Shown here in pieces: positions 1 through 64,000 of a DNA stretch of 64,000 bases. The notes below the pieces were generated by a model. That model was not told the DNA's origin, made no database searches, and was given only the letters and a program-made list of their open reading frames with translations. This DNA comes from Halostella litorea (GTDB lineage Archaea > Halobacteriota > Halobacteria > Halobacteriales > Natronoarchaeaceae). The translations under genes were made by a program, and so were the position numbers. Positions within the stretch are counted from its first letter, which is position 1, and each line of letters begins with the position of its first letter. The stretch lies in assembly GCF_004785955.1 (NCBI RefSeq), contig NZ_ML214300.1, positions 423,223 to 487,222 of the forward strand, given 5' to 3'.

Positions 1-22
1 CCCGGAAGCCGGGATTTCGCCC

Positions 23-862
23 ATGAGCGACCGCATCGTCGGCGGGCTCGTGGACCAGTCGACCGTCGCGGACCGCGTCGAAACCGGCGCGGCTCCCGAC
101 TGGGTCGCCGAACACTGGCACTCCTTTCGCGACGGGCTGCTGGGCGAGCGAAACGGCTCGCCGTTCCCCTGCTACTTCGGGGTCGAGTCCGTCGAGAACG
201 GCGACCCGCTGTACACGGCGGTACCGTCGATGACCGACAAGGACGCGCTGCTTGACCTCGGGCGAACGCTCCGGCGGTATCTCGACGGGTACCGCGACCG
301 GCGCGGCAACGCGTCGCTGGTCACCTTCTTCAGGCCGCCCGAGCGGGAACTGTCGGAGGCCGAGTACCACGAGCGCCTCTGGCACATCCTCCAGTTCCTC
401 CACGTGCACGACCCGAAGCCGTGGCCCGAGGACATCCCCACGGACCCGGACGACCCCTACTGGGAGTTCTCCTTCGCCGGCGAGCCGACGTTCCCGACCT
501 GCCGCGCGCCGTTCTACGGGACGCGTAAGAGCCGGTACTGCCCGGTCGGGCTGGAGATCACGTTCCAGCCGCGGGCGCTGTTCGAGGACCTCGGCGTGAC
601 CGCAGACACCGAGGCCGGCCAGCAGGCCAGGGACGCGATCCAGGACCGCCTCGAGGACTACGACGGAGTCTGCCCGCACGCCGACCTCGGCGACTGGGGC
701 GTGGACGGCGACCGCGAGTGGCCCCAGTACATGCTGTCGTCGGACGGGGACCAGGCCCCCGACGAGTGTCCGATCGCCGTCACGCGGGAGCATCCGAAGT
801 CCGGCCTGCTGCTCGACGCCGACCGCCCCGACGACTCCCTCCCGGCGGGGAGCGCCGACTGA
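23..862 (+). CDS. YqcI/YcgG family protein
   Basis: 279 residues from an ATG close to the window edge. The product resembles the YqcI/YcgG family, widespread in bacteria and haloarchaea, for which I know no established reaction. Landmarks are PCYFGVES near residue 50, the strand LVTFFRPP near 100, an aromatic block [12 protein letters not shown] near 120 and GLEITFQPR near 185. There is no signal peptide or membrane segment, so a cytosolic protein is likely. Its stop overlaps the next start (ATGA), which suggests translational coupling to the hydrolase that follows. The family call rests on recognised blocks; the function is open. Confidence 0.8.
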
Positions 863-1437
863 TGACGGTCGACCTCGACGGGACGCCGGTCCTCCTGCTC
901 GTCGACTTCCAGCGCGGGTTCGACGAGCCGGGGTGGGGCGAGCGCAACAACCCCGACGCCGAACGCCGCGCCGAGCGACTGCTCGCCGCCTGGCGCGAAC
1001 ACGACCTGCCCGTCGTCCACGTCCGCCACGACTCGACGGAGGCGACGTCACCGCTCCGCCGCAGCGAACCCGGCTTCCGTTTCAAGGACGGGCTCGAACC
1101 GCGGGACGGCGAGGCCGAGTTCGTCAAGCGCGTCAACGGCGCGTTCGTCGACACCGACCTCGAATCGTGGCTCCGCGAGCGCGGCTCCGAAACGCTCGTC
1201 GTCTGTGGGCTGACGACGGACCACTGCGTGTCGACGACGACGCGGATGGCCGAGAACCGCGGGTTCGACGTCGCGCTCGTCGGGGACGCGTCGGCGACGT
1301 TCGACCGGTCGTTGGACGGCGAAGCGTTCGACCCGGAGACGGTCCACCGAACGGCGCTCGCGCATCTCTCAGGGGAGTTCGCCACGATACTCCGGACCGA
1401 GGCGGCCGTCGACGCGGTGTCGGGCGACCCCGAGTAG
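862..1437 (+). CDS. isochorismatase-fold cysteine hydrolase
   Basis: 191 residues starting at the ATG that overlaps the previous stop. Isochorismatase-like hydrolases cleave amides or vinyl ethers with an Asp-Lys-Cys triad. All three are visible: Asp in [10 protein letters not shown] (near 14), Lys in [10 protein letters not shown] (near 90) and Cys in [12 protein letters not shown] (near 122). The length is normal for the family, which includes nicotinamidases, ureidoacrylate hydrolases and many uncharacterised members. The substrate cannot be told from sequence. Cytosolic; probably in an operon with the YqcI/YcgG-type gene. Confidence 0.85.
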
Positions 1438-1491
1438 CGGCCGCGGTACCGCCACGGAACGACTTATCACCCGGCCGGACGATCCGATCCC

Positions 1492-1881
1492 ATGGAGATA
1501 CAACACGCCGCGGTGCGGGTGTCGGACCTGGAGGCGACGAAGGAGTTCTACGAGGACGGCCTCGGCCTGGAACGCGCCTGGGACTTCCACACCGACGACG
1601 GCGTCCACAACTACTACGTCACAGGCGACGAGTTCGACACGGAGATCCAGTTCGTCCACGACCCGGAGGGCGACGACGAGGTAACCCCCGACGGGATCGC
1701 TCACCTCGCGGTCCTCGTCGACGACGCCGACGCGACGCTCGACCGCCTCGTCGACCGGACCGACTGCGAGGTTCTCAAGGGACCGCTCACGATCGACGCG
1801 GCGAACGCCAGAGCCGCGTTCGTCGAGGACCCGGACGGTTACGAGGTCGAGATCTTCCACCGGATCGAGTCGGAGCGCTAG
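1492..1881 (+). CDS. VOC (glyoxalase/bleomycin-resistance fold) protein
   Basis: 129 residues with the two beta-alpha-beta-beta-beta halves of the vicinal-oxygen-chelate fold. The first half opens with MEIQHAAVRVSDLEATKEFY, and the second has GIAHLAVLVDDADATLDRL and ends with EDPDGYEVEIFHRI. Candidate metal ligands are His5, Glu in TEIQFVHD, His in IAHLAV and Glu in YEVEIFH, the pattern of lactoylglutathione lyase (GloA). It may detoxify methylglyoxal or act in another VOC reaction. A TATA-like stretch (ACTTATCACC, about 1463-1472) lies about 25 bases before the ATG, so it probably has its own promoter. Confidence 0.8.
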   Translation: MEIQHAAVRVSDLEATKEFYEDGLGLERAWDFHTDDGVHNYYVTGDEFDTEIQFVHDPEGDDEVTPDGIAHLAVLVDDADATLDRLVDRTDCEVLKGPLTIDAANARAAFVEDPDGYEVEIFHRIESER

Positions 1882-1963
1882 TCGAACCGTCCGCGACGGT
1901 ACCGCCGTCCTTTCGCACTGTTAGATCCCTTTCTCGGATAGAAGTATTCTCGAAACTCAGAAC

Positions 1964-1975
1964 ATTTTTAACGGA
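1964..1975 (+). promoter_or_regulatory. TATA-like promoter of the PKD protein gene
   Basis: An A/T block (ATTTTTAAC) lies about 35 bases before the ATG at 2004, inside a locally A+T-rich 100-base upstream region. The spacing allows only a very short leader, as is usual in haloarchaea. Call by position and composition only. Confidence 0.4.
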
Positions 1976-2003
1976 TTACTCCGCGTAACTAATTGCGGAA
2001 CGA

Positions 2004-5000
2004 ATGAAGGAACTGGCAATCGCTGTACTCGTGGTTTCGGCCGCCTTGAGCGGCCCCGTGGCCGGCGTCTCGGCCGACAACGCGCCGCCGCTGGCCGACG
2101 CGGGACTGGACCAGACTGTGTCGCTGGGGTCGACCGTGTTGCTCGACGCGACTGGGTCGCGCGACCCCGACGGGACCGTCACCGCGTACGGGTGGCGGAT
2201 CACCGCGCCGAACGGGAGCACCGTTTCGCCCGCCTGTCCGACCTGCGGGCGTACCGAGTTCCGACCGACCGCCGAAGGGACGTACGCCGTCCGCGTCACG
2301 GTGACGGACGACGACGGCGCGACCAGCAACGACACGCTGTACGTGAACGTCACGTCGGGCGATCCGCCCCGAGTCACGCTCACCGGGACGACGGATGTCG
2401 AGGCCGACTCGACCGCCACGTACACCGCCGACGTTCGGCGCGGCGGTGCCCCACTCGACCGCGTCGTCTGGCGGGTCGACGGCACGACGGCCGAGGAGAC
2501 GGCCGTCCGGTCCGGACACGACTCCGTCTCGCTGTCGCGAAATTTCAACAGTTCCGGAGACCACACGGTCGAGGCGGTCGCGGTCGGGACCGACGAGCAA
2601 CGGCGGACCGACAGCGTGAGGGTTACCGTCGAGCGTCCGCTCCCGCCCGTCGCCGACCCCTCGCCCCCGTCCGACGGCACCGCACCGCCCGACGACGATG
2701 ACCAACCGACCCTCGATCCGGCGCTCCGTGGCGAACAGACGGTCACGGGGACGGAACCGTTCCGGGAGCGGTACGTCGTCGACACGGCTCGCCCGTCCGA
2801 CGAGGTCGTCGGAGTCCGTTGGTATCGGGACGGATCCCCGGCCGGGACCGGACCCAGACGCGTCGTCGACTGGGACCCCGGCAGCCACGAACTCGTCGCG
2901 GTGGTCAACTACACTGACGGTCGGGAACGAACCGTGACGTTCGACGACGGGACGAACGACGTCTTCGTCGACCCTCGACCGGTCGCGGAGTTCGACCGAC
3001 TCGACAACGGGAGCACGATTTCGGGGGCCGTCTCCGCCACCGATGCGGTCGGTAACCTCCGGCGGCTCCGTGTCGCCGTCGACGGGCGGACCGTCGAGGA
3101 GTGGACCGCGGGGGACCGTATGAAGAGCCGTCCGATAGACGAGCGGGAACTCGGTTTTCTGGTCGGCGACGTTTCGGCCGGTACGGACAGCAACGTCACC
3201 GTAACCGCCATCGATGCCCGGGGGCAACGGTCCGAAGTCACTCGGTCCGTCGTCCCGAAAGCCGAACCCGAGATCGTCAGGGCTGAGTTCGTCAACGGCC
3301 CCGTTGACTCCTACCACGAGCGGATCGACGCGGAGCGGTACGCCGCCCATCACGTGACCGAGGTAGATCTGGACGGTCTCGGACCGGATGCGGTGTCGGT
3401 TGAAACTGGCTCGTTGTCCGATGATACTAGACCCGTGGATTCCGGTGACCTAACGCGTCATAAAGAATATGATCACCATACAGGAACGTTAACTGTACAT
3501 ACGTACTGGGCAGGCGATGTTCCAGACTCCTATAAGGTAACTACAAGACTGCATGCAGAGAAAGGTGATAAAGTAGATTCGGTCGGCTCTGGGAAATCTG
3601 CGTTGTTCAGGGTAACACCCAGTCCCCCGGAGATCCGGATAGACATCATCCACGGTGGAGATTTCCGGGATATCCGGAATGACGGGATGGTGGTAGATGC
3701 TCGGGATTCATTCGATCCGGATGGAACGCGTTTGGAATACTTCTGGAGACAGGGCGCATCTGAAACGGAAAAGGTAGGCATAGGGAAATTTGATTCATTC
3801 AGGTTTGCAAATCTCACAGTAGTCGATGGATATCAATTAGAACGGAAAATCTCTCACTCGTTCCAAGATTACTACACGCCGGATATCAGGGATTCGCGGG
3901 AGATATCCGGAGGGGCGTATAACTTGACGGATTCGATTCGGTTCAAAGTGTATACTGACCGATTCGATTTCACGAAGAACACCTTCCATGAACACCACCA
4001 TATCGGAGTAACTACGTCTAGCAGAGCTCATGTGGTCGATCTAAAGAAGCACTACATAGAGGAACGGAAAGAAAGAATCAGTCCAAACATCAACCAAAGC
4101 GGCGAACAGTACGTCGCGACAGTTGAGGTGGATGCGGCCGCCTTTGCGGACGACCAGCCGGCACCGACGGTGACGTTTTTCAACCGGGCCAATCCGGAGA
4201 CGACGCGGAAGTCGACTTCACTAACTACCGACAGCAAGATCTTCGCACCGCCCCAGACCCGGTGGACGAACGTCACCGTGGAGAACCGGTCGTACGTGGT
4301 TGAGATACCGGAACGGACGCAACGGAGAGTAATGACGGCCCAACGCCGCGACGAGTTACTGGACGCCGGCTACCAGCTCAACAGGACGGACAGACAGGGG
4401 ACCGAGTACGTGGTGGAGAAGCGAGTACAGGTGCAGAAAGCGGAGTACGAGGAGGAGACGAAGGCGTTCCGGCACAAACTAGGCCGTGATCGGTTCATCG
4501 ACCGCAACGACGACTGGAAGGCTGGTGGTAGATACGTCCGTCAGGAAACGCGTACGGAGACCGAAACCGAGTGGCGCAGCGATCGGGGTGGGTCCGGTGA
4601 GTTCACCGGCGAAACGCGGCGGGTACAGACGGCTCCCCCCGAGTACCGGACCGAGCGAAAGTACGTCTACTACGAGACGGAGGAGCGGACACGAACGGTG
4701 ACTGAAACACGAACGAGACCGGTTCCAAACATGAACGGTGACGGAATGAAGACGGTTACCTACACGGTCGAAAAGGAGGAGACGTACACGGTGCGGACCA
4801 AACACTCCTACTGGAGCAGCATTCCCAGAAGCCACTCACATAGCCGAGTAGCGAGCCGGCAGGTCCGCGTTTCGCCTGCCCAGTACGAACGGCAGTACAA
4901 GTATCGAATCCGAACGGAGGAAACGGTAGACGTCGAAGTGTACGAAGCATCACGGCGGGTACAGAGACAGCCGGCGAAGTACGAGTGGCGGACGTACGAT

Positions 5001-5360
5001 ACCCTTACGAACCGAGGAATCGCCGAGGAAATGGGCAACAGCGAGGATTACCGGCTTGCAGGGGAGCGACAGTCGAAGCGATGGATCCTGAGCAAGCAGG
5101 TCGACACTCGCGAGGTGACCGTCGAGGAGTACGAGAACCCCGACCGCGTCATCGAAACGCGTGGAACGGTGACTGGTGAGAGCGTGCAGGTCATCGAACA
5201 GATAAACGGGAACGAAACTCGACGGGAGCACATCGGCGAGTTGTCCCGTGACTACAGCGGAAGCGGCTTGGTGTCTACCGAAGCGATGATCGAAGACTTA
5301 CAGTCGAGAACGGAGGACTCGTGTGCGAGAGGCGGCTATTATTCGAGGTGTGAGGGATGA
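2004..5360 (+). CDS. large secreted PKD-domain surface protein with repeat-rich C-terminus
   Basis: 1118 residues. A Sec signal peptide (about 1-24, ending GVSA) is followed by a PKD-type Ig domain (about 27-117; APPLADAG, LLDATGSRDPDG and a DDDGATS turn). Further beta-rich stretches follow at about 120-215 and 330-420, with a Pro/Asp linker at 215-240. A second PKD-like motif (VVDARDSFDPDGTRLEYFW) occurs near 565. From about 750 to 1080 the chain is rich in Tyr, Arg, Glu and Thr, with several copies of an R-x-V-x-x-x-P-x-x-Y pattern. N-glycosylation sequons are frequent; no C-terminal anchor is seen. About 3400-4120 is much poorer in G+C than the rest. The gene overlaps the next by four bases. 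Likely a cell-surface adhesion or structural protein; function inferred only. Confidence 0.7.
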   Translation: MKELAIAVLVVSAALSGPVAGVSADNAPPLADAGLDQTVSLGSTVLLDATGSRDPDGTVTAYGWRITAPNGSTVSPACPTCGRTEFRPTAEGTYAVRVTVTDDDGATSNDTLYVNVTSGDPPRVTLTGTTDVEADSTATYTADVRRGGAPLDRVVWRVDGTTAEETAVRSGHDSVSLSRNFNSSGDHTVEAVAVGTDEQRRTDSVRVTVERPLPPVADPSPPSDGTAPPDDDDQPTLDPALRGEQTVTGTEPFRERYVVDTARPSDEVVGVRWYRDGSPAGTGPRRVVDWDPGSHELVAVVNYTDGRERTVTFDDGTNDVFVDPRPVAEFDRLDNGSTISGAVSATDAVGNLRRLRVAVDGRTVEEWTAGDRMKSRPIDERELGFLVGDVSAGTDSNVTVTAIDARGQRSEVTRSVVPKAEPEIVRAEFVNGPVDSYHERIDAERYAAHHVTEVDLDGLGPDAVSVETGSLSDDTRPVDSGDLTRHKEYDHHTGTLTVHTYWAGDVPDSYKVTTRLHAEKGDKVDSVGSGKSALFRVTPSPPEIRIDIIHGGDFRDIRNDGMVVDARDSFDPDGTRLEYFWRQGASETEKVGIGKFDSFRFANLTVVDGYQLERKISHSFQDYYTPDIRDSREISGGAYNLTDSIRFKVYTDRFDFTKNTFHEHHHIGVTTSSRAHVVDLKKHYIEERKERISPNINQSGEQYVATVEVDAAAFADDQPAPTVTFFNRANPETTRKSTSLTTDSKIFAPPQTRWTNVTVENRSYVVEIPERTQRRVMTAQRRDELLDAGYQLNRTDRQGTEYVVEKRVQVQKAEYEEETKAFRHKLGRDRFIDRNDDWKAGGRYVRQETRTETETEWRSDRGGSGEFTGETRRVQTAPPEYRTERKYVYYETEERTRTVTETRTRPVPNMNGDGMKTVTYTVEKEETYTVRTKHSYWSSIPRSHSHSRVASRQVRVSPAQYERQYKYRIRTEETVDVEVYEASRRVQRQPAKYEWRTYDTLTNRGIAEEMGNSEDYRLAGERQSKRWILSKQVDTREVTVEEYENPDRVIETRGTVTGESVQVIEQINGNETRREHIGELSRDYSGSGLVSTEAMIEDLQSRTEDSCARGGYYSRCEG

Positions 5361-6301
5361 ACAGATTTCGTCAGGCGGTTGCTGTCACGGTATTAGTAGT
5401 GGCCGTTGCCAGCGTTGGTTCTGTTACTGGACTGAGTACTGGTGCTACTCCACCAATATCAGTCAATGAGTCTGAAAACGTAACGTCCGGACTCGGTGTG
5501 AACTATACAGTACAGTTCGATAGCGACCGTAACCGCGTACGTGTGTCCGCACACAATCCAACCCAGTTCCATCATGAATCCTCTTTTGGGGTGGACGTTG
5601 ATGGTTACCAACACCAGATACACACCCTCAACCTTTCTACAAACGAATCCTGGGAGGATTCCTGGGACGTCTCCAATAGCATCGACGTTATGCGGGATAA
5701 TCATTCCGTGGAGTTCTACACGTACGAGGGCTCCGCACAGTTCAACTTCACGCGCAAGTACGATCCCTCTAACTCACCCGAGGTACCGTCACCACGGATA
5801 ACGAACGTCGAAGTCACGACGGGAGACGGAGAAGAATATGATCAAAACACGACAGTTGTAAAAGTCGCAGTTGAGAATCCGGCGAGACAAATTTATGGAA
5901 CCAATTTAATGGTTAATACCCGTGAAACCACCTACAGCCGACGCGGTGGGTCTACTGCAGCCCCCCAAGGGAACAAGACGGTTCTAGTTCCCATCAAAGA
6001 AGACCCCGACACCTTGGTCGCGGGTGAAGTCCGCCTGTACGCGGACAATCTCTCCGAAGGTGAGGAGGGGTTCGACCAACGCGAGTTCGTGGGGCGCGTC
6101 GACGGCGACACGGAGGTGTACAACCGGTCGTACGAGCCCATCGAACCGCGGTGGAGCCGAAACCGGACGTACCACTACGAGAACGAGTCAGTCGAGGAGC
6201 GAATAGAGGCAAACGAGGAACACACCCCGCTGGACTACGCCATCGTCGCCGCGATGGGGGTAGTGATCCTCCTCGTAGCGGTCCGCCTGATACGCCGGTA
6301 G
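5357..6301 (+). CDS. signal-peptide, single-anchor, sequon-rich membrane protein
   Basis: 314 residues. The N-terminal signal peptide (about 1-25) precedes an extracellular beta-rich region of about 255 residues and one C-terminal membrane helix (DYAIVAAMGVVILLVAVRLI, near 290-310) with a short Arg-rich tail, so the bulk faces outside. More than ten N-x-S/T sequons suggest heavy glycosylation. Its ATG overlaps the stop of the PKD protein (ATGA), so the two are likely made together, and this protein could hold the secreted partner at the membrane. The segment around 5880-5940 is only 43% G+C by hand count, as in part of the PKD gene. I do not recognise the family. Confidence 0.7.
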   Translation: MNRFRQAVAVTVLVVAVASVGSVTGLSTGATPPISVNESENVTSGLGVNYTVQFDSDRNRVRVSAHNPTQFHHESSFGVDVDGYQHQIHTLNLSTNESWEDSWDVSNSIDVMRDNHSVEFYTYEGSAQFNFTRKYDPSNSPEVPSPRITNVEVTTGDGEEYDQNTTVVKVAVENPARQIYGTNLMVNTRETTYSRRGGSTAAPQGNKTVLVPIKEDPDTLVAGEVRLYADNLSEGEEGFDQREFVGRVDGDTEVYNRSYEPIEPRWSRNRTYHYENESVEERIEANEEHTPLDYAIVAAMGVVILLVAVRLIRR

Positions 6302-6302
6302 G

Positions 6303-7454
6303 TTACTCGTTCCGCGGGCTGCTCGGGTGGTACTCGGTGTCGTACTCGCCGGCGTCGCCGTCGACGCGGTCGGGGTTGATCCGCCCGCCGAGCAGCATGA
6401 AGTCGACGAGCGTCAGGGCAAACATGGCCTCGACGACGGGCACGCCGCGGGGCGGGAGCACCGGGTCATGGCGGCCGATGACCTGCTCCTCCTTCTCCTC
6501 GCCGGTCTCCCAGTCGACCGTCTGTTGGGACTTGGGGATCGAGGTGGGGGCGTGCAGGGTGACCTCGCCGTAGATCGGTTCGCCGGTGGTGATGCCGCCC
6601 TGAAGCCCGCCGTGGTCGTTCTCGGCGGGAACCGGGTCGCCGTCCTCGTCGAACTCCCAGTGGTCATTGCGCTCGTAGCCGGTGTACTCGCGGGCCTCGC
6701 GGCCGAGGCCGAACTCGAAGGCGGTCGTCGCGGGGACGGAGAGCATGGCCTGCCCGAGGCGGGCTTCCAGCGAGTCGAACCGGGGCGCGCCGAGGCCGCG
6801 AGGGACGCCGCGGGCCTCGAAGTAGATGCTGCCGCCGATTGAGTCGCCCGCTTCCTGATACTCCTCGATGCGTTCCTGCATCCGCTCGGCGGTCTCCGGG
6901 TGGGCACAGCGAACGTCGTTCTCCTCGGAGTGTTCCTTGATCTCCTCGAAGGAGACCTCAGGGGCTTCGATGTCCCCGATCTGGTTGACGTGGGCCTTGA
7001 GTTCGACGCCCTCGCGGGCGAGCAGTTTCTTGGCGACCGCGCCGGCGGCGACCCAGTTGACGGTTTCGCGGGCCGAGGAGCGGCCGCCGCCGCCCCAGTT
7101 GCGCGTGCCGAACTTCGCGGAGTACGTGAAGTCGCCGTGGGACGGCCGCGGCGCGGTGATAAAGGGTTCGTACTTGCCCGAACGGGCGTCCTTGTTCTGG
7201 ATCACCATCCCGATCGGCGTCCCGGTCGTGTAACCGTCCTGGAGGCCGCTTTTGATGGAGACGGCGTCCGGTTCGCCGCGGCTGGTCGAGATCATCGACT
7301 GGCCGGGCTTGCGCCGGTCCAGGTCGGCCTGGATGTCGTCCTCGGAGAGTTCGAGGCCGGCGGGGCAGCCACTGACGGTGACGCCCATCGCCTCGCCGTG
7401 GCTCTCGCCGAAGGTGGTCACCTGAAAGAGGCGACCGAAGCTGTTGCCGTTCAT
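6303..7454 (-). CDS. aroC: chorismate synthase
   Basis: 383 residues, full length for AroC. It converts 5-enolpyruvylshikimate-3-phosphate to chorismate using reduced FMN, the last common step of aromatic amino acid synthesis. Signature blocks include MNGNSFGRLFQVTTFGESHG at the start, RKPGQSMISTSRGEPD near 50, RPSHGDFTYSAKFG near 103, GGGRSSARETVNWVAAGAVA near 120 and GGLQGGITTGEPI near 280. The stop is one base from the end of the convergent membrane protein gene. EPSP synthase, the preceding enzyme, lies about 2.3 kb away on the same strand. Confidence 0.97.
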   Translation of the reverse strand: MNGNSFGRLFQVTTFGESHGEAMGVTVSGCPAGLELSEDDIQADLDRRKPGQSMISTSRGEPDAVSIKSGLQDGYTTGTPIGMVIQNKDARSGKYEPFITAPRPSHGDFTYSAKFGTRNWGGGGRSSARETVNWVAAGAVAKKLLAREGVELKAHVNQIGDIEAPEVSFEEIKEHSEENDVRCAHPETAERMQERIEEYQEAGDSIGGSIYFEARGVPRGLGAPRFDSLEARLGQAMLSVPATTAFEFGLGREAREYTGYERNDHWEFDEDGDPVPAENDHGGLQGGITTGEPIYGEVTLHAPTSIPKSQQTVDWETGEEKEEQVIGRHDPVLPPRGVPVVEAMFALTLVDFMLLGGRINPDRVDGDAGEYDTEYHPSSPRNE

Positions 7455-7558
7455 TACTCACCGGTGGGGTCGCCGGGCATTTAGGTGTTGCAATACGCGC
7501 AAGAACGGGCGGTCGGCGCGGTCGCGGAGTCGGCAGGGACGGGGTCGACGCCGCGGGT

Positions 7559-8413
7559 TCAGAACCCCAGTCGGTCGAGCGCGTCCCGGAGGTTCGGGAG
7601 CGGGTCCGCCCCGAAAAACCGGACGTTCTCCAGCGCGTGAAACGCGACGTACACGTCCCGGCGCACGTCGAAGAAGGCGTCCGACACGTCCCGGTGTCGG
7701 CGGTACTCGTCGAAGAACGGGTCGCCGACCGAGTCCAGTCGGGCGACGTACGCGAGGTCGACCTCGTCGTGGCCGAAGTAGATGGCGGGGTCGAGAACGG
7801 CATCGACCTCGCCGCTCTCGACGACCACGTTTCCGGGGTGGACATCCCCGTGGAGAAGCGACGGCGCGGAGGGCTCGACGAGCAGGTCGTCGAGCGCGTC
7901 GGCGAACGCCAGCACCCGGTCGTACTCGGCGACGGGCAGGCTCCCCTCGTCCCTCGCGGCGTTCGCGAACGGGAGCACCCGTCGCTCCCGGAAGAACTCG
8001 ATCCACGAGTCAGTCCACGGGTTCGACTGGGCATACGGCCCCGAGAGCGTGTCGAACGGGAACCCGTAGGCGTCGGCCGACACGTCGTGGAGGGCGGCGA
8101 CGTGGCGCGCCAGATCGCGCTCCGCGCGCTCGTCGAACCTGCCGTCGCCGTCGACGTACTCCAGCACGAGCAGCCCGGGCTCGACGTGGTGGACGGTCGG
8201 TACGGGCAGCGGCGACTCGCGGGCGAGATACTGGAGCATCGCGGCCTCGACGCCGAGCGGCGCGTCGTCGACCTTCGCGGCGACCGGCTGCCGGTCCGCG
8301 AACTCGACGCGGTACACCGTCCCGACCATCCCGCCGTGGAGTTCCGTCGCGCCCGTCGCCGTCGCGTCGAGCGTGCTCGATACGCGGTCGAGGAGGCCGT
8401 CGGTCTCAGTCAT
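7559..8413 (-). CDS. fructosamine-kinase / phosphotransferase family protein
   Basis: 284 residues with the aminoglycoside-phosphotransferase-like kinase fold, closest to fructosamine kinases. A Lys in PVAAKVDD (near 46) should bind phosphate. The catalytic loop LLHGDVHPGNVVV lies near 188 and the metal-binding Asp in AVLDPAIYFG near 210. Fructosamine kinases phosphorylate ketosamines on glycated proteins or small molecules. The start overlaps the end of the phosphodiesterase-like gene upstream by eight bases, indicating co-transcription. Substrate not determined. Confidence 0.85.
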   Translation of the reverse strand: MTETDGLLDRVSSTLDATATGATELHGGMVGTVYRVEFADRQPVAAKVDDAPLGVEAAMLQYLARESPLPVPTVHHVEPGLLVLEYVDGDGRFDERAERDLARHVAALHDVSADAYGFPFDTLSGPYAQSNPWTDSWIEFFRERRVLPFANAARDEGSLPVAEYDRVLAFADALDDLLVEPSAPSLLHGDVHPGNVVVESGEVDAVLDPAIYFGHDEVDLAYVARLDSVGDPFFDEYRRHRDVSDAFFDVRRDVYVAFHALENVRFFGADPLPNLRDALDRLGF

Positions 8414-9650
8414 GGAGCTCCGAGAGCCGGACGGCCGCGAACGGGACGAGCATCTCGTGGGGGTGGAGGCCGCCGTGCATCCCGACGAGGTCGAGTTCCT
8501 CGGCCTCGGCGTCGCCCCACCAGGTGCCCAGGTCGCGGTGGGTCAGGACCAGGTCGCCACAGCGGCGGCGGAACGTCTCGGACGGGTCGACGTCGCCGAA
8601 CAGGTCGCGGGCGAGCGCTTCCTCGCGGGTGAACGCGCGGGCGTCGAGTCCGGCGAGCAGTTCGTCCCGGACGCGCTCGACGCGGTCGGGGCGAAGCTGG
8701 AGGTGGGCGTTCCGCGGGCTCCCGGAGAACCGGATCAGGCTGCCGTCGGCGTGCTGGCGGAGCGAGTCGCCGACGCCATCCGCCGCCGAGAGGTCGACGT
8801 TTCGCTCGGGGTCGGTGTCGACGTGGCCGTGGTCGGCGGTGACGACGAGGAGGGTGTTCTCGGCGGCCGCGTCGTCGAGCCCATCCACCAGTCCGGCTTC
8901 GAGTTGATCGAACACCGCCCCGACCGTCCCGTCGTAGGTCGCGGAGTTCGTTCCGTCGGCGTGGGCGGCGTGGTCGACGTGCGGGACGTAGGTGGCCACG
9001 TACGCCGGGGCGTCGGCGGTTTCGACGGCGTCGCGGAGTTCGGTGCCGACCTCGTCGAGTGACTCGTAGGGCCGCTCCCGGACGCCGGGCTGGTTGGCCG
9101 CGTGGGGGTCGACGAGCGTCGACTCGACGCCCTCGGCGGCGAGGTCCGGGTACAGCGGCTCGGCGTCCGCCACGTCCCCGCGGGTGAGGCCGGCCGGCTC
9201 GTCGCCGGCCTTCGTCCGGAACGGGAGCGCCTCGAACGCCTCGTCGACCGTCGGCTCGTACACGTTCCAGCCGACGACGCCGTGTTCGGCGGGCAGGGCG
9301 CCGGTGTGGAACGTCGTGATCGCCGCGGCCGTCTCCGAGGGGTAGACGGAGGTCAGCGGCGTGACGACGCCCCGATCCGTGACGCGGCGGAGGAACCCGT
9401 GATCATCGCGGGTCCGCTTCCATCCGTCCAGCCCGAACCCGTCGACGAGCGCGACGACGACGGTGTCGATCCCCTCGGTGTCGACGCCGTCGAGCGCGTC
9501 GGCGGGCAGAGTCCGTCCGGTGTCGACCCCGAGCAGGGAGGCGACCGTGTGCGGGACGTTCGCGAAGCAGTAGTCCTCGTAGGCCGGGAAGAGGTAGCCG
9601 TCCTCACCGTGGTCCTCGCGCAGGCGGCGCTCGACCGACTCGCGGAGCAT
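8406..9650 (-). CDS. alkaline-phosphatase-superfamily phosphodiesterase / pyrophosphatase
   Basis: 414 residues with the metal sites of the nucleotide pyrophosphatase/phosphodiesterase branch. These are Asp in VALVDGFGLDG (near 70), the nucleophile region SVYPSETAAAIT (near 102), HVDHAAH (near 230), TADHGHVD (near 275) and a C-terminal GMHGGLHPHEM (near 395). No signal peptide is evident, so it probably acts inside the cell. It is first in a two-gene unit with the fructosamine-kinase-like gene. The substrate may be a nucleotide or other phosphodiester; this cannot be resolved here. Confidence 0.85.
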   Translation of the reverse strand: MLRESVERRLREDHGEDGYLFPAYEDYCFANVPHTVASLLGVDTGRTLPADALDGVDTEGIDTVVVALVDGFGLDGWKRTRDDHGFLRRVTDRGVVTPLTSVYPSETAAAITTFHTGALPAEHGVVGWNVYEPTVDEAFEALPFRTKAGDEPAGLTRGDVADAEPLYPDLAAEGVESTLVDPHAANQPGVRERPYESLDEVGTELRDAVETADAPAYVATYVPHVDHAAHADGTNSATYDGTVGAVFDQLEAGLVDGLDDAAAENTLLVVTADHGHVDTDPERNVDLSAADGVGDSLRQHADGSLIRFSGSPRNAHLQLRPDRVERVRDELLAGLDARAFTREEALARDLFGDVDPSETFRRRCGDLVLTHRDLGTWWGDAEAEELDLVGMHGGLHPHEMLVPFAAVRLSELHD

Positions 9651-9737
9651 GTCGATGCGGTGGGGAGACCCGGAAAAGTAACTGCCGGTCGTGTGGGCCG
9701 GGCTGTCACGCTGTCGCCGGCCGGGACTCCGCCGGGG

Positions 9738-11030
9738 TCACTCCCCGTCCCGGCGCACCGCCGCGCCGAGGCCGTCCAGCACGTCGAAGAAGTCTGGGAA
9801 CGAGACGTCGACGTGCTCGCCGCCGCGGATCGTTGTCTCCCCGTCGGCGACGAGGCCGGCGACCGCGAGCGACATGACGACGCGGTGGTCGGCCCGGCCG
9901 TCCACCGACGCGCCGACGAGGTCGGAGTCGCCGCCGTGGACGACGAGTTCGTCGCGCTTTTCGCTCACCGACGCGCCGAGTTTCCCCAGTTCCTCGGCCA
10001 TCGCGCTGACGCGGTCGGTCTCCTTGTAGCGGACGTGCTCGCAGTCGACGATGCGGGTGTCGCCGTCCGCCACCGCGCCGAGTGCGGCGATCGTCGGGAG
10101 CAGGTCCGGGGTGTCGCCCACGCCGACCGTGGTGCCGGAGAGGGCGGAGCGCTCGACGTCGATGACCCCCGCGTCGCGGTCCCAGTCGACCGACGCGCCC
10201 ATGTCCTCCAGCACGCCGACGATGGCGCTGTCGCCCTGCGCGCTCGGGCGTGCGCCCTCGACCCGGAGGCCGTCCTCGGCGGCGACCGCCCCGGCGGCCA
10301 GCAGGTACGACATCGAGGAGAAGTCGCCGGGCACGCTGTACTCGCCGTCCGCGGGGGCGTACGACTGGCCGCCGGCGACGCGGAAGCCGTCGGCCGTGCG
10401 CTCGGCGTCGACGCCGAAGTCGGCGAGCACCTCGACGGTGATGTCGACGTACGGCGCGGACTTCAGTTCCGTTTCGAGGTCGACCGCGATCCCCTCGTCG
10501 GTGACCGCGCCGGCCATCAGCAGCGCGGTGACGTACTGCGAGGACACGTCGCCGGGGATCGAGACGGCCCCGCCGTCGACCGGGCCGCCCACGACCAGCG
10601 GGGCCTGCCCGTTCCGGCGGGTGCTCTCGGCGCGGCCGCCTAGCTGTTCGACCGCGTCGAGCAGCGGCCCCTGCGGCCGGGATCGGAGGGAGCCGTCGCC
10701 GGTGAGCACCGTCGCGCCGTCGGCGAGCGCCGCGGCCGCGGTGACCAGCCGCATCGTCGTGCCGCTGTTCGCGCAGTCGATCACGTCGTCGGGTACCGCG
10801 GGCCGGCCGCCGAACCCCGTCACGGCGAGGTCCCCGTCGCGGCGCTCGACGGTCCCGCCGAACGCCTCCACGGCGCGGGCCGTCGCGCGGGTGTCGGCGC
10901 TCAGGAGGGGGTCCCGGACCGTCGCCTCGTCGGCGTACCCGGCGGCGAGGACGGCGCGGTGGGTGTAGCTCTTCGACGGCGGGGCGCGGGCGCTCCCCGC
11001 GACGGTCGACTCGGAGACGGTGACGTCCAT
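9738..11030 (-). CDS. aroA: 3-phosphoshikimate 1-carboxyvinyltransferase (EPSP synthase)
   Basis: 430 residues from the ATG at 11030. An open frame continues further upstream, but the family N-terminus (MDVTVSEST, then [18 protein letters not shown]) fixes this start. The enzyme joins shikimate-3-phosphate and phosphoenolpyruvate. Signatures are the substrate-binding [23 protein letters not shown] near 85, GDGSLRSRP, and the C-terminal [19 protein letters not shown]. It supplies the substrate of chorismate synthase encoded nearby. The divergent M24 peptidase gene begins 138 bases away, so the intergenic region should hold both promoters. Confidence 0.97.
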
Positions 11031-11168
11031 GGAGGGCCAGTCCCCCCGCACCGGTATCAGGCTACCGGACGCGGCAGCGCTGGCGCGGGCGGCCGCCGGG
11101 CGAGCGCCGACCGCGCCGGAGCCGCCGAAACCGCGCACGTTTTGTGGGGCGCACTCGCACGGTTCCAC

Positions 11169-12344
11169 ATGGAACCGGACCTCTCCGACCTCGACGCGCA
11201 CCTGGAGGACGTCGACGCGGACGGCTACCTGATCTACGCCGACGATGGCGAGTCCGACCAGCTCTACCTCGCCGGCTTCGGCGCGCCCGACCCGTTCACG
11301 ACCCTGTACACGCCCGAGGGGACCCACCTGTTCGTCTCGGGGCTGGAGTACGGCCGCGCGGCCTCCGAGAGCCGTGCCGACACCGTCTCCCGCATCGCGG
11401 AGTACGGGCGGCGCGAGAAGATCGAGGAGTACGGCTCCTACGAGGGAAGCGTCCGGACGCTCGCCGCCTTCCTCGCGGACCACGGCGTCGAGTCGGTCGC
11501 CGTCCCCGAGGACTTCCCCGTCGCACGCGCCGACACCCTCCGGGAACTCGGCATCACGGTCGTCCCGGACACCGACGGCGTGATCACCGGGATCCGGGCG
11601 GTCAAGACCGAGGAGGAGGTCGACCACATCCGGACCGCACAGCGCGCCAACGAGGCCGCGATGGCGGCCGCCGAGGAGCTGATCGAAGCGGCCGACGTCG
11701 AGGACGGCACGCTCGTGTCCGACGGCGAGCCCCTGACCAGCGAGCGCGTGACCGAGGAGATAGAGGTGACGCTGCTGCGCCACGGCTGTGCGCTCGACGA
11801 GACCATCGTCGCCTGCGGGGCCGACGCCGCCGACCCCCACGACCGCGGGAGCGGCCCGCTCCGGGCCGGCGAGACGATCGTCGTCGACATCTTCCCCCGC
11901 GACAAGGCAAGCAACTATCACGCCGACATGACGCGGACGTTCGTCAAGGGCGAGCCGAGCGAGGCCGTCCGGGACTACTACGAGGTCACCCTGGAGGCAC
12001 AGGAGGCGGCGTTCGACGCCATCGAGCCCGGCGCGACGGGCGCGGACGTCCACGACGCGGTCTGTGACGTGTACGAGGACGCGGGCTACCCGACCCTCCG
12101 GAGCGACGAGACGACCGAGACCGGGTTCATCCACGGCACCGGCCACGGGATCGGCCTCGACGTCCACGAACTCCCGAGCGCCGCCCCGAACGGCGGCGAA
12201 CTCGAACCCGGCAACGTGGTGACGGTCGAGCCGGGGCTGTACGACCCCGCGGTCGGCGGCGTCCGGATCGAGGACTTCGTGGTCGTCACCGAGGACGGCT
12301 ACGAGAACCTCGTCGACTACGAGAAGGAGTTAGTCGTTGAGTGA
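11169..12344 (+). CDS. M24 family metallopeptidase (Xaa-Pro aminopeptidase type)
   Basis: 391 residues from the ATG at 11169. The N-terminal creatinase-like domain (about 1-135) is followed by a pita-bread catalytic domain. The five metal ligands are visible: Asp in VVDIFPR, Asp in [10 protein letters not shown], His in [10 protein letters not shown], Glu in VTVEPGLY and Glu in [11 protein letters not shown]. This arrangement fits prolidase or aminopeptidase P enzymes that recycle proline-containing peptides in the cytosol. The gene is divergent from aroA and ends six bases before the convergent lipoprotein gene. Confidence 0.9.
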
Positions 12345-12350
12345 GCGGCG

Positions 12351-13193
12351 TCAGGCCCCGTCGACCCAGTCCGGCCGCTCTACCTCGACGTCGCCGATCT
12401 CGGTCACCTCGTAGGCGAGGTCGAGCGAGGCCTCCCCGGCGTCGGTCGTGCCCGTCGCGGAGAGGGTCGCCTCGTAGATGATGCCGGACTCGCCGACGAC
12501 GACGGTGCCGCTGGCCTGCTCCGCCTCGAAGCCCTCGCTCGCGCTGGCGTTGTACTCGTCGAGTTCGTACCGCACGGCCGTCTCGCCGTTGCGTTCGACG
12601 GTCTCGACTGCCGAGTAGTTCCCGCTCGTCAGGACCGACCGGACGGTCGTCGCGAGCGTCTCCTGCCGGTGGGTCCGCGAGAAGTCGGTCCGCCGCTCCT
12701 GGACCTGCACCCCGTCGGTGGTCGACGTCCTGGCGTGGCGGTGCGTGGCGTTGTCGTACCACTGGTTCCGGTACGAACTGGCGTTCAGCGTCCCCGCGGT
12801 CCGCTGGGCGTCGGGGTCGCTCCGGACCTCGTAGTCCAGGTTCCGGGACTGGTTGCCCTCGGTCGTCGCCTGCGAGAGCGTCACCGCGAACCCGGTCTCG
12901 GACAGCGCGGTCGCGTGGCCGAGGGCCGCGGCGCTCGCGTTGACGAACCCGCCTTCGGACACCCCCTCGGGATACGCCACGTCGGCGAGCGTCGGCCCCC
13001 CGTCCGACCCGCCGTTCCCGGTCGTCGTTCCGCTCCCGGTCGACGTCCCGTTGCCGGCGGCAGCGTCGGTCCCGGTCGTCGCGTCGGTCGCGCCGGTCGT
13101 CTCCGTCGGGTCGTCCGACCCCGTCAGCCCCGAACAGCCGGCCACCGCGACGAGGGCGACGACTACCAGCACCCCGATAGTTCGACGTTGCAT
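12351..13193 (-). CDS. haloarchaeal lipoprotein
   Basis: 280 residues from the ATG at 13193. This start places a hydrophobic signal (TIGVLVVVALVAVAGC) just after MQRR, and the frame is also open nine codons upstream. The signal ends in a lipobox, AVAGC, so Cys is probably lipidated and the protein tethered outside. A Thr/Gly/Asp-rich linker (about 25-65) precedes a folded beta-rich domain that repeats short strands, as in LolA-like or haloarchaeal DUF7537-type lipoproteins (a comparison from memory). Function unknown. Possibly a surface sensor or carrier. Confidence 0.75.
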   Translation of the reverse strand: MQRRTIGVLVVVALVAVAGCSGLTGSDDPTETTGATDATTGTDAAAGNGTSTGSGTTTGNGGSDGGPTLADVAYPEGVSEGGFVNASAAALGHATALSETGFAVTLSQATTEGNQSRNLDYEVRSDPDAQRTAGTLNASSYRNQWYDNATHRHARTSTTDGVQVQERRTDFSRTHRQETLATTVRSVLTSGNYSAVETVERNGETAVRYELDEYNASASEGFEAEQASGTVVVGESGIIYEATLSATGTTDAGEASLDLAYEVTEIGDVEVERPDWVDGA

Positions 13194-13248
13194 ACGGTCC
13201 AGAACCCCGCACGAACGCATAAAGCTGGCGAGGGGACGGGGCGGTGAT

Positions 13249-13262
13249 CGAACCCCTTTTAC
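13249..13262 (+). promoter_or_regulatory. promoter with CGAACCCCTTTTAC core
   Basis: The core lies about 30 bases before the ATG at 13288 and looks like a BRE plus TATA element. Nearly the same string (CGAACCCCTTACTTCC) precedes the ABC transporter gene at about 54384, so it is probably a shared basal promoter form. Leaderless or near-leaderless transcription is expected. Confidence 0.5.
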
Positions 13263-13287
13263 GACCGTGCGGGCCTATCACATCCCA

Positions 13288-14040
13288 ATGGAGACACTGG
13301 TCGTCGGCGCGGGGGCGATGGGGCGCTGGTTCGCCCGGACCGTCGACGGTGACGTCGCGTTCGCCGACGCCGACCCCGACGCGGCCGACGCGGCGGCCAC
13401 TGCGGTCGGCGGACGGAGCGTCCCGCTCGACGCCGACGGACGGTTCGACGCGGTCTGTGTCGCGGTGCCGATCTCGGCCGGCGAGGCGGCGATCGCCGAG
13501 CACGCCCCGAAGGCGACCCGGGCCGTCCTCGACGTGACGGGCGTCATGGCCGGGTCGGTCGCCGCGATGGCCGAACACGCGCCCGACGCCGAGCGGGCGA
13601 GTCTGCACCCGATGTTCGCGCCGGAGCGCGCGCCCGGGCGTGTCGCCGTCGTCAGGGACGCCGCGGGGCCCGTGACGGACGCCGTACTGGACGACGTCCG
13701 CGCAGCCGGCAACGAGGTGTACGAGACGACGCCGACGGAACACGACGCGGCGATGGAGACCGTCCAGGCGGGCGCCCACGCCGCCGTCCTCGCGTTCGCG
13801 CTCGCGGCCGACGACGTGCCCGAGGGGTTGCGGACGCCCGTCTACGACGGGCTGGCCGACCTCGCGTCGCAGGTGACCGGGAACGAGCCGCGGGTGTACG
13901 CCGAGATACAGGAGACGTTCGACGGGGCGGAGGCCGTCGCGGACGCCGCCCGGCGGATCGCCGACGCCGACGCCGAGGCGTTCGCGGCGCTGTACGAGGC
14001 CGCGGGCGGGACCGCCGACGCGGCGGGGGGCGACGGATGA
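13288..14040 (+). CDS. prephenate dehydrogenase-like NAD(P)-binding protein
   Basis: 250 residues from the ATG at 13288. The Rossmann motif VVGAGAMGRWFA opens the protein, and AVCVAVPIS lies near 55. The conserved LHPMFAPERAPGR block near 108, TPTEHDAAMETVQ near 150 and HAAVLAFAL match the TyrA/prephenate dehydrogenase fold. It may oxidise prephenate to 4-hydroxyphenylpyruvate for tyrosine synthesis, which fits the nearby aroC and aroA. It is shorter than many TyrA enzymes but typical of haloarchaeal versions. The stop overlaps the next start (ATGA), coupling it to the Rsm22-like gene. Confidence 0.8.
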   Translation: METLVVGAGAMGRWFARTVDGDVAFADADPDAADAAATAVGGRSVPLDADGRFDAVCVAVPISAGEAAIAEHAPKATRAVLDVTGVMAGSVAAMAEHAPDAERASLHPMFAPERAPGRVAVVRDAAGPVTDAVLDDVRAAGNEVYETTPTEHDAAMETVQAGAHAAVLAFALAADDVPEGLRTPVYDGLADLASQVTGNEPRVYAEIQETFDGAEAVADAARRIADADAEAFAALYEAAGGTADAAGGDG

Positions 14041-15443
14041 CGGACCGGCGCGAAGCGGTGCGGTCGAACGCGAAGTACCTACGCAACGTCCGGCCGGTCG
14101 ACCCCGAAGAGGTCAGCGAGTACGTCGACGGCCAGCCCCACCCCGCGGTCGTCCGGCGGATCCTCCGCGAGGAGGCGTTCGACCTCGGCCTCGTCGAGCG
14201 CGAGGACGGGACGTTCGTCCCGGTCGACGAGGGATCGGTCCGGCCGCCGTTCCACGGCGTCGAGGCGTTCCCCGAGCGGTACGCCCGGACGCTGGAGGAC
14301 CTGCTCGTCGAGCGCCACGGGGCGGACTGGCACGCCGGCGAGAGCGGCGACGAGCTCCGGGAGACGATCCGGCGGCTGAAGGACGCCTACTTCCGGCAAC
14401 ACCCCGTCGAGTACGACGAGACGGCGGCGCTGGGCTACGCGATATACCACCTGCCGGACTACTACGCCGCCGTCCAGTACGTGCTCGCCGAACTCGCCGA
14501 GGCGAGCCTGCTCCCCCGGACGCTCCGCGTGCTCGACGTCGGTGCCGGCGTCGGCGGCCCGGCGCTCGGCCTCCACGATTTCCTGCCCGACGACGCGCGC
14601 GTGGCGTACCACGCCGTCGAGCCGAGCGACGCCGCCGACGTGCTGGAGCGCCTGCTCGACGGGACGGGGCGGAACTTCCGCGCGACCGTCCACCGCGAGC
14701 GGGCGGAGGCGTTCGACCCCGACGGCGAGTTCGACCTGGTGCTGTTCGGCAACGTGCTCTCCGAACTCGACGACCCCGCGGCCGTCGCGCGGCGCTACCT
14801 CGACGCGCTGGCCGCGGACGGGTCGCTCGTCGCCCTCGCGCCGGCCGACCGGAACACGAGCATCGGGCTCCGCGAAGTCGAGCGCTCGCTGACCGACCGG
14901 GCGACCGTGTTCTCGCCGACGGTGCGGCTGTGGCCCGGCGAGGAGCCGAGCGACGAGGGCTGGTCGTTCACGGTGAAGCCCGACCTCGCCGTCCCGCCGT
15001 TCCAGCGCCGCCTCGACGACGCCGCGACGGGTCCCGACGCCTCGCCGGGCGAGTTCGTCAACGTCGACGTGCAGTTCTCCTACGCGGTCCTCCGGCCCGA
15101 CGGGAAGCGCCGGTACGACTTCTCGCCGGACCCCGACCGGTTCGCGAAGATGGCGGAGATGGACCGGCACGTCCCCAACCGCATCGACCTGGTCGCCGTC
15201 AAACTCAGCCACGACCTGAGCGACGGCGACGCCAACCCGCTGTTCCGCGTCGGCGACGGGAGCGAGGCCGTCGACCACTACGCCGTGTTGACCCGGGAGA
15301 CGGCGCTGAACGCCGACCTCGGGACCGCCGACTACGGCGACCTGCTCGTGTTCGAGGGCGCGCTGGCGCTGTGGAACGACGACGAGGGCGCGTACAACCT
15401 CGTCGTCGACGAGGAGACGACCGTCGACCGGGTCCCCCCGTAG
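14037..15443 (+). CDS. Rsm22-type small-subunit ribosomal methyltransferase-like protein
   Basis: 468 residues. The centre carries a class I SAM-binding motif (LRVLDVGAGVGGPALGLHDF, near 162-181), a second strand ending AVEPSD and LFGNVLSELDDP near 238. The N-terminal helical region includes RLKDAYFRQHPVEYDETAALGYAIYHLPDYYA. This arrangement matches the Rsm22 family, linked in mitochondria to small ribosomal subunit assembly. The target in archaea is not known to me, and I see no clear iron-sulfur cysteine cluster. Cytosolic. It overlaps the upstream dehydrogenase gene by four bases. Confidence 0.75.
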   Translation: MTDRREAVRSNAKYLRNVRPVDPEEVSEYVDGQPHPAVVRRILREEAFDLGLVEREDGTFVPVDEGSVRPPFHGVEAFPERYARTLEDLLVERHGADWHAGESGDELRETIRRLKDAYFRQHPVEYDETAALGYAIYHLPDYYAAVQYVLAELAEASLLPRTLRVLDVGAGVGGPALGLHDFLPDDARVAYHAVEPSDAADVLERLLDGTGRNFRATVHRERAEAFDPDGEFDLVLFGNVLSELDDPAAVARRYLDALAADGSLVALAPADRNTSIGLREVERSLTDRATVFSPTVRLWPGEEPSDEGWSFTVKPDLAVPPFQRRLDDAATGPDASPGEFVNVDVQFSYAVLRPDGKRRYDFSPDPDRFAKMAEMDRHVPNRIDLVAVKLSHDLSDGDANPLFRVGDGSEAVDHYAVLTRETALNADLGTADYGDLLVFEGALALWNDDEGAYNLVVDEETTVDRVPP

Positions 15444-15450
15444 CGTCCAG

Positions 15451-15466
15451 CCCCGCGCTTGCGGGG
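15451..15466. terminator. GC stem-loop after the Rsm22-like gene
   Basis: CCCCGC, a four-base loop GCTT, and GCGGGG form a perfect six-base stem eight bases after the stop. It could mark a transcript end, or be part of a small mobile remnant together with the TTCCACGCC that follows. No T-tract directly follows, although CTTTTCG is about 20 bases on. Confidence 0.35.
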
Positions 15467-15518
15467 AGGTTCCACGCCAAGCGGTGGGCTTTTCGTCCGG
15501 GCCTGCTAGTCGGGGAGC

Positions 15519-16310
15519 ATGGACAACCGGCCCGAGATACTCCTGACGAACGACGACGGCATCGACAGCCCCGGGTTCCGCGCGCTCCACGACGCGCTGT
15601 CGGAGGTCGGCAACGTCACCGGCGTCGCCCCCGCGACGGACCAGAGCGCGGTCGGCCGCGCGATGTCGGACGAGGTCGGCGTGACCGAGCACGAACTCGG
15701 CTACGCCGTCGAGGGGACGCCCGCCGACTGCGTCGTCGCCGGCCTCCAGTCGCTCGGCCCGTACCCGGATCTGGTGGTGTCGGGCTGTAACACCGGCGCG
15801 AACCTCGGCGCGTACGTCCTCGGACGGTCGGGCACGGTCAGCGCCGCCGTCGAGGCGGCCTTCTTCGGCGTCCCCGCCATCGCCGCGTCGCTGTACGTCC
15901 CGGTCGGCGACGTCACGTGGGGGGAGTTCGAACCGGACCCGGGGGACTACGCCGAGGCAGTCCGCGCGACCACGCACCTCGCCGAGGCGGCGCTCGGGGC
16001 GGGGGTGTTCGAGGCGGCCGACTACCTCAACGTGAACGCCCCGATGCCCGACGGGGAACCCGCGCCGATGGAGGTCACGCGCCCGTCGCACGTGTACGAC
16101 ATGGACGCCACCCGCGACGACGGCGTCGTCACCCTCCACGACCGGATCTGGGAGCGGATGGCCGAGGGCGACGTGCCGGACCCCGAGGGGACCGACCGCC
16201 GCGCCGTGGCCGAGGGGCGGGTCAGCGTCTCGCCGCTCACCGCGCCCCACTCCGTCGAGCGCCACCCGCAACTCGACGCCCTCGCCGCGGAGTACCCCGG
16301 CAACGAGTAG
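15519..16310 (+). CDS. surE: 5'/3'-nucleotidase SurE
   Basis: 263 residues, typical SurE length. The metal-binding start ILLTNDDGIDSPGFRAL is diagnostic, and other blocks are VAPATDQSAVGRAMS near 33, GTPADCVVAG near 68 and VSGCNTGANLG near 87. The nucleotidase removes phosphate from nucleoside monophosphates and is thought to help under stress. A single gene with its own upstream region, not overlapping its neighbours. Confidence 0.95.
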   Translation: MDNRPEILLTNDDGIDSPGFRALHDALSEVGNVTGVAPATDQSAVGRAMSDEVGVTEHELGYAVEGTPADCVVAGLQSLGPYPDLVVSGCNTGANLGAYVLGRSGTVSAAVEAAFFGVPAIAASLYVPVGDVTWGEFEPDPGDYAEAVRATTHLAEAALGAGVFEAADYLNVNAPMPDGEPAPMEVTRPSHVYDMDATRDDGVVTLHDRIWERMAEGDVPDPEGTDRRAVAEGRVSVSPLTAPHSVERHPQLDALAAEYPGNE

Positions 16311-16396
16311 TTCGGGACGCCGACCGGGCCGGAGCCGGCACCCCTGCCGGAGCCGCGACGGGCACCGTTTTCCGTCGGCGGGTCGTACCGCCGCGC

Positions 16397-16630
16397 ATGA
16401 CACACGTCGAGATAGAGTACTGCGTCCCCTGTGGCTTCCTCGACCGCGCGGAGGACGTCCAGCACGCGCTCCTGACCTCGCTGGGGGAGCGACTGGACGC
16501 CGTCACGCTGCGCACCGGCGACCACGGCGTGTTCCGCGTCGACGTCGACGGCGAGATGGTGTTCGACAAGGCCGACGACGAGTTCGACGTCGACGCCATC
16601 GTCCGCGAGGTGCGCGAGCGGGTTCGGTAG
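16397..16630 (+). CDS. SelW/Rdx-type thioredoxin-like small protein
   Basis: 77 residues. It begins MTHVEIEYCVPCGFLDRA and ends with DEFDVDAIVREVRERVR, the thioredoxin-like SelT/SelW/Rdx fold. The redox motif is CVPC, so both positions are cysteine and no selenocysteine is needed. It probably takes part in a thiol redox exchange in the cytosol. The chosen ATG leaves the motif at residues 9-12, the usual position. Partner unknown. Confidence 0.85.
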   Translation: MTHVEIEYCVPCGFLDRAEDVQHALLTSLGERLDAVTLRTGDHGVFRVDVDGEMVFDKADDEFDVDAIVREVRERVR

Positions 16631-16699
16631 TCGAACGGGCCGGGGAACCGGCGGTTCGGCGAGGGACCGACTGACCGCGAGAAGAGGACCGTCGACCGC

Positions 16700-16933
16700 T
16701 CAGTGCTTGTGCGTGAACAGCAACACGTCGCCCTCGTGGGTCGTCACACAGAGGTCAAGCAGCATGCTGAGTTCGAGGCTGTTCAGTTCGTCCTCGCAGA
16801 CGACCAGGTCGTCGAACGGCTCGTCGCAGGCGGGACAGGTGATGCTCACCGTGTTGCGGTAGGTCGTCACCCCGTCGGCCGACTCGTGGGGGGTCAGCGA
16901 CGAGACCATCTCGTCGAATTCGTGTTCGTCCAT
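16700..16933 (-). CDS. small haloarchaeal CxxC protein
   Basis: 77 residues from the ATG at 16933; an in-frame TTG lies five codons upstream, but the ATG fits the promoter spacing better. One CPAC pair occurs near 35 and two further Cys follow (VVCEDEL, LDLCVTT), which could bind zinc. The rest is acidic. It resembles a haloarchaea-only family that databases list as a domain of unknown function, sometimes tagged as a flagella cluster protein (from memory). Function unknown. Confidence 0.65.
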   Translation of the reverse strand: MDEHEFDEMVSSLTPHESADGVTTYRNTVSITCPACDEPFDDLVVCEDELNSLELSMLLDLCVTTHEGDVLLFTHKH

Positions 16934-17239
16934 CTCTGGGCCGACCAACGAACCGGTGGGTGATAATAGTATCTGGCGGGCGGTGGTTCCCCTCCCGACG
17001 AGGTCTCGTCTCGACGTCGGGGACGGCTGACTACCCCGTCAGTATTCGGCGACGTGTATCGTCGTTCGCCGGTCGACAGTTCCGGGATCGGTACGACTAT
17101 GTCGCCCACGGGACGACTACTCTGTACGGCGGTTCCTCACAATAGTTCCTTGTTAATGGATAGCAAAGGCTTTAGTCCGGGTGTAGCCAAATGTTGCAAT
17201 AGTCGTGGCCCACACCCACAGGGCCCGGGACCTGCAACT
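16934..17239. other. divergent intergenic region upstream of porA
   Basis: 306 bases with no convincing gene. On the left, TGATAATAG (16961-16969) read on the minus strand gives a TATA element about 30 bases before the small CxxC gene. On the right, AAAGGCTTTAGTCC (about 17166-17179) is a TATA-like candidate for porA, leaving a leader of 35-45 bases. GTTGCA (17193-17198) and TGCAAC (17233-17238) are inverted repeats near the porA start that could fold in the leader. Confidence 0.5.
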
Positions 17240-19138
17240 ATGACTGACAACGAACTCATCTGGCGAATCGCTGGCGGTTCCGGAGACGGGATCGACTCGA
17301 CGAGCCAGAACTTCGCGAAGGCCCTGATGCGCTCGGGGCTGAACGTATTCACGCATCGCCACTACCCCTCGCGCATCCGCGGCGGCCACACGTACGTCGA
17401 GATCCGGGCCGCGGAAGACGAGGTGAAATCCCGCGGCGACGGCTACAACTGTCTGCTCGCGCTCGGCGACTCCTTCGCACGGAACCCGCAGGAGAACGCC
17501 TACTACGGCAACGAGGAGACGAAGCCGCTGACGGAGAACCTGGACGAACTCCGCGAGGGTGGTATCATCGTGTACGACGCCGGCCTCCTCGACGCCGAGG
17601 AGGAGATCCCCGACTTCCAGGAGCGCGTCGAGGAGAACGACTGGCACGTGTTCGACATCGACCTGCGCGGCATGGCCAAGGAACACGGCCGCGAGGTCAT
17701 GCGGAACACGGCCGGCGTCGGCGTCACCGCGGCGCTGCTCGACATGGACCTGGAGCACATCGAGGACCTGATGGAGGACGCCATGGGCGGCGACATCCTC
17801 GAACAGAACCTCCAGATCCTGCAGGACGCCTACGACCACGTCAAGGACGAGTACGAGTTCGAACACGACCTGCGCGTCCCCACGGGCGACCACGAGGAGG
17901 AGCAGGTGCTTCTCTCCGGGTCGAACGCGATCGCCTACGGCGCGCTCGACGAGGGCTGCCGGTTCATCTCCGGCTACCCCATGACGCCGTGGACCGACGT
18001 GTTCACGATCATGTCCCAGAACCTGCCGAAGTTCGGCGGCATCTCCGAGCAGGTCGAGGACGAGATCGCGGCGGCGGCGCTCGCGGTCGGCGCGAGCCAC
18101 GCCGGCGTGAAGTCGATGTCGGGCTCCTCCGGCGGCGGCTTCGCCCTGATGAGCGAGCCACTGGGCCTCGCCGAGATGACCGAGACGCCGATCGTCCTCG
18201 TCGAGGCGATGCGGGCCGGCCCCTCGACCGGGATGCCGACCAAGCCCGAGCAGGGCGACCTCGAACACGTCCTCTACAGCAGCCAGGGCGACTCCAACCG
18301 CGTCGTCTTCGCCCCCGGCACCGTCGCCGAGGCGTACGACCAGACGCGGATGGCGTTCAAGATGGCCTACGACTACCAGATCCCGGCCATCGTCATCTTC
18401 GACCAGAAGCTCTCCGGCGAGAACACGAACCTCGACGCGAGCTTCTTCGACCGCGAGCCGAACCCGGACCCCGGCAGCGTCCTGACCGAGGAGGAGATCG
18501 CGGAGGCGGCCCACGACGCCTCGGGCAAGTTCCACCGCTTCCAGCACGAGACCGACAACGGCGTCAGCCCGCGCTCCCTGCCCGGACAGAAGGGCGGCCG
18601 CTACCTCGCGACCGGCAACGAGCACAACCCGCCGGGCCACATCAGCGAGGACCCCGAGAACCGCGTCTTCCAGATGGACCGACGGATGCAGAAGCTCGAA
18701 TCCATCCGGGAGGAACTCAACGAGGAACACGACTCCCAGCAGACGTACCACGGTCCCGACGACGCCGACTACGGGATCATCACCTGGGGGAGCCAGCAGG
18801 GCGCGGTCGAGGAGGCCGTCGACCGGCTGAACGACTCCGGCTACTCCGTCAAGTCGGTCGGCGTCAGCGACATGATGCCGTACCCCGAGGCCGAGATGAC
18901 CGAGTTCCTCGAGAGCGTCGACGAGGCGCTCGTCGTCGAGATGAACGCCACGGCGCAGTTCCGCGGGCTCACCCAGAAGGAACTGGGCCTCTACGGCGAC
19001 AAGATGACCAGCCTCCTCAAGTACAACGGCAACCCGTTCGAGCCGGCCGAGATCGTTCAGGGCTTCCAGTCGCAGATCGACGAGGGCGGCCAGGACCTGG
19101 CGACCGGTACCCGGATCGAACCCGCAGCAGGTGACTAA
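17240..19138 (+). CDS. porA: pyruvate (2-oxoacid):ferredoxin oxidoreductase, alpha subunit with fused gamma domain
   Basis: 632 residues from the ATG at 17240; the frame is open further upstream but the family start MTDNELIWRIAGGSGDGIDS decides. The gamma domain (about 1-190) is fused in front of the alpha domain, which begins near QVLLSGSNAIAYGALDEGCR and carries GYPMTPWTDV and PGTVAEAYDQTRMAFKMAYD. With PorB it oxidises pyruvate, or another 2-oxoacid, to acyl-CoA and reduces ferredoxin. The 632 and 311 residue lengths fit haloarchaeal PorAB better than KorAB, as I remember them. PorB follows after three bases. Confidence 0.9.
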   Translation: MTDNELIWRIAGGSGDGIDSTSQNFAKALMRSGLNVFTHRHYPSRIRGGHTYVEIRAAEDEVKSRGDGYNCLLALGDSFARNPQENAYYGNEETKPLTENLDELREGGIIVYDAGLLDAEEEIPDFQERVEENDWHVFDIDLRGMAKEHGREVMRNTAGVGVTAALLDMDLEHIEDLMEDAMGGDILEQNLQILQDAYDHVKDEYEFEHDLRVPTGDHEEEQVLLSGSNAIAYGALDEGCRFISGYPMTPWTDVFTIMSQNLPKFGGISEQVEDEIAAAALAVGASHAGVKSMSGSSGGGFALMSEPLGLAEMTETPIVLVEAMRAGPSTGMPTKPEQGDLEHVLYSSQGDSNRVVFAPGTVAEAYDQTRMAFKMAYDYQIPAIVIFDQKLSGENTNLDASFFDREPNPDPGSVLTEEEIAEAAHDASGKFHRFQHETDNGVSPRSLPGQKGGRYLATGNEHNPPGHISEDPENRVFQMDRRMQKLESIREELNEEHDSQQTYHGPDDADYGIITWGSQQGAVEEAVDRLNDSGYSVKSVGVSDMMPYPEAEMTEFLESVDEALVVEMNATAQFRGLTQKELGLYGDKMTSLLKYNGNPFEPAEIVQGFQSQIDEGGQDLATGTRIEPAAGD

Positions 19139-19141
19139 ACA

Positions 19142-20077
19142 ATGAGCGCATTCAACGCGATCGGTGACGACCGCGAGATCGACCGAGACGAGTACACGCC
19201 CGGCCTCGAACCGCAGCCGACGTGGTGCCCGGGATGCGGCGACTTCGGCGTCCTGAAGGCGCTGAAGCAGGCGCTCCCGGAGGTCGGCCGCACGCCCGAC
19301 GAGACGCTCGTCTGTACGGGCATCGGCTGCTCGGGCAAGCTGAACAGCTACCTGGACACGTACGGCTTCCACACGATCCACGGTCGCTCGCTGCCCGTGG
19401 CTCGCGCGGCCAAGCTCGCCAACCCCGGCGTCGAGGTCATCGCCGCCGGCGGCGACGGCGACGGCTACGGCATCGGCGGGAACCACTTCATGCACACCGC
19501 CCGGGAGAACCACGACATGACCTACATCGTGTTCAACAACGAGATCTTCGGGCTGACGAAGGGCCAGACCTCGCCCACCAGCCCGAAGGGTCACAAGTCC
19601 AAGACCCAGCCCTCGGGCAGCGCCAAGTCGCCGATCCGACCGCTGTCGCTCAGCCTGACCTCCGGCGCGTCCTACGTCGCCCGGACGGCCGCCGTCAACC
19701 CGAACCAGGCAAAGGAGATCATCGCGGAGGCCATCGAACACGACGGCTTCGCGCACATCGACTTCCTCACGCAGTGTCCGACCTGGAACAAGGACGCAAA
19801 GCAGTACGTCCCGTACGTCGACATCCAGGACAGCGACGACTACGACCACGACGTGACGGACCGTCGCGAGGCGGCCGAGATGATGCACGAGACCGAGGAC
19901 CTCCTCTACGAGGGTACGGTGCTCACCGGCCGGTACTACGTCGACGAGGACCGCCCGTCCTACCAGGAGGAAAAGCAGGCCATCGGCGAGATGCCCGAGG
20001 AACCCCTCGCCGAGCGGTACTTCGACGACAGCTACGAGTGGGAGCGCAGCGCGGACCTGCTCGAGCGCCACAAGTGA
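19142..20077 (+). CDS. porB: pyruvate (2-oxoacid):ferredoxin oxidoreductase, beta subunit
   Basis: 311 residues. The thiamine diphosphate region is clear: GGDGDGYGIGGNHFMHTA near 102-120 and FNNEIFGLTKGQTSPTS near 130. The Cys motif WCPGCGDFGVLKAL near 24 and CTGIGCSGK near 58 are typical of beta subunits that pass electrons to ferredoxin. The start lies three bases after the porA stop, so they form one operon. Together they give acetyl-CoA for the TCA cycle in organisms without pyruvate dehydrogenase. Confidence 0.92.
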   Translation: MSAFNAIGDDREIDRDEYTPGLEPQPTWCPGCGDFGVLKALKQALPEVGRTPDETLVCTGIGCSGKLNSYLDTYGFHTIHGRSLPVARAAKLANPGVEVIAAGGDGDGYGIGGNHFMHTARENHDMTYIVFNNEIFGLTKGQTSPTSPKGHKSKTQPSGSAKSPIRPLSLSLTSGASYVARTAAVNPNQAKEIIAEAIEHDGFAHIDFLTQCPTWNKDAKQYVPYVDIQDSDDYDHDVTDRREAAEMMHETEDLLYEGTVLTGRYYVDEDRPSYQEEKQAIGEMPEEPLAERYFDDSYEWERSADLLERHK

Positions 20078-20197
20078 ACGAACCGCCCGGCCGCCCGCCG
20101 ACGGCGACCGGGTGACCGCGGCGACCCGCCGCTGTCGCGCGTTTCTTGCCTTTATTTCACCGAAGTGATGTCCGCCCACAGACCCTTTTCGGGTTCA

Positions 20198-20221
20198 AAA
20201 GATATTTTTCAGTTGGACCAA
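20198..20221 (+). promoter_or_regulatory. promoter and palindrome before the Lrp/AsnC gene
   Basis: AAAGATATTTTTC is a TATA-like element about 30 bases before the ATG at 20233. It is followed at 20213-20221 by TTGGACCAA, a nine-base palindrome sitting where a bound regulator would block the polymerase. Autoregulation by the Lrp protein is an inference. Confidence 0.45.
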
Positions 20222-20232
20222 AACATATTCCC

Positions 20233-20661
20233 ATGAGTACGCAGTCCACGGAAGACCGTATTCTCTCCGTTCTGGAGGAGGACGCTCAGGCCTCGTATGC
20301 GGAGATCGCGGACCGGGCGGAGGTCTCCAAACCGACCGTCCGGAAGTACATCGACAAACTGGAGTCGGAGGGCGTCATCGTCGGCTACTCCGCCGACGTC
20401 GACCCGAAGAAGCTCTCCAGCCAGAGCATCGCGATGGTCGGCATCGACGTCGAGAGCGAGCGCTACGTCGAGGCGACCCAGCAACTGCAGGACCTGCCGG
20501 CGGTCGAGGCGCTGTTTACCTCCAGCGGCGACCACATGCTGATGGCCGAGGTCCGGGCCGCCGACGGCGACGAACTGGGGACGATCATCAGCGACGACAT
20601 CCTCGCCATCGACGGCGTGACGGCCGCCCACCCGTCGTTCCTCCAGGAACGGCTCAAGTAG
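20233..20661 (+). CDS. Lrp/AsnC family transcriptional regulator
   Basis: 142 residues. The N-terminal winged helix (DRILSVLEEDAQASYAEIAD then VSKPTVRKYIDKLESEGVI) is followed by a RAM ligand domain with SIAMVGIDVESERYVEATQQ, LFTSSGDHMLMAEV and DGVTAAHPSFL. Lrp proteins form octamers and respond to amino acids or other small molecules. Placement directly after porAB suggests it may control 2-oxoacid metabolism or itself. The ligand is unknown. Confidence 0.9.
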   Translation: MSTQSTEDRILSVLEEDAQASYAEIADRAEVSKPTVRKYIDKLESEGVIVGYSADVDPKKLSSQSIAMVGIDVESERYVEATQQLQDLPAVEALFTSSGDHMLMAEVRAADGDELGTIISDDILAIDGVTAAHPSFLQERLK

Positions 20662-20786
20662 AACGGCCGCACCGCCGGCGCGACGGCTTCGTGCGCGCCG
20701 TCGCGACTGAGTGCGGACGGCGGCCGGCGGATCCGTGGCTGTCGGTTCCGCGGCTGTGGGTGGTTCGAACCGGGAGCGGGACGGCG

Positions 20787-21215
20787 TCAGTCGGCCGTCG
20801 CGCTCGGCCCTGTGGCTTCGGCGCGCTCGTCCGGCGGCTCCGCGTCGTCGCCGACCTTGGTCGCGGTCAGCGGGCTCCGCGATTCGATCTCGCAGTCGAA
20901 CGCGGGGTGTTCGGCGAAGTGCCGGACCAGCATGTGTTTTCGCGACCCCGTGATGCCCGTGTGCTCCACGTCGTCCGCGGAGAACGTTCCGGGCAGGCGG
21001 TCGTACAGGCGGCACACGGCGTCGAAGCTGTCGAACACCTTGGCGTTGCCCGACGAGTCCGCGCCGCGGCGGCTCACCTCGTAGGAGCCGTCCTCGCGGT
21101 ACGTGCCGGCCGTCCGGAAGAACTCCCGGGTCTCGGTCACGGCGTCGCTGATGGCCTCGCGCAGCGCAACCGCGTCGCTACGGGTTAGCTCGTGTTCGTC
21201 GCCGTCGACCTGCAC
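20787..21215 (-). CDS. haloarchaeal protein of unknown function
   Basis: 142 residues from a GTG at 21215 (VQVDGDEHELTRSDAVALRE). The reading frame stays open upstream to a TGA near 21305 without an ATG, so the true start could be a different non-ATG codon. Recognisable blocks are AISDAVTETREFFRTAGTYR and VCRLYDRLPGTFSADDVEHT followed by HMLVRHFAEHPAF. It has no membrane segment and ends in an acidic tail. It resembles a family confined to haloarchaea (possibly DUF7528). Function unknown. Confidence 0.6.
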   Translation of the reverse strand: MQVDGDEHELTRSDAVALREAISDAVTETREFFRTAGTYREDGSYEVSRRGADSSGNAKVFDSFDAVCRLYDRLPGTFSADDVEHTGITGSRKHMLVRHFAEHPAFDCEIESRSPLTATKVGDDAEPPDERAEATGPSATAD

Positions 21216-21300
21216 TACGACCGACTGGCCGCCCTGCGTCGTCGATACCGTTACCTCATCGCCGGAGAAGAACTCGATCAGGAGCCTGGGTACTCCGTGT

Positions 21301-21316
21301 CATGTAGCCGTACATG
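21301..21316. promoter_or_regulatory. inverted repeat CATGTA-N4-TACATG
   Basis: Perfect six-base arms around GCCG, about 90 bases before the GTG start of the minus-strand gene at 21215 and 30 bases after the end of the LEA14-like gene. It could be an operator for the downstream gene. No regulator is implied by sequence. Confidence 0.35.
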
Positions 21317-21345
21317 GTGACGGCACCCTCAAAACTCTGTCGGCG

Positions 21346-22341
21346 TCAGGCCGCGCTTTCGTTTTCGCTCCCGAGGATGTCCGTCTCGATGGTCTCCTCG
21401 TGGGTGATGGCGTTCAGCGGCACGTCGAGCGACACCGTCTCGCCCGTCAGCGAGGTGGGGTCCTCGGCCTCGACCGTCGCCGCGAACTCGATACGAAGTT
21501 CGGTCCGCTCGTCGTTCCGCAGGTGGGTGACCCACCAGTCGTCGAGCCGGTCGTTTTGGATCGCGGTGCGGGTCGCTATCTCCTCGGACGTCCCCGGCTC
21601 GATGACGTACTCGCGGTCGCTGGTCCCCTCGCCGACGGTGACGCCGTTCATCGTGATCTCGTAGCGGATCTGCGTGACGGTGTAGGGGACGCGCTTCGGG
21701 TTGTACGCGACGAACGCGGTGTTTACGGGCGTCTCGGCCTCCGTGACGTTGCCCCACGAGCCGCGCGTCTCGTTGACGTACAGCATCGGGTCGGACAGCA
21801 CCGGGCTGTCGCCATCGATCTCCCGGGTCTCCGTCGAGTTGAACCGGGCTATCATGCTCGTGTTGATCGACTGCGTTTGCTCGACCGGGACGCTCCGCCC
21901 GACGATTCCCGACCGGATCCGGGCGTCTATCGCCACCTCGGTCCGCTCGCCGTTGCGGATGTGGCTCACCCACCAGTCGGGGATCCGCCGGTTGTCCATG
22001 TACGTCTCCAGCCGGATCTCGTTCTCGCCGGGCCGCACGTTCAGGTTCCGTTTCTCCCCTTCCGCCATCCGCACGTCGTTCATCCGGACCGTGTACGTCG
22101 CCGAGGCGTCGAGGAAGCCGGTTCCGACGGGGTTCGGGTTGTGCACCGTGAGGTCGGTGACGACGACCGTCGTCGTGTCGTTGACCTCGCCGAACTCGTT
22201 GTCGACGCTCTCGACGGTCGGGACGCCGACGACGCCGAGCGCGACGGCCGCCCCGACGGCGACGACCAGCGCGCCGAGCGCCGTCGCGACGATCCGTAGC
22301 TTGCTGCCGACCAGTGCCGCCTTGACGCGTTGCCCGTCCAT
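21346..22341 (-). CDS. LEA14/WHy-domain membrane-anchored protein
   Basis: 331 residues from the ATG at 22341. A membrane helix near 17-39 (ATALGALVVAVGAAVALGVV) anchors a C-terminal part outside. Two WHy (water stress and hypersensitive response) domains follow in tandem: the first around TDLTVHNPNPVGTGFLDASA, the second around VAYNPKRVPYTVTQIRYEIT. Each ends with a near copy of a DWWV(S/T)H(I/L)RN-x-ERTE segment, showing internal duplication. LEA14-like proteins are tied to desiccation or osmotic stress in other organisms; here the role is inferred. Confidence 0.85.
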   Translation of the reverse strand: MDGQRVKAALVGSKLRIVATALGALVVAVGAAVALGVVGVPTVESVDNEFGEVNDTTTVVVTDLTVHNPNPVGTGFLDASATYTVRMNDVRMAEGEKRNLNVRPGENEIRLETYMDNRRIPDWWVSHIRNGERTEVAIDARIRSGIVGRSVPVEQTQSINTSMIARFNSTETREIDGDSPVLSDPMLYVNETRGSWGNVTEAETPVNTAFVAYNPKRVPYTVTQIRYEITMNGVTVGEGTSDREYVIEPGTSEEIATRTAIQNDRLDDWWVTHLRNDERTELRIEFAATVEAEDPTSLTGETVSLDVPLNAITHEETIETDILGSENESAA

Positions 22342-22396
22342 CGGCCGGGGGAACGGTCGGCTCCGGCTTAGCGCTGGCGGCGGCCCGGGACACGAA

Positions 22397-22408
22397 CGAT
22401 ATAAGTCC
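22397..22408 (+). promoter_or_regulatory. TATA-box promoter of the 60-residue membrane protein gene
   Basis: CGATATAAGTCC lies about 27 bases before the ATG at 22430, a clear archaeal TATA box at leaderless spacing. Confidence 0.65.
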
Positions 22409-22429
22409 CCGCCGCGGGAATCACGGGGT

Positions 22430-22612
22430 ATGGCAACTGACGCCGTCGCGTCGGACAAGGGGATCGGGTTCGCGATGCTGTTCTCGCTGCTGGCCGTGGC
22501 GGGCACGGTCGGGATGTACCTCGGCGCGCCCGGGCGGGCCGCCGCGTGGGGCTTCGGGGCGGCCGTGCTGTTCGCCTCGCTGGCCGTCGCGTACATCCAC
22601 GTGTACTGGTAA
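22430..22612 (+). CDS. small two-helix membrane protein
   Basis: 60 residues. Two hydrophobic helices are visible: IGFAMLFSLLAVAGTVGMYL (about 12-31) and AWGFGAAVLFASLAVAYIHV (about 39-58). A short soluble N-terminus MATDAVASDKG precedes them. It resembles a small haloarchaeal family (DUF7525 in my memory). It has its own promoter. No function is known; it may be an accessory of another membrane complex. Confidence 0.75.
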   Translation: MATDAVASDKGIGFAMLFSLLAVAGTVGMYLGAPGRAAAWGFGAAVLFASLAVAYIHVYW

Positions 22613-22671
22613 GCTCGCCCCGTCCACGGAAATGGTTATACGTGTCAGCGCCGTATACACGCCCGAAGACG

Positions 22672-22896
22672 ATGACTGACTACACAGAGGAGGAACGACG
22701 CATCCTCGCGTACCTCAGCGAGAGCGTCTCCCGGGGCGAGCAGTACTTCCGGGCCAAAAACATCGCCGACGCCATCGAGCTCTCGGCGAAACAGGTCGGC
22801 GTCCGTCTCCCCCGGCTCGCCGAGAAGAGCGACGAGGTCGACATCGAGAAGTGGGGCCGCGCACGCTCGACGACGTGGAAGGTCACGCGGAGCTAA
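22672..22896 (+). CDS. small winged-helix protein (DUF7123-like)
   Basis: 74 residues. The layout EEERRILAYLSESVSRGEQY, then KNIADAIELSAKQVGVRLPR, then EVDIEKWGRARSTTWKVTR reads as a winged-helix DNA-binding domain. A TTATA element at 22636-22640 lies about 34 bases before the ATG. It is common next to small membrane proteins in haloarchaea. It may be a local regulator; targets unknown. Confidence 0.75.
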   Translation: MTDYTEEERRILAYLSESVSRGEQYFRAKNIADAIELSAKQVGVRLPRLAEKSDEVDIEKWGRARSTTWKVTRS

Positions 22897-23001
22897 CCGC
22901 GGCCGCCACCGCCGCCAGTCGCTCGCGTCGCCGCGGCAACGCGTTTACCCGGTGGGTGGCGTTCCATCGGACTTTTACTCTCCCGGGTCGGAGTTCGTAG
23001 C

Positions 23002-23436
23002 ATGACAGTCCGGGTCCAGCGTACGTTCGAGTTCGCCGTGCCGCCGGAGCGCGTCTGGGAGTTCATCTCCGACCCGGAGAAACGCGCCCGCTCGATCAGC
23101 GTCGTCTCGGACTTCGAACTCGAGAGCGAGGACGGCACCGAGGCGACCTGGCACGTCGACCTGCCGGTCCCGCTGCTCGACAGGACCGCGACGGTCCGGA
23201 CCGAGGACGTCGAGCGCGACCCGCCGCGGTTCGTGAAGTTCGTCGGCCGGTCGAAGGTCATGCGGGTCACGGGCGAACACGAGATCCGCGAGACCGAGAC
23301 CGGCTGCGAGCTGCACAACACGTTCGTCGTCGACGGCCGCCTCCCCGGCGTCGAGCGCTTCTTCAAGCGCAACCTGGACACTGAACTCGACAACCTCGAA
23401 GCGTCGCTCCGGGCCGACCTGGGGGTCGAGGCGTGA
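23002..23436 (+). CDS. SRPBCC (START-like) family protein
   Basis: 144 residues with the helix-grip outline. It opens RVQRTFEFAVPPERVWEFIS, has DPEKRARSISVVSDFELESE, and ends with a long helix RFFKRNLDTELDNLEASLRA. The fold makes a hydrophobic pocket for small ligands, as in polyketide cyclase/dehydrase and CoxG-like proteins. Its stop overlaps the start of the nitrilase-fold gene (GTGA), so the two are co-translated. Ligand unknown. Confidence 0.85.
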   Translation: MTVRVQRTFEFAVPPERVWEFISDPEKRARSISVVSDFELESEDGTEATWHVDLPVPLLDRTATVRTEDVERDPPRFVKFVGRSKVMRVTGEHEIRETETGCELHNTFVVDGRLPGVERFFKRNLDTELDNLEASLRADLGVEA

Positions 23437-24233
23437 AGGTCGCGCTGGCCCAGATCCGGATCGAGGCCGGCGACGTCGAGGGGAACGTCCAGCGGGCCGA
23501 GCGCGCCGTCGCGTCGGCCGCGGCGGCGGGCGCGGACCTGGTCGCGCTCCCCGAGGTGTTCAACGTCGGCTACTTCGCGTTCGACCTGTACCACCGGCGC
23601 GCCGAACCGCTCGGCGGCGAGACGCTGACCCGGATGGCCGACGCCGCCGCCGAACACGGGGTCGGCGTCCTCGCCGGGAGCATCGTTGAGGACCTGGGCG
23701 AGACCGAGCGCGCGCCGACGCCGGCCGACGAGGGGCTGGCAAACACCGCCGTCCTGTTCGACCGGTCGGGCGAGCGCCGGCTCGTCTACCGCAAGCACCA
23801 CCTGTTCGGCTACGAGTCCGCGGAGAACGAGCTACTCGTCCCCGGCGAGCGCGTCCCGACCGCCGAGTTCGACGGCCACACCGTCGCCGTCACGACCTGC
23901 TACGACCTCCGGTTCCCCGAACTGTACCGGGCGTTCGCCGAGGACGTGACGCTCGCGCTCGTCCCGTCGGCCTGGCCCTACCCGCGGGTCGAACACTGGC
24001 AGACGCTCTCGCGGGCCCGCGCCGTCGAGAACCAGTTCTACGTCGCCACGATAAACGGCAGCGGGCGCTTCGACGACGCGGAACTGCTCGGCCGCTCGAC
24101 CGTCTACGACCCGTGGGGGACGCCGCTGTCGAGCAGCGACGACGACGCCGCGCTGGTCACCGCTGAGGTCGACGCCGAGACGGTCGCGGCGGTCCGCGAG
24201 GAGTTCCCCGCGCTGCGGGACCGCCGGCGGTAG
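23433..24233 (+). CDS. carbon-nitrogen hydrolase (nitrilase superfamily)
   Basis: 266 residues starting with the GTG that overlaps the SRPBCC stop. The Glu-Lys-Cys triad is visible: Glu in LVALPEVFN (near 42), Lys in LVYRKHHLFGYE (near 115) and Cys in AVTTCYDLRFPELYR (near 155). The length and the CYDLRFPE motif fit omega-amidase (Nit2) or carbamoylputrescine amidase-like enzymes. It probably hydrolyses an amide in the cytosol; the substrate is undetermined. Confidence 0.88.
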   Translation: MKVALAQIRIEAGDVEGNVQRAERAVASAAAAGADLVALPEVFNVGYFAFDLYHRRAEPLGGETLTRMADAAAEHGVGVLAGSIVEDLGETERAPTPADEGLANTAVLFDRSGERRLVYRKHHLFGYESAENELLVPGERVPTAEFDGHTVAVTTCYDLRFPELYRAFAEDVTLALVPSAWPYPRVEHWQTLSRARAVENQFYVATINGSGRFDDAELLGRSTVYDPWGTPLSSSDDDAALVTAEVDAETVAAVREEFPALRDRRR

Positions 24234-24582
24234 GGCGGCCGGGCCGCGCCCGGTGGCTTTATTCGTCTCCGCGTCGTAACGACGAACGCCAGCGGCCGAC
24301 GCTTTTCACGTCGCGCTGGCAAAACCCGTCGCGCTCGCGTCCGCGTCCACATCACATCCGGAACCGCCCGGGCGGTTCCGGTCCGGGGCGTCCCGACCGT
24401 ATTTCCGTCCTCGTCCTTTCCGACCCAGTTCGCCCGAGCGGTGGCTCCGCGTCTCGTCCAGCGGTTTCGGCGTTGGTTCCCCGAGTCGGCCGACCGGTAC
24501 GGGTCGACAGCGTACTCGACCGTGGGCCGCCGACCGCGCTGACGCCGACCGCACCGAGGGCCGCCCACGGGAAGATAGCCGC
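24234..24582. other. convergent intergenic region without a credible gene
   Basis: 349 bases between two convergent genes. Open frames here encode Arg-rich peptides unlike the acidic proteins around them, so I reject them. GGTGGCTTTATTCG (near 24251-24264) could help end the rightward transcript. The main feature is the perfect palindrome at 24358-24381. A faint degenerate coding remnant cannot be excluded. Confidence 0.5.
24358..24381. repeat. 24-base perfect palindrome
   Basis: CCGGAACCGCCC followed directly by its exact reverse complement GGGCGGTTCCGG, with no loop. It lies in the middle of a convergent gap. It may form a cruciform or hairpin that separates the two transcripts, or bind a dimeric protein. 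Confidence 0.7.
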
Positions 24583-26118
24583 TCAGTCGTCCTGAGTGGT
24601 GATGTCGGCAGAGAGGCCCTGGGCCATCTCGATGTCGGTGGAGTTGTTGAGCGTCCAGGCGGTGCGCTCGGTGACGGCCTCGATCACTTCGCGGGCGCTC
24701 GGGTAGCCGTTGCCGGACTTCTTGACGCCGCCGAACGGCAACTGGACTTCGGCACCGATACACGGCAGGTTACCGTACGCCAGTCCCACTTCCGCGTGGT
24801 CGCGGTAGTAGTTGATCTGGCGGTAGTCCTCGCTGATGACCGCGCCAGCAAGGCCGTACGGCGTGTCGTTGTGGATCTCCACCGCCCGCTCGATGTCGCC
24901 CTCGTACTCGACTAAGGCGACGTGGGGGCCGAACACCTCCTCTTTGAGGCAGCGCAGGTCCTCGTCGTAGTCGACCTCGTAGACGAACGGGCCAACCCAG
25001 TTGCCCTCCGCGTGGCCCTCCGGAATTTCGTCGTCGTCGAGTTCGGCGCGGTCGACGAGCACGTTCGCGCCCTCCTGCTGTGCGAGGTCGTTGTATTTGT
25101 GGATCTTCTCGACGTGGTCGGGTTCGATAGCCGGTCCCATGAACGTCTCCTCGTCGAGGGGATCGCCGACGGCGACCTCTTCGGCGATCTCGACGAAGCG
25201 CTCCTTGAACTCGTCGTAGACGTCCGTGTGGACGATGAGGCGCTCGGAGGAGACGCAGCGCTGACCGGTGGTTTTGAAGCTGGACATGACGGCCGAATGG
25301 ACGGCGATGTCGAGGTCAGCCTGTTCGGTGACGATGATGCCGTTTTTGCCGCCCATTTCGCAGGCGGCGAGTTTGCCGGGGGTGCCGCCGACGGTATCAG
25401 CGATCTGGTGGCCGACCTCCGCGGAGCCGGTAAAGAGGACGGTGTCGGTGCGGTCGTCCTGGACGATGGCGTTGCCGGCGTCGCCGAAGCCCTGGACCAT
25501 GTTGAACACGCCGTCGGGGATGCCGGCGTCCTCGAACATTTCGGCGATGACCTGACCGCACCAGGGGGTCTGCTCGGCGGGCTTCCAGACGACCGTGTTT
25601 CCTTCGACGAGGGTAACGGCCATGTGCCAGAAGGGGATGGCGACGGGGAAGTTCCAGGGGGTGATGCAGCCGACGACGCCGCGGGGCTTGCGGCGCATGT
25701 AGGCGTCCTTTTCGGGGATCTCGCTGGGGACGACGTCGCCCTTGGGGTGGCGTGCGTCGCCGGCGGCCCACTCGACCATGTGCCACGCCTCGGTGACGTC
25801 GGCCTTGCCCTCACTGATCTCCTTGCCGCATTCTTTGGTGACGATTTGGCCGAGTTCGTCGTGTCGGTCGCGGAGTTCGTGGTAGATGTCCCAGAGGTAC
25901 TCGGCGCGGTCGATGCGGGAGAGTTCGCGCCACTCCTCGAAGGCGTCGTCGGCGGCGGCCATCGCCCGGTCGACGTCGGTTTCTGTGCCCCGCCGGAACT
26001 CGCCCAACGTGTCGCCCGTCGCGGGATTCGTGCTCTCGAACGTCTCCGTGCCCTCGCCGTCGGTCCACTCGCCGGCGATGTAGTGGCGGTAGGTGCCGCC
26101 GTCGGTCTGGTGACTCAT
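24583..26118 (-). CDS. aldehyde dehydrogenase family protein
   Basis: 511 residues from the ATG at 26118, which puts the start at MSHQTDGGTYRHYIAGEWTD. NAD(P) binding and catalysis are marked by ITPWNFPVAIPFWHMAVTL, ACEMGGKNGIIV (catalytic Glu region), TTGQRCVSSERLIV (nucleophile Cys, near 300) and EVFGPHVALVEYEG. The C-terminal PFGGVKKSGNGYPSAREVIE is typical. It could be a semialdehyde or glyceraldehyde-type dehydrogenase; the specificity is not readable. A single gene with its own promoter. Confidence 0.92.
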   Translation of the reverse strand: MSHQTDGGTYRHYIAGEWTDGEGTETFESTNPATGDTLGEFRRGTETDVDRAMAAADDAFEEWRELSRIDRAEYLWDIYHELRDRHDELGQIVTKECGKEISEGKADVTEAWHMVEWAAGDARHPKGDVVPSEIPEKDAYMRRKPRGVVGCITPWNFPVAIPFWHMAVTLVEGNTVVWKPAEQTPWCGQVIAEMFEDAGIPDGVFNMVQGFGDAGNAIVQDDRTDTVLFTGSAEVGHQIADTVGGTPGKLAACEMGGKNGIIVTEQADLDIAVHSAVMSSFKTTGQRCVSSERLIVHTDVYDEFKERFVEIAEEVAVGDPLDEETFMGPAIEPDHVEKIHKYNDLAQQEGANVLVDRAELDDDEIPEGHAEGNWVGPFVYEVDYDEDLRCLKEEVFGPHVALVEYEGDIERAVEIHNDTPYGLAGAVISEDYRQINYYRDHAEVGLAYGNLPCIGAEVQLPFGGVKKSGNGYPSAREVIEAVTERTAWTLNNSTDIEMAQGLSADITTQDD

Positions 26119-26141
26119 GCCTGGCAAAAATTGGAAGGGCC

Positions 26142-26153
26142 ACAATTAAAAAA
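26142..26153 (-). promoter_or_regulatory. promoter of the aldehyde dehydrogenase gene
   Basis: On the minus strand TTTTTTAATTGT lies about 28 bases before the ATG at 26118, a strong A/T element in a GC-rich setting. Confidence 0.6.
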
Positions 26154-26234
26154 TCATCTAGTCCGCCGCCGGGTGACCGGCCGCGGGTCGACCCCCGCGC
26201 CGCCGGACGCCGGTCGGCGGGCGACGGGCGGCGT

Positions 26235-27041
26235 TCACCCGCTCGCCTCGGCCACCCGCTCTATCTCCCCTTTCAGGCGCTCGGCGTCGAAGTCGTGGTC
26301 GGGGCGGACGTTGACGAAGTCGAGGAACTCCCGGGCGGCGAGCAGGTCGCCCGGCGAGTACGCCTCCAGCGCCAGTTCGACGACCGTCCGGGTACCGAGG
26401 GTCGGTTCGAGCGTCGCCAGCGCCGAGGCCAGGTCGTAGGCCCGCGCGTCGGCGATGCCGTCCTCGCGGACGCTCGTGGCGTCGATGAAGTACACCTCGT
26501 CGTCCTTGACGAGGACGTTCTCGCCGCGGAGGTCGCCGTGGGCCAGCCCGTCGTCGTGCATGCGCCGCAGGTTGTCGAAGAGGTCCGGCGTCAGCCGGCG
26601 GGCCGCCGCGGCGTCCAGGTCGTCGAACGTCCGGAAGTCCTCCAGGTACTCCAGCACGAGGACGCCGAGGCCGTCGACCTCGAACGCCTCGACGGGCTCG
26701 GGCGCGCGGACGCCGATCTCCCGCATGCGCTCGGTCGCGGCGAGTTCCCGCTGGGCCATCTCCAGGGGGCTGCCGACGTGGTCGAAAAACCCCTCGCGGC
26801 CGCTGGTGACCGCGCCGAGGTTGCGCCCGGTCGTGAACACGGCGTGGACGAAGGCGTTCTGCTTGGAGACGATCTTCACGAACCACTCCTCGTCGACGAC
26901 GCAGGGCGTCGACAGCCAGTTGTCGGCGTCGAGGAACTCGATGCGGACCTCGTCGCGACCGGCGCGGGTGGCGATCTCGCGGGCGACCGCCTCCGTGGCC
27001 TCCCAGTCGACGGTCCCGCGGACGAGGTCGCGCACTTCCAT
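26235..27041 (-). CDS. RIO-type serine/threonine kinase
   Basis: 268 residues from the ATG at 27041 (MEVRDLVRGT); an in-frame start nine codons upstream is less likely. The ATP site includes Lys in EWFVKIVSKQNAF (near 65), hinge LGVLVLEYLEDF near 138, catalytic loop LAHGDLRGENVLV near 175 and metal-binding VYFIDATSV near 190. These match RIO1-like regulatory kinases or ATPases linked to ribosome maturation or protein phosphorylation. Target unknown. A monocistronic gene. Confidence 0.85.
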   Translation of the reverse strand: MEVRDLVRGTVDWEATEAVAREIATRAGRDEVRIEFLDADNWLSTPCVVDEEWFVKIVSKQNAFVHAVFTTGRNLGAVTSGREGFFDHVGSPLEMAQRELAATERMREIGVRAPEPVEAFEVDGLGVLVLEYLEDFRTFDDLDAAAARRLTPDLFDNLRRMHDDGLAHGDLRGENVLVKDDEVYFIDATSVREDGIADARAYDLASALATLEPTLGTRTVVELALEAYSPGDLLAAREFLDFVNVRPDHDFDAERLKGEIERVAEASG

Positions 27042-27097
27042 GGCGGTTCGAAGGCGACCCACCGGCATAAATGTCCGCGGACGGCCGCCGGGTCGGG

Positions 27098-27973
27098 CTA
27101 CCGTCGCCGGGTTGCGAGGGCGACGACCGCCGCCGCGACCGCGACGAGGGCGGTGAACCCGTCCATGCCGCCGCCGTCGCTCTCGCCGCCGCCGTCGGCC
27201 GTTCCGTCGCCCGTCCCGGTCGCCGTCTCGGCGGTCGTCCCGCCGTCGGCGACGGTCGCGGACGTGCTCGCCGTCGTCGTCGGTTCGGTGGTCCCGGCCC
27301 CGTCGGTCGGAGTCTCCGAGTCGGTCGGGGACGCCGGGACGGTCGTGGACGGTCCGTCGTCGGTCGGCCGATCCGTAGTGGGGGTCGTCGGCGCGTCCGT
27401 GGTCGACGACCGGCCGTCCGAGGGCGACGTCGGGTCGTCGCCGCCGCGCTCGCCGTCCCGTTCGACCGAGAGCGTGCCGGACTCCGTGTCGGGGGCGACC
27501 CGCTCGCCCCCGTCGTCGTCGATCCGGCTGACCCGGACGGAGAGGGCGGCGTCGCCGACGTCCTCCCCGCGGAGGGTGACGGACCCGAGCGCGACCGCGC
27601 CGTCCCCGGGACCGACGGTCTCGTTCACGTCGGCCGCCTTGATCCGGACGGCGTCGCCGCCGTCGATGACTTCGGTCTCGCCGAACCCGAACGCGTCGCC
27701 GGTCTCCGCGCCCGTGATCGTCGCGGCGTCGCCGTCGGCGACCCGGACGATCACCTCGAACCCGGCGACGCCGTCCGGCGTGCCCGTCAGCGAGACGCCG
27801 ACGGTCGCCCGCTCGCCGCGTTCGACGGTCGCGTCGTCGGCCACGACGGTCGGGCCGCTCGCGGCCCCGACCGGGGCGACGAGCGCGGCGGCGACCGCTC
27901 CGAGCGCCATCGCGACGACCAGCCAGCGCCGGGCGGGCCGACTACCGCGGCGGGTCGAGCGTTCAGACCTCAT
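27098..27973 (-). CDS. cohesin-domain surface protein with C-terminal anchor
   Basis: 291 residues. The signal region (RRWLVVAMALGAVAAALVAP, about 15-34) is preceded by many Arg. A cohesin-type beta-sandwich follows (about 40-172): ATVERGERATVGVSLTGTPD, GVAGFEVIVRVADG and GDGAVALGSVTLRGE. A Thr/Ser/Pro/Asp-rich stalk (about 175-265) leads to a last helix GFTALVAVAAAVVALA and RRR, like the PGF-CTERM sorting tail although the PGF itself is altered to DGF. Its start overlaps the end of the dockerin protein gene by eleven bases, so both are in one operon. It should display a cohesin on the cell surface. Confidence 0.75.
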   Translation of the reverse strand: MRSERSTRRGSRPARRWLVVAMALGAVAAALVAPVGAASGPTVVADDATVERGERATVGVSLTGTPDGVAGFEVIVRVADGDAATITGAETGDAFGFGETEVIDGGDAVRIKAADVNETVGPGDGAVALGSVTLRGEDVGDAALSVRVSRIDDDGGERVAPDTESGTLSVERDGERGGDDPTSPSDGRSSTTDAPTTPTTDRPTDDGPSTTVPASPTDSETPTDGAGTTEPTTTASTSATVADGGTTAETATGTGDGTADGGGESDGGGMDGFTALVAVAAAVVALATRRR

Positions 27974-30900
27974 CGAAGAGCGAGTTGATGTCGTCGAAGT
28001 CGACCCGTCCGTTGCCGTTGAAGTCGAACGCGCCGGGGTTGTTCGCGACGGCGTCGTCGTCGCGGTGGTCGAAGAACACGACCACGTCGTCGAAGTCGAG
28101 TTCGCCGTTGCCGTTCAGGTCCTCGTACTTCCCGTCGCCGTCCGGGTCCGTCGGCAGGTCGTTGTCGCCGACGCGGCCGACGGACGACACCGTCACGGTC
28201 CCGGTGTCGGTCGCCGCATCGATGGCCGCGCCGCCGTCAGCGTCGAGCGCGTCCGTTTGCAGCGTCACGCCGGTCGACCCCTCGGCGTTGAGCGCGACGG
28301 TGAGCGTCGCCAGTCCCACGTCGCTCGCGCCGCTCTCGACCTGGTCGTCGATGTCGGAGGCCGCCAGCGTCACCGACGAGCCGTCGTCCGCGACCGACAC
28401 CTCGCTCACGTCGGCCCGGAACGCGTCGGCCAGGGTCGCGTCCTCAATGGCGGCGACGCCGGTGTCGTCGACGGTCACCGTCACGTCGAACCCGGCGAGG
28501 CCCTCGGGCGCGTTCGACAGGGATAGCTCGGCGGGCACGGTCCCGCCGACGCCCCCGTTCTCGGGGAACGTCACCGACAGCGTCGGCGTCGACCCGCCGT
28601 CGCCGCCGGTGCTCGGGTCGTAGGAGTCGAACAGGCCGAAGGAGCTATCGAAGTTGGAGGTGACGGGGATCGACGGCTCCCCGTTGACGTTCGAACCGCT
28701 GTCCGTGACGCCGCCGCCGAGGCGGAGGTCGGTGCCGAGGCCCGACGCCAGGTCGTCGAGGTTGGCCGTCGCCTCGCTCGGCGCGGCGGCGCTCCCGAGC
28801 AGGATCACGGCCCCGCCGTCGGCGGCGAACTCGGTGAGCGTCGTCACGTCCTCGGCGGCGAACGCCGACGCGGGCGTCGTGACGAGGACCGCCCGGGCGT
28901 CGGCCAGCCGGGACTCGTACGAATCGTTGACCTGTTCGAGGTTCAGGCCGACGCCCTCCAGGTAGCGCTGGTAGTAGGCGGCGTCCTCGCCGGAGAGCGC
29001 GTAGTCGACGCCGAACTGGCCGTGCCCGCCGTCGATCAACACGTCGCCCGAGCGCTCGGAGAGGTGGTCGATGAGGTTCGACAGGAACGCGAAGTTCCCG
29101 TAGCCGCTGGTGTCGACGGCGAAGCCCTCCGCGGCCTCGTAGCTCTCGTCGACGAACGGCGAGCCGACGAGCGCGACGTTCGCGGCGTCGTCGACGCCGA
29201 CCAGCGGGGTGCCGTCCCCCGCGGCGACCGGCGCGCGGCCGTCGAGCGACCCGTCCGCGCTCGCCACCGCAGCGGCGTCGGGGAAAAAGAGTTCGTCGAC
29301 GGGGCCGTTGCGGACCGTGGCCGCTTTCGAGATGTCGCTCTCGGCCCAGAGGCCGCGCCCCGCGGTCCGAGCCGCGTTCTCCAGTTGCCAGAACTCGTCG
29401 TGGCGCGCGAGCGTCGAGCCGTACGACCGGGCCAGCCCGTCCTCGATCAGCCGGGCGTTGTAGGTCGTGTCGCGGTTGCCGTCGCCGGACGCGTCGTAGT
29501 CGGCGTACGCGAGCACGCGACCGTACGGGTCGGTGAGTCCCTCGTTCTCGTCGAAGTAGATGTCGACGGTCGCGCCGGAGAGCGCCGACTCGGCGAACGA
29601 CGTCGCCTCGTTGGCCCACTCGACGAGGTAGGGGTACTCGACGTCGGAGCCGCCGCCCCCGCCGAAGTACGGGAACGAGGTGTCGAACCGCGAGGTATCG
29701 AACTGGAAGTTCCCGCTCCCGTCGACGACCTGCGCGTCGTTGAACCGGAACGGCGCGCCGGCCGCTTCGAGGATTGCGTTCGACGCCGCGGTTTTGTCGT
29801 GGTCATCGAAGTCGGACTTCCCCGTCACGTAGACGGCCCCGCCGTCGTCGACGAACGACGCGAGCGCGTCGAGTTCGGCGTCCGAGGGCTGCTGTGGCTG
29901 GCTGCAGGCGACGAGGTCGACGTCGGAGAGGGTGCCGTCAAGCGAGTCGACCGCCGAGACCGAGTAGCCGGCCCCTTCGGCGTTGCTCACGAAGTCCGAG
30001 AAGCTGTCGAAGCCGTCGAACTGGCCGTTGTCGTACCAGGCGACCGTCGCGTCGCCCCCGGTCAGGTCGTCCCAGACGTTCAGGACGAAGTTCGAGCCGT
30101 CCGAATCCAGACCGTCGTTGTTGACGAGGAAGGAGCCGACCGCCGCGACGCTCCCGTCGACGGCGGCCAGCGGGACGTCGGCGTCCGGGTAGCTGACGGC
30201 GTCGCCGTTGCCGTCGGCGTCGCTGATCGTCGATCCCTCGGGGGCCAGCACCGCCGTCGTCGCTCCGTCGGTGTAGGGCGACCCGTCGGGGGCGATCAGG
30301 CTCGTCCCGGAGTAAAACGACAGCGCGGAGACGGGACGGACGCCGCTCGTCGTCTCGTCGTAGCTCAGTCCCTCCCACTCCTCGGGGCGCTCCGCGCTCG
30401 CCGCGCTGGCCGACTCCGGCGTGTCGACCCCGAGCACGCGGACCGTCTCCTGCGTGCCGTCCTCGAACTCGACGTCGAACGTGTCGCCGTCGGCGACCGA
30501 GACGACGTCGACGGTGTAGCGCTGGCTCGGGTCGAGCCCCGGCCCCGTCGCGATCCCCTCGCGGTCCTCGAAGTACGGGAAGCTATCGTTGAACTGGCCG
30601 GTCGTGGGGACGTACTCGACGCCGGCGTTGTTCGTCCCGTCGACGACCTGCGCGTCGTTGAACCGGAAGGGGACGCCGAGCGCCGAGGCGACGGCGTTGA
30701 TGTTCGCCGTCTCGTCGTAGTTGTCGAAGTCGGACTGGTGGTGGAGGAAGACGGCCCCGCCGCCGCTGGCGAACGACGTGAGCGCGTCGATTTCAGCGTC
30801 GGAGAAGGCGTTGGAGGGCGACGTGATCACGACCGCGCTCGCCCCGTCGAGGTCGGCCGTCAGGTCGCCGGTCGCCTGCACGTCGTAGCCGTTCGACTCG

Positions 30901-31358
30901 GCGTAGGACTCGAACTGCCCGAACGACGCGAGGTCGTAGAACTGGCCGTGGCCCTCGTCCCAGAGCACCGTCCCGCTGCCGGCCAGGTCGTCCCAGACGT
31001 TCAGGACGAACTCCTCGTTCCCGGTCGCGAAGTCCTGGTCGTCGTCGACCAGCATCGTGCCGAAGCCGGCGACCGACCCGTCGACGCCGACCAGCGGGAT
31101 AGGCGTGCCGTCGGGGTAGCTGACCGCGTCGCCGTTGCCGTCGGCGTCGGATATCGACGCCGCGTCCTCGGCCCACACCGCGACCACCGAGTCGTCGGTG
31201 AGCGGTTGCTCGCTGCCGTTCAGCAGCGAACCGGTCGAGTCGAACGCGAGGTCGGCGATGGTGGTTGCGTATCGGGACGCCGTCGTATCGAGCGCCGCGC
31301 TGGCCGTCCCGCCTGCGGAGGCGGCGGCGAGCGTGGCGAGGAAGGTTCGTCGCCTCAC
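27963..31358 (-). CDS. secreted split-thermonuclease, cohesin and dockerin protein
   Basis: 1131 residues from a GTG. MRRRTFLATLAAASA is a twin-arginine-like signal. A Rossmann-like domain (about 60-265) and its duplicate (about 340-572) share ISDADGNGDAVSYPD and PFRFNDAQVVDG; a third, more distant copy lies at about 690-905. A staphylococcal-nuclease fold is split: the first half at about 280-325 has VRVLGVDTPE (Arg307, Asp312, Glu315), and the second at about 572-675 has DPYGRVLAYAD (Arg614). These equal the known catalytic residues. Next come a cohesin (about 905-1055) and a C-terminal dockerin with two calcium-type loops (LNGNGELDFDD and DFNGNGRVDFDD). Likely an extracellular nuclease in a cohesin-dockerin assembly; nuclease activity is inferred. 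Confidence 0.8.
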   Translation of the reverse strand: MRRRTFLATLAAASAGGTASAALDTTASRYATTIADLAFDSTGSLLNGSEQPLTDDSVVAVWAEDAASISDADGNGDAVSYPDGTPIPLVGVDGSVAGFGTMLVDDDQDFATGNEEFVLNVWDDLAGSGTVLWDEGHGQFYDLASFGQFESYAESNGYDVQATGDLTADLDGASAVVITSPSNAFSDAEIDALTSFASGGGAVFLHHQSDFDNYDETANINAVASALGVPFRFNDAQVVDGTNNAGVEYVPTTGQFNDSFPYFEDREGIATGPGLDPSQRYTVDVVSVADGDTFDVEFEDGTQETVRVLGVDTPESASAASAERPEEWEGLSYDETTSGVRPVSALSFYSGTSLIAPDGSPYTDGATTAVLAPEGSTISDADGNGDAVSYPDADVPLAAVDGSVAAVGSFLVNNDGLDSDGSNFVLNVWDDLTGGDATVAWYDNGQFDGFDSFSDFVSNAEGAGYSVSAVDSLDGTLSDVDLVACSQPQQPSDAELDALASFVDDGGAVYVTGKSDFDDHDKTAASNAILEAAGAPFRFNDAQVVDGSGNFQFDTSRFDTSFPYFGGGGGSDVEYPYLVEWANEATSFAESALSGATVDIYFDENEGLTDPYGRVLAYADYDASGDGNRDTTYNARLIEDGLARSYGSTLARHDEFWQLENAARTAGRGLWAESDISKAATVRNGPVDELFFPDAAAVASADGSLDGRAPVAAGDGTPLVGVDDAANVALVGSPFVDESYEAAEGFAVDTSGYGNFAFLSNLIDHLSERSGDVLIDGGHGQFGVDYALSGEDAAYYQRYLEGVGLNLEQVNDSYESRLADARAVLVTTPASAFAAEDVTTLTEFAADGGAVILLGSAAAPSEATANLDDLASGLGTDLRLGGGVTDSGSNVNGEPSIPVTSNFDSSFGLFDSYDPSTGGDGGSTPTLSVTFPENGGVGGTVPAELSLSNAPEGLAGFDVTVTVDDTGVAAIEDATLADAFRADVSEVSVADDGSSVTLAASDIDDQVESGASDVGLATLTVALNAEGSTGVTLQTDALDADGGAAIDAATDTGTVTVSSVGRVGDNDLPTDPDGDGKYEDLNGNGELDFDDVVVFFDHRDDDAVANNPGAFDFNGNGRVDFDDINSLFDEV

Positions 31359-31388
31359 GGGCGAAACGTGTCAGGCGACGTGATGAAA

Positions 31389-31408
31389 CTGTATATTGGG
31401 CGTATATA
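31389..31408 (-). promoter_or_regulatory. TATA-type promoter of the dockerin protein gene
   Basis: Two A/T blocks, CAATATAC and TATATACG read on the minus strand, lie about 35-50 bases before the GTG at 31358. They are isolated in a GC-rich setting and should drive the dockerin/cohesin operon. Confidence 0.55.
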
Positions 31409-31522
31409 GAAGTCGGGTTGATACGTACCGCACCGACGTCGCTATGTACCGAATACGGTAGCGTCGATGAAGTCTTCCACCGCCCGCCGGCGGCCCCGGT
31501 CGGGTCGCCGCCGTATCTCCCA

Positions 31523-31534
31523 TGGTTTTATCTT
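31523..31534 (+). promoter_or_regulatory. promoter of the first acyl-CoA dehydrogenase gene
   Basis: TGGTTTTATCTT lies 26-30 bases before the ATG at 31556, a standard haloarchaeal TATA placement without a leader. Confidence 0.55.
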
Positions 31535-31555
31535 CGGGTTCGGCAAGTATTGCGT

Positions 31556-32698
31556 ATGGAGTTCGATCTGCCCGACGAGCACCGGATGATCCGGGACAGC
31601 GTCCGGGAGTTCTGCGAGGCGGAGATCGCCCCCATCGCCCAGGAAATCGAGGACGAACACCGGTTCCCCGCGGAGGTGTTCGACCAGCTCGCCGACCTGG
31701 ACGTGATGGGCGTCCCCGTCGCCGAGGAGTACGGCGGGCTCGGCGGCGACCAGCTCATGTACTCGCTCGTCACCGAGGAACTGGGCCGGGTGTCCGGCTC
31801 CGTCGGCCTCTCCTACGCCGCCCACGTCAGCCTCGCCACCAAGCCCATCGAACTGTTCGGCACCGAGGAGCAAAAGGAGCGCTGGCTCCGCCCGCTCGCC
31901 GAGGGCGAGTACGTCGGCGGGTGGGCGCTGACGGAGCCGGAAAGCGGGAGCGACGCCAGCGACATGGACACCGTCGCCGAGCGGGACGGCGACGAGTGGG
32001 TGCTGAACGGCACCAAGCAGTTCATCACCAACGCCAGCGAGGCCGGCAGCGTCCTCGTGAAGGCCGTCACGGACCCCGACGCCGGCTACGACGGCATCTC
32101 CACGTTCATCGTCGACCCGCGCGAGGACGACGGGTTCGAGGTGACGACGGTGTGGGACAAGATGGGGCTGAACGCCTCGCCGACCTGCGAGATCCAGCTC
32201 GACGACGTGCGCCTCCCCGAGGACCGTCTGCTGGGCGAGGAAGGCGACGGCTGGGACCAGACGAAAAAGACCCTTGACGGCGGCCGCATCTCCATCGCCG
32301 CGCTCTCCGTCGGACTGGCACAGGGAGCCTACGAGGCGGCGAAGGAGTACTCGACGGAGCGCGAGCAGTTCGGTCAGCCCATCTCGAAGTTCGACGCCGT
32401 CCGCGACAAGGTCGTGGCGATGGAGCGCAAGACCGAGCGCGCTCGGCTGCTCACCCGCAAGGCCGCCTGGAAGTACGACCGGGGCGAGTCCGTCACGAAG
32501 GCGAGCGCGCTCGCCAAACTGGACGCCAGCGAGGCGGCCCGCGAGGTCGCCGAGGAGGCGGTCCAGACGCTCGGCGGCTACGGCTACACGACCGACTTCG
32601 CGCCCCAGCGGTTCTACCGCGACGCCAAGCTGATGGAGATCGGCGAGGGGACCAGCGAGATCCAGCACCTCGTCATCGGCCGCGAACTCGGCCTGTAG
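31556..32698 (+). CDS. acyl-CoA dehydrogenase
   Basis: 380 residues from the ATG at 31556. FAD-linked desaturation of acyl-CoA. Domain landmarks are the N-terminal helices (HRMIRDSVREFCEAEIAPIA), the middle beta domain with GWALTEPESGSDASDM and FITNASEAG, and the C-terminal helices ending RFYRDAKLMEIGEGTSEIQH, where Glu of GEGTSEIQ is the catalytic base. Electrons go to an electron transfer flavoprotein. Substrate chain or branched acyl group not known. About 60% of the window separates it from no related operon; a second paralogue lies at 46461. Confidence 0.93.
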   Translation: MEFDLPDEHRMIRDSVREFCEAEIAPIAQEIEDEHRFPAEVFDQLADLDVMGVPVAEEYGGLGGDQLMYSLVTEELGRVSGSVGLSYAAHVSLATKPIELFGTEEQKERWLRPLAEGEYVGGWALTEPESGSDASDMDTVAERDGDEWVLNGTKQFITNASEAGSVLVKAVTDPDAGYDGISTFIVDPREDDGFEVTTVWDKMGLNASPTCEIQLDDVRLPEDRLLGEEGDGWDQTKKTLDGGRISIAALSVGLAQGAYEAAKEYSTEREQFGQPISKFDAVRDKVVAMERKTERARLLTRKAAWKYDRGESVTKASALAKLDASEAAREVAEEAVQTLGGYGYTTDFAPQRFYRDAKLMEIGEGTSEIQHLVIGRELGL

Positions 32699-32716
32699 GC
32701 CGGCACGAGCGCTTTT

Positions 32717-33358
32717 CTACCGCCGCGCGAACGCGACCGCACAGACGTGCGTGACCAGCAGCGCGGCCGCCAGCGCGGCGGCACCGGCGACCGCTGGCTC
32801 GACGGTTCCCACCCCCAACTCCGCCAGGAACGGGGCCACCAGGTCGCCGCGCCGGGCCGCGAGGAGCCACAGCGTCGCGCCGCCCGCCTGCACGACGCTG
32901 AACCCGAGCGTCTGCAGGTCGGCGAGGGTCGAGAACGGGCCGCACCCGCGGAGCGCGTTGTCCGCGATGGTGTGCTGTGGCACCAGCAGGACTGCGAGGA
33001 CGACGCCGGCCCCGAGCACCCCGCCGAGGCCGCCGACCCACTCGGCGACGACGAGCCACGCGCCCCACAGCGCCGTCTCCGAGACGCTGACCGCCACGTC
33101 CGCCGCGGCAAGCCGCGCGCCGTCGATCCCGTTGACCGCGATCACCGTCAGGTACCGCGTCAGGAGCAGTCCGAGCGCGAGGACGGCGAAGCCGGCGGCG
33201 ACGCCCCGGGAGGCGACCACCGCGTCCTCGACGAACGCCAACCAGACGACGAGCGCGAGCGTCTCGACGCCGGTGAACGCCACGACGAGCCCGTACCTGC
33301 CGAGCGACGCGGCGAGCATCCGCGCCCGGGTCCGCTGGACGTACCGGCGGGTCGCCAT
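32717..33358 (-). CDS. multi-pass membrane protein of unknown function
   Basis: 213 residues with about five to six hydrophobic helices: LVVAFTGVETLALVVWLAFV (about 24-43), GVAAGFAVLALGLLLTRYLT (about 52-71), a pair around 92-126 (ALWGAWLVVAEWVGGL, GVVLAVLLVPQ), a weaker one near 155-168, and a C-terminal helix near 185-208. The N-terminus is Arg-rich and probably cytosolic. I do not recognise the family. It is convergent with the acyl-CoA dehydrogenase gene and has no obvious operon partner. Confidence 0.65.
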   Translation of the reverse strand: MATRRYVQRTRARMLAASLGRYGLVVAFTGVETLALVVWLAFVEDAVVASRGVAAGFAVLALGLLLTRYLTVIAVNGIDGARLAAADVAVSVSETALWGAWLVVAEWVGGLGGVLGAGVVLAVLLVPQHTIADNALRGCGPFSTLADLQTLGFSVVQAGGATLWLLAARRGDLVAPFLAELGVGTVEPAVAGAAALAAALLVTHVCAVAFARR

Positions 33359-33481
33359 GCCAACTCGTGTGGGCGCTCCGGTCTTTGTTATCCGTCCCGT
33401 TCCCCCGATCGACGGCCCGTAACGGCCAGTAAGGACGGCTTTCGCCCGACCGGGCGGATGCGTGGGGGCGACGGCCCGCGG

Positions 33482-34006
33482 TCAGCCGCCCGTCAGCCGG
33501 TCCCAGAGCGACGTCATCTCGGACCCCGACGAGAGCCCCTCCAACTTCCGCAGGGTCTCGGTCTCCTCCTCCAGGTTCGCCTCCAGCGGGTCCGTCACAT
33601 CGCTGTCGAGGTCCAGCCTGTTCGCGACCGTCAGCACCGACTCGTAGCTGCTTATCTCCAGCCGCTCGGCCTTTATCGCCCCGTCGAGGAGGTGGAGGTT
33701 CTTCAGGTCGTCGTCCCGGACCATCCCCGCGAACTGCCGGCGTTCCTTCGCCAGGGCGTCGACGACCGCGTCGTTGCGCCGGCGCGGTTCGACCCCGTAC
33801 TCGCGGAAGGCGCGTTCGACGCGCTCGACGTGGGTCTCGGTCTCCCCGCGGTGTTTGCTGAAACCGCTCTGCAGGTGGTCGTTGGTCGTCGCCATCGCCA
33901 TCTCGTCCAGTTCGCTCACGAGCGTCGTCTCCACGTCGTAGATCCCCTCCAACTGGTACTCGAACAGTCCCTCCAGCGTCTCGATGTGCTGTCTCGATTC
34001 GCTCAT
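33482..34006 (-). CDS. DUF892/YciE-like ferritin-fold protein
   Basis: 174 residues from the ATG at 34006 (MSESRQHIETLEGLFEYQLE). Four long helices give a ferritin-like bundle: the first contains YQLEGIYDVETTLVSELDEM, another HLQSGFSKHRGETETHVERV, the third LKNLHLLDGAIKAERLEISS and the last LEANLEEETETLRKLEG. The E-x-x-H metal pattern is partly seen (HRGETETHVERV). Related bacterial YciE proteins are induced by stress; the role here is inferred. Confidence 0.8.
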   Translation of the reverse strand: MSESRQHIETLEGLFEYQLEGIYDVETTLVSELDEMAMATTNDHLQSGFSKHRGETETHVERVERAFREYGVEPRRRNDAVVDALAKERRQFAGMVRDDDLKNLHLLDGAIKAERLEISSYESVLTVANRLDLDSDVTDPLEANLEEETETLRKLEGLSSGSEMTSLWDRLTGG

Positions 34007-34119
34007 CGTCCACACGGCGGACCACGAGCAGCGGGTTAACCGCTTGGCGGGGTTCCCCGACAGGACGGCGATCCGGAACGTCGGACCGGTCCGGTTCGGT
34101 CGTGACCGATGTGGTTACC

Positions 34120-34167
34120 GAACCGGTCGCCGCACCGATCGCCGCGCCGGTCGCGGAACCGGCGGTA
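34120..34167. repeat. imperfect 12-base tandem repeat
   Basis: Four units, roughly GAACCGGTCGCC, GCACCGATCGCC, GCGCCGGTCGCG and GAACCGGCGGTA, lie in the 235-base gap between the ferritin-fold gene and gdhB. On the minus strand they would encode a Gly/Ala zipper-like stretch, but no start, promoter or matching acidic protein supports a gene. GGACCGGTCC at 34083-34092 is a ten-base palindrome next to it. Confidence 0.5.
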
Positions 34168-34241
34168 CGGCCCACAGAACGACGTCGAAAAAGACCGGGT
34201 GGAGTTCGTGGCGGTGAGGGAGTATCCGAGAACGCGGGAAA

Positions 34242-35498
34242 CTATGGCCAGTCGCCGGCCTGCTCGTACGCGTCCAGCACGCGCTGGATCGCGACGACGT
34301 AGGCGGCGACCCGGAAGCTCGGCAGGTCGTGTTCCTCGAAGGCGTCGGTGAGGGTGTCGAACTGGGAGACGATCCGCCGTTCGAGTTCGTCGTTGACCTT
34401 CTCCTCGGACCAGTAGAACCGCTGGCGGTTCTGCACCCACTCGAAGTACGAGACGGTGACGCCGCCCGCGTTCGCGAGGATGTCCGGGACGACCAGCACG
34501 TCCTTGTCCTCCAGCACGTCGTCGCCGTCGGGGGTGATCGGGCCGTTGGCGGCCTCCGAGACGACGTCGGCGTCGACGTCCCGGGCCAGGTCCTCGTCGA
34601 TGGCGTTTTCCAGCGCGGCGGGGATCAGCAGGTCGACGTCGAGGGTGAGCAGGTCGTCGTTGGTGATCTCCTCGTCGGCGGCCCCGTAGCCGACGACGCT
34701 GCCGGTCTCGCGCTTGTGGTCCTTCGTGGCGACAGGGTCGAGCCCGTCCTGGGCGTAGATGCCGCCGCTGGAGTCGGAGACGGCGACGACCGTCGCGCCC
34801 ATCTCGTCTATCAGCTTCGCGGAGACCCAGCCGGCGTTGCCGTACCCCTGGACGGCGACGGTCGCGCCCTCCAGGTCCTTGTCGAGGTAGTCGAATGCCT
34901 CGCGGGCGGCCAGCACCGTCGACCGACCGGTCGCCTCGACGCGCCCGGCGCTCCCGCCGCTGGAGATGTCCTTGCCGGTGATGACGCCCGGCGCGGTCGT
35001 GTCCTCAAGCGTCTCGTAGGTGTCCTTGATCCAGTTCATCTCCCGCTGGCCGGTGTTGACGTCCGGCGCGGGGATGTCCTTGTCCTCGCCGATGATGGGG
35101 GTCAACTCGGTGGCGAACGAGCGCGTCAGGCGCTCCAGTTCGCCGTCGCTGTACTCCGCGGGGTCGACGACGATGCCGCCCTTGCCGCCGCCGAGCGGGA
35201 TGCCGACGGTCGCGCACTTGTACACCATCCACCCGGAGAGGGCCTTGACCTCGTCGCGGCTGACGCCGGGGTGGTAGCGGATCCCGCCCTTGTACGGGCC
35301 ACGGTCGCCGTTGAACTGCGACCGGAACGCCTTGAACACCTCGACGGAGCCGTCGTCGAGTTCGACCGAGAGGTTCGTCTCGAGGACGCGCTCGGGTCGT
35401 TTCAGCCGCGTCAACACCCCCTCGTCGATGTCGAGATACTCGGCGGCCTCGTCGACCTGCTGTTGCAAGCTCTCGAACGGGTTCGCCTCCTCTGCCAT
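34242..35498 (-). CDS. gdhB: glutamate dehydrogenase (Glu/Leu/Phe/Val family)
   Basis: 418 residues from the ATG at 35498 ([20 protein letters not shown]); a GTG six codons upstream is less likely. Catalytic parts include [20 protein letters not shown] near 90, [16 protein letters not shown] near 125 (the Lys is essential) and [14 protein letters not shown] near 165. NAD-binding [15 protein letters not shown] lies near 218. It converts glutamate and 2-oxoglutarate with ammonia, linking carbon and nitrogen metabolism. Length matches the hexameric enzyme. Symbol by analogy; paralogues are usual in haloarchaea. Confidence 0.93.
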
Positions 35499-35583
35499 AC
35501 GCGGACGGTCGGTCACTCCGGGTAAAAATCCTACCGAAAACCTTCACGGAAGTGTATTATTATGCTGTAAATTTATGCATAGA

Positions 35584-35612
35584 GTATTAGGAACACGTGC
35601 TGCGTATTAGGA
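35584..35612. promoter_or_regulatory. direct repeat GTATTAGGA twice, flanking CACGTG
   Basis: GTATTAGGA occurs at 35584-35592 and 35604-35612, exactly 20 bases apart (about two helical turns), with the palindrome CACGTG at 35594-35599 between them. This lies 86-114 bases upstream of the gdhB start, and the second copy covers the stop codon of the lyase gene. A protein binding site controlling gdhB is plausible. Confidence 0.45.
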
Positions 35613-36470
35613 TAGCTCGCCGGCCGCCCGCGCCCGCTCGACGACGCGCTCGGCCTGTGCGACCAGCGGGGCGTCGACCATCTCCCCGTCGACGCGGAAC
35701 ACGCCCCGCCCCTCCTCGTCGGCGCGCTCCTTCGCCGCCAGCACCGACTGCGCCCACTCGATCCGCTCCGCGTCGGGCGTGAACGCCTCGTTTATCGGGT
35801 CGACCTGCCCGGGATGGATCGCCATCTTGCCGTCGTACCCCAGTTCGGTGGCAAAGGCCGTCGCGTCGCGGAGGCCGGCGACGTCCTCGATGTCCGTGAA
35901 CACGGTGTCGACGGCGTCGACGCCCGCCGCGCTGGCCGCGAGCACCGCGTGCTCGCGGGCGTACAGCACCTCGGTCCCCTCGTCGGTCCGGGTCGCGCCG
36001 AGGTCGGCCGCGAGGTCCTCGGCCCCGAACACGAGCGCGTCGGTCGGGGCGGCCTCGGCGATCGCTTCCGCGTGCAACACGCCCGCGGCCGACTCGACGA
36101 GCGCGAGCACCGGCACCGACAGGTCGCGCTCGCCGAGGAGTCGCCACAGCGTCCGCACGTCGTCGGCGTCGCCGACCTTCGGGAGCATGACGCTGTCGAC
36201 GGTCGCCGCGGCCGCGTCGTCCGAGAACACGGCCTCGACGTCCGCCGCGGCGGCGACGCCGACGGGGTTGACGCGGACACACACCTCCGCCGCCGGATCG
36301 AACGACGGGTCGGCAAGCACCGAGCGCACCGACTCCCGGGCGTCGGCTTTCCGCTCCGGGGCGACGGCGTCCTCGAGGTCGAACGCGACCACGTCGGCCG
36401 ACGTGTCGCCCGCCTTCCGGAGCATCGCCGGTTCGTCGCCGGGGCTGAACAGGACGGATCTCCGAGCCAT
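35607..36470 (-). CDS. HpcH/HpaI aldolase / CitE-like C-C lyase
   Basis: 287 residues. The TIM-barrel lyase motifs are VLFSPGDEPAMLRKAG at the start, FDLEDAVAPE near 30 (metal ligand region), VCVRVNPVG, LVESAAGVLHAEAI near 125, VFGAEDLAADLGAT near 150 and YDGKMAIHPGQVDPINEAFT near 210. The family includes citrate lyase beta, malyl-CoA and citramalyl-CoA lyases; length and motifs fit CoA-ester cleavage. Which CoA ester is used cannot be told. A MaoC-type hydratase lies 2 kb away on the other strand. Confidence 0.88.
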   Translation of the reverse strand: MARRSVLFSPGDEPAMLRKAGDTSADVVAFDLEDAVAPERKADARESVRSVLADPSFDPAAEVCVRVNPVGVAAAADVEAVFSDDAAAATVDSVMLPKVGDADDVRTLWRLLGERDLSVPVLALVESAAGVLHAEAIAEAAPTDALVFGAEDLAADLGATRTDEGTEVLYAREHAVLAASAAGVDAVDTVFTDIEDVAGLRDATAFATELGYDGKMAIHPGQVDPINEAFTPDAERIEWAQSVLAAKERADEEGRGVFRVDGEMVDAPLVAQAERVVERARAAGELS

Positions 36471-36489
36471 ACCGCCGTTCGGTCCGGCG

Positions 36490-36501
36490 GGGGCTTTAGT
36501 G
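36490..36501 (-). promoter_or_regulatory. promoter of the lyase gene
   Basis: On the minus strand ACACTAAAGCC lies about 25-30 bases before the ATG at 36470, a weak TATA-like element at leaderless distance. Confidence 0.4.
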
Positions 36502-36582
36502 TTCCCGCCCGTAGCAACCCTTAAGACTGTCGCGAACCTTTCCTATCAGAAGAGCGGTGTAACTGCGGGGGCCCCACATACT

Positions 36583-38382
36583 ATGACTGACCGGACCACG
36601 AACTCGTCGACGGCGGGAGGGGACAGCGCCGCTGCGGACGGTCGTGCCGACCGCGCGCAGTCGAGCGTCCTCGCGATCGTGCTCCTCGTCGGGCTGACCT
36701 TCGTGGGCGCGGCGACCGTCGTGCTCGTGGGGTCGGTCGCGCTCGACGACGGGCAACAGCAGGCCGACATACAGAGCGCCGAGAACGACCTCGCGCAGGT
36801 GAACGCGAAGGCGAACCGCGTCGCGCTCGGCACGAACAACACGGAGCAGGTGGTCGTCGGCAGCGGGGGCAGCGGCACGACGGAGGTCCAGCCCGGCATG
36901 GGCAGGGTGAAGATCACGCTCGTCAACCAGACGACGGGCGACGATGTCGACGTGTTGCTCAACGACTCCCTCGGGCGGATCGTCTACGAACTCGACGGGG
37001 AACGCGTGGCGTTCCAGGGCGGCGGCGTCTGGCGAAAGACCGGCGAGAACAGTAGCCGGATGCTCTCGCGCCCCGACGTCCACTACCGCAACGACGAGGC
37101 CGACCAGCCGACGGTGACGGTCCCGCTCACCATCATCGGCGGGACCGCCGGGAGCGGCAACGAACTCACGCTGTCGGACGCCGGGACGGACCTCAGATAC
37201 CCGATCAGCGGCAACGAGAACCGGACGAACCCGATCACGTCGAACACCCAGGTCAACGTCACCGTCCAGAGCGAGTATTACAAGGCCTGGGGCGCGTACT
37301 TCGCCGACCTGACCGACGGGGCCGCGGAGTACGACCACGAGAACAACGAGGTGTCGATAGCGCTCATCACCCCCGCCGACCGGGAAGTGGTGAGCAAGGC
37401 CCTGCTCCAGACCGGCGCCGACTCCGACCTCGTGTTCAGCAACAAGGCGGTTGTCGACAGCTACAACTCCACGGGGTATTGGAATCCCTACGACGATTCG
37501 AAGGCCGTGAACGGCGAGAACGGAACAATCACCACCGCCGGCAACGTCGTGATCAACAACAAGGGGAAGGTGTACGGCGACATCGTGGCGGGCGGCTACG
37601 TGCAGGTGCAGAAGAAACACGGCCTCGTCACCGGGAACATCTCCTACGGCAACGCCGGCGACACCTACATCAACAACGGCGCGTTCCAGGGCGAGTGGAC
37701 GGCCAACAACGCTTCCGTCGTCTCCACCCCTTCGATCAGGAACTACGTCACGTCGACGTTCGCGCGGATCGAGAGCGATTCCGACAACGCCGACGAGCCG
37801 GAACTGCAGGGCAACAGCACGGTCTTCACCCACAACGGCAACGGAACCATCGTCCTCCACGGCGGGCCCGAGGGGAAGGACTACTACATCGAGAACGGGC
37901 TGGACATGGACGGCAGCGACAAACTGATCCTGAACACGACGAAGGGGAACGTCCGTCTCGGCATCCGTCAGAGCCTCTCGCTCGACAGCGACGCGAACAT
38001 CACCGTCGTCGGGAACAACACCGCGCGGATATTCGTCGAGGACGACTTCACGATGGGGACCGACGCGCGGACGCACGTGCCGGGCGACAAGGCCCCGCGG
38101 CTGTGGGTGTACGGAACCGACGGGACCACGACGACGTTCAGCAACCACGCCAGCTTCACCGGCGTCGTGTACGCCCCCGGCAGCAACAACGTCAACATCG
38201 ACGGGCACGCGAACATGTACGGCGGCGTCGTCGGCGGCGGCGACGCGAACGTCGGCAACGACGGGCAGCTCCACTTCGACGAGGCGCTGACCGGCGTCAG
38301 GCCGGTGCCCGAGGACGAGTCGATCCCGTACATCACCCACCTCCACCTGAGCGTGAACTACGTCACCGTCACCGCCGACTGA
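36583..38382 (+). CDS. large pilin-like surface protein (DUF7289-type)
   Basis: 599 residues from the ATG at 36583. An N-terminal soluble stretch ends in DRAQSSVLAIVLLVGLTFVG, the type IV pilin-like or archaellin-like signal and helix (about 24-50). A long extracellular part rich in Asn, Thr and Gly follows. The C-terminal half (about 315-570) repeats short strand turns such as GNVVINNKGKVYGDIVAGGY and FTGVVYAPGSNNVNIDGHAN, like beta-helix or polymer-forming proteins. Many N-glycosylation sequons. It may assemble on the surface through the pilin helix. Haloarchaeal pilins are usually far shorter. Confidence 0.78.
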   Translation: MTDRTTNSSTAGGDSAAADGRADRAQSSVLAIVLLVGLTFVGAATVVLVGSVALDDGQQQADIQSAENDLAQVNAKANRVALGTNNTEQVVVGSGGSGTTEVQPGMGRVKITLVNQTTGDDVDVLLNDSLGRIVYELDGERVAFQGGGVWRKTGENSSRMLSRPDVHYRNDEADQPTVTVPLTIIGGTAGSGNELTLSDAGTDLRYPISGNENRTNPITSNTQVNVTVQSEYYKAWGAYFADLTDGAAEYDHENNEVSIALITPADREVVSKALLQTGADSDLVFSNKAVVDSYNSTGYWNPYDDSKAVNGENGTITTAGNVVINNKGKVYGDIVAGGYVQVQKKHGLVTGNISYGNAGDTYINNGAFQGEWTANNASVVSTPSIRNYVTSTFARIESDSDNADEPELQGNSTVFTHNGNGTIVLHGGPEGKDYYIENGLDMDGSDKLILNTTKGNVRLGIRQSLSLDSDANITVVGNNTARIFVEDDFTMGTDARTHVPGDKAPRLWVYGTDGTTTTFSNHASFTGVVYAPGSNNVNIDGHANMYGGVVGGGDANVGNDGQLHFDEALTGVRPVPEDESIPYITHLHLSVNYVTVTAD

Positions 38383-38433
38383 CGACCCCGGAAGCCGACG
38401 CGCTTTTCCCCCCGGTCGCCGTCGGTCGGACCC

Positions 38434-38889
38434 ATGACCGGGCGCTACTACGAGGAGTTCGCGGTCGGGGAGACGATCGAGCACGAGACGCGCCGCACGG
38501 TGACCGAGCGGGACAACCAGGCCTTTTGCGACATGACGATGAACCAGCAGCCGCTCCACCTGGACGCCGACTTCGCCGCCGACACGCAGTTCGGCGAGCG
38601 CCTCGTCAACGGGCTGTACACGATGAGCCTCGCGGTCGGGATGTCGATCCCCGAGACGACCGACGGCACCATCGTCGCCAACCTGTCCTACGACGAGGTC
38701 GAACACCCCGCGCCGGTGTTCCACGGCGACACGATCCGCGCGCAGTCGACCGTGACGGACAAGCGCGAGACCAGCGACCGCGAGCGCGGCGTCGTCACGA
38801 TGCACGTCGAGGCGTTCGCGGTCAACCGGGACGACGAACTGGTCTGTGAGTTCGACCGGACCGTGCTGTCGGAGAAGCGGCCGGAGTGA
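38434..38889 (+). CDS. MaoC-family (hot-dog) dehydratase
   Basis: 151 residues. It opens MTGRYYEEFAVGETIEHETR and contains the (R)-hydratase motif QQPLHLDADFAADTQFGERL, where Asp and His would act in catalysis, then VNGLYTMSLAVGMSIPE. MaoC enzymes hydrate enoyl-CoA or similar thioesters. Together with the HpcH/HpaI lyase 2 kb upstream it may act on methylmalyl- or mesaconyl-type CoA esters; that link is an inference. Its stop overlaps the following start (GTGA). Confidence 0.85.
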   Translation: MTGRYYEEFAVGETIEHETRRTVTERDNQAFCDMTMNQQPLHLDADFAADTQFGERLVNGLYTMSLAVGMSIPETTDGTIVANLSYDEVEHPAPVFHGDTIRAQSTVTDKRETSDRERGVVTMHVEAFAVNRDDELVCEFDRTVLSEKRPE

Positions 38890-39311
38890 CCGTGCGGGAG
38901 CGGATCGCGACGGCGGCCGGGCGCGCGGCGACGCGGGGGCCGTCCGCGGCGGCGATATCGCGGGCGGGCCTCGGGTCGATGATACTGCTCGCCGGGGTCC
39001 ACAAGCTGCTCGCGCCCGAGGCGTGGGCGCTGTACGTCGTCGACTGGCTCGCGCCGTGGCTCGTCGTCTCGCCGGTGACGTTCATGCTGATAAACGGCGT
39101 CCTCGAAGTCGGCTTCGGCGCGGCGATCCTCGCGGACCGCTACACGGCGGTCGCCGCGGCGGTGGCCGCCGTCTCGCTCACCGCGACCGTGGGGTACCTC
39201 GCCGTCGTCGCGGTCACCCACGACGGGCTGTTCGTCGACGTGCTGATCCGGGACGTGGGACTGGCGGGGCTCGCGTGGGCGGTGCTGGCTGCGTCGCTCC
39301 GGCGGGAGTGA
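38886..39311 (+). CDS. DoxX-like membrane protein
   Basis: 141 residues from the GTG overlapping the MaoC stop; a second GTG two codons on is also possible. Four helices are visible: GLGSMILLAGVHKLLA (about 28-43), WLVVSPVTFMLINGVLEVGF (about 58-77), AVAAAVAAVSLTATVGYLAV (about 87-106) and LIRDVGLAGLAWAVLAASL (about 119-137). The outline LLAGVHKLLAPEAW is typical of DoxX-like proteins, some of which serve quinone or thiol redox. Function here unknown. Confidence 0.75.
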   Translation: MTVRERIATAAGRAATRGPSAAAISRAGLGSMILLAGVHKLLAPEAWALYVVDWLAPWLVVSPVTFMLINGVLEVGFGAAILADRYTAVAAAVAAVSLTATVGYLAVVAVTHDGLFVDVLIRDVGLAGLAWAVLAASLRRE

Positions 39312-39315
39312 CCCG

Positions 39316-41064
39316 CTACAGCACCGTCCCGTGTTTCTTGTCGGGCAGGTCCTTCTCGACGTCCTCGTAGAACGCGAAGCGGGCAGCTAACTCCTCGCGG
39401 AGTTCGCTCGGCGGCACGATCTCGTCGATGACGACCTCGCTGGCCATCCGGTGGACGTCGATGTCGCGGCGGTACTCCGCGCGCTTCTCCTCGACGAAGC
39501 GCTCCCGCTCGTCCTCGTCGTCGATCTCGTCTATCTTCCGGCGGTAGACGGCGTTGATGGCGGCTTCCGGACCCATTACGGCGATCTCGCCGCTCGGGAG
39601 GGCGATGGTACTCTCGGGGTCGTAGGCGGGCCCCCCCATCGCGTAGATGCCCGCGCCGTAGGCCTTCCGGACGACGACGGTCTGTTTGGGCACCGTGGCC
39701 GACGAGGTGGCGTAGATGAACTTCTTGCCCTGTTCGAGGATGCCCTCCTTCTCGACGCCGGAGCCGGCCATGAAGCCGGGGGTGTCACAGAGGTACAGCA
39801 GCGGGATCCCGTAGGCGTCGCACTTCCAGATGAACTCCGCCGCCTTCCCCGCGGCGTCGGGGAAGATCGCGCCGGCGCGCTGGGCCGGCTGGTTGGCGAC
39901 GATGCCGACCGGCCGGCCGTCGACGCGGGCGAAGGCGGTGATGATCTCCGAGCCGTAGTCGGGCTGGAGCGGGAAGTACGAGCCGCCGTCGACGACGCGC
40001 TCGATGACGTCCTCCATGTCGTAGCCCTTGTTCGGACTCTCGGGCACCACCGAGTCGATCCCGGCGGGCGACGCCGCCGGCGCTCGTGGCTCGGCCCGCG
40101 GCGGGTCGTCGTCCGCGCTGTCCGGCAGGTAGGTGACCAGCTGCGAGACGAGTTCGCGGGCGTGCTCCTCGTCCCGGGCGACCAGGTCGGCGCTGCCGGA
40201 GTGTTCGGCGTGGACCCGCGCGCCGCCCAGGTCCTGCATGTCGATGTCCTCGCCGGTGACCATCTTCACCATCCGGGGGCTGGCGATCGCCATCGCGCTG
40301 ATCCCCTCGACCATGACGGTAAAATCGGAGAAGACGGGCGTGTACGCCGCGCCGGCGATGCAGGGGCCGTAGAGCACGCAGATCTGCGGGACGCGCCCGG
40401 AGAGCATCGAGTGGTTGTAGTAGTACTTCCCGATCCCCTCGCGGTTGGCGAAGAAGCCGCGCTGCTGGTCGATCCGCGCGCCCGAGGAGTCCATCAGGTA
40501 GAGCACCGGCTGCCCGCTTTTGAGCGCGCGCTGTTGCATCCGGAGGAACTTCTCGACGCCCTTCTCGGCCATGCTGCCGGCCTTCACGGTGAAGTCGTTG
40601 GCCATGAAGTGGACGTCGCGGCCGTCGAACTCGGCCGCCCCCGTCAGCAGGCCGTCGCCCGGCAGGCGGTCGTCCGTGTCCTCGTCGGCGTTCAGCCCGT
40701 CCGGGTGCCAGCTGTCGAAGTTGGCGAAGCGGCCGTCCTCGAAGGCGATCCCGTCCTCGCCGAACCAGAGGTCGAGCCGGTCGCGGACGAACAGCTTCCC
40801 CTGCTCCTCCAGGCGGTCGCGGTACTTCTCGGGGCCGCCCGCCTCGATGTCGGCGATCTCCTCGCGGAGCCGCTCCTCGCGCTCGGTCGGGCCGAGGTCG
40901 TCCGGCGCGGGCCGGTCCCCGCCGGCGGCGACCGCGTGGGTGGCCGCCGGCTCGTCGGCGTCGCCGACGTACACTTCCACGTCGTCCCGGACGTGCTCGG
41001 CCAGCGCCGCCGCGATGGCCGAGGCCTCCTCGTCGCTCGCCGCCTCGCCGATGCGGACTTTCAT
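39316..41064 (-). CDS. acyl-CoA carboxylase, carboxyltransferase subunit with N-terminal epsilon-like region
   Basis: 582 residues. The first about 50 (MKVRIGEAASDEEASAIAAA and on) look like the small epsilon-type or PccX-type helper of acyl-CoA carboxylases, joined by a linker to a carboxyltransferase (about 60-582). Carboxyltransferase blocks are GKLFVRDRLDLWFGEDG, MDSSGARIDQQRGFFANREG, LYGPCIAGAAYTPVFSDF and CDTPGFMAGSGVEKEGILEQ. It transfers carboxyl from biotin to propionyl- or acetyl-CoA; the biotin carrier subunit is not in the window. Propionyl-CoA carboxylation would fit the methylmalonyl-CoA genes at 56.7 kb. Confidence 0.88.
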   Translation of the reverse strand: MKVRIGEAASDEEASAIAAALAEHVRDDVEVYVGDADEPAATHAVAAGGDRPAPDDLGPTEREERLREEIADIEAGGPEKYRDRLEEQGKLFVRDRLDLWFGEDGIAFEDGRFANFDSWHPDGLNADEDTDDRLPGDGLLTGAAEFDGRDVHFMANDFTVKAGSMAEKGVEKFLRMQQRALKSGQPVLYLMDSSGARIDQQRGFFANREGIGKYYYNHSMLSGRVPQICVLYGPCIAGAAYTPVFSDFTVMVEGISAMAIASPRMVKMVTGEDIDMQDLGGARVHAEHSGSADLVARDEEHARELVSQLVTYLPDSADDDPPRAEPRAPAASPAGIDSVVPESPNKGYDMEDVIERVVDGGSYFPLQPDYGSEIITAFARVDGRPVGIVANQPAQRAGAIFPDAAGKAAEFIWKCDAYGIPLLYLCDTPGFMAGSGVEKEGILEQGKKFIYATSSATVPKQTVVVRKAYGAGIYAMGGPAYDPESTIALPSGEIAVMGPEAAINAVYRRKIDEIDDEDERERFVEEKRAEYRRDIDVHRMASEVVIDEIVPPSELREELAARFAFYEDVEKDLPDKKHGTVL

Positions 41065-41185
41065 ACCTGTCCGTGCGACGGGTCATTTGAAACAGTTTTC
41101 CATTTACAATATTTGCCGGCCCGGCGCGGCCGTCGACAGGGGCGCGCGCGACCGCTTCCGGCGGCGGTCAAGCGCGCAGACAACC

Positions 41186-41710
41186 TCAACCGTCGACGCT
41201 GTACTCGACGGACGGCGCGTCGACGTCGACTCCGAGGGCCGCAAGCGCCGCGGCGACGCCGTCGAACGGCGACCCGGCGGGCGTCTCGAAGGGGTCGAGC
41301 GACCGGGCGTGGCGGACAGTCCAGTCCGGCGCCACCACGAACAGCGCGCGGCCCGGCAGGTCGCGGTGGGCGTGCCAGTCGTCGAGGCGGACGCCGTACG
41401 CGTCGGCGATCGACCCGCGGCGGTCGCTGAGAAGCGGGAAGTCCAGACCAAGGCGGTCACCGGCGGCCGCGTTGGCGAACACCGTGTCGCCGGTGACCGC
41501 CCAGACGAGGAGGTCGTCCCGGTTGGCCCACCCCGACGCCCCGAGCGCGCGCAGGTCGTCCTCGCAGACGGGCGCGTGGGCCGACGGGACGAACGCGAGC
41601 ACCGTCGCGGCGGCGTCCTCGATGGACCGCACCAGTTCGTACGTCGCGGGGTTCCGTCCGTCGACGCCGGGCAGCGCGAAGTCCGGCGCGGTTCCGCCCT
41701 CGGAGAGCAT
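41186..41710 (-). CDS. redoxin/peroxiredoxin family protein
   Basis: 174 residues from the ATG at 41710. The AhpC/TSA fold is seen in APDFALPGVDG, VLAFVPSAHAPVCEDDLRAL and LLVWAVTGDTVFANAAAGDR, then LDFPLLSDRRGSIADAYGV. The peroxidatic Cys is kept in APVCEDDL, but the usual Thr of PxxxT/SxxC is Ala here. It probably reduces peroxides or acts as a thiol reductant; the Ala change could lower peroxidase activity. Confidence 0.8.
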   Translation of the reverse strand: MLSEGGTAPDFALPGVDGRNPATYELVRSIEDAAATVLAFVPSAHAPVCEDDLRALGASGWANRDDLLVWAVTGDTVFANAAAGDRLGLDFPLLSDRRGSIADAYGVRLDDWHAHRDLPGRALFVVAPDWTVRHARSLDPFETPAGSPFDGVAAALAALGVDVDAPSVEYSVDG

Positions 41711-41751
41711 GGTCCCCGATCCGCTCCCCCGCGAAAAGAGGCTACCGCCGG

Positions 41752-42612
41752 TCAGCGCTCGACCTTCGACTCCAGCCGGTCGATCAGTTCCTCGTTGCCG
41801 ATGTGCAGCGGGACTCGCTGGTGGATCCGCTCGGGTTCGACGTCCAGCAGCGACTGCTCGCCGTCCGAGGAGCGGCCGCCGGCCGATTCGACGATGTACG
41901 CCATCGGGTTGCCCTCGAACTGGAGCCGCAGTTTCCCCTCCGGCCGGGACTGCAGCGCCGGGTAGGAGAACACGCCGCCGTAGCCGATCACTTGGTTCAC
42001 GTCGCCGACCAGCGACCCGCCGTAGCGGAGTTTCAGTTCGGACTCGATCTCGCCGGCATACTCGGCGAACTCGGGGGGCCACTCCGGGGTGCGGCCGCCG
42101 AAGCCGTACACCGTCGGGTCGTCCGGGATCGCCATGTCGCGCTCGATCGGGCGGCGCTCGCCGTCGACGATCTCGTGTTCGGTCACCGTCCCGTCGACGG
42201 CCGACACCATCGTCGCGATCGGCCCGTACAGCACGTACGCCGCGCCGACGAGCGAGCGGCCCCGCGCGGGGAGTTCGTCCTCGTAGACGGCGACGATGGT
42301 GCCCATCAGGTTGTTCGACTCCAGGTTCGACGAGCCGTCGAGCGGGTCGAGGGCGACGGCGAGTCCGCTCCCGCAGTCGACCGGCGCGTCGCGCTCCTCG
42401 CTGACGAACTGGCCGACGCCCTCTATCTCGGTGATCCGGTCGGCGAGGTGGCGGTCGGCCCACACGTCGGCGGCCTTCTGGTCGTCGCCGGTCGCGTTCT
42501 CGGAGCCGACCGTCTCGCGCCGGCCGCGCAGGCCCTCCCGGACCTGCGGCACCGCCTCGGAGACGGCGTCCAGTACCTCGTCGGTCACGGATTCGCGCTG
42601 TATCGTGCTCAT
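41752..42612 (-). CDS. fbp: fructose-1,6-bisphosphatase
   Basis: 286 residues. The type I FBPase/inositol monophosphatase motifs are clear: Glu in FVSEERDAP near 90, DPLDGSSNLESNNLMGTIVA near 110, GGVFSYPALQ near 212, and the C-terminal ESAGGRSSDGEQSLLDVEPE. It hydrolyses fructose-1,6-bisphosphate in gluconeogenesis. Its start overlaps the end of the aldolase gene by four bases, so the two form an operon. Confidence 0.93.
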   Translation of the reverse strand: MSTIQRESVTDEVLDAVSEAVPQVREGLRGRRETVGSENATGDDQKAADVWADRHLADRITEIEGVGQFVSEERDAPVDCGSGLAVALDPLDGSSNLESNNLMGTIVAVYEDELPARGRSLVGAAYVLYGPIATMVSAVDGTVTEHEIVDGERRPIERDMAIPDDPTVYGFGGRTPEWPPEFAEYAGEIESELKLRYGGSLVGDVNQVIGYGGVFSYPALQSRPEGKLRLQFEGNPMAYIVESAGGRSSDGEQSLLDVEPERIHQRVPLHIGNEELIDRLESKVER

Positions 42613-43394
42613 TCTATGGCTTCCTCGGCGGACGCGCCCTCGAATATCACCTGTTCGAGCGCGTCCAGGATCGCCTCGGGGTCATCGCGCTGCCAGACGT
42701 TGCGACCGACGGCCAGGCCCGCGCCGCCGGCGTCCATCACCGCCTCGACGCTGCTCAGGAACTCGTAGTCGGAGGTCTTCGAGCCGCCGCTCATCACGAC
42801 TTTCGCCTCGCCCGCGGCGTCGACCGCCCACTCCATCGCCTCCTTGCTGCCGGGGTATTTCACCTTCGCCACGTCGGCCCCGAGTTCGAGCGCGATCCGC
42901 GTGCCGTACGCGATCACCTCGCCCTTGGTGTCGTTTTTCAGCCCCTGGCCGCGCGGGTACGACCACATGACGACCGGGAGGTCGCGGTCGTGGGCGGCCT
43001 CCTGGACATCGCGGAAGTCCTCGTACATCTCCGGTTCGTGGTTCGACCCGGAGTAGACGGTGTAGCCGACCGCGTCCGCGCCCAGGTCGATCGCGTTCTC
43101 CACGGTCCAGTTCTTCGGGGAGTACGGTTCGCCCATCCAGAGGTTGCTCGTCCCGTTCAACTTGGCGAGCAGGTTCACGTCGTCCTCGTAGGAGGGGTAG
43201 TACGTCTCGGCGACGCCCTTCTGAACGGCGAGCGACGTGACGGCGTCGTGCGTCGCGATGTCGAACACCGTCTCCGGGTCCAGCGTCTCCGGCACCGCCT
43301 CGAAGTCCGTCGGCCCGTGTTCGAGGCCGTGGTCCATCGCGAGGATCAGTACGTTCCCGTCCCGGGTGATCGCCTCGTCGGTCAGCGGGATCAT
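42609..43394 (-). CDS. fba: class I fructose-bisphosphate aldolase (archaeal type)
   Basis: 261 residues, an archaeal DhnA/FbaB-type aldolase. Landmarks are LILAMDHGLEHGPTDFEAVP, AVTSLAVQKGVAETYYPSYE, GAVGYTVYSGS-like AVGYTVYSGSNHEPEMYEDF, and ADVAKVKYPGSKEAMEW, whose Lys should form the Schiff base. The reaction joins or splits fructose-1,6-bisphosphate and triose phosphates. Overlap with fbp places two gluconeogenic steps in one transcript. A TATA box sits at about 43418-43426. Confidence 0.93.
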   Translation of the reverse strand: MIPLTDEAITRDGNVLILAMDHGLEHGPTDFEAVPETLDPETVFDIATHDAVTSLAVQKGVAETYYPSYEDDVNLLAKLNGTSNLWMGEPYSPKNWTVENAIDLGADAVGYTVYSGSNHEPEMYEDFRDVQEAAHDRDLPVVMWSYPRGQGLKNDTKGEVIAYGTRIALELGADVAKVKYPGSKEAMEWAVDAAGEAKVVMSGGSKTSDYEFLSSVEAVMDAGGAGLAVGRNVWQRDDPEAILDALEQVIFEGASAEEAIE

Positions 43395-43415
43395 CTGTTA
43401 CGAAATCCAATGAAC

Positions 43416-43427
43416 TCGAATATAAGC
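43416..43427 (-). promoter_or_regulatory. TATA-box promoter of the aldolase/FBPase operon
   Basis: CTTATATTCG on the minus strand is about 28 bases before the ATG at 43394, giving a leaderless transcript. The A/T block is distinct in a GC-rich setting. Confidence 0.65.
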
Positions 43428-43520
43428 GTTGCGCACGGGGGCGATCGCTCGGATATCGTCTCAGAGAGATACAGACGGGCGTTAGCCGGTCCTCACCCGG
43501 TATCCCGGGGCACCAATATC

Positions 43521-43538
43521 TTACTACTCGAATAGTAA
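43521..43538. promoter_or_regulatory. AT-rich inverted repeat TTACTA-N6-TAGTAA (TrmB-like site)
   Basis: TTACTACTCGAATAGTAA is palindromic at 16 of 18 positions. It fits TACT-N7-TAGTA, one change from TACT-N7/8-GAGTA reported for the haloarchaeal sugar regulator TrmB. It lies between the upstream gene stop and the aldolase promoter, about 95 bases upstream of the TATA box. Regulation of fba/fbp is an inference. Confidence 0.4.
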
Positions 43539-43540
43539 AT

Positions 43541-44299
43541 TCATTCGCCGAGCCGGTCGGTGGCCGCGGCGTGCCACTCGGTGACCACCGCCTCGTCCAT
43601 GTCGAGCACGTCGGCGACGTGTTCCGGGTCCGCCGTGGCGAGCCGCCGGACCGAGGTGACGCCGGCCTCGCCGAGTCGGTCGGCGTCGTCCTCGTCGACC
43701 GACGGCAGTTCCGTCAGGGGGTCGGGCCGGGAACGCTCGCGCCACGCTGACTCGGCCGCCTCGGCCGCGCCGCTCCCGTCGGTCTCCGCGGGCTCCGCCG
43801 GTTCGGCGTCGGCCGCGGGCGACCAGTCGCCGGCCGGGTCCGTGCGTTCCTCGGGCACGTCCCCCGTCGGCGTCCAGTCGCCGTCGGTCAGGGCGGAGCC
43901 GTCGTCGGTCGACGCGGCCGACGCGTCGCGCTCCGAGGGCGTCCAGTCGCCGGCCGCGTCCGTCCCCTCGTCGGAACTGTCGCCCAGGTCGACGCCGCTG
44001 GCGGCGACCCAGTCGCGCTCGCCGTCGCGCAGGCCGCGGACGGTCCGGGAGCGGTCGTCCAGGTCCGCGCCCTGCTCGTCCAGGCTCCAGTGGAGCGAGT
44101 GCTCGCGGCGGATCTTCGTCGCGACGCCCGGGTTGACGCCGGCGTCGACCAACCCCCGGTACGACACCGACTTCCGCCGCACGTCGGCCGCGTCGATGCC
44201 CGCCTCGGCCATCGCCGCCGCGGTCGCCTCGCCGACGTACAGCAGGTCGGTGCGGTCCTCGCTCCCGTCGGCCGTCTCCTCTTGGGTCACGTTCGTCAC
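43541..44299 (-). CDS. acidic protein with C-terminal helix-hairpin-helix (DUF7409-like)
   Basis: 252 residues from a GTG at 44299; GTG codons at 44320 and 44290 are alternatives. The N-terminal domain (about 15-85; LLYVGEATAAAMAEAGIDAA, SYRGLVDAGVNPGVATKIRR) looks like a helix-hairpin-helix relative. A long acidic linker repeats GDW(T/S)P three times (AAGDWTPSE, TDGDWTPTG, PAGDWSPAA). The C-terminal LTELPSVDEDDADRLGEAGV and ADVLDMDEAVVTEWHA also fit HhH, which binds DNA or other helices. A role in DNA or protein scaffolding is possible; function unknown. Confidence 0.7.
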   Translation of the reverse strand: MTNVTQEETADGSEDRTDLLYVGEATAAAMAEAGIDAADVRRKSVSYRGLVDAGVNPGVATKIRREHSLHWSLDEQGADLDDRSRTVRGLRDGERDWVAASGVDLGDSSDEGTDAAGDWTPSERDASAASTDDGSALTDGDWTPTGDVPEERTDPAGDWSPAADAEPAEPAETDGSGAAEAAESAWRERSRPDPLTELPSVDEDDADRLGEAGVTSVRRLATADPEHVADVLDMDEAVVTEWHAAATDRLGE

Positions 44300-44436
44300 C
44301 GCTCTGTCCGAAGGTTTCACCCCTCCCCCTTGAAACTTTCCGGGAACCGGCGGGGCGCGGCCGACGGGGAGTTTCCGACGACCCGGCCTGGCGACGGAAC
44401 CCGAACTATTAGGGCGGGGTCGCAAGAATTGCCTCC

Positions 44437-45300
44437 ATGGTTCGCGGACTCGACTCCATCGAGCGCGTCGGCGTCGTAGGTGCAGGGACGATGGGCAGCG
44501 GCATCGCACAGGTCGCCGCGACGAGCGGCTACGACGTGACGATGCGCGACGTCGAACGGGCGTTCGTCGACCGGGGCTTCGACTCGATCGACGACAGCCT
44601 CGGCCGCCTCGTCGAGCGGGAGACGCTCTCCGAGGCCGAGGCCGACGCGGCACGCGACCGGATCGACGGGACGACCGACCTCAACGACCTGGCGGACTGC
44701 GACCTCGTCGTCGAGGCGGCCGTCGAGGAGATGGAGATAAAGCGGGATATCTTCGGGGACCTGGACGACGTGACCGACGACGACGTCGTACTGGCGACGA
44801 ACACCTCGACGCTGTCGATCACGACGATAGCGGCCGCCACCGACCGCCCGGAAGCGGTCGTCGGGATCCACTTCATGAACCCCGTGCCGGTCATGGAGGG
44901 CGTGGAGGTCGTCGACGGGGAGAAGACGGGCGAGGACACCCTGGCGCTGGCCCACGAGTTCTCCGAGTCGCTTGGCAAGACCACATGGGAGGCCGACGAC
45001 AAGCCCGGCTTCGTCTCCAACCGCATCCTCATGCCGTGGATAAACGAGGGGATCCGCGCCTACGACGAGGGCGTCGCGACGAAGGGGGACATCGACCGCG
45101 GGATGAAACTCGGCACGAACGTCCCGATGGGGCCGCTGGAACTGGCCGACCACGTCGGGCTGGACGTCTGCCTCCACGCCACCGAGACGCTCCACGAGGA
45201 ACTGGGCGACCGCTACAAGCCGGCGTACCTGCTCAAGCGGAAAGTCGAGGCGGGCGACCTCGGGAAGAAGACGGGCGAGGGGTTCTACGAGTACGACTAG
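44437..45300 (+). CDS. 3-hydroxyacyl-CoA dehydrogenase
   Basis: 287 residues. NAD-binding GVVGAGTMGSGIAQVAATSG near 13-31, then NTSTLSITTIAAATDRPEAV near 125 and GIHFMNPVPVMEGVEVVDGE near 147, where His acts as base. The C-terminal helical domain contains GFVSNRILMPWINEGIRAYD and GTNVPMGPLELADHVGLDV. It oxidises 3-hydroxyacyl- or 3-hydroxybutyryl-CoA in beta-oxidation-like routes. Its tail overlaps the convergent synthase gene by four bases. Confidence 0.93.
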   Translation: MVRGLDSIERVGVVGAGTMGSGIAQVAATSGYDVTMRDVERAFVDRGFDSIDDSLGRLVERETLSEAEADAARDRIDGTTDLNDLADCDLVVEAAVEEMEIKRDIFGDLDDVTDDDVVLATNTSTLSITTIAAATDRPEAVVGIHFMNPVPVMEGVEVVDGEKTGEDTLALAHEFSESLGKTTWEADDKPGFVSNRILMPWINEGIRAYDEGVATKGDIDRGMKLGTNVPMGPLELADHVGLDVCLHATETLHEELGDRYKPAYLLKRKVEAGDLGKKTGEGFYEYD

Positions 45301-46355
45301 CGGTCCGTCTCATGTAGCGGCGCCGCGGCCATCCGGGCGCGCAGGTCGCCGACGTCGTCGGCCGCGACCGCGCCGGACTCGAAGCGCTGTATCAGGGCGT
45401 GGACCTCCGCGCGTGGCACCTTCACCGTCCCCTCCGTGACCACGTCGGTCGGGCGGTCGCGGAGTTCGCGGATCGTCGCCACCGCAAGCAGGTACGGGAT
45501 CGCCCACGCGGCCAGCGTGTTGCCGTCGGTCTCCGGGAGCGCTTCGAGGTACGCCTGCGCGTCGTCGAGGTATCCGGCGGCGTGCTCGGTGACGCGCTCG
45601 ACGACTCGGGCCACGTCGTCGGCGCGGTCGGGGTCCGACACCTCGTCGGCGGCGAGGCCCTCGTCAGCGAGCCACGTCGCCGGCAGGTACACGTTGTTCT
45701 CCTCGTCGTAGTCCGCGGAGACGTCCTTGGCGACGTTGACCAACTGGAGCAACAGCGCGAACGACCGGGCGTTGTCCTCCAGGGTCGCCGCGCGCTCGGC
45801 GTCGGCGCTCTCGACCAGCAGGTTCGTGATCAGGTCGCCGACCGTGCCGGCGGCATACCAGCAGTACTCCTCCAGTTCCTCGACGGTCCCGATGCGGAGG
45901 CCGCCGGTGTCGGCGTGGCGCTCGACGAACGTCGCCATCCCGCCGACGAGTTCCCGGACCGGGTCGCGGAGGGCGTCGCGGGTCTCGCCGGGGAGCGAGG
46001 CGTACGTGCTCGTGACGCGGGGGGCCGCCGCGACCACGTCCCAGTCGTTGCTCCGCTCGTCGGGGAGCCACGGGTCGACCGCCGCGCGGAACGACTCGAC
46101 GGTCGTCGGGTCGGTCGGCGCGAGCACCCGGTCGTACCGCCGCAACAGATCGGCTTTCTCGGCGGCCGGCACGTGGCCGGCGTCCTCGACGGTGTCGGCG
46201 ATCCGACACAGGAGGTAGCCGACGCAGATCCGCGACGACATCGGCTCTTTCAGCGCGTCGATCGTGATCGCGAACGTCCGCGAGACCCCCTGTACGGCGT
46301 CGTGGCACCACTGGAGGTTCTCGTCGACCGTCCGCGTGCTACGGCCCGAATGCAT
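45297..46355 (-). CDS. squalene/phytoene synthase family protein
   Basis: 352 residues from the ATG at 46355. The two Asp-rich sites are CRIADTVEDAGHV near 52 and LVNVAKDVSADYDEENNVYL near 210. Between them, EELEEYCWYAAGTVGDLITN is the family helix. This condenses two prenyl diphosphates head to head, most likely two farnesyl diphosphates to squalene; phytoene synthase is the alternative. Squalene and bacterioruberin precursors are common in haloarchaeal membranes. The promoter faces away from the second acyl-CoA dehydrogenase, 105 bases apart. Confidence 0.85.
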   Translation of the reverse strand: MHSGRSTRTVDENLQWCHDAVQGVSRTFAITIDALKEPMSSRICVGYLLCRIADTVEDAGHVPAAEKADLLRRYDRVLAPTDPTTVESFRAAVDPWLPDERSNDWDVVAAAPRVTSTYASLPGETRDALRDPVRELVGGMATFVERHADTGGLRIGTVEELEEYCWYAAGTVGDLITNLLVESADAERAATLEDNARSFALLLQLVNVAKDVSADYDEENNVYLPATWLADEGLAADEVSDPDRADDVARVVERVTEHAAGYLDDAQAYLEALPETDGNTLAAWAIPYLLAVATIRELRDRPTDVVTEGTVKVPRAEVHALIQRFESGAVAADDVGDLRARMAAAPLHETDR

Positions 46356-46460
46356 TCCACTCGATCCACATATGTACCCCCGAAGTAAAAGCGTCCGGGA
46401 ACGCGTTCGCGACGCGACGAGAGGGGGAAAACTAATGCGGCGACGATCCAAGATACGCCC

Positions 46461-47603
46461 ATGGACTTCAGCCTCACCGCGGAACAGAGGCAGATCCGCG
46501 ACATGGTCGCCGAGTTCGTCGACGACGAGGTCGTCCCCCGGGCGGCCGAAATCGACCACGAGGACGAGTTCCCGGCCGACCTAGTCGACGAGATGGCCGA
46601 ACTGGGGCTCATGGGGATGCCGTTCCCCGAGGAGTACGGCGGCGCCGGGCTGGACTACCACTCCTACGCCATCGGCTTACAGGAGATCAGCCGCGGGAGC
46701 GGCGGCCTCGGCACGGTCGTGGCCGCCCACACCAGCCTCGCCGGGAACATGCTGTACGCGTTCGGCGACGAGGCCCAGAAGGAGCGCTACCTCACGCCGC
46801 TGAACACCGGCGAGGACATCGGCGCGTTCGCGCTCTCGGAGGCCGGGGCGGGCAGCGACGTGCCCGCCATGGAGACGACCGCCGAACGGGACGGCGACGA
46901 GTACATTCTCGACGGCGGGAAGCTGTGGATCTCGAACGGCTCCGTCGCGGACACGGTCACGGTCTTCGCAAAGACCGACCCCGACGCCGGCCGGAAGGGC
47001 ATCTCCTCGTTCATCGTCCGCCCGGAGGAGGACGACGGCTTCGTCGTCGAGGGCACCGAGGAGAAACTCGGCGACAAGGGCTGTCCCACCGCCGAACTCC
47101 GCTTCGACGGCTGTCGGATCCCCGCCGACCGCCGCCTCGGCGAGGAGGGCGACGGGTTCGTCCACGCGCTCAAGACGCTGAACGGCGGCCGGATCACCAT
47201 CGCGGCCCGCGGCGTCGGCATCGCGCAGGCGGCGTTGGACCAGGCCCTGGAGTACGCCCAGCAGCGCGAGCAGTTCGACCAGCCGATCGCGGAGTTCCAG
47301 TCGATAAAGCACAAGCTCGCCGACATGGACACGAAGCTCCAGGCCGCCCGCATGCTGATGCACCGCGCCGCCGACCGGAAGATCCGCGGCGAGGACTTCA
47401 TCAAGGAGGCCGCGCAGGCGAAGCTGTACGCCAGCGAGATCAGCCGCGAGGTCGCCAACGAGGGGATCCAGATCCACGGCGGCTACGGCTACACGAAGGA
47501 CTTCCCCGCCGAGCGGTTCTACCGCGACGCGAAGCTAAACGAGATCTACGAGGGCACCAGCGAGGTGCTGCGCAACACGATCGGCGACCAGTTGCTCGAC
47601 TGA
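46461..47603 (+). CDS. acyl-CoA dehydrogenase (second paralogue)
   Basis: 380 residues. FAD-type acyl-CoA dehydrogenase with MDFSLTAEQRQIRDMVAEFV, AFALSEAGAGSDVPAMETTA near 125, GNPLWISNG-like KLWISNGSVADT and the C-terminal IHGGYGYTKDFPAERFYRDA and EIYEGTSEVLRNTIGDQL. Glu in YEGTSE is the expected base. It is about as long as the one at 31556 but not a close copy, so different acyl substrates are likely. Confidence 0.93.
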   Translation: MDFSLTAEQRQIRDMVAEFVDDEVVPRAAEIDHEDEFPADLVDEMAELGLMGMPFPEEYGGAGLDYHSYAIGLQEISRGSGGLGTVVAAHTSLAGNMLYAFGDEAQKERYLTPLNTGEDIGAFALSEAGAGSDVPAMETTAERDGDEYILDGGKLWISNGSVADTVTVFAKTDPDAGRKGISSFIVRPEEDDGFVVEGTEEKLGDKGCPTAELRFDGCRIPADRRLGEEGDGFVHALKTLNGGRITIAARGVGIAQAALDQALEYAQQREQFDQPIAEFQSIKHKLADMDTKLQAARMLMHRAADRKIRGEDFIKEAAQAKLYASEISREVANEGIQIHGGYGYTKDFPAERFYRDAKLNEIYEGTSEVLRNTIGDQLLD

Positions 47604-47613
47604 GCGCGGCCCC

Positions 47614-47886
47614 TCACTCCACCTGGTCGGCCAGCCACTCGTGGTGGTCCCGCACCGCGCGCTCGCCCGCCTCGGTGAGCGAGTACACGTCGTGTAACCC
47701 CTCGGTCCGCTCCTCGACGTAGCCGGCCCGCTCTAACTTCTCCATCGCGCCGTAGAACCGGTCGGGACGGAGGCGGCCGTCGTAATGGGCCTCTATCGCC
47801 GACTTCAGCTCCTGGCCGCGCAGTTCCTCGCCGTACAGCAGCGCACACAGGTCCCGGCGCGTCCCGCTCTGGAGCCACTTGCTCAT
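47614..47886 (-). CDS. PadR-type winged-helix regulator
   Basis: 90 residues from the ATG at 47886; an upstream in-frame start lacks support. MSKWLQSGTRRDLCALLYGE leads into EELRGQELKSAIEAHYDGRL, then PDRFYGAMEKLERAGYVEER and DVYSLTEAGERAVRDHHEWL. This is a PadR/phage-repressor-like winged helix common in haloarchaea. It ends 11 bases after the convergent dehydrogenase stop. Target unknown; it could be a local repressor. Confidence 0.75.
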   Translation of the reverse strand: MSKWLQSGTRRDLCALLYGEELRGQELKSAIEAHYDGRLRPDRFYGAMEKLERAGYVEERTEGLHDVYSLTEAGERAVRDHHEWLADQVE

Positions 47887-47943
47887 GGGCGGGCGAACGG
47901 TCGCCCGCGACACAGGCGTTGCGTTTCGGCCGCCGGGCAAGCA

Positions 47944-48216
47944 CTACATCCCCATGTCGCTCGCGCCGTCGGGCACCGGGAGGTCATTCGGCGACGCGCC
48001 CAGCAGTTCCGCGGCGTGGTCGATCGCCATGTCGAAGCCGTAGTAGCGCTCCAGTTCGTCGCCGTCGGCGCTCGGGCGGACCTTCAGCATGGCGTACCCC
48101 TCGCTGTTCTGTGCGACCGCCGCGGTGCGGCCGTCGCGTTCGAACTCCAGGACGCGCTCGGTGTCGGTCTCGTAGTAGCGGGCGGTGACCCCGTTCGCGG
48201 TCGCCGTCTCGGTCAT
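47944..48216 (-). CDS. small protein of unknown function (DUF7111-like)
   Basis: 90 residues. It begins MTETATANGVTARYYETDTE, continues RVLEFERDGRTAAVAQNSEG and ends DLPVPDGASDMGM. The strand-turn pattern suggests a small beta fold. No Cys, no membrane segment. It lies before the small zinc-finger membrane gene on the same strand. Family recalled from haloarchaeal genomes; function unknown. Confidence 0.65.
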   Translation of the reverse strand: MTETATANGVTARYYETDTERVLEFERDGRTAAVAQNSEGYAMLKVRPSADGDELERYYGFDMAIDHAAELLGASPNDLPVPDGASDMGM

Positions 48217-48273
48217 ACCCCCGCTACGGACCGCCGGTAATCGAACCTGTCGGTTTCCGCGGTCGGCGGCCGG

Positions 48274-48555
48274 TCAGGTGACCAGCGAGTACGTAAAGAG
48301 GAAGCCGAAGTACAGCAGGACGAGCCCGCCGACCGCCTTCAGCCGGAACAGCCGCAGGTCCTCGCTCTCCTCGCGGTAGGCCTCCCGGAACGCCGCAACC
48401 TCCGCGTCGGTGCACGCGTCGGGGTGGTCCAGCCCGACGTGGAGCGTGCGGTACTCCTCGCGGGCGAACGGCCGCCCACAGTACGGGCAGTCGTGTGTCG
48501 GCTCGCCGGGCGGGACGTCGGCGTCGCGGGTCTCGGTGGCTGTGTCTGCGGTCAT
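48274..48555 (-). CDS. zinc-finger membrane protein of the cox cluster
   Basis: 93 residues from the ATG at 48555. A C2H2-like finger (CPYCGRPFAREEYRTLHVGL then DHPDACTD, about 23-48) is followed by one C-terminal helix LKAVGGLVLLYFGFLFTYSL. The ATG overlaps the end of the next membrane gene upstream by four bases, so it belongs to the coxB/coxC-side operon. It resembles a small cox-linked family; it may help oxidase assembly, but this is inferred from context. Confidence 0.72.
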   Translation of the reverse strand: MTADTATETRDADVPPGEPTHDCPYCGRPFAREEYRTLHVGLDHPDACTDAEVAAFREAYREESEDLRLFRLKAVGGLVLLYFGFLFTYSLVT

Positions 48556-49934
48556 AGGTACGGTGGCGTGAGGTCCGGTTCGGAGACGATCCACATGCTG
48601 ACGACCGTGTACAGCACCATCACGAGGATGAACGGGTACTGGCTCCGGATCGCCTGCAGGCGGCTCGGGAACGTGTCGTAGGCGGCGGCGTGGGCTACCC
48701 AGATGGCGAGCAGGTGGCCGACCAGCACGAAGCCGAGTTCGAGGCCGCCGAACCACGACGGCAGGACGTACAGTTCGGGGTTGGCCGGCGGGGAGAGCGG
48801 CGCGGCCAGCGCGGCCGACAGCGGCGCGAGCAGCGAGACGAAGTACCCGAGGAAGTGCGCGAGGTGGTAGCCCGCCGCGATGGCCAGCAGCGGCGGCGCG
48901 AACCGCCGGGCGAGCGCGCCGGCGGGGAGGAACGTCTCGGCCAGCCGCCGGGAAGCGCGCGACGCGGTGACGTACGCGCCGTAGAACAGGCCGAACCCGC
49001 CGAGCAGGCCGGCGACGTACGCCGCGACCGGCGGGACGCCCGCGCCGACGACCGCTCGCGCCGCGTCGTCCCAGGCCGGCGTCGTCACCAGCCCGTCGTA
49101 CGTCGTCACCCACAGCAGGGCGACGACGAACGCCACCTCGTCCGCGCCGTCGACGCCGTCGGCGTCGGTCAGCGCCATCCCGGGCAGCCGGAGGTCGATC
49201 CCGTCGCCGGTCCGCGCGGCGACGGCGACCCGGCCGTAGTAGTCGAACACGCGCGAGACGGGGTCGACCGTCGAGAACCACCGCTCCGCGCCGAACGCGA
49301 CGCCGCCCAGCACGGTGACGACGCCGTAGGCGGCTACGACCGCCGCGAGCAGCCGCGGGTCGTCGGCGAGCGGGCTCACCACCTCGACCCAGATGAGGGC
49401 GATCAGGCCGGCGACGCTCGGCCACGCGCCCAGCCGCGCCGGGTACGACAGGTCGAGCGACGGCAGCAGTTCGACCAGCGTCCGGAACGGGTTGATCGCC
49501 GGCCAGGTGTTCCCGACGAGGTACACCGACATCACGTAGCCGGCCCACCAGGCGGCCCAGACGAGCAACACGGCGAGGTTGCGAAACGGGTCCGGGGGAC
49601 CGGTCAGACCGAAGTACAGCACCGTCGCGAGGCCCGCGAGCCCGAACAGCGAGCCGGCGACCTCGAAGACTCTGGAGCGACCGACCGAGAGCGACGGTCC
49701 GTACCCGTCGATCCGGTCGACGAGCCGCCGGTCGGTGACGAGGCTCGCGAGGAGGAACGAGGCCCCGACGACGCCGCCGCCGGTCGCCAGGAACAGCCAC
49801 GTCGGGACCGACAGCGACTCGCTCGACGAGCGGAGCGCGCCGCCGTGGGCCGCCGCGCGGCCGGACAGCGCCACCGCGGCGAGCGCGACGGCCGCCGCGA
49901 CGCTCCGGAGTCGGGCGGTCACGATGCGTCCCAT
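48552..49934 (-). CDS. multi-pass membrane protein upstream-coupled to cox genes
   Basis: 460 residues. A signal-like start (VAAAVALAAVALSGRAAAHG) is followed by about ten helices. Landmarks are LSVPTWLFLATGGGVVGASF, WAGYVMSVYLVGNTWPAINP and a His-rich part GYHLAHFLGYFVSLL and GHLLAIWVAHAAAYDTF. The order resembles actinobacterial multi-pass proteins sometimes named fenitrothion hydrolase, a name without experimental basis here. Conserved His could bind heme or copper. Placement after coxC and next to the zinc-finger gene suggests a respiratory assembly role. Confidence 0.65.
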   Translation of the reverse strand: MGRIVTARLRSVAAAVALAAVALSGRAAAHGGALRSSSESLSVPTWLFLATGGGVVGASFLLASLVTDRRLVDRIDGYGPSLSVGRSRVFEVAGSLFGLAGLATVLYFGLTGPPDPFRNLAVLLVWAAWWAGYVMSVYLVGNTWPAINPFRTLVELLPSLDLSYPARLGAWPSVAGLIALIWVEVVSPLADDPRLLAAVVAAYGVVTVLGGVAFGAERWFSTVDPVSRVFDYYGRVAVAARTGDGIDLRLPGMALTDADGVDGADEVAFVVALLWVTTYDGLVTTPAWDDAARAVVGAGVPPVAAYVAGLLGGFGLFYGAYVTASRASRRLAETFLPAGALARRFAPPLLAIAAGYHLAHFLGYFVSLLAPLSAALAAPLSPPANPELYVLPSWFGGLELGFVLVGHLLAIWVAHAAAYDTFPSRLQAIRSQYPFILVMVLYTVVSMWIVSEPDLTPPYL

Positions 49935-49949
49935 GGTGAGAAGGGGTCC

Positions 49950-50792
49950 TCAGGCCGCCCCGGCGTACAGGACGACGACGAGGAAGATCCAGACGGCGTC
50001 GACGAAGTGCCAGTACATCGAGACGGTGCTGACGGAGGTGTGCCGTTCGGCGGAGTACTGCCCCGTCAGCCCGCGGGCGAACACGATGCCGAGCATCACC
50101 GCGCCAAGCGAGACGTGGAGCCCGTGGAGGCCGGTCAGGCCGTAGAACGCGTTCCAGTAGATGCCGCCGGTCAGCGTGTGGCCCTCGACGAGGATGAACT
50201 CGTAGTACTCGTAGGCCTGCCCCCCGATGAAGATCAGGCCGAGCAGGAGCGTCAGGCCGAGCAGGCCGATGAAGCGGCCGCGGTTGTTCTTCCGGAGCGC
50301 GACGTGGGCGAAGTGGAGCGTGACGCTGCTTATCACCAGGATGACGGTGTTCGCCAGCACGAGGCCGGTCAGGCCGGGCACCTCGCCCGGCGGCCACTCG
50401 CCCACGCGGATGAAGAAGTAGTAGACGAAGCCGGCGCCGAACGTCGCTATCTCGGAGCCGAGGAAGGCGATCATCCCCCACCGGAGTTTGCTCTCGCTCT
50501 GGTGGTCGGCGCCGCGCTCCCAGAACGCCTTCACGAACGCGTGGTACACCCAGCCGTACAGGCCGAGCAGGAACACGAACGTGCTCGCGACGAAGGCGTA
50601 CGGTCCGACGTCGGAGCCGACCAGCCCGGCGTCGCCGCCGAGCAGGTACAGCGCCGCCGCCACGTAGAAGCCGCCGGCGCCCAGTGCTGTGATGAATGGC
50701 CACCAGCTGGCCTCGCCGAATCCCCGCGGCCAGTCCTCCACCGCGGGCAGGTGGTGCCCGTGGTCGTCCGCCGTATCGTCCGCTACGGTCAT
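49950..50792 (-). CDS. coxC: cytochrome c oxidase subunit III
   Basis: 280 residues with seven helices, typical of CoxC. Landmarks are HLPAVEDWPRGFGEASWWPF, LGSEIATFGAGFVYYFFIRV (the Glu is conserved), TLHFAHVALRKNNRGRF, GQAYEYYEFILVEGHTLTGG, FYGLTGLHGLHVSLGAVML and the last WHFVDAVWIFLVVVLYAG. It stabilises the catalytic core of the heme-copper oxidase in the membrane. It lies between the unknown membrane gene and coxB on the same strand. Confidence 0.95.
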   Translation of the reverse strand: MTVADDTADDHGHHLPAVEDWPRGFGEASWWPFITALGAGGFYVAAALYLLGGDAGLVGSDVGPYAFVASTFVFLLGLYGWVYHAFVKAFWERGADHQSESKLRWGMIAFLGSEIATFGAGFVYYFFIRVGEWPPGEVPGLTGLVLANTVILVISSVTLHFAHVALRKNNRGRFIGLLGLTLLLGLIFIGGQAYEYYEFILVEGHTLTGGIYWNAFYGLTGLHGLHVSLGAVMLGIVFARGLTGQYSAERHTSVSTVSMYWHFVDAVWIFLVVVLYAGAA

Positions 50793-50905
50793 ACTCGGCC
50801 CCTTTCGTGTGGACTACCAAAAATCCATCCAACTGCACCGCGGGTGGCAAACCGCCCCCGCGCCGGGCCCGCAACGCGTAGAAACCGGAGTTAGGCCGCG
50901 ACCGA

Positions 50906-51658
50906 CTAGTTACCGCTCGACTCGTTGCCGCCGGACTGGTACTCGGACATCCGTTCCTCGAACTCCTCCTGGCTGACGACCTCGACCTCGAACATCATCT
51001 GGGAGTGGCCCTGTCCGCAGTACTCCGCACAGTAGCCCTGATACGTGTTCCCGGGGTTGGTCGCCTCGGTCCGGATGATGTGTTGCTGGCCGGGCACGGC
51101 GTCCTGTTTCAGCCCGAGTTCGGGCACGTGGAACGCGTGGAGCCAGTCTTTCGTCCCGATCTTCAGGTACACCTGCTCGTCGGCCGGTATCAGTAACGGC
51201 CCCTCAGAGACGTCGGGCCCCGGACTGGAGCCGAGAGTCACGTTGTGACGCTCGTACGTGAACGTCCACCGGTACCGCTCGGCGGTGACGTTGATCACCT
51301 CGTCGTTCTCGCTGGGCTGTATCTCCTCGGTCGCGATCACGTCGCCCGACCCCATGACGTTGTACGCGCCCACGCCGACGAACAGGAGGATCACCGCGGT
51401 CGCGATCGTCCAGGTGATCTCCAGCCGGCGGTTCTCCCGGGTCGGCTTCGCCTCGTCGTTGTCCTTGAAGCGAACGACCGTGTAGATGAGGATACCCTCG
51501 ACCAGCAGCGTGATCGGGACCGCGACGTACAGCAGCTCCTGGTTCAGCGAGCTGATGAGATCGTCCGTCGTCGAGTCCGCGGCCGCTGCGGGCTGGGCGG
51601 CCAGCGCCAGCAACGCCACCCCGAATAGCGTCATGGCGGCAATCCGCTTTTGCTTCAT
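50906..51658 (-). CDS. coxB: cytochrome c oxidase subunit II
   Basis: 250 residues. A signal peptide (about 1-27) and two helices (about 44-61 and 81-100) precede the outside cupredoxin domain. The CuA site is complete: His174 in DWLHAFHVPE, Cys210, Cys214, His218 and Met221 in CAEYCGQGHSQM. It accepts electrons, perhaps from halocyanin, and passes them to subunit I. It is followed by coxC downstream. Confidence 0.95.
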   Translation of the reverse strand: MKQKRIAAMTLFGVALLALAAQPAAAADSTTDDLISSLNQELLYVAVPITLLVEGILIYTVVRFKDNDEAKPTRENRRLEITWTIATAVILLFVGVGAYNVMGSGDVIATEEIQPSENDEVINVTAERYRWTFTYERHNVTLGSSPGPDVSEGPLLIPADEQVYLKIGTKDWLHAFHVPELGLKQDAVPGQQHIIRTEATNPGNTYQGYCAEYCGQGHSQMMFEVEVVSQEEFEERMSEYQSGGNESSGN

Positions 51659-51814
51659 TACAGCCGGCAGTTTAGGAACTCGCGGTTAAATAACTGCTGA
51701 CTTTTCGGCCGCCCGCGTCCCCGTCGGGCGACCCGGTCGCCCGCCCGCCGTCGCCGCGACCGTCCCGCGAAAGCGGCGAGCCTAAGTACGCGGAACCGGA
51801 ACCCCGAAGGGAGA

Positions 51815-53251
51815 ATGGACGTGGAATCGGAGGGGTATCCGGAGCCGATCCGCACCGGCGACCGCTTCACCGGGCTGGTCGCCGGGACGGCGATGGGAGT
51901 CTACCTGCTCATCATCGTCGGCGCGACGACCGCCATCACCGACGCGGCCGCCGCGTGCACGACGTGGCCGGCCTGCGAGGGCGGCTGGCTCGTCGACTTC
52001 GGCGACCCGAAGCTGGCGGTCGCGTGGGGCCACCGCGTCGCCGCCCTCCTGGTGGGGCTGCTCGTGCTCGCGACCGGCGTCGCCGCCTGGCTCGGCGACC
52101 CGCCGCGGCGCGTCCGGGCGGCGCTGTCCGTCGCGGCGCTCGCCTACTCCGTGCAGGTCGCGGTCGGCGCGGTCGCAGCCGTCGCCGGCGCGACCGCCCT
52201 GGTGTCGGCCGTCCACCTGACGCTCGGGACGCTCATCTTCGGCAGCCTCGTCGTCGGCGTCGCCTGGCTGCTGGAGGACCAGACGGCGACCGACATCGAC
52301 CGCGAGCCGGTCGACGTGCCGAACCCCATCGACGACGATGCCGCGCCCGACCCCGAGCGGCCGTCGCTCCCCGACGCGCCGCTCGCACGCGCGAAGGCGT
52401 ACGGGAGCGCCTACTTCCGGCTGATGAAGCCGCGGCTGATGTGGCTGCTGTGTCTCGTCGCCGCCGCGGGGATGGCGCTTGCGGCCGGCCCCGCGCTCAC
52501 GGTCCGGACGGTCGTCCTCACCCTGCTCGGCGGCGTCCTCGCCATCGGCGCGAGCGGCACGTTCAACCACGTCCTCGAACGCGACATCGACCGGAAGATG
52601 AACCGTACCGCCGACCGCCCCATCGCGACCGACGTGGTGTCGGTCCGGAACGCGCTGGCCTTCGGCGGCCTGCTGACGCTCCTGTCGCTGACCGCCTTCC
52701 TGCAGGTGAACCTGCTCGCGGCGGGGCTCGGGCTGACGGCCATCCTGTTTTACAGCGTCGTGTACACGCTCGTGTTGAAGCCAAACACCGTCCAGAACAC
52801 GGTCATCGGCGGCGCGGCCGGCGCGCTCCCGGCGGTGATCGGCTGGGCGGCGGTCACCGGTTCGATCGGCGTGCCCGGGCTGGCGCTCGCCGGCGTCATC
52901 TTCCTGTGGACGCCCGCGCACTTCTACAACCTCGCGCTGGCGTACAAGGAGGACTACGCCCGCGGCGGCTTCCCGATGATGCCGGTGGTGCGCGGCGAGG
53001 CGGAGACGCGGAAACAGATCGTCTACTACCTCGCCGCGACGCTCGTGGGCGCGGCGGTCCTGACCGCGGTGAGCGACCTGGGCCTGCTGTACGCGCTGGC
53101 GAGCGTCGCCTTCGGCGCGGTGTTCCTCCGGACCGTCATCACGCTCCACCGCGAGCGGACCGAGGCCGCGGCGATGCGGTCGTTCCACGCCTCGAACGCC
53201 TACCTCGGCGTCCTGCTGATCGCGGTCGTCGTGGACTCGCTCGCGCTATGA
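51815..53251 (+). CDS. ctaB: heme o synthase with N-terminal half-size CtaA domain
   Basis: 478 residues. The N-terminal 170 hold four helices with WGHRVAALLVGLLVLATGV and SAVHLTLGTLIFGSLVVGVA, resembling half of heme A synthase (CtaA), with His residues kept. The rest is protoheme farnesyltransferase: NHVLERDIDRKMNRTADRPI (near 250) is the prenyl diphosphate site, and WTPAHFYNLALAYKEDYARG follows. The fusion can both add the farnesyl group and perhaps act on heme o. It is divergent from coxB and overlaps the next gene start. Confidence 0.9.
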   Translation: MDVESEGYPEPIRTGDRFTGLVAGTAMGVYLLIIVGATTAITDAAAACTTWPACEGGWLVDFGDPKLAVAWGHRVAALLVGLLVLATGVAAWLGDPPRRVRAALSVAALAYSVQVAVGAVAAVAGATALVSAVHLTLGTLIFGSLVVGVAWLLEDQTATDIDREPVDVPNPIDDDAAPDPERPSLPDAPLARAKAYGSAYFRLMKPRLMWLLCLVAAAGMALAAGPALTVRTVVLTLLGGVLAIGASGTFNHVLERDIDRKMNRTADRPIATDVVSVRNALAFGGLLTLLSLTAFLQVNLLAAGLGLTAILFYSVVYTLVLKPNTVQNTVIGGAAGALPAVIGWAAVTGSIGVPGLALAGVIFLWTPAHFYNLALAYKEDYARGGFPMMPVVRGEAETRKQIVYYLAATLVGAAVLTAVSDLGLLYALASVAFGAVFLRTVITLHRERTEAAAMRSFHASNAYLGVLLIAVVVDSLAL

Positions 53252-53919
53252 ACGCCCGCCTCTCGCTCCCGTCGCTTCCGGCCGGCAAAACGTTGCTGTA
53301 CGCCGCGCTCGTCCTCAACACGGAACTGATGGCCGTCCTCCTCTACCCCGGCGTCAACCGCCTCACCGCCGAGGGGTGGCTGTACGTCGCCCTCGCGCTC
53401 GTCTGGATCAACGTCGGCGTGTGGACGATTCTGCGGACCGAGCCCGCGCCCGCGTCGCCCGGCCAGCGCCGGACCGCGCTGGCTGTCGCCGGGGGCTACT
53501 TCGCGGTGTTGCTGTACGTCGGCGGGCTGGTGACGCTGGGCACCACGTTCACACCGGTCGACGTGCCGCCGACCGGCCCGCGGGTCGCCTGGCTGCTGCC
53601 GGGGTGGGGGCCGGCGCTGCAGTACGGCGGCGAACTGGTGACCGTCTCGCTCCAGCCGTACAAGCTGGTCGGCTACCTCGCGCTCGCGTACCTCGTGTAC
53701 GCGACCGTGCTGGACGCCGCCGGCGCGGCCGTCTCGGGCGTGCTCGGGCTGCTCTCCTGTGTCAGTTGCACCTGGCCGGTCCTGACGTCGCTGGCGACGG
53801 GGCTGCTCGGGGGGTCCTCCGCGCTCGCGCTCGCCGTCCAGAACTGGTCCCACGAGCTGTCGACCGTGGTGTTCGTCCTCACGGTCGCGTTATTGTACTG
53901 GCGACCGTTCGGTCGGTAA
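53248..53919 (+). CDS. multi-pass membrane protein of the cox/heme region (DUF7546-like)
   Basis: 223 residues from the ATG overlapping the ctaB stop. About five to six helices: TLLYAALVLNTELMAVLLYP, GWLYVALALVWINVGVWTIL, LAVAGGYFAVLLYVGGLVTL, YLALAYLVYATVLDAAGAAV and a C-terminal TVVFVLTVALLYWRPFGR. A CVSCTWPVLTS pair may bind metal. The coupling to ctaB suggests a role in heme or copper delivery to the oxidase; unproven. Confidence 0.72.
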   Translation: MNARLSLPSLPAGKTLLYAALVLNTELMAVLLYPGVNRLTAEGWLYVALALVWINVGVWTILRTEPAPASPGQRRTALAVAGGYFAVLLYVGGLVTLGTTFTPVDVPPTGPRVAWLLPGWGPALQYGGELVTVSLQPYKLVGYLALAYLVYATVLDAAGAAVSGVLGLLSCVSCTWPVLTSLATGLLGGSSALALAVQNWSHELSTVVFVLTVALLYWRPFGR

Positions 53920-53923
53920 GACG

Positions 53924-54337
53924 ATGTATTCGCGGGAACACCTCCTCATCGGTGCGGCCGTCTCGGCGGCGGGCGTCGCGGCGCTGCGCGGGACCTTTTC
54001 CGTCCCCGTGCTGGCGGCGCTGTTCGCGGCCGGCGTGTTGCTGTCGGTGTTCATCGACCTGGACCACTTCCTCGTCGCGCGCCGCCACGCCGGCGACTGG
54101 TCGCACCTGCGGGCCTGCGTCCGGGACCCCGTGTTCGCGTTCACCGAGCAGGACGAGGTGTTCGCGGGGATCCCCGAACAGCAGATCCAACTGGAGCGCC
54201 TGCTCTCCCATGCGCTCGTCGGCGGCGCGCTGACGGCGGCGCTGGCGCTCGTCTCCCCCCCGCTCGCCGTCTTCGCGGCGGTCGTCGTGTACGCCCACGT
54301 CGTCGCTGACCTCCTGCGGGACGCCGGGATCGCGTGA
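53924..54337 (+). CDS. small membrane protein, YdjM-like metal-dependent hydrolase type
   Basis: 137 residues. Helices near 7-26, 32-47 and 94-129 flank FIDLDHFLVARRHAG (Asp and His) and RLLSHALVGGALTA and VVYAHVVADLLRD. Such His/Asp positions in a short membrane protein resemble the YdjM/LexA-regulated metal-dependent hydrolase-like family. It starts four bases after the previous stop and probably shares its transcript. Activity unproven. Confidence 0.6.
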   Translation: MYSREHLLIGAAVSAAGVAALRGTFSVPVLAALFAAGVLLSVFIDLDHFLVARRHAGDWSHLRACVRDPVFAFTEQDEVFAGIPEQQIQLERLLSHALVGGALTAALALVSPPLAVFAAVVVYAHVVADLLRDAGIA

Positions 54338-54379
54338 GGTACGGCGGAGCGGGCCGAGGGACGCCCGGACGCCCCGTGC

Positions 54380-54396
54380 GGCGATCGAACCCCTTA
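54380..54396 (+). promoter_or_regulatory. promoter with CGAACCCCTTACTTCC core
   Basis: The element lies about 30 bases before the ATG at 54422 and nearly equals the core before the gene at 13288. It is likely BRE plus a weak TATA. It should start the two-gene ABC transporter transcript. Confidence 0.45.
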
Positions 54397-54421
54397 CTTC
54401 CCGCCCGCGTCTGCTCCCGAT

Positions 54422-55345
54422 ATGGACGCGCTCGTCGCCGAAGGCATCGAGAAGCGGTACGGCGAGACCGTCGCGGTCGACGGCGTCTCGCTGTCGGTCG
54501 CGGCGGGGGAAGTGTTCGCGCTGGTCGGGCCGAACGGCGCGGGGAAGACGACGCTCGTCCGGGCGCTCACGGGCACCACGGAGCCGAGCGCGGGCGAGGC
54601 GTCGGTGCTGGGCGACTCCCCGACGGCCGTCGACAGGTCGCGGCTAGGGGTCCTGCCGCAGTCGTTCTCCCCGCCGGCGCGCCTGACCGCGCGCGAACTC
54701 GTCGCCTACTACGCCGGACTGTACGACGAGTCGCGGGACCCGGACGCCGTACTGGCCGACGTCGGCGTCGCCGACGCGGCCGACACCCGCTACGAGAACC
54801 TCTCGGGCGGCCAGCAGCGCCGGACCTGTCTGGGGATCACGCTGGTCAACGACCCGGACGTGCTCTTCCTCGACGAGCCGACGACCGGGATCGACCCGGC
54901 CGGCCGGCGGACGGTACAGGAGCGCATCGCCGACCTCGCCGCCGGCGGCGCGACCGTCTTCCTCACGACCCACGACATGACCGAGGCCGAGCGCGTCGCC
55001 GACCGCGTCGGCTTCCTGGCGGACGGCGAACTCGTCGCCGTCGGGTCGCCGGCCGACCTCGTCGCGGACCACGGCGGGGAGCGCCGCCTCGTCGTGCGGA
55101 CCGACGCCGACCCGGACGCCGTCGCCGTGGACCGCCCCGTGACGGCGCGGGACGGCGAACTCGTCGTCCACGGCGTCAACCCCGAGGGGATCGGCGGCGT
55201 CGTCGACGCGCTGGAGGCGGCGGGCGTCGACTACGGCGAACTGACCTGGACCAGACCCGACCTGGAGGACGTCTACCTCGAACTGACCGGCGACCGCGAG
55301 GCCGTCCGCCCCGCCGCGGCCGCGGCGACCGGGGGTGACGCCTGA
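54422..55345 (+). CDS. ABC transporter ATP-binding protein
   Basis: 307 residues. Walker A is ALVGPNGAGKTTLVRAL near 36-52, signature NLSGGQQRRTCLGI near 127, Walker B VLFLDEPTTGIDP near 150, and the switch His is in FLTTHDMTEAERVAD near 178. The C-terminal extension (about 205-300) is usual for DrrA/CcmA-like exporters. It overlaps the permease gene by one base, so the pair forms one transporter. Substrate unknown; drug, heme or copper export is possible given the cox neighbours. Confidence 0.92.
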   Translation: MDALVAEGIEKRYGETVAVDGVSLSVAAGEVFALVGPNGAGKTTLVRALTGTTEPSAGEASVLGDSPTAVDRSRLGVLPQSFSPPARLTARELVAYYAGLYDESRDPDAVLADVGVADAADTRYENLSGGQQRRTCLGITLVNDPDVLFLDEPTTGIDPAGRRTVQERIADLAAGGATVFLTTHDMTEAERVADRVGFLADGELVAVGSPADLVADHGGERRLVVRTDADPDAVAVDRPVTARDGELVVHGVNPEGIGGVVDALEAAGVDYGELTWTRPDLEDVYLELTGDREAVRPAAAAATGGDA

Positions 55346-56091
55346 TGGGGCGCGTCGCGCGGGTCGGCGCCGAGGCCGGGGCCGCCTGGCGCTCGTTCGT
55401 CCGGCGGCGGACGGCCGTCTTCTTCACGTTTTTCTTCCCCGTGATCATCATCCTCATCTTCGGGGCCCTGGTGCGGACCGACCCGACCGGGACGGGGCTG
55501 TTCACGGAGCCGGCGGGGTACTACGTGCCGGGGTATCTCGCCGTCGTCGTCCTGTTTACGCCGCTGTCGCGGGTCGGGAGCACCGTCGCGCGCCATCGGG
55601 AGGGCAACCGCTTCGAGAAACTCGCCACGACGCCGCTCACCCGGACGGAGTGGCTGGCCGCCCACGCGGCGGTCAACGTCGCGATCATCGGCGCGGCGAG
55701 CGTCCTCCTGCTGGGCATCATCGTCGCGATCACCGACGCGACGGTCCGCCCGTCCCCGTGGCTCGTGCCGCTGGTGGCGCTCGGCGTGGTGCTGTTCTGC
55801 GGCATCGGCGCGGCGCTCGGCCGGGTCGCCGACTCGCAGGACGGCGTGATCGCCGCGAGCAACTCCATCGCCCTGCCGATGCTGTTCCTCGCGGAGACGT
55901 TCGTCACGCCGGACCTGCTGCCGGCGTACGCCCTGCCGCTGGTCGACCTCCTGCCGCTGACGTACTTCTCCCGGGGCGTCCGCGCGGCGACGTACTACGG
56001 CACGTCGCCGGCGCTGGACCTCGCGGTCCTCGCCGCCCTCGCCGCCGTCGCCTTCGCGGTCGGCGCGGCCGCGATCCCCCGGACCGACTGA
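55345..56091 (+). CDS. ABC-2 type transporter permease
   Basis: 248 residues with six helices: one near 25-50 (AVFFTFFFPVIIILIFGALV), then around PGYLAVVVLFTPLSRVGSTV, AAVNVAIIGAASVLLLGIIV, LVALGVVLFCGIGAALGRVA, LPMLFLAETFVTPDLLPAYA and a final ALDLAVLAALAAVAFAVGAA. The block VARHREGNRFEKLATTPLTR is typical of ABC-2 permeases. It ends directly against the convergent DUF7344-like gene. Confidence 0.9.
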   Translation: MGRVARVGAEAGAAWRSFVRRRTAVFFTFFFPVIIILIFGALVRTDPTGTGLFTEPAGYYVPGYLAVVVLFTPLSRVGSTVARHREGNRFEKLATTPLTRTEWLAAHAAVNVAIIGAASVLLLGIIVAITDATVRPSPWLVPLVALGVVLFCGIGAALGRVADSQDGVIAASNSIALPMLFLAETFVTPDLLPAYALPLVDLLPLTYFSRGVRAATYYGTSPALDLAVLAALAAVAFAVGAAAIPRTD

Positions 56092-56430
56092 TCAGACCGG
56101 CCCGTCGCCGGCCAGTCCGACGACGTTCCGGTCGGCGTCGTACGTCACCAGCCCGACCGCCCGCAGTTTCGGTACGTGGACGTGGTGCAGGGCGATCTCG
56201 ACGCGGCGGACCCGGTCGGTAGAGGGCGCGGACGTCCCGGCTTCGTGGGCGGCGACCGCGGCCGCGAGTTCCCCGAGCGCGAGCGGCCGCCCGCGCTCCC
56301 GGAGTTCACGGAGCGCGCGGCGGCGGTCCCGGTGCGAGAGCGCCCGGAGCAGTCCGTCCCACCGGTCCGGGGACGGGTCGTTGTCGAACGCGTCGAGTTC
56401 GTTTACGAGTTCCGCGGTCGTGCCGTTCAT
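56092..56430 (-). CDS. haloarchaeal winged-helix regulator (DUF7344-like)
   Basis: 112 residues from the ATG at 56430 (MNGTTAELVNELDAFDNDPS); a GTG two codons upstream is possible. The DNA-binding outline is RWDGLLRALSHRDRRRALRE, LALGELAAAVAAHEAG, then VRRVEIALHHVHVPKLRAVG and LVTYDADRNVVGL. This matches small ArsR-like haloarchaeal regulators. It may control the ABC transporter gene pair it meets tail to tail, but that is only a neighbour inference. Confidence 0.72.
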   Translation of the reverse strand: MNGTTAELVNELDAFDNDPSPDRWDGLLRALSHRDRRRALRELRERGRPLALGELAAAVAAHEAGTSAPSTDRVRRVEIALHHVHVPKLRAVGLVTYDADRNVVGLAGDGPV

Positions 56431-56658
56431 GTGCACCTCCCTCGACGGTCGCCCCCCGTCGGGTCGGCCGGCGATCCGCCGTCTTACATCGCGCCTGGAC
56501 GCCCGGCACTATAATGTTACCTGTTAACACGACCCGCATCGGCGGTTGAATAATTACTACGCCCGGAGTCAACCATTCGGTCGGCTTCCGTCCGCGACGC
56601 CCGCCGTCCCTCAGGAACTTCCGTTAGAGTCAAACTGTCGGGCGTCGAACGTCGGGGC

Positions 56659-57069
56659 ATGAGCCAGACCCAGCGGTCCATCCGATGCCTCGTCGCCAAG
56701 GTCGGACTGGACGGGCACGACCGGGGCGCGCACGTCATCGCGCGGGCGTTCAGGGACGCCGGCTTCGAGGTGATCTACTCCGGGCTCCACAAGGCCCCCG
56801 ACGAGATCGTCCAGGCCGCCGTCCAGGAGGACGTCGACGTCCTCGGTATCTCCATTCTGTCGGGCGCGCACAACACGCTCGTCCCGAAGGTGATAGACGG
56901 GCTGAAGGAGTACGACGCCTTCGAGGACACGCTCGTGCTCGTCGGCGGGGTGATCCCCGACGAGGACGAGGCCCACCTGAAGGAACTCGGCGTGGCCGAG
57001 GTGTTCGGGCCGGGCACCAAGATGGAGGAGACCATCGAGTTCGTCCGCGCGAACGTCCGGGAGCGATGA
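56659..57069 (+). CDS. methylmalonyl-CoA mutase B12-binding subunit
   Basis: 136 residues. The cobalamin-binding pattern D-x-H-x-x-G is in KVGLDGHDRGAHVIARAF (near 18-28), with ILSGAHNTLVPKVIDGL (near 73) and LVGGVIPDEDEAHLKELGV further on. It is the small subunit of a split methylmalonyl-CoA mutase, which converts methylmalonyl-CoA to succinyl-CoA. The large catalytic subunit is not in this window. Its stop overlaps the meaB start. The 228-base region before it holds TTGAATAATTAC (56546-56557). Confidence 0.9.
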   Translation: MSQTQRSIRCLVAKVGLDGHDRGAHVIARAFRDAGFEVIYSGLHKAPDEIVQAAVQEDVDVLGISILSGAHNTLVPKVIDGLKEYDAFEDTLVLVGGVIPDEDEAHLKELGVAEVFGPGTKMEETIEFVRANVRER

Positions 57070-58118
57070 GCGCGGACGTGGCGTCGCTCGTCGACGGGCT
57101 GCTGGCCGGGGAGCAGCGCGCGCTCGCCCGGACCATCACGAAGATCGAGAACCGGGAGCCGGGCTACCGGGAACTCGTCTCCGCGCTGTACGAGCACACC
57201 GGCGACGCCGAGGTGATCGGCGTCACCGGCAGCCCCGGCGCGGGCAAGTCGACGCTGGTCGACAAGCTTACCGAGCGGTTCCGCGAGGACGGCGACACGG
57301 TCGGCGTCATCGCGGTCGACCCGTCGTCGCCGTACACCGGCGGCGCGGTGCTTGGCGACCGCATCCGGATGGCCTCGAACGTCGGCGACATGGACGTGTT
57401 CTTCCGCTCGATGAGCGCGCGGGGCAACCTCGGGGGCATCTCCGCCGCCACCGCGGACGCGGTGAAGGCTCTGGACGCGTTCGGCAAGGACCGGATCATC
57501 GTCGAGACGGTCGGGGCCGGACAGAACGAGATCGACATCGTCCGCACCGCCGACACCGTCGCCGTCCTCGTGCCGCCCGGTAACGGCGACGAGGTCCAGA
57601 CGCTGAAGGCCGGCATCCTGGAGATCGGCGACGTGTTCGTGGTCAACAAGGCCGACGTGGCCGGCGCGGACCGCACGGTCCAGGAGCTAAAGGAGATGAT
57701 CCAGCTAGCCGGCGACACGGGCGCGCCGGCCGCCGGCCATCACGGTCCCGACCAGCACGCGCTCGGCGACGCGACGGCCGACCGGGCCGGCGACGGCTGG
57801 ACGCCGAGCGTCGTCGAGACCGTCGCCACGAGCGGCGAAGGCGTCGACGATCTGATCGGGGCGCTCGCCGCCCACCGCGAGCACATGGTCGAGAGCGGCC
57901 GGCTCGACGAGAAGGCCCGGGGCCGGGTCGCCGAGGAGATCCGCCTGCTGCTCCGCGAGGACGCGGGCGGCCTGCTGGAGCGCGAACTCGACCGCCGTGG
58001 GGGGATCGACGATCTCGTGGCGGCCGTCCGGGACGGCGAGACCGACCCGTACGCCATCGCCGACGAGATCGTCGAGCCGATCGAGGCGTGTCTGGCCGAC
58101 CGCGACGGGTCGGCTTAA
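57066..58118 (+). CDS. meaB: methylmalonyl-CoA mutase-associated GTPase MeaB
   Basis: 350 residues from the ATG overlapping the B12 subunit stop. The P-loop is GSPGAGKSTLVDKLTERF (near 53-70), with VIAVDPSSPYTGGAVLGDRI, IVETVGAGQNEIDIVRTAD and VVNKADVAGADRTVQELK (G4 NKAD). It loads and protects the B12 cofactor of methylmalonyl-CoA mutase. A low-complexity insert, around DTGAPAAGHHGPDQHALGD, enlarges the loop near 220-245. Coupling to the mutase subunit supports the job. Confidence 0.93.
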   Translation: MSADVASLVDGLLAGEQRALARTITKIENREPGYRELVSALYEHTGDAEVIGVTGSPGAGKSTLVDKLTERFREDGDTVGVIAVDPSSPYTGGAVLGDRIRMASNVGDMDVFFRSMSARGNLGGISAATADAVKALDAFGKDRIIVETVGAGQNEIDIVRTADTVAVLVPPGNGDEVQTLKAGILEIGDVFVVNKADVAGADRTVQELKEMIQLAGDTGAPAAGHHGPDQHALGDATADRAGDGWTPSVVETVATSGEGVDDLIGALAAHREHMVESGRLDEKARGRVAEEIRLLLREDAGGLLERELDRRGGIDDLVAAVRDGETDPYAIADEIVEPIEACLADRDGSA

Positions 58119-58143
58119 GTCGCTGGCCGCCGTACCTCGGCGC

Positions 58144-59082
58144 ATGAGACTCCGGAACATCGCGGCCGCCGCGGCCGGCGGGCTCGGCGCGACGGCGCTC
58201 GCCAACGCGGCGCTTGCGCGGCGCGCGGACCCGCTCGACGCCCCTCTCCCCGGCGACGAAGGGACGTACCGCTGGCGCGGGCTGGACGTGTCGTACACCG
58301 AGGCCGGCGACCCCGAGGACCCCGACCTGCTGCTCCTCCACGGCGTCAACGCCGCCGGCACGAGCATGGAGTTCGCGCCGGTGTTCGAGGACCTGGCCGC
58401 CGAGTACCACGTGATCGCGCCCGACCTCCCCGGGTTCGGCCGCTCCGGCCGGCCGCCGCTGCTGTACTCGGCGTCGCTGTACGAGTCGTTCGTGGCCGAC
58501 TTCGCCGGCGACGTCACCGAGGACGCCGTCTGCGTCGCGTCGTCGCTGACGGGGTCGTACGCGGTCGCCGCCGCCGAGACGGTCGACTTCGAGCGCCTCG
58601 TGCTGGTCTGTCCCTCCGCCTCGTCGATGCCCGGGCGGCGGGTGTGGCTCCGGACCCTGTTCCGGTCGCCGCTGGTCGGCACGGCGCTGTTCAACCTGGT
58701 CGCCAGCAAGTCCTCCATCCGCTATTTCAGCGCCGACCACGGCTACTACGACACCGACAACCTCTCCGACGAGAAACTCGACTACCAGTGGCAAAGCGCC
58801 CACCAGCCCGGCGCGCGGTACGCGCCGGCGTCGTTCATCAGCGGCTTCCTCGACCCGGATCTGGACCTGAGCGAGGCGGTCGCCGACCTCGACGTCCCGG
58901 TCACGCTCGTCTGGGGCCGCGAGAGCGACATCACGCCGCTGTCGGAGGGCCGCGACCTCGCCGACGAGGCGGACGCGCGGCTCGTCGTAATCGACTACGC
59001 GCGACTGCTCCCGCACGCCGAACACCCCGACGAGTTCCTCGACGCGGTCGCGCGGGAGCTACCGCGGGCGGAAGGCGAGTAA
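58144..59082 (+). CDS. alpha/beta-fold hydrolase
   Basis: 312 residues. The N-terminus is hydrophobic (IAAAAAGGLGATALANAALA) and may anchor it. Landmarks are DLLLLHGVNAAGTSMEFAPV (oxyanion region), VIAPDLPGFGRSGRPP near 96 and the nucleophile area CVASSLTGSYAVAA near 138. The nucleophile elbow is A-S-S-L-T rather than G-x-S-x-G. Catalytic His is in LPHAEHPDEFLD near 298. It may cleave esters or be an inactive relative. It overlaps the convergent OB-fold gene by 24 bases. Confidence 0.78.
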   Translation: MRLRNIAAAAAGGLGATALANAALARRADPLDAPLPGDEGTYRWRGLDVSYTEAGDPEDPDLLLLHGVNAAGTSMEFAPVFEDLAAEYHVIAPDLPGFGRSGRPPLLYSASLYESFVADFAGDVTEDAVCVASSLTGSYAVAAAETVDFERLVLVCPSASSMPGRRVWLRTLFRSPLVGTALFNLVASKSSIRYFSADHGYYDTDNLSDEKLDYQWQSAHQPGARYAPASFISGFLDPDLDLSEAVADLDVPVTLVWGRESDITPLSEGRDLADEADARLVVIDYARLLPHAEHPDEFLDAVARELPRAEGE

Positions 59083-59454
59083 GCGCCGCCCCGTCGTCTC
59101 CGACGCCTCGACGGCGAGTTCGACCGGCAGGCCCGCCTCCGCCTCGTCGGGGTCGACGCCCCGTAGCTGGCCGGTCAGCCGGACCGGGCCGAACCGCGCG
59201 ATGGCCGTGACGTAGGGCGCGTCGTCGGCGAACGCCGGCGTCGCGACGTGCGCGACGGTGAACGTCTCCACCTCGCCGGCCGCCGGCAGCGGCTCCTCGG
59301 CCAGGTCCGGGTCCCCGCAGTCGGGACACACCGTCCGCGGCGGCAGCGAGCCGTGGCCCTCGGGACACGACAGGTAGTACGCCTCTCCGGCCTCCGCGGC
59401 GTCGAGGAAGTCGTCGTAGCCGGCGTCGCGCGCGCCGGTCGGGTCGTCGCTCAT
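59059..59454 (-). CDS. Zn-ribbon OB-fold protein (DUF35/ChsH2 type)
   Basis: 131 residues. A zinc ribbon made from CPEGHGSLPPRTVCPDCGDP (near 30-49) is followed by an OB fold (VETFTVAHVATPAFADDAPY, FGPVRLTGQLRGVDPDEAEA). Such proteins bind thiolases and the acyl-CoA site, for example the archaeal acetoacetyl-CoA thiolase/HMG-CoA synthase complex. It follows the thiolase on the same strand, separated only by the 59-base insertion. Its ATG is preceded by GGAGGT. Confidence 0.88.
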   Translation of the reverse strand: MSDDPTGARDAGYDDFLDAAEAGEAYYLSCPEGHGSLPPRTVCPDCGDPDLAEEPLPAAGEVETFTVAHVATPAFADDAPYVTAIARFGPVRLTGQLRGVDPDEAEAGLPVELAVEASETTGRRLLAFRPR

Positions 59455-59525
59455 GCGGCCACCTCCGGGGCGAAGCCCCGGCGTACCCGCGTTCGCTCGC
59501 TCGGCTCGCTCATGCGGCCACCTCC
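59447..59525. repeat. 59-base insertion flanked by 20-base direct repeats with an internal hairpin
   Basis: TCGCTCATGCGGCCACCTCC occurs at 59447-59466 and 59506-59525, a period of 59. Within it CCGGGGC-GAA-GCCCCGG (59465-59481) is a perfect hairpin, and the remainder is CG-rich with TTCGCTCGCTCGG. Removing one unit would fuse the thiolase stop directly to the OB-fold start (ATGA overlap). Read on the minus strand, the repeat carries GGAGGTGGCCGCATGAG, a ribosome site plus start. Confidence 0.8.
59455..59513 (-). other. 20-codon mini-ORF created by the insertion
   Basis: The insertion gives ATG AGC GAG CCG on the minus strand with a GGAGGTG seven bases upstream. The frame reads MSEPSERTRVRRGFAPEVAA and stops at the copy of the ATGA junction, so it could carry ribosomes from the thiolase stop to the OB-fold start. 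A product peptide is not claimed. Confidence 0.45.
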
Positions 59526-60676
59526 AGCACGTGGACGATGCAACTCGCCACCGTCCCGCCCGCGTTGTGCGCGACGGCGACCTCCGCGTCCGCGACCGCG
59601 TCGCTGTTGACGTGGTCGCCCCGGAGCAACTGGGTCACCTCGGCGACCTGCGAGACGCCCGTCGCGCCGACGGGGTGGCCCTTCGCCTTCAGGCCGCCCG
59701 ATAGGTTCACCGGGAGTTCGCCGTCCCGGGTCGTCTCGCCGCGCCGGGCCGCCCCGATCGCCTCGCCGGTCTCGTAGAGGTCGAGCGACTCCAGCGCCAG
59801 CGCCTCCGCGATGGTGAAGCAGTCGTGGACCTCCGCGAAGTCGACGTCCCCCGGCCCGACGCCGGCGTCGTCGTACGCCTCCGCGGCGGCCTCGTCGGCG
59901 GCCGGCGTGCGCGCGAGGTAGTCGCGGTCCTGCAGGGCCATCCCGTCGCCGCCCTGGCCCGTGCCCGTGACCGCGACCGGTGCGTCCACGCCCGTCCGCT
60001 CCGCGTACTCGTCGCTGACCAGCACCAGCGCGCTCGCGCCGTCGCTGATCGGGCAGGAGTCGTACAGCCCGAGCGGCTCGGCCACCGGCGGCGCGTCCAG
60101 CACGTCCGCGACCGTGATCTCCCGCTGGTACTGCGCGAGGTCGTTGCCGACGGCGTTGGCGTGGTTCTTCACGGCGATGGCGGCCAGGTCCTCGCGGTCG
60201 CCGCCGTACTCCTCGAAGTACGCCCGCGCCATCAGCGCGTACGCCCCCGGGAACGTCATCCCGGCCCGGACCTCCCACAGTTCGTCGGCGGCGATGGCGA
60301 GCGCCTCGGTCGCGCCCGCGGTCCCGAGGTTGGTCATCCGCTCGGCCCCGCCGACGAGGACGACCTCCTCCTCGCCGTTGCGGACGTCCCGGACCGCCGC
60401 CCGGAGCGCGGCCGACGAGGACGCGCAGGCGCTCTCGTAGCGCGTCGCCGGCGCGCGGACGCCCGCCGCCTCGGCCATCAGCGGCCCCTGGTGTCCCTGA
60501 CGCTCGGAGAGTTCGCCCATGAAGTTGCCGTACCGGAGCGACTCGACGTCCGCCCGCGGGACGCCCGCGTCCGCGAACGCCCGGTCGGCCGCCGTCCCGA
60601 ACAGGTCTCGCCCCGTCCGCTCGGGGGTTTCTCCGAACTCCGTCAGTCCGACGCCCGCGACGCGTACCCCTGTCAT
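59510..60676 (-). CDS. thiolase (acetyl-CoA acetyltransferase type)
   Basis: 388 residues from the ATG at 60676. The nucleophile Cys is in RYESACASSSAALRAAVR (near 87), with FAEVHDCFTIAEALALESL (near 290) and the C-terminal LSGGLKAKGHPVGATGVSQ. It lacks the usual second Cys loop of bacterial thiolases, as archaeal forms do. It could condense two acetyl-CoA for mevalonate synthesis, together with the DUF35 partner after it. HMG-CoA synthase is not in the window. Confidence 0.9.
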   Translation of the reverse strand: MTGVRVAGVGLTEFGETPERTGRDLFGTAADRAFADAGVPRADVESLRYGNFMGELSERQGHQGPLMAEAAGVRAPATRYESACASSSAALRAAVRDVRNGEEEVVLVGGAERMTNLGTAGATEALAIAADELWEVRAGMTFPGAYALMARAYFEEYGGDREDLAAIAVKNHANAVGNDLAQYQREITVADVLDAPPVAEPLGLYDSCPISDGASALVLVSDEYAERTGVDAPVAVTGTGQGGDGMALQDRDYLARTPAADEAAAEAYDDAGVGPGDVDFAEVHDCFTIAEALALESLDLYETGEAIGAARRGETTRDGELPVNLSGGLKAKGHPVGATGVSQVAEVTQLLRGDHVNSDAVADAEVAVAHNAGGTVASCIVHVLEVAA

Positions 60677-60742
60677 GGTGCCACGTAGACGACCCACGGG
60701 CTAAAGGGATCGGGCCGGACCGCCCGCGCGGTCGTTCCGTTG

Positions 60743-60756
60743 GGTTTCTATACGGG
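60743..60756 (+). promoter_or_regulatory. promoter of the cox-cluster membrane gene at 60776
   Basis: GGTTTCTATACGGG lies about 25-30 bases before the ATG, with TATAC as the likely core. Confidence 0.5.
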
Positions 60757-60775
60757 CGCGCCCCTAGGCGGGCGC

Positions 60776-61192
60776 ATGGACGAGCAGCCGGGACTCAGCG
60801 ACCAGTATCGGATGTCCAGCCCGTGGCCCGTTCTCATCGCGTTCGGACTCGCTATCGCGGAGGTCGGCATCGTCTGGCCGCTGGCCCCGCTCGCGGTCGG
60901 GGGCCTCCTCATGTTCGTCGGGAGCGTCGTCGGCATCCTCCGGGAGGCCGGCTACGTCGCCAGCCCGTGGCCGCTGCTGTCCGGCTTTGCCGTCGCGCTC
61001 CTCGCCATCGGCGTCGGGCTGTTCCTGTACAGCGGCGGCGCGTTCGCCGTCAACAGCGTCACCGAGAGCCTGCGGACGGCGGGCAGCATCGGCCTCCGCG
61101 GGGTCGCAATCGCCGCCGCCGGCGTGCTGGCGCTCGTCGGGGCCGTCGTCGGGAAGTACTGGACGACGGCAAACGCCGAGCCGCGGGTCTGA
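60776..61192 (+). CDS. cox-cluster membrane protein (DUF7541-like)
   Basis: 138 residues with four helices: VLIAFGLAIAEVGIVWPLAP, AVGGLLMFVGSVVGILREAG, LLSGFAVALLAIGVGLFLYS and GVAIAAAGVLALVGAVVGKY. A hydrophilic N-terminus MDEQPGLSDQYRMSSPWP precedes them. I recall haloarchaeal relatives annotated as cox cluster proteins because they sit near the oxidase genes. Accessory or assembly role is probable; reaction unknown. Confidence 0.75.
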   Translation: MDEQPGLSDQYRMSSPWPVLIAFGLAIAEVGIVWPLAPLAVGGLLMFVGSVVGILREAGYVASPWPLLSGFAVALLAIGVGLFLYSGGAFAVNSVTESLRTAGSIGLRGVAIAAAGVLALVGAVVGKYWTTANAEPRV

Positions 61193-61265
61193 CCCGGTCG
61201 GCGCCGCCCCGGGTCCGCGGCGAACCGACAACCTATTTCCGTCCGGCCACGAACTAGCGGCCAAC

Positions 61266-61520
61266 ATGTCAGAGAAGGTTTTCGACAGGGAGACGCTGTT
61301 GGACCTCACGGTGAACGTCATCCCGCTGGGGATCCTGGTGTTTTTCATCGGCGCGTTCACGTTCGCGAACCCCTTCGGCTGGGACGCCACCTACTCGTCG
61401 CTCCAGTTCGCCATCGTCGGCTCGATGATCGTGTTGCTGGCGTTTCTCACCTACTACTCGGGCAAACTCATCTCCGAGGACGAGATGGCCCGCGAGGCCG
61501 CCGGCGAGGACGCGGAGTAG
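61266..61520 (+). CDS. cox-cluster membrane protein (DUF6684-like)
   Basis: 84 residues with two helices: VNVIPLGILVFFIGAFTFAN (about 17-36) and AIVGSMIVLLAFLTYYSGKL (about 49-68). The start MSEKVFDRETLLDLT and an acidic end (SEDEMAREAAGEDAE) face the cytosol. It precedes coxA and its relatives lie in the same place in other haloarchaea, as far as I recall. Probable small oxidase subunit or assembly factor. Confidence 0.75.
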   Translation: MSEKVFDRETLLDLTVNVIPLGILVFFIGAFTFANPFGWDATYSSLQFAIVGSMIVLLAFLTYYSGKLISEDEMAREAAGEDAE

Positions 61521-61623
61521 GTAGGCACGCTCCGCCCCTCGCGGCCGGGGCGGCGGCCCGAACGTGTACGGGAGTGGACTGGTAAGGGAAGGCACCGAAC
61601 CGTCCGCCGAAAGCCGGACCCGA

Positions 61624-61637
61624 ATCTTTCTTAATCC
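61624..61637 (+). promoter_or_regulatory. promoter of coxA
   Basis: ATCTTTCTTAATCC lies about 21-34 bases before the ATG at 61658. CTTAAT is the best TATA-like core. Expected to give a leaderless coxA transcript. Confidence 0.5.
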
Positions 61638-61657
61638 TGCAATCCCGACGAACGCCT

Positions 61658-63448
61658 ATGGCAATCGAAGGGCAGTTAGCGCTGACGGTGCTGATGGGGG
61701 CCTTGCTCGTGGGGGTCGCCGTCTGGCTCACGCGCCTCGAGAACTGGCGCTCGTACACGCCGCTCGCGGGCGGGGGAGCCGTCGGCGACGAGACAGGCCA
61801 CGCACATCAGGAAAAGCCCGGCGGCCTCATCCGCTGGCTCACGACGGTCGACCACAAGGACATCGGCCTGCTGTACGGGACGTACGCGCTCGTCGCGTTC
61901 GTCTGGGGCGGCCTCGCCGCCGTCCTCATGCGGGCCGAACTCACGACGGAGAACATCGCGCTGTTGGGCAACACGCAGGTGTACAACGCCCTGCTGACGA
62001 GCCACGGGATCACGATGCTGTTCCTGTTCGGGACGCCGATCATCGCGGCGTTCGCGAACTACCTCGTCCCGCTGCTCATCGACGCGGACGACATGGCGTT
62101 CCCGCGGATCAACGCCATCGCGTTCTGGCTGCTCCCGCCCGGCGCGTTGCTCATCTGGGGCGGCTTCTTCATCGCGCCTTTCACCGACGCGGTGTCGAAC
62201 GCCGCCGCGACGTCGTGGACCATGTACCCGCCGCTGTCGGTCGAGCAGACCAACCCCACGGTCGACCTCATGCTGCTCGGTCTCCACCTGACGGGAGTCT
62301 CGGCGACCATGGGGGCGATCAACTTCATCGCCACCATCTTCACCGAGCGCGGCGAGGAGGTCGGCTGGTCGAACCTCGACATCTTCTCGTGGACGATCCT
62401 CACCCAGTCCGGGCTCATCCTGTTTGCCTTCCCGCTTCTGGGCAGCGCGATCGTGATGCTGCTGCTCGACCGGAACTTCGACACGATGTTCTTCGCCGTG
62501 GAGGGCGGCGGGACGATACTCTGGCAACACCTGTTCTGGTTCTTCGGCCACCCCGAGGTGTACATCCTCGTCCTCCCGCCGATGGGGATCGTCAGCTACG
62601 TCCTCCCACGGTTCGCCGGGCGGAAGCTGTTCGGGTTCAAGTTCGTCGTCTACTCCACGCTGGCCATCGGCGTGCTCTCGTTCGGCGTCTGGGCCCACCA
62701 CATGTTCACGACGGGCATCGACCCGCGCCTCCGCGCTAGCTTCATGGCGGTGTCGCTGGCCATCGCCATACCGAGCGCGGTCAAGACGTTCAACTGGATC
62801 ACGACGATGTGGAACGGCAACATCCGGCTGACGACGCCGATGCTGTTCTGCATCGGGTTCATCTCGAACTTCATCATCGGCGGGGTCACGGGCGTGTTCC
62901 TCGCGGCCATCCCGGTCGACCTCGTGCTCCACGACACGTACTACGTCGTCGGGCACTTCCACTACGTCGTGATGGGCGCCATCGCCTTCGCCGGCTTCGC
63001 CGGGCTGTACTACTGGTACCCGATGTACACCGGGCGGATGTACCAGCGGACGCTCGGGAAGTGGCACTTCTGGCTGTCGATGATCGGCACGAACCTGACG
63101 TTCTTCACCATGATCCTGCTGGGCTACGCCGGCTTCACGCGCCGCTACGCCACCTACGGCGGGCTCACCGTCGGGCCGGTCGAGACCATCACCGTGCTCC
63201 ACCAGCTCGCCACCGTCGGCGCGTTCATCCTGCTCATCGGGCAGGTCATCTTCGTCTGGAACATGGTGAGCTCCTGGATCGACGGGCGGAAGATCGAGGA
63301 CGGCGACCCGTGGAACCTGGAGGAGAACGGCGTCCACACCCGCGAGTGGACCTGGTTCGACCGGAAGATAAGCACGACGCTCATGGACGGCGGCGACGAG
63401 ACGGAGACGCTCCCCGACGGCGGGCAGGAGCCGACCGACGACTCCTGA
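61658..63448 (+). CDS. coxA: cytochrome c oxidase subunit I
   Basis: 596 residues with twelve helices, full length. Heme and copper ligands are seen: SHGITMLFLFGTPI (heme a His, near 124), WFFGHPEVYILVLPPMGIVS (CuB His with Tyr and Glu, near 294), VWAHHMFTTG (CuB His pair, near 345) and YYVVGHFHYVVMGA (heme ligands, near 430). The D-channel entry PLLIDADDMAFPRINAIAF is present, so this is an A-type aa3-like oxidase. It reduces oxygen and pumps protons. Subunits II and III are at 50-51.7 kb. Confidence 0.96.
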   Translation: MAIEGQLALTVLMGALLVGVAVWLTRLENWRSYTPLAGGGAVGDETGHAHQEKPGGLIRWLTTVDHKDIGLLYGTYALVAFVWGGLAAVLMRAELTTENIALLGNTQVYNALLTSHGITMLFLFGTPIIAAFANYLVPLLIDADDMAFPRINAIAFWLLPPGALLIWGGFFIAPFTDAVSNAAATSWTMYPPLSVEQTNPTVDLMLLGLHLTGVSATMGAINFIATIFTERGEEVGWSNLDIFSWTILTQSGLILFAFPLLGSAIVMLLLDRNFDTMFFAVEGGGTILWQHLFWFFGHPEVYILVLPPMGIVSYVLPRFAGRKLFGFKFVVYSTLAIGVLSFGVWAHHMFTTGIDPRLRASFMAVSLAIAIPSAVKTFNWITTMWNGNIRLTTPMLFCIGFISNFIIGGVTGVFLAAIPVDLVLHDTYYVVGHFHYVVMGAIAFAGFAGLYYWYPMYTGRMYQRTLGKWHFWLSMIGTNLTFFTMILLGYAGFTRRYATYGGLTVGPVETITVLHQLATVGAFILLIGQVIFVWNMVSSWIDGRKIEDGDPWNLEENGVHTREWTWFDRKISTTLMDGGDETETLPDGGQEPTDDS

Positions 63449-63522
63449 CGGCGTCCGCCGCCGAAAACTAACCGCGGTTCGTTCGTCCGGGCGGTCCGAC
63501 CGCCGACCCGTTTTTCGCCGCC

Positions 63523-63609
63523 TTACCCCATGACGAGGACGATCCCCATCACGAACATCAGCACGACGATCCCCCCGAGGACGAGCCCCAGCAGTTCCTT
63601 CTCGCTCAT
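63523..63609 (-). CDS. 28-residue single-helix membrane peptide next to coxA
   Basis: The minus strand has ATG at 63609, then MSEKELLGLVLGGIVVLMFV and eight more residues, stopping at TAA (63523-63525). The peptide is one hydrophobic helix with a charged N-terminus, like the tiny helper subunits of ba3-type and other oxidases. It is too short for a default gene call. Evidence is codon pattern, context and clean helix; expression is not shown. Confidence 0.5.
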   Translation of the reverse strand: MSEKELLGLVLGGIVVLMFVMGIVLVMG

Positions 63610-63667
63610 ACCCGCGGTACGGACGGAGAGCGCAAAAGCCTAACCGTTCCCGCCCCTACGTCGGTGC

Positions 63668-63940
63668 ATGTCGACGATCACGGACGCCTCGGTCGGCGGG
63701 AAGCGGATGGTGCTTGGCATCTACGCCGCCATCGTCGCGCTCGCCGCCGTCTTCGGCGCGATGGTCGGGCTGGTGCTCCCGGCGAAGGAGAACGCGCCGG
63801 AGACGGCCGGCTTCGGCCCGTTCGTCTTCGAGATTAACCCGCTGAACTTCGCGGTGTACGGGGCCGTGAACATCGCCGTCGTCCTCGGGGTCCTCCTGCT
63901 TCTGATGTGGGCCGTGTCGAACCGCTACCCGGACGCCTAG
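63668..63940 (+). CDS. cox-cluster membrane protein (DUF7520-like)
   Basis: 90 residues with two helices: VLGIYAAIVALAAVFGAMVG (about 15-34) and VYGAVNIAVVLGVLLLLMWA (about 63-82). Between them lies an outside loop LPAKENAPETAGFGPFVFEI. It sits after coxA like the other small cox-cluster proteins and may contribute to oxidase assembly. Function unknown. It overlaps, tail to tail, the partial gene at the window edge. Confidence 0.72.
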   Translation: MSTITDASVGGKRMVLGIYAAIVALAAVFGAMVGLVLPAKENAPETAGFGPFVFEINPLNFAVYGAVNIAVVLGVLLLLMWAVSNRYPDA

Positions 63941-64000
63941 CCCTGGCCGACCATCCCCTCCTCGTCGTCCCACTCCTCCTCGCGTAGTTCGTACTTCTGG
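63937..64000 (-). CDS. C-terminal fragment of a gene cut by the window edge
   Basis: The stop (TAG at 63937-63939 on the minus strand) and the last 20 codons are seen, reading QKYELREEEWDDEEGMVGQG. The tail is acidic, as for a soluble end of a haloarchaeal protein. The identity cannot be told from this. Confidence 0.5.
   Translation of the reverse strand, partial: QKYELREEEWDDEEGMVGQG

Follow-up and report, generated by a model that had tools for sequence, protein, structure and literature searches.

A secreted haloarchaeal thermonuclease likely to host a complete domain in the Omega loop of its nuclease fold

Described nucleases and the Halostella protein

Staphylococcal nuclease (SNase) is a founding model of protein folding. 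Its Omega loop joins the stretch after strand 3 (bearing R35, D40 and E43) to helix 1. In the classical nuclease-T, the chain is cut at residues 48-49, inside this loop. Nuclease-T and the Delta+PHS form resemble the protein described here in that the same loop is broken or altered and the fold survives, but both are laboratory forms in which nothing is inserted. SNase still folds when residues 44-49 of the Omega loop are deleted, as shown by Delta+PHS, a form in wide use (PMC8301334; PMC3227005). Taniuchi and Anfinsen (1969, cited in PMC2680633) rebuilt SNase from separate fragments.

Domain insertion into an SNase-like fold is known from eukaryotes. SN5 of Tudor-SN/SND1, the extended Tudor, is an intracellular SNase-like OB fold that hosts an inserted Tudor domain, and its metal-binding residues are degenerate (PMC5900569). 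Among haloarchaea, the closest described enzyme is the secreted SNase Hvo_1477 of Haloferax volcanii, which is needed for growth on extracellular DNA: its deletion lowers growth on DNA (PMC3929857). Hvo_1477 differs from the protein studied here in being an unsplit lipoprotein of 327 aa with a lamin tail domain and no A domains described.

We analysed a 64,000-nucleotide stretch of the Halostella litorea genome, called the window below. The nuclease gene occupies 27963..31358, the coordinates given by an earlier sequence-only reading, but it lies on the minus strand; it encodes 1131 aa in a single open frame from a GTG start at 31358. The N-terminal residues form a Tat-like signal, MRRRTFLATLAAASAGGTASA (31358-31293, minus), whose RRxFL motif is kept in homologues too. 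All further parts lie on the same minus strand. The first is domain A1 (aa 34-272; 30543..31259), followed by the N half of an SNase domain (aa 278-331; 30366..30527), the inserted domain A2 with its linkers (aa 332-573, about 240 residues; 29640..30365) and the C half of the SNase domain (aa 574-672; 29343..29639). After the nuclease come domain A3 (aa 691-917; 28608..29288), a cohesin-like domain (aa 930-1065; 28164..28571) and a dockerin-like tail (aa 1066-1131; 27966..28163). A3 and the two tail domains had been missed by the sequence-only reading. A second SNase, short and contiguous in a 215-aa frame, is encoded elsewhere in the same genome (L002, G000:C2:556748-557236).

The A domains resemble the Pfam families DUF4350, ABC_transp_aux and IFT52_GIFT. 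The whole protein scored 46 against the DUF4350 cut-off of 30.4 and also passed ABC_transp_aux and IFT52_GIFT, with the best stretch in A1. On the SNase-plus-insert segment alone, DUF4350 reached 20.5, which is under the cut-off; A2 is still 48% identical to A1. The insert had been called a duplicate of the domain preceding the nuclease, and this is correct because A2 and A1 share 48.5% identity (E 5e-57). A3 is a third and more distant copy by sequence comparison (36% identity to A1, E 2e-24). The protein does not belong with the extended Tudor proteins: its insert is DUF4350/GIFT-like by sequence and its active site is intact.

The sequence-only reading knew of no described nuclease with this layout. 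That was too broad with regard to SN5. However, in the literature searched, largely outside subscription journals, we found no SNase that combines a complete active site with an insert of this kind, and nothing relevant on a split haloarchaeal SNase or on the function of DUF4350. What may be new is an SNase that has all its catalytic residues and hosts a domain, of which relatives carry none, one or two.

Active site and predicted fold of the interrupted nuclease

The N half was recognised by the NCBIfam EcnA profile and by alignment to SNase. Its residues D290, D292, T293, R307, D312, T313 and E315 correspond to D19, D21, T22, R35, D40, T41 and E43 of SNase. The C half was recognised by Pfam SNase (PF00565) and EcnA, and contributes R614 (R87), within DPYGRVLAY, and Y646 (Y113). 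R307, D312, E315 and R614 sit at the residue numbers first given for them, and T313 is also in place. E315 and R614 are indeed 299 residues apart; the distance between E43 and R87 in SNase, put earlier at about 50, is 44.

Pfam SNase matched the C half alone (E 5e-11; 43.4 bits against a cut-off of 21). EcnA (NF047969) matched both halves in two stretches, with a whole-protein E-value of 1.1e-21, but its 77.5 bits fall short of the equivalog cut-off of 180 and the protein is not filed there. The interruption falls after E43, within the Omega loop. Strands 1-3 precede the insert; helix 1, strands 4-5 (with R87) and helices 2-3 follow it.

We compared the active site across the split proteins collected from haloarchaea. 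The equivalents of D19, D21, T22, R35, D40, T41, E43, R87 and Y113 are kept in all 15, the window protein included. The catalytic R35, E43 and R87 and the calcium ligands D21, D40 and T41 are among these residues, in line with the earlier suggestion that a complete active site could still form. K84 is not conserved in the split forms, and at Y85 many of them have F or lack the residue. These residues suggest that the split SNase is probably an active, calcium-dependent secreted nuclease. It might instead fold as an SNase and no longer be an enzyme, serving as a DNA-binding or structural surface protein, much as SN5 serves Tudor-SN as a binding module. The known SNase-like domain with an insert, SN5, is catalytically degenerate, and the differences at K84 and partly at Y85 agree with such a loss. 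However, D21, D40, T41, E43, R35 and R87 are all retained in the 15 split forms, unlike in SN5, and we regard a non-enzymatic protein as unlikely.

We then considered whether the two halves meet. An AlphaFold2 model was built from an alignment of 13 split sequences only, leaving no unsplit relative there to dictate the outcome. With a pLDDT of 72, it placed three strands, the insert, a helix, two strands and two helices in the order of SNase. VIA-align superposed its residues 5..399 on SNase 7..141, covering 128 of 135 residues at 2.8 Å (Z 14.8). A second model of the nuclease-plus-insert stretch used 65 sequences, split and unsplit mixed, and reached a pLDDT of 88 (mostly 92-98 in the nuclease). 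It aligned with staphylococcal nuclease (PDB 1snc) over 131 of the 135 residues at 1.8 Å (Z 18.6), and differs from it in the interruption of the Omega loop by about 240 residues. Both models thus predict an SNase OB fold with three helices that aligns across the insert to SNase 7..141; AlphaFold2 leans on homologues and has SNase structures in its training, and the mixed alignment holds unsplit forms. Plain Foldseek aligned only about 95-106 SNase columns, and its longer matches (IMPa, PilT and others) were ignored because their rmsd was near 20 Å.

The prediction that had been proposed as a check therefore puts both halves in one SNase barrel, even from the split-only alignment, and neither model shows halves that fail to meet. 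The insert is also predicted to fold as a domain, while the linkers flanking it have low confidence in both models. Such linkers would suit a protein that is two chains when mature. A protease would cut the loop linkers, the halves would stay associated as in nuclease-T, and the insert would be a processing or delivery cassette; the insertion point is moreover the loop in which SNase tolerates changes or breaks. However, the insert is predicted to fold and is under purifying selection (see below), and we found neither a protease site nor a partner. We consider this arrangement quite improbable.

The most likely explanation is a secreted haloarchaeal thermonuclease in which the SNase Omega loop hosts a complete A domain and the halves rebuild one calcium-dependent active site. 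The OB-fold SNase domain would carry a whole DUF4350/GIFT-like domain in this loop, and both parts are predicted to fold back into one barrel, which would restore the normal calcium-dependent site. If the halves refold in this way, the insert would stand out from the edge of the catalytic cleft. The Omega loop borders the active site, which would place the inserted domain at its margin.

Split and unsplit relatives and the origin of the insert

A search across the class, covering 391 genomes, gave matches in 316. At about 60 of the collected haloarchaeal loci, the two SNase halves are contiguous (DTPE..ERPEEWEGI-ESLDYLGTWGANAT) and the order is A1-SNase-A3. These proteins are direct homologues of the window protein, with A1, nuclease and A3 in the same order, but their nuclease is contiguous and their tails, assigned by eye, are mostly lamin-tail, PKD or PGF-CTERM-like. 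Their annotation names only a thermonuclease family, a lamin tail or a PKD domain. Homologues thus show the unsplit form, and for this reason neither half can be a chance match, a point on which the earlier proposal could have failed.

The split form was found at 15 loci, including the window, with one inserted A domain in 13 and two in the remaining loci (L039 and L054). The insertion point is identical in all 15, between EWEGL/I and the helix starting near YLVEWANEAT; in the window protein, the SNase domain is broken after DTPE...RPEEWEGL. Judged from the matches listed and the locus architectures, at least 11 of these 391 genomes carry a split form. Within the order, it spans three families or more. 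Outside Halobacteria, the matches listed for 295 genomes of the phylum included no split SNase, only short contiguous ones. That the motif matches by chance, or that misassembly produced a chimeric gene, has next to no probability, and nothing was found in favour of either. The gene is a single open frame, the same architecture and site recur at 14 other loci, most of them from independent genomes, and the homologues rule such an artefact out.

Several relatives vary in the same region. L039:7992-12272 and L054:3074-7171 carry their two A domains in tandem, about 500 residues, in that SNase loop. L017, L025, L084 and L085 are unsplit and have a loop longer by about 10-12 residues (EWEGLGDESDGRDPDGEYPYL), like the borders of the split form; this could be what a lost insert left behind, or a stage that came before insertion. 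L055, L063-L066 and L046 are long unsplit relatives of 1040-1515 aa with several broken or tandem A copies before the nuclease.

We calculated dN/dS for seven close pairs of split genes and obtained values of 0.05-0.40 for both halves and the insert. This shows purifying selection on all three parts.

In a tree built without the insert, the split forms group with L011, L012 and L016, three proteins that are unsplit and come from the window's own genus. A single origin of all inserts, with the split forms as one clade, was rejected (AU p 0.012) because these three proteins fall beside the split L036. The insert was therefore either gained once and later lost, or gained twice. The best trees of the A domains scatter the A2 copies among the A1 copies. 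The A2 of L034 and L035 lies beside their own A1, the A2 of L037, L038, L050 and L087 lies beside their A1, and the window A2 groups with the A2 of L005-L007. This scatter is unsafe because of long branches, and one origin of all A2 copies was not rejected (p 0.162). Either repeated duplication or gene conversion with A1 would account for scattered A2 copies.

Probable surface docking and the role of the insert

The last two domains of the protein concern its location. The cohesin-like domain has no Pfam match; its name comes from the family pattern and from its pairing with the next gene, to whose domain it is related. The dockerin-like tail has two EF-hand-like loops (EF-hand_1, E 0.0011), and Dockerin_1 reached 12.3 bits in it, below the cut-off of 22.9. 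The next gene (27098..27973, minus) begins 11 nt inside the end of the nuclease gene and encodes a signal peptide, a cohesin-like domain, a Thr-rich spacer and a C-terminal membrane anchor. The same two tail domains occur in six other split proteins (L005, L006, L007, L034, L035 and L039). In all seven loci, the next gene starts no more than about ten bases from the stop codon of the nuclease and encodes a cohesin-like protein, mostly with a membrane-anchor-like C-terminus.

Because the tail domains are paired with an adjoining cohesin-like gene, this gene order suggests that the nuclease is probably tethered at the cell surface by the neighbouring cohesin-like membrane protein. The conserved pair likewise suggests a haloarchaeal cohesin-dockerin surface-docking cassette. 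By analogy with Hvo_1477, the docked enzyme would cleave extracellular DNA in a calcium-dependent manner, for phosphate or biofilm turnover.

What the insert does is the least certain step. The HGQ motif of the A domains (WDEGHGQF) is altered to WYDNGQF in the window A2, and the insert is therefore probably no enzyme in this protein. The histidine is gone from the A2 of the window and of L005-L007 and is kept by A1 and A3; the window A2 may have decayed in its own function. We prefer an inserted domain that would act as a substrate-binding or gating lid by the active site. The main rival of the lid is a neutral insertion, in which an A domain, of a kind that duplicates easily in this family, came to lie in a tolerant loop without contributing to catalysis. 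The varying number of inserts (0, 1 or 2), the several places of A2 copies among A1 copies, the unsplit relatives within the window's own genus and the lost HGQ histidine would all be expected from it. However, the split form is found in at least three families and the dN/dS of the insert is well below 1, which makes neutrality a doubtful, though serious, explanation.

The lid may also belong to a wider and rather unlikely picture. In it, a catalytically competent SNase would offer its Omega loop as a natural docking site, used time and again, which A domains enter, in which they duplicate in tandem and from which they leave, and the insert would gate or direct the active site. If this is true, a modular, allosteric or substrate-selecting nuclease would have evolved at the very loop of the classical folding studies.

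A natural SNase in which this loop has grown by 240 to about 500 residues, beside relatives free of any insert, offers a ready test of how domain insertion is tolerated with the active site kept. DNA is an important phosphate source for haloarchaea, and the proteins collected here point to an undescribed group of secreted multi-domain haloarchaeal nucleases together with a probable surface-docking gene pair.

Follow-up and report, generated by a model that had tools for sequence, protein, structure and literature searches.

How can a 59-nt insert come to lie between two genes that would otherwise overlap by ATGA, and how might the translation of the second gene remain coupled to that of the first? 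The question arises at the junction of a thiolase gene and an OB-fold gene in the 64,000-nt stretch of Halostella litorea DNA analysed here (the window). According to the accessible text of PMC10666635, reinitiation in Haloferax volcanii is reduced by 60% at a distance of 13 nt and abolished at 22 nt in one gene pair, and two further pairs show next to none at 23 nt. SD motifs inside the upstream gene aid most of the pairs tested, though not all (PMC6728339, available in part), and distal operon genes bear a correctly spaced GGAGGT-like motif (PMC3986360, likewise in part). Since reinitiation in Haloferax fails beyond approximately 20 nt, going by the same portion of PMC10666635, tight gene overlaps are expected to resist insertions and, because of these distance limits, a 59-nt insert without a stop, a start and an SD of its own should uncouple the pair.

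We consider it likely that the insert is a small palindromic, probably mobile repeat, which entered after the SD at the gene overlap and through whose mini-ORF the coupling is passed on.

The thiolase/OB-fold junction

Both genes lie on the minus strand, as do all of the features described below for which a strand is given. The thiolase gene is the upstream partner (59510..60697), assigned from its ORF, Pfam matches (PF00108/PF22691) and orthologues, and the ChsH2-like OB-fold gene (PF01796), assigned from its ORF and Pfam, is the downstream partner (59059..59454). The 3' end of the thiolase gene contains an SD-like GGAGGTG (59519..59525), which is common to the empty and filled sites of relatives and directly abuts the insertion point. 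The final thiolase codons, GAG GTG GCC GCA TGA, read E-V through this SD and stop on the element's TGA.

The 59-nt unit itself (59460..59518) is made up of a spacer, GCCGC, and ATGA, followed by a loop, an arm, a hairpin and a terminal GGAGGTG. The spacer and the first bases of the mini-ORF start form the 5' arm of stem I, GCCGCAT (59512..59518), supported by covariation; the complement of this region, the 3' arm ACGCGGG (59486..59492), is supported by covariation and by the pairing test described below. Hairpin II, CCGGGGC-TTC-GCCCCGG (59465..59481), is also supported by covariation and is perfect; the first-pass annotation gave it as CCGGGGC-GAA-GCCCCGG. The terminal GGAGGTG (59460..59466) is positioned to serve the OB-fold start as its new SD. 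A 20-codon mini-ORF, MSEPSERTRVRRGFAPEVAA* (59451..59513), has an ATGA overlap at either end. The ATGA junction and the SD are both rebuilt, in the manner originally proposed.

The 20-mer TCGCTCATGCGGCCACCTCC is present, as first noted, in two identical copies 59 apart (59447..59466 and 59506..59525, neither assigned to a strand). A 19-nt part of it, allowing up to 3 mismatches, matches twice in the 64 kb, where 0.05 matches would be expected, and none of 100 shuffles contained 2. Against R2, our model of the whole unit, in which looser relatives are included, the unit scores 75.1 bits (E 2.8e-15), and nothing else in the window falls below E 0.2, the next match having an E of 0.24. A BLASTN search of its own genome with the unit returned the site itself as the sole full match, together with 39 further matches, 14 of which were inspected and proved to be short SD/start or chance matches.

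A family of units across the Halobacteria

A seed pattern of two SD-RTGA motifs, 25-55 nt apart, was searched in 391 genomes of the class and matched in 16 of these; a reversed control of the pattern gave no match among the matches listed. The seed matches were used to build R1, a covariance model of the 3' part of the unit that requires the terminal ATGA. At E<=0.01, R1 matches in 83 of the 391 genomes and R2 in 201. The gene downstream of the 88 R1 loci encodes an OB-fold protein in 40 cases, LeuD in 14, an HPr-like protein in 3 and ribosomal protein L13 in 3, and the remaining loci fall in 20 further clusters; gene names other than OB-fold and thiolase (LeuC, LeuD, HPr, L13) are putative, being read from protein starts. 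Four R1 singletons (L150, L159, L161 and L163) are weak and probably due to chance. Exact tandem arrays also exist, with five units at 59-nt spacing in one genome (G184).

Rfam gave 0 matches at E<=0.1 across 8 loci. A search for viral carriage with two patterns gave 0 matches in viral_contigs and none in phages, while six haloarchaeal plasmid records contain most or all of the query, three of the places being annotated as thiolase and OB-fold genes. The junction mini-ORFs are left out of the annotation of the two records inspected (the PLSDB gene tables being incomplete), which means that such units can escape gene calls.

We looked closely at 39 further R2 places, hand-picked as strong or multi-copy from among the matches listed. 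The weaker R2 matches, again among those listed, are intergenic and have the same order of parts as the junction units: a stem I whose loop opens with a sequence like RTGAGCG or CGAGCG, a link that is often GCTCGTC, stem II, and an end that is often GGTG. Several near-identical looser copies per genome are found in G217, G206 and G327, and looser relatives occur in the genus as well. It is R2 scores and this shared layout that tie the looser relatives to the junction units, and the GAGCGA-rich DNA of haloarchaea may inflate the scores.

Several of these places merit description in their own right. In G217, G206 and G327 there are near-identical two-hairpin repeats of 57-58 nt (L277-L281 and L312), of the form gggtg TCCCCGTGAGCGAG...GACGGTG, several to a genome and away from gene junctions, which possibly represent a larger source family. 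Strings of hairpins separated by GGTG, with TTCGA/TTCCA stems, precede a gene of ~260-285 amino acids in several genomes, at L145, L155, L162, L291, L296 and L297; the genes at the first three of these loci cluster as one family and those at the last three are similar at their start. At L290 (1530-1682), and likewise at L314, a two-hairpin unit lies in the apparent variable arm of a second, partial tRNA-Leu, and ARAGORN finds one intact tRNA-Leu(CAA) at each locus. A shorter GGTG-ended two-hairpin repeat with changed stems follows apparently matching stop codons at L377, L378 and L373 (in G003, G004 and G001, respectively) and may be an orthologous intergenic copy. Finally, longer leaders are found before LeuD/HPr genes at L086, L105, L140, L141, L154 and L158, where an extra hairpin, of the ACGCGAACGGG..CCCGTGAGCG type in several, is followed by a unit-like end, and where a proper upstream copy of the SD is absent.

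Filled and empty sites

Within the genus, the thiolase/OB-fold junction contains a 59-nt unit in the genome of the window itself (G000) and in G002 and G004, and is a plain ATGA overlap in G001 and G003. The first-pass annotation had proposed that, without the unit, the two genes would overlap by ATGA, and had suggested a search for empty sites in sister strains; removal of the 59 nt does restore this overlap, which is the actual state of two of the five genus genomes. Four of four further genomes of the family are also empty here. The same 59 bases in all relatives, at this place and nowhere else, would have spoken for a conserved regulatory piece, and what is found instead are empty sisters and related units at other gene pairs, in agreement with the insertion first suggested.

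For a census free of the unit model, 80 named thiolase loci were gathered by protein similarity. At 53 of these junctions the genes overlap by 4 nt, at 13 by 1 nt, and 14 are filled, with inserts of 50, 53, 59, 65, 118 or 119 nt that are all, by eye, units of the family. That of 118 nt consists of two 59-nt units, and in that of 119 nt a full unit seems to follow a decayed one. Mapped on the thiolase tree, the distribution of filled junctions requires 10 changes, all forced by well-supported branches; on that tree each may be either a gain or a loss.

The pattern is repeated elsewhere: at the ABC locus there is a unit in G003 and an empty site in G000, and at a second locus a unit in G002 and empty sites in the four other genus genomes. 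Of 16 LeuC/LeuD loci, 5 are filled, 7 are empty, 3 have a different junction and 1 is masked. The scattered presence of the units could in part reflect loss by recombination between flanking repeats, or transfer along with the thiolase/OB-fold genes.

The boundaries of the unit

A filled thiolase/OB-fold site in G304 reads GGAGGTG, 59 nt, ACGAACTGATGAGCGACTCC, and in Natrinema versiforme GGAGGTG directly abuts ACGAACTGATGAGCGACTCC. At this junction a duplication of GGAGGTG looks the same as an end borne by the element. The LeuC/LeuD junction differs in that an empty site reads GGAGGTG, 8 nt, ATGA/GTGA, and a filled one GGAGGTG plus 3 nt, the unit, 5 nt and RTGA; there is no duplication at the insertion point, and it follows from this layout that the unit's GGAGGTG end was not copied from an adjacent target. 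In Halorussus, Haladaptatus and Natrinema the downstream spacer is like that of empty sister species and the upstream spacer is unlike it, and an upstream spacer of GTCGC is found at 9 of 14 filled sites against 1 of 66 empty ones. As these four comparisons agree, we define the unit as running from spacer and RTGA through GGAGGTG, inserted after the native SD.

Most of the 20-nt 'duplication' is consequently, on the sequences compared, element sequence plus SD and no simple target duplication. An origin of the 20 bases as target duplication, as the repeat in the window might suggest, does not fit copies that often differ in relatives, nor an upstream spacer that is element-like beside a downstream one that looks native. 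The two spacers are identical in G000 and G002, where either the native spacer already had this sequence or the two were later homogenised.

Two-stem structure

In stem I the internal arm is base-paired with the spacer and start codon; stem II corresponds to hairpin II, which precedes the new SD. In an alignment of 36 units (A3), 86.1% of the cells of stem I and 95.6% of those of stem II are paired. Changes on both sides are seen at 10 of the 14 pairs overall and at 6 of 7 in stem I, and the cells with double changes number 62 compared to 17.8 in shuffled alignments, with 0 of 500 shuffles as high; sliding the partner by 1-3 columns abolishes the covariation signal. Where the start is GTG instead of ATG, the arm often carries the matching change (AU in 19 units, GC in 9, unpaired in 8). 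The unpaired 3' end is GGTG in all 36 rows.

A parser resolved 70 of the 88 R1 loci into units, 13 lacking an upstream SD+RTGA and 5 a second SD, and 65 of the 70 were kept for a pairing test, after repeats and units with an unplaced hairpin had been dropped; two units (L146 and L142) were misparsed in this test. The flanking copies differ in 35 of the 65, and here the better fit of the arm is to the upstream copy in 30 units and to the downstream copy in 1 (the misparsed L142), the remaining 4 being ties. When arms were shuffled among units, the observed pairing was reached in 0 of 5000 trials. Pairing of the arm with the downstream copy, as R1 was first read, has been replaced by this arrangement.

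Reading frame and coupling

Among 65 non-redundant units, 62 have a length of 2 mod 3. The exceptions, at 0 mod 3, are L080 and L101 (51 nt each) and L087 (60 nt), each of which precedes a second unit that rescues the frame. The chain of overlaps to the next ORF is intact, directly or through further mini-ORFs, in 67 of the 70 parsed units, from 48 genomes, a count that leans towards junctions, since R1 needs the terminal ATGA and the parser the upstream SD+RTGA; the 14 census inserts are free of this bias. The arrangement of termination-reinitiation coupled pairs, an SD followed by a 4- or 1-nt overlap of stop and start, is found in the same number of parsed units and in the census inserts too. 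The mini-ORFs are 17-20 codons long, and the RTGA at which they start also gives the upstream gene its stop. Since the arm is read in one frame in the 59-nt type and in another in the 50-nt type (MRVRQS against KATTPV, for example), it is the nucleotide structure and not the peptide that is kept.

With the family, its sites, its presence and absence, the covariation and the preservation of frame established directly, a course of events may be proposed. A palindromic, transposase-free repeat would insert just 3' of an SD, GGAGGTG, at an overlapping gene junction. The upstream gene would then terminate on the element's TGA, and a ribosome restarting at the overlapping ATG/GTG would translate the mini-ORF as far as the new SD and from there initiate once more on the downstream gene, at its native start; any unit that interrupts the chain would presumably be lost to selection. 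Because coupling would pass through the mini-ORF, insertion could be close to neutral. Reinitiation through the mini-ORF is modelled here on published Haloferax work with other gene pairs, and both mobility, as a process, and the loss of frame-breaking insertions by selection are what we infer from the patterns above.

Alternative explanations

The unit might be a degenerate IS605-type element (PATE), that is, the fused left and right palindromic ends of an IS200/IS605 element on which a Y1 transposase acts in trans. In keeping with such an origin, the unit has a palindrome near either end, lacks terminal inverted repeats, is too short for a transposase gene and shows no target duplication at LeuC/LeuD; the accessible text of PMC3119063 describes these features for Haloquadratum PATEs. 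The expected partner is missing from several carriers, however, as PF01797 (Y1 transposase) is absent from 7 of 19 genomes searched, 6 of which are carriers of the unit (G000, G002, G004, G138, G258 and G328), and the carrier G002 is without TnpB. Moreover, IS605-related ends were not found at 23 Y1 loci, where R2 gave nothing below E 0.11, or at 30 TnpB loci, where GGTG-tailed hairpins are as rare as in the window, that is, at background. A PATE origin therefore appears to us unlikely, if still worth considering, and IS200/RAYT and TnpB origins, which were tried as candidates, are unsupported for the same reasons: carriers without Y1, and Y1/TnpB loci without the unit's ends.

A second reading makes the unit a conserved regulatory leader or attenuator of the thiolase/OB-fold operon, whose hairpins and mini-ORF tune the level of the OB-fold protein relative to thiolase. 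The compensatory changes that maintain both stems would suit this, as would the ranking of sites, with thiolase/OB-fold the commonest (40 of 88 loci) and LeuC/LeuD second (14). We nevertheless judge it improbable, given that the unit is missing from 66 of the 80 thiolase/OB-fold junctions, recurs at many unrelated gene pairs, and neither keeps its peptide nor, between the 59- and 50-nt types, the frame of its arm.

A functional product of the mini-ORF, in the form of a small basic protein, is much less probable again: the frame is open in 67 of 70 parsed units and many peptides start MSERSER or similar, but the 17-aa and 20-aa types derive different peptides from the same arm and that of the window has no Pfam match. 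A local tandem duplication that acquired a hairpin, once, in the lineage of the window, the other origin envisaged in the first-pass annotation, would account for the flanking 20-nt direct repeats and has a likeness in the exact arrays of G184, but is scarcely credible when the same two stems recur in 83 of 391 genomes (R1) and at unrelated gene pairs, and the flanking copies differ in over half of the units tested (35 of 65).

Implications and comparison with known systems

Our preferred reading remains that of a small, probably mobile repeat at gene overlaps. We would add, tentatively and with rather less conviction, that it may act as a mobile reinitiation cassette, a selfish repeat, with a stop/start overlap and a ribosome-binding site for its ends, that colonises operon junctions without uncoupling them and has been reused by haloarchaea time and again at thiolase/OB-fold and LeuC/LeuD to adjust the ratio of subunits. 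Were this so, even junctions in ribosomal and ATP-synthase operons would be open to colonisation. A repeat equipped with a stop, a start and an SD of its own is one way past the resistance of an overlap to insertion, and the filled and empty pairs are natural material for testing reinitiation through the mini-ORF. The findings also point to a large group of GGTG-ended repeats in haloarchaea.

Among the papers listed on haloarchaeal repeats, palindromes, MITEs and coupling, no title or displayed abstract describes the unit, with the subscription literature mostly outside the scope of this survey. Archaeal REPs are counted by RepRanger (PMC12306157), in the accessible text of which 'Halo' does not occur. 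The nearest known kinds, going by the parts of the two sources available, are the PATEs, SMRs and MITEs of Haloquadratum (PMC3119063) and the GTAG/CGTC REPs (PMC3733652); an element that supplies a stop, a start and an SD at gene overlaps is not described in those portions of the PATE, SMR, MITE and REP literature compared.

The PATEs of Haloquadratum walsbyi resemble the units in having palindromes near their ends, no terminal inverted repeats or target duplication and a length that leaves no room for a transposase, and a 52-bp version composed of termini only has been reported (PMC3119063, accessible text). The units are set apart from PATEs in spite of this matching shape because the IS605 link was not found in the tests made; they also sit at SD/ATGA junctions and carry a stop, a start and an SD. 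MITEs have terminal inverted repeats shared with a transposon and there are none in the unit alignment, where neither end (GTCGC.. and ..GGAGGTG) is an inverted repeat of the other. The SMRs of Haloquadratum, as far as the same source is accessible, are likewise short and transposase-free, without target duplication and with a strong target preference. They have inverted terminal repeats, however, are 80-110 bp long and target mobile elements, whereas the units are mostly 50-59 nt, have no inverted ends and are sited at operon junctions.

GTAG/CGTC REPs are also small palindromes with an unpaired tetranucleotide at one end, found singly and in groups, and GTAG REPs often give flanking ORFs a stop codon (PMC3733652, available in part). 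The units differ in that their tag is GGTG, rather than GTAG or CGTC, in that they lie inside overlapping gene pairs and supply the stop, start and SD, and in that six unit carriers have no genomic Y1 transposase, the superfamily of the RAYTs. Termination-reinitiation coupling is the mechanism assumed at both junctions of the mini-ORF; the published pairs, in the text accessible, are ordinary ones, with no such insert named. The Rickettsia palindromic elements (RPE), as reviewed in the accessible part of PMC10969869, are likewise palindromic and open in frame within coding DNA, but they are ~150 bp long and form in-frame fusions inside ORFs, whereas the units described here lie between ORFs as a separate mini-ORF.
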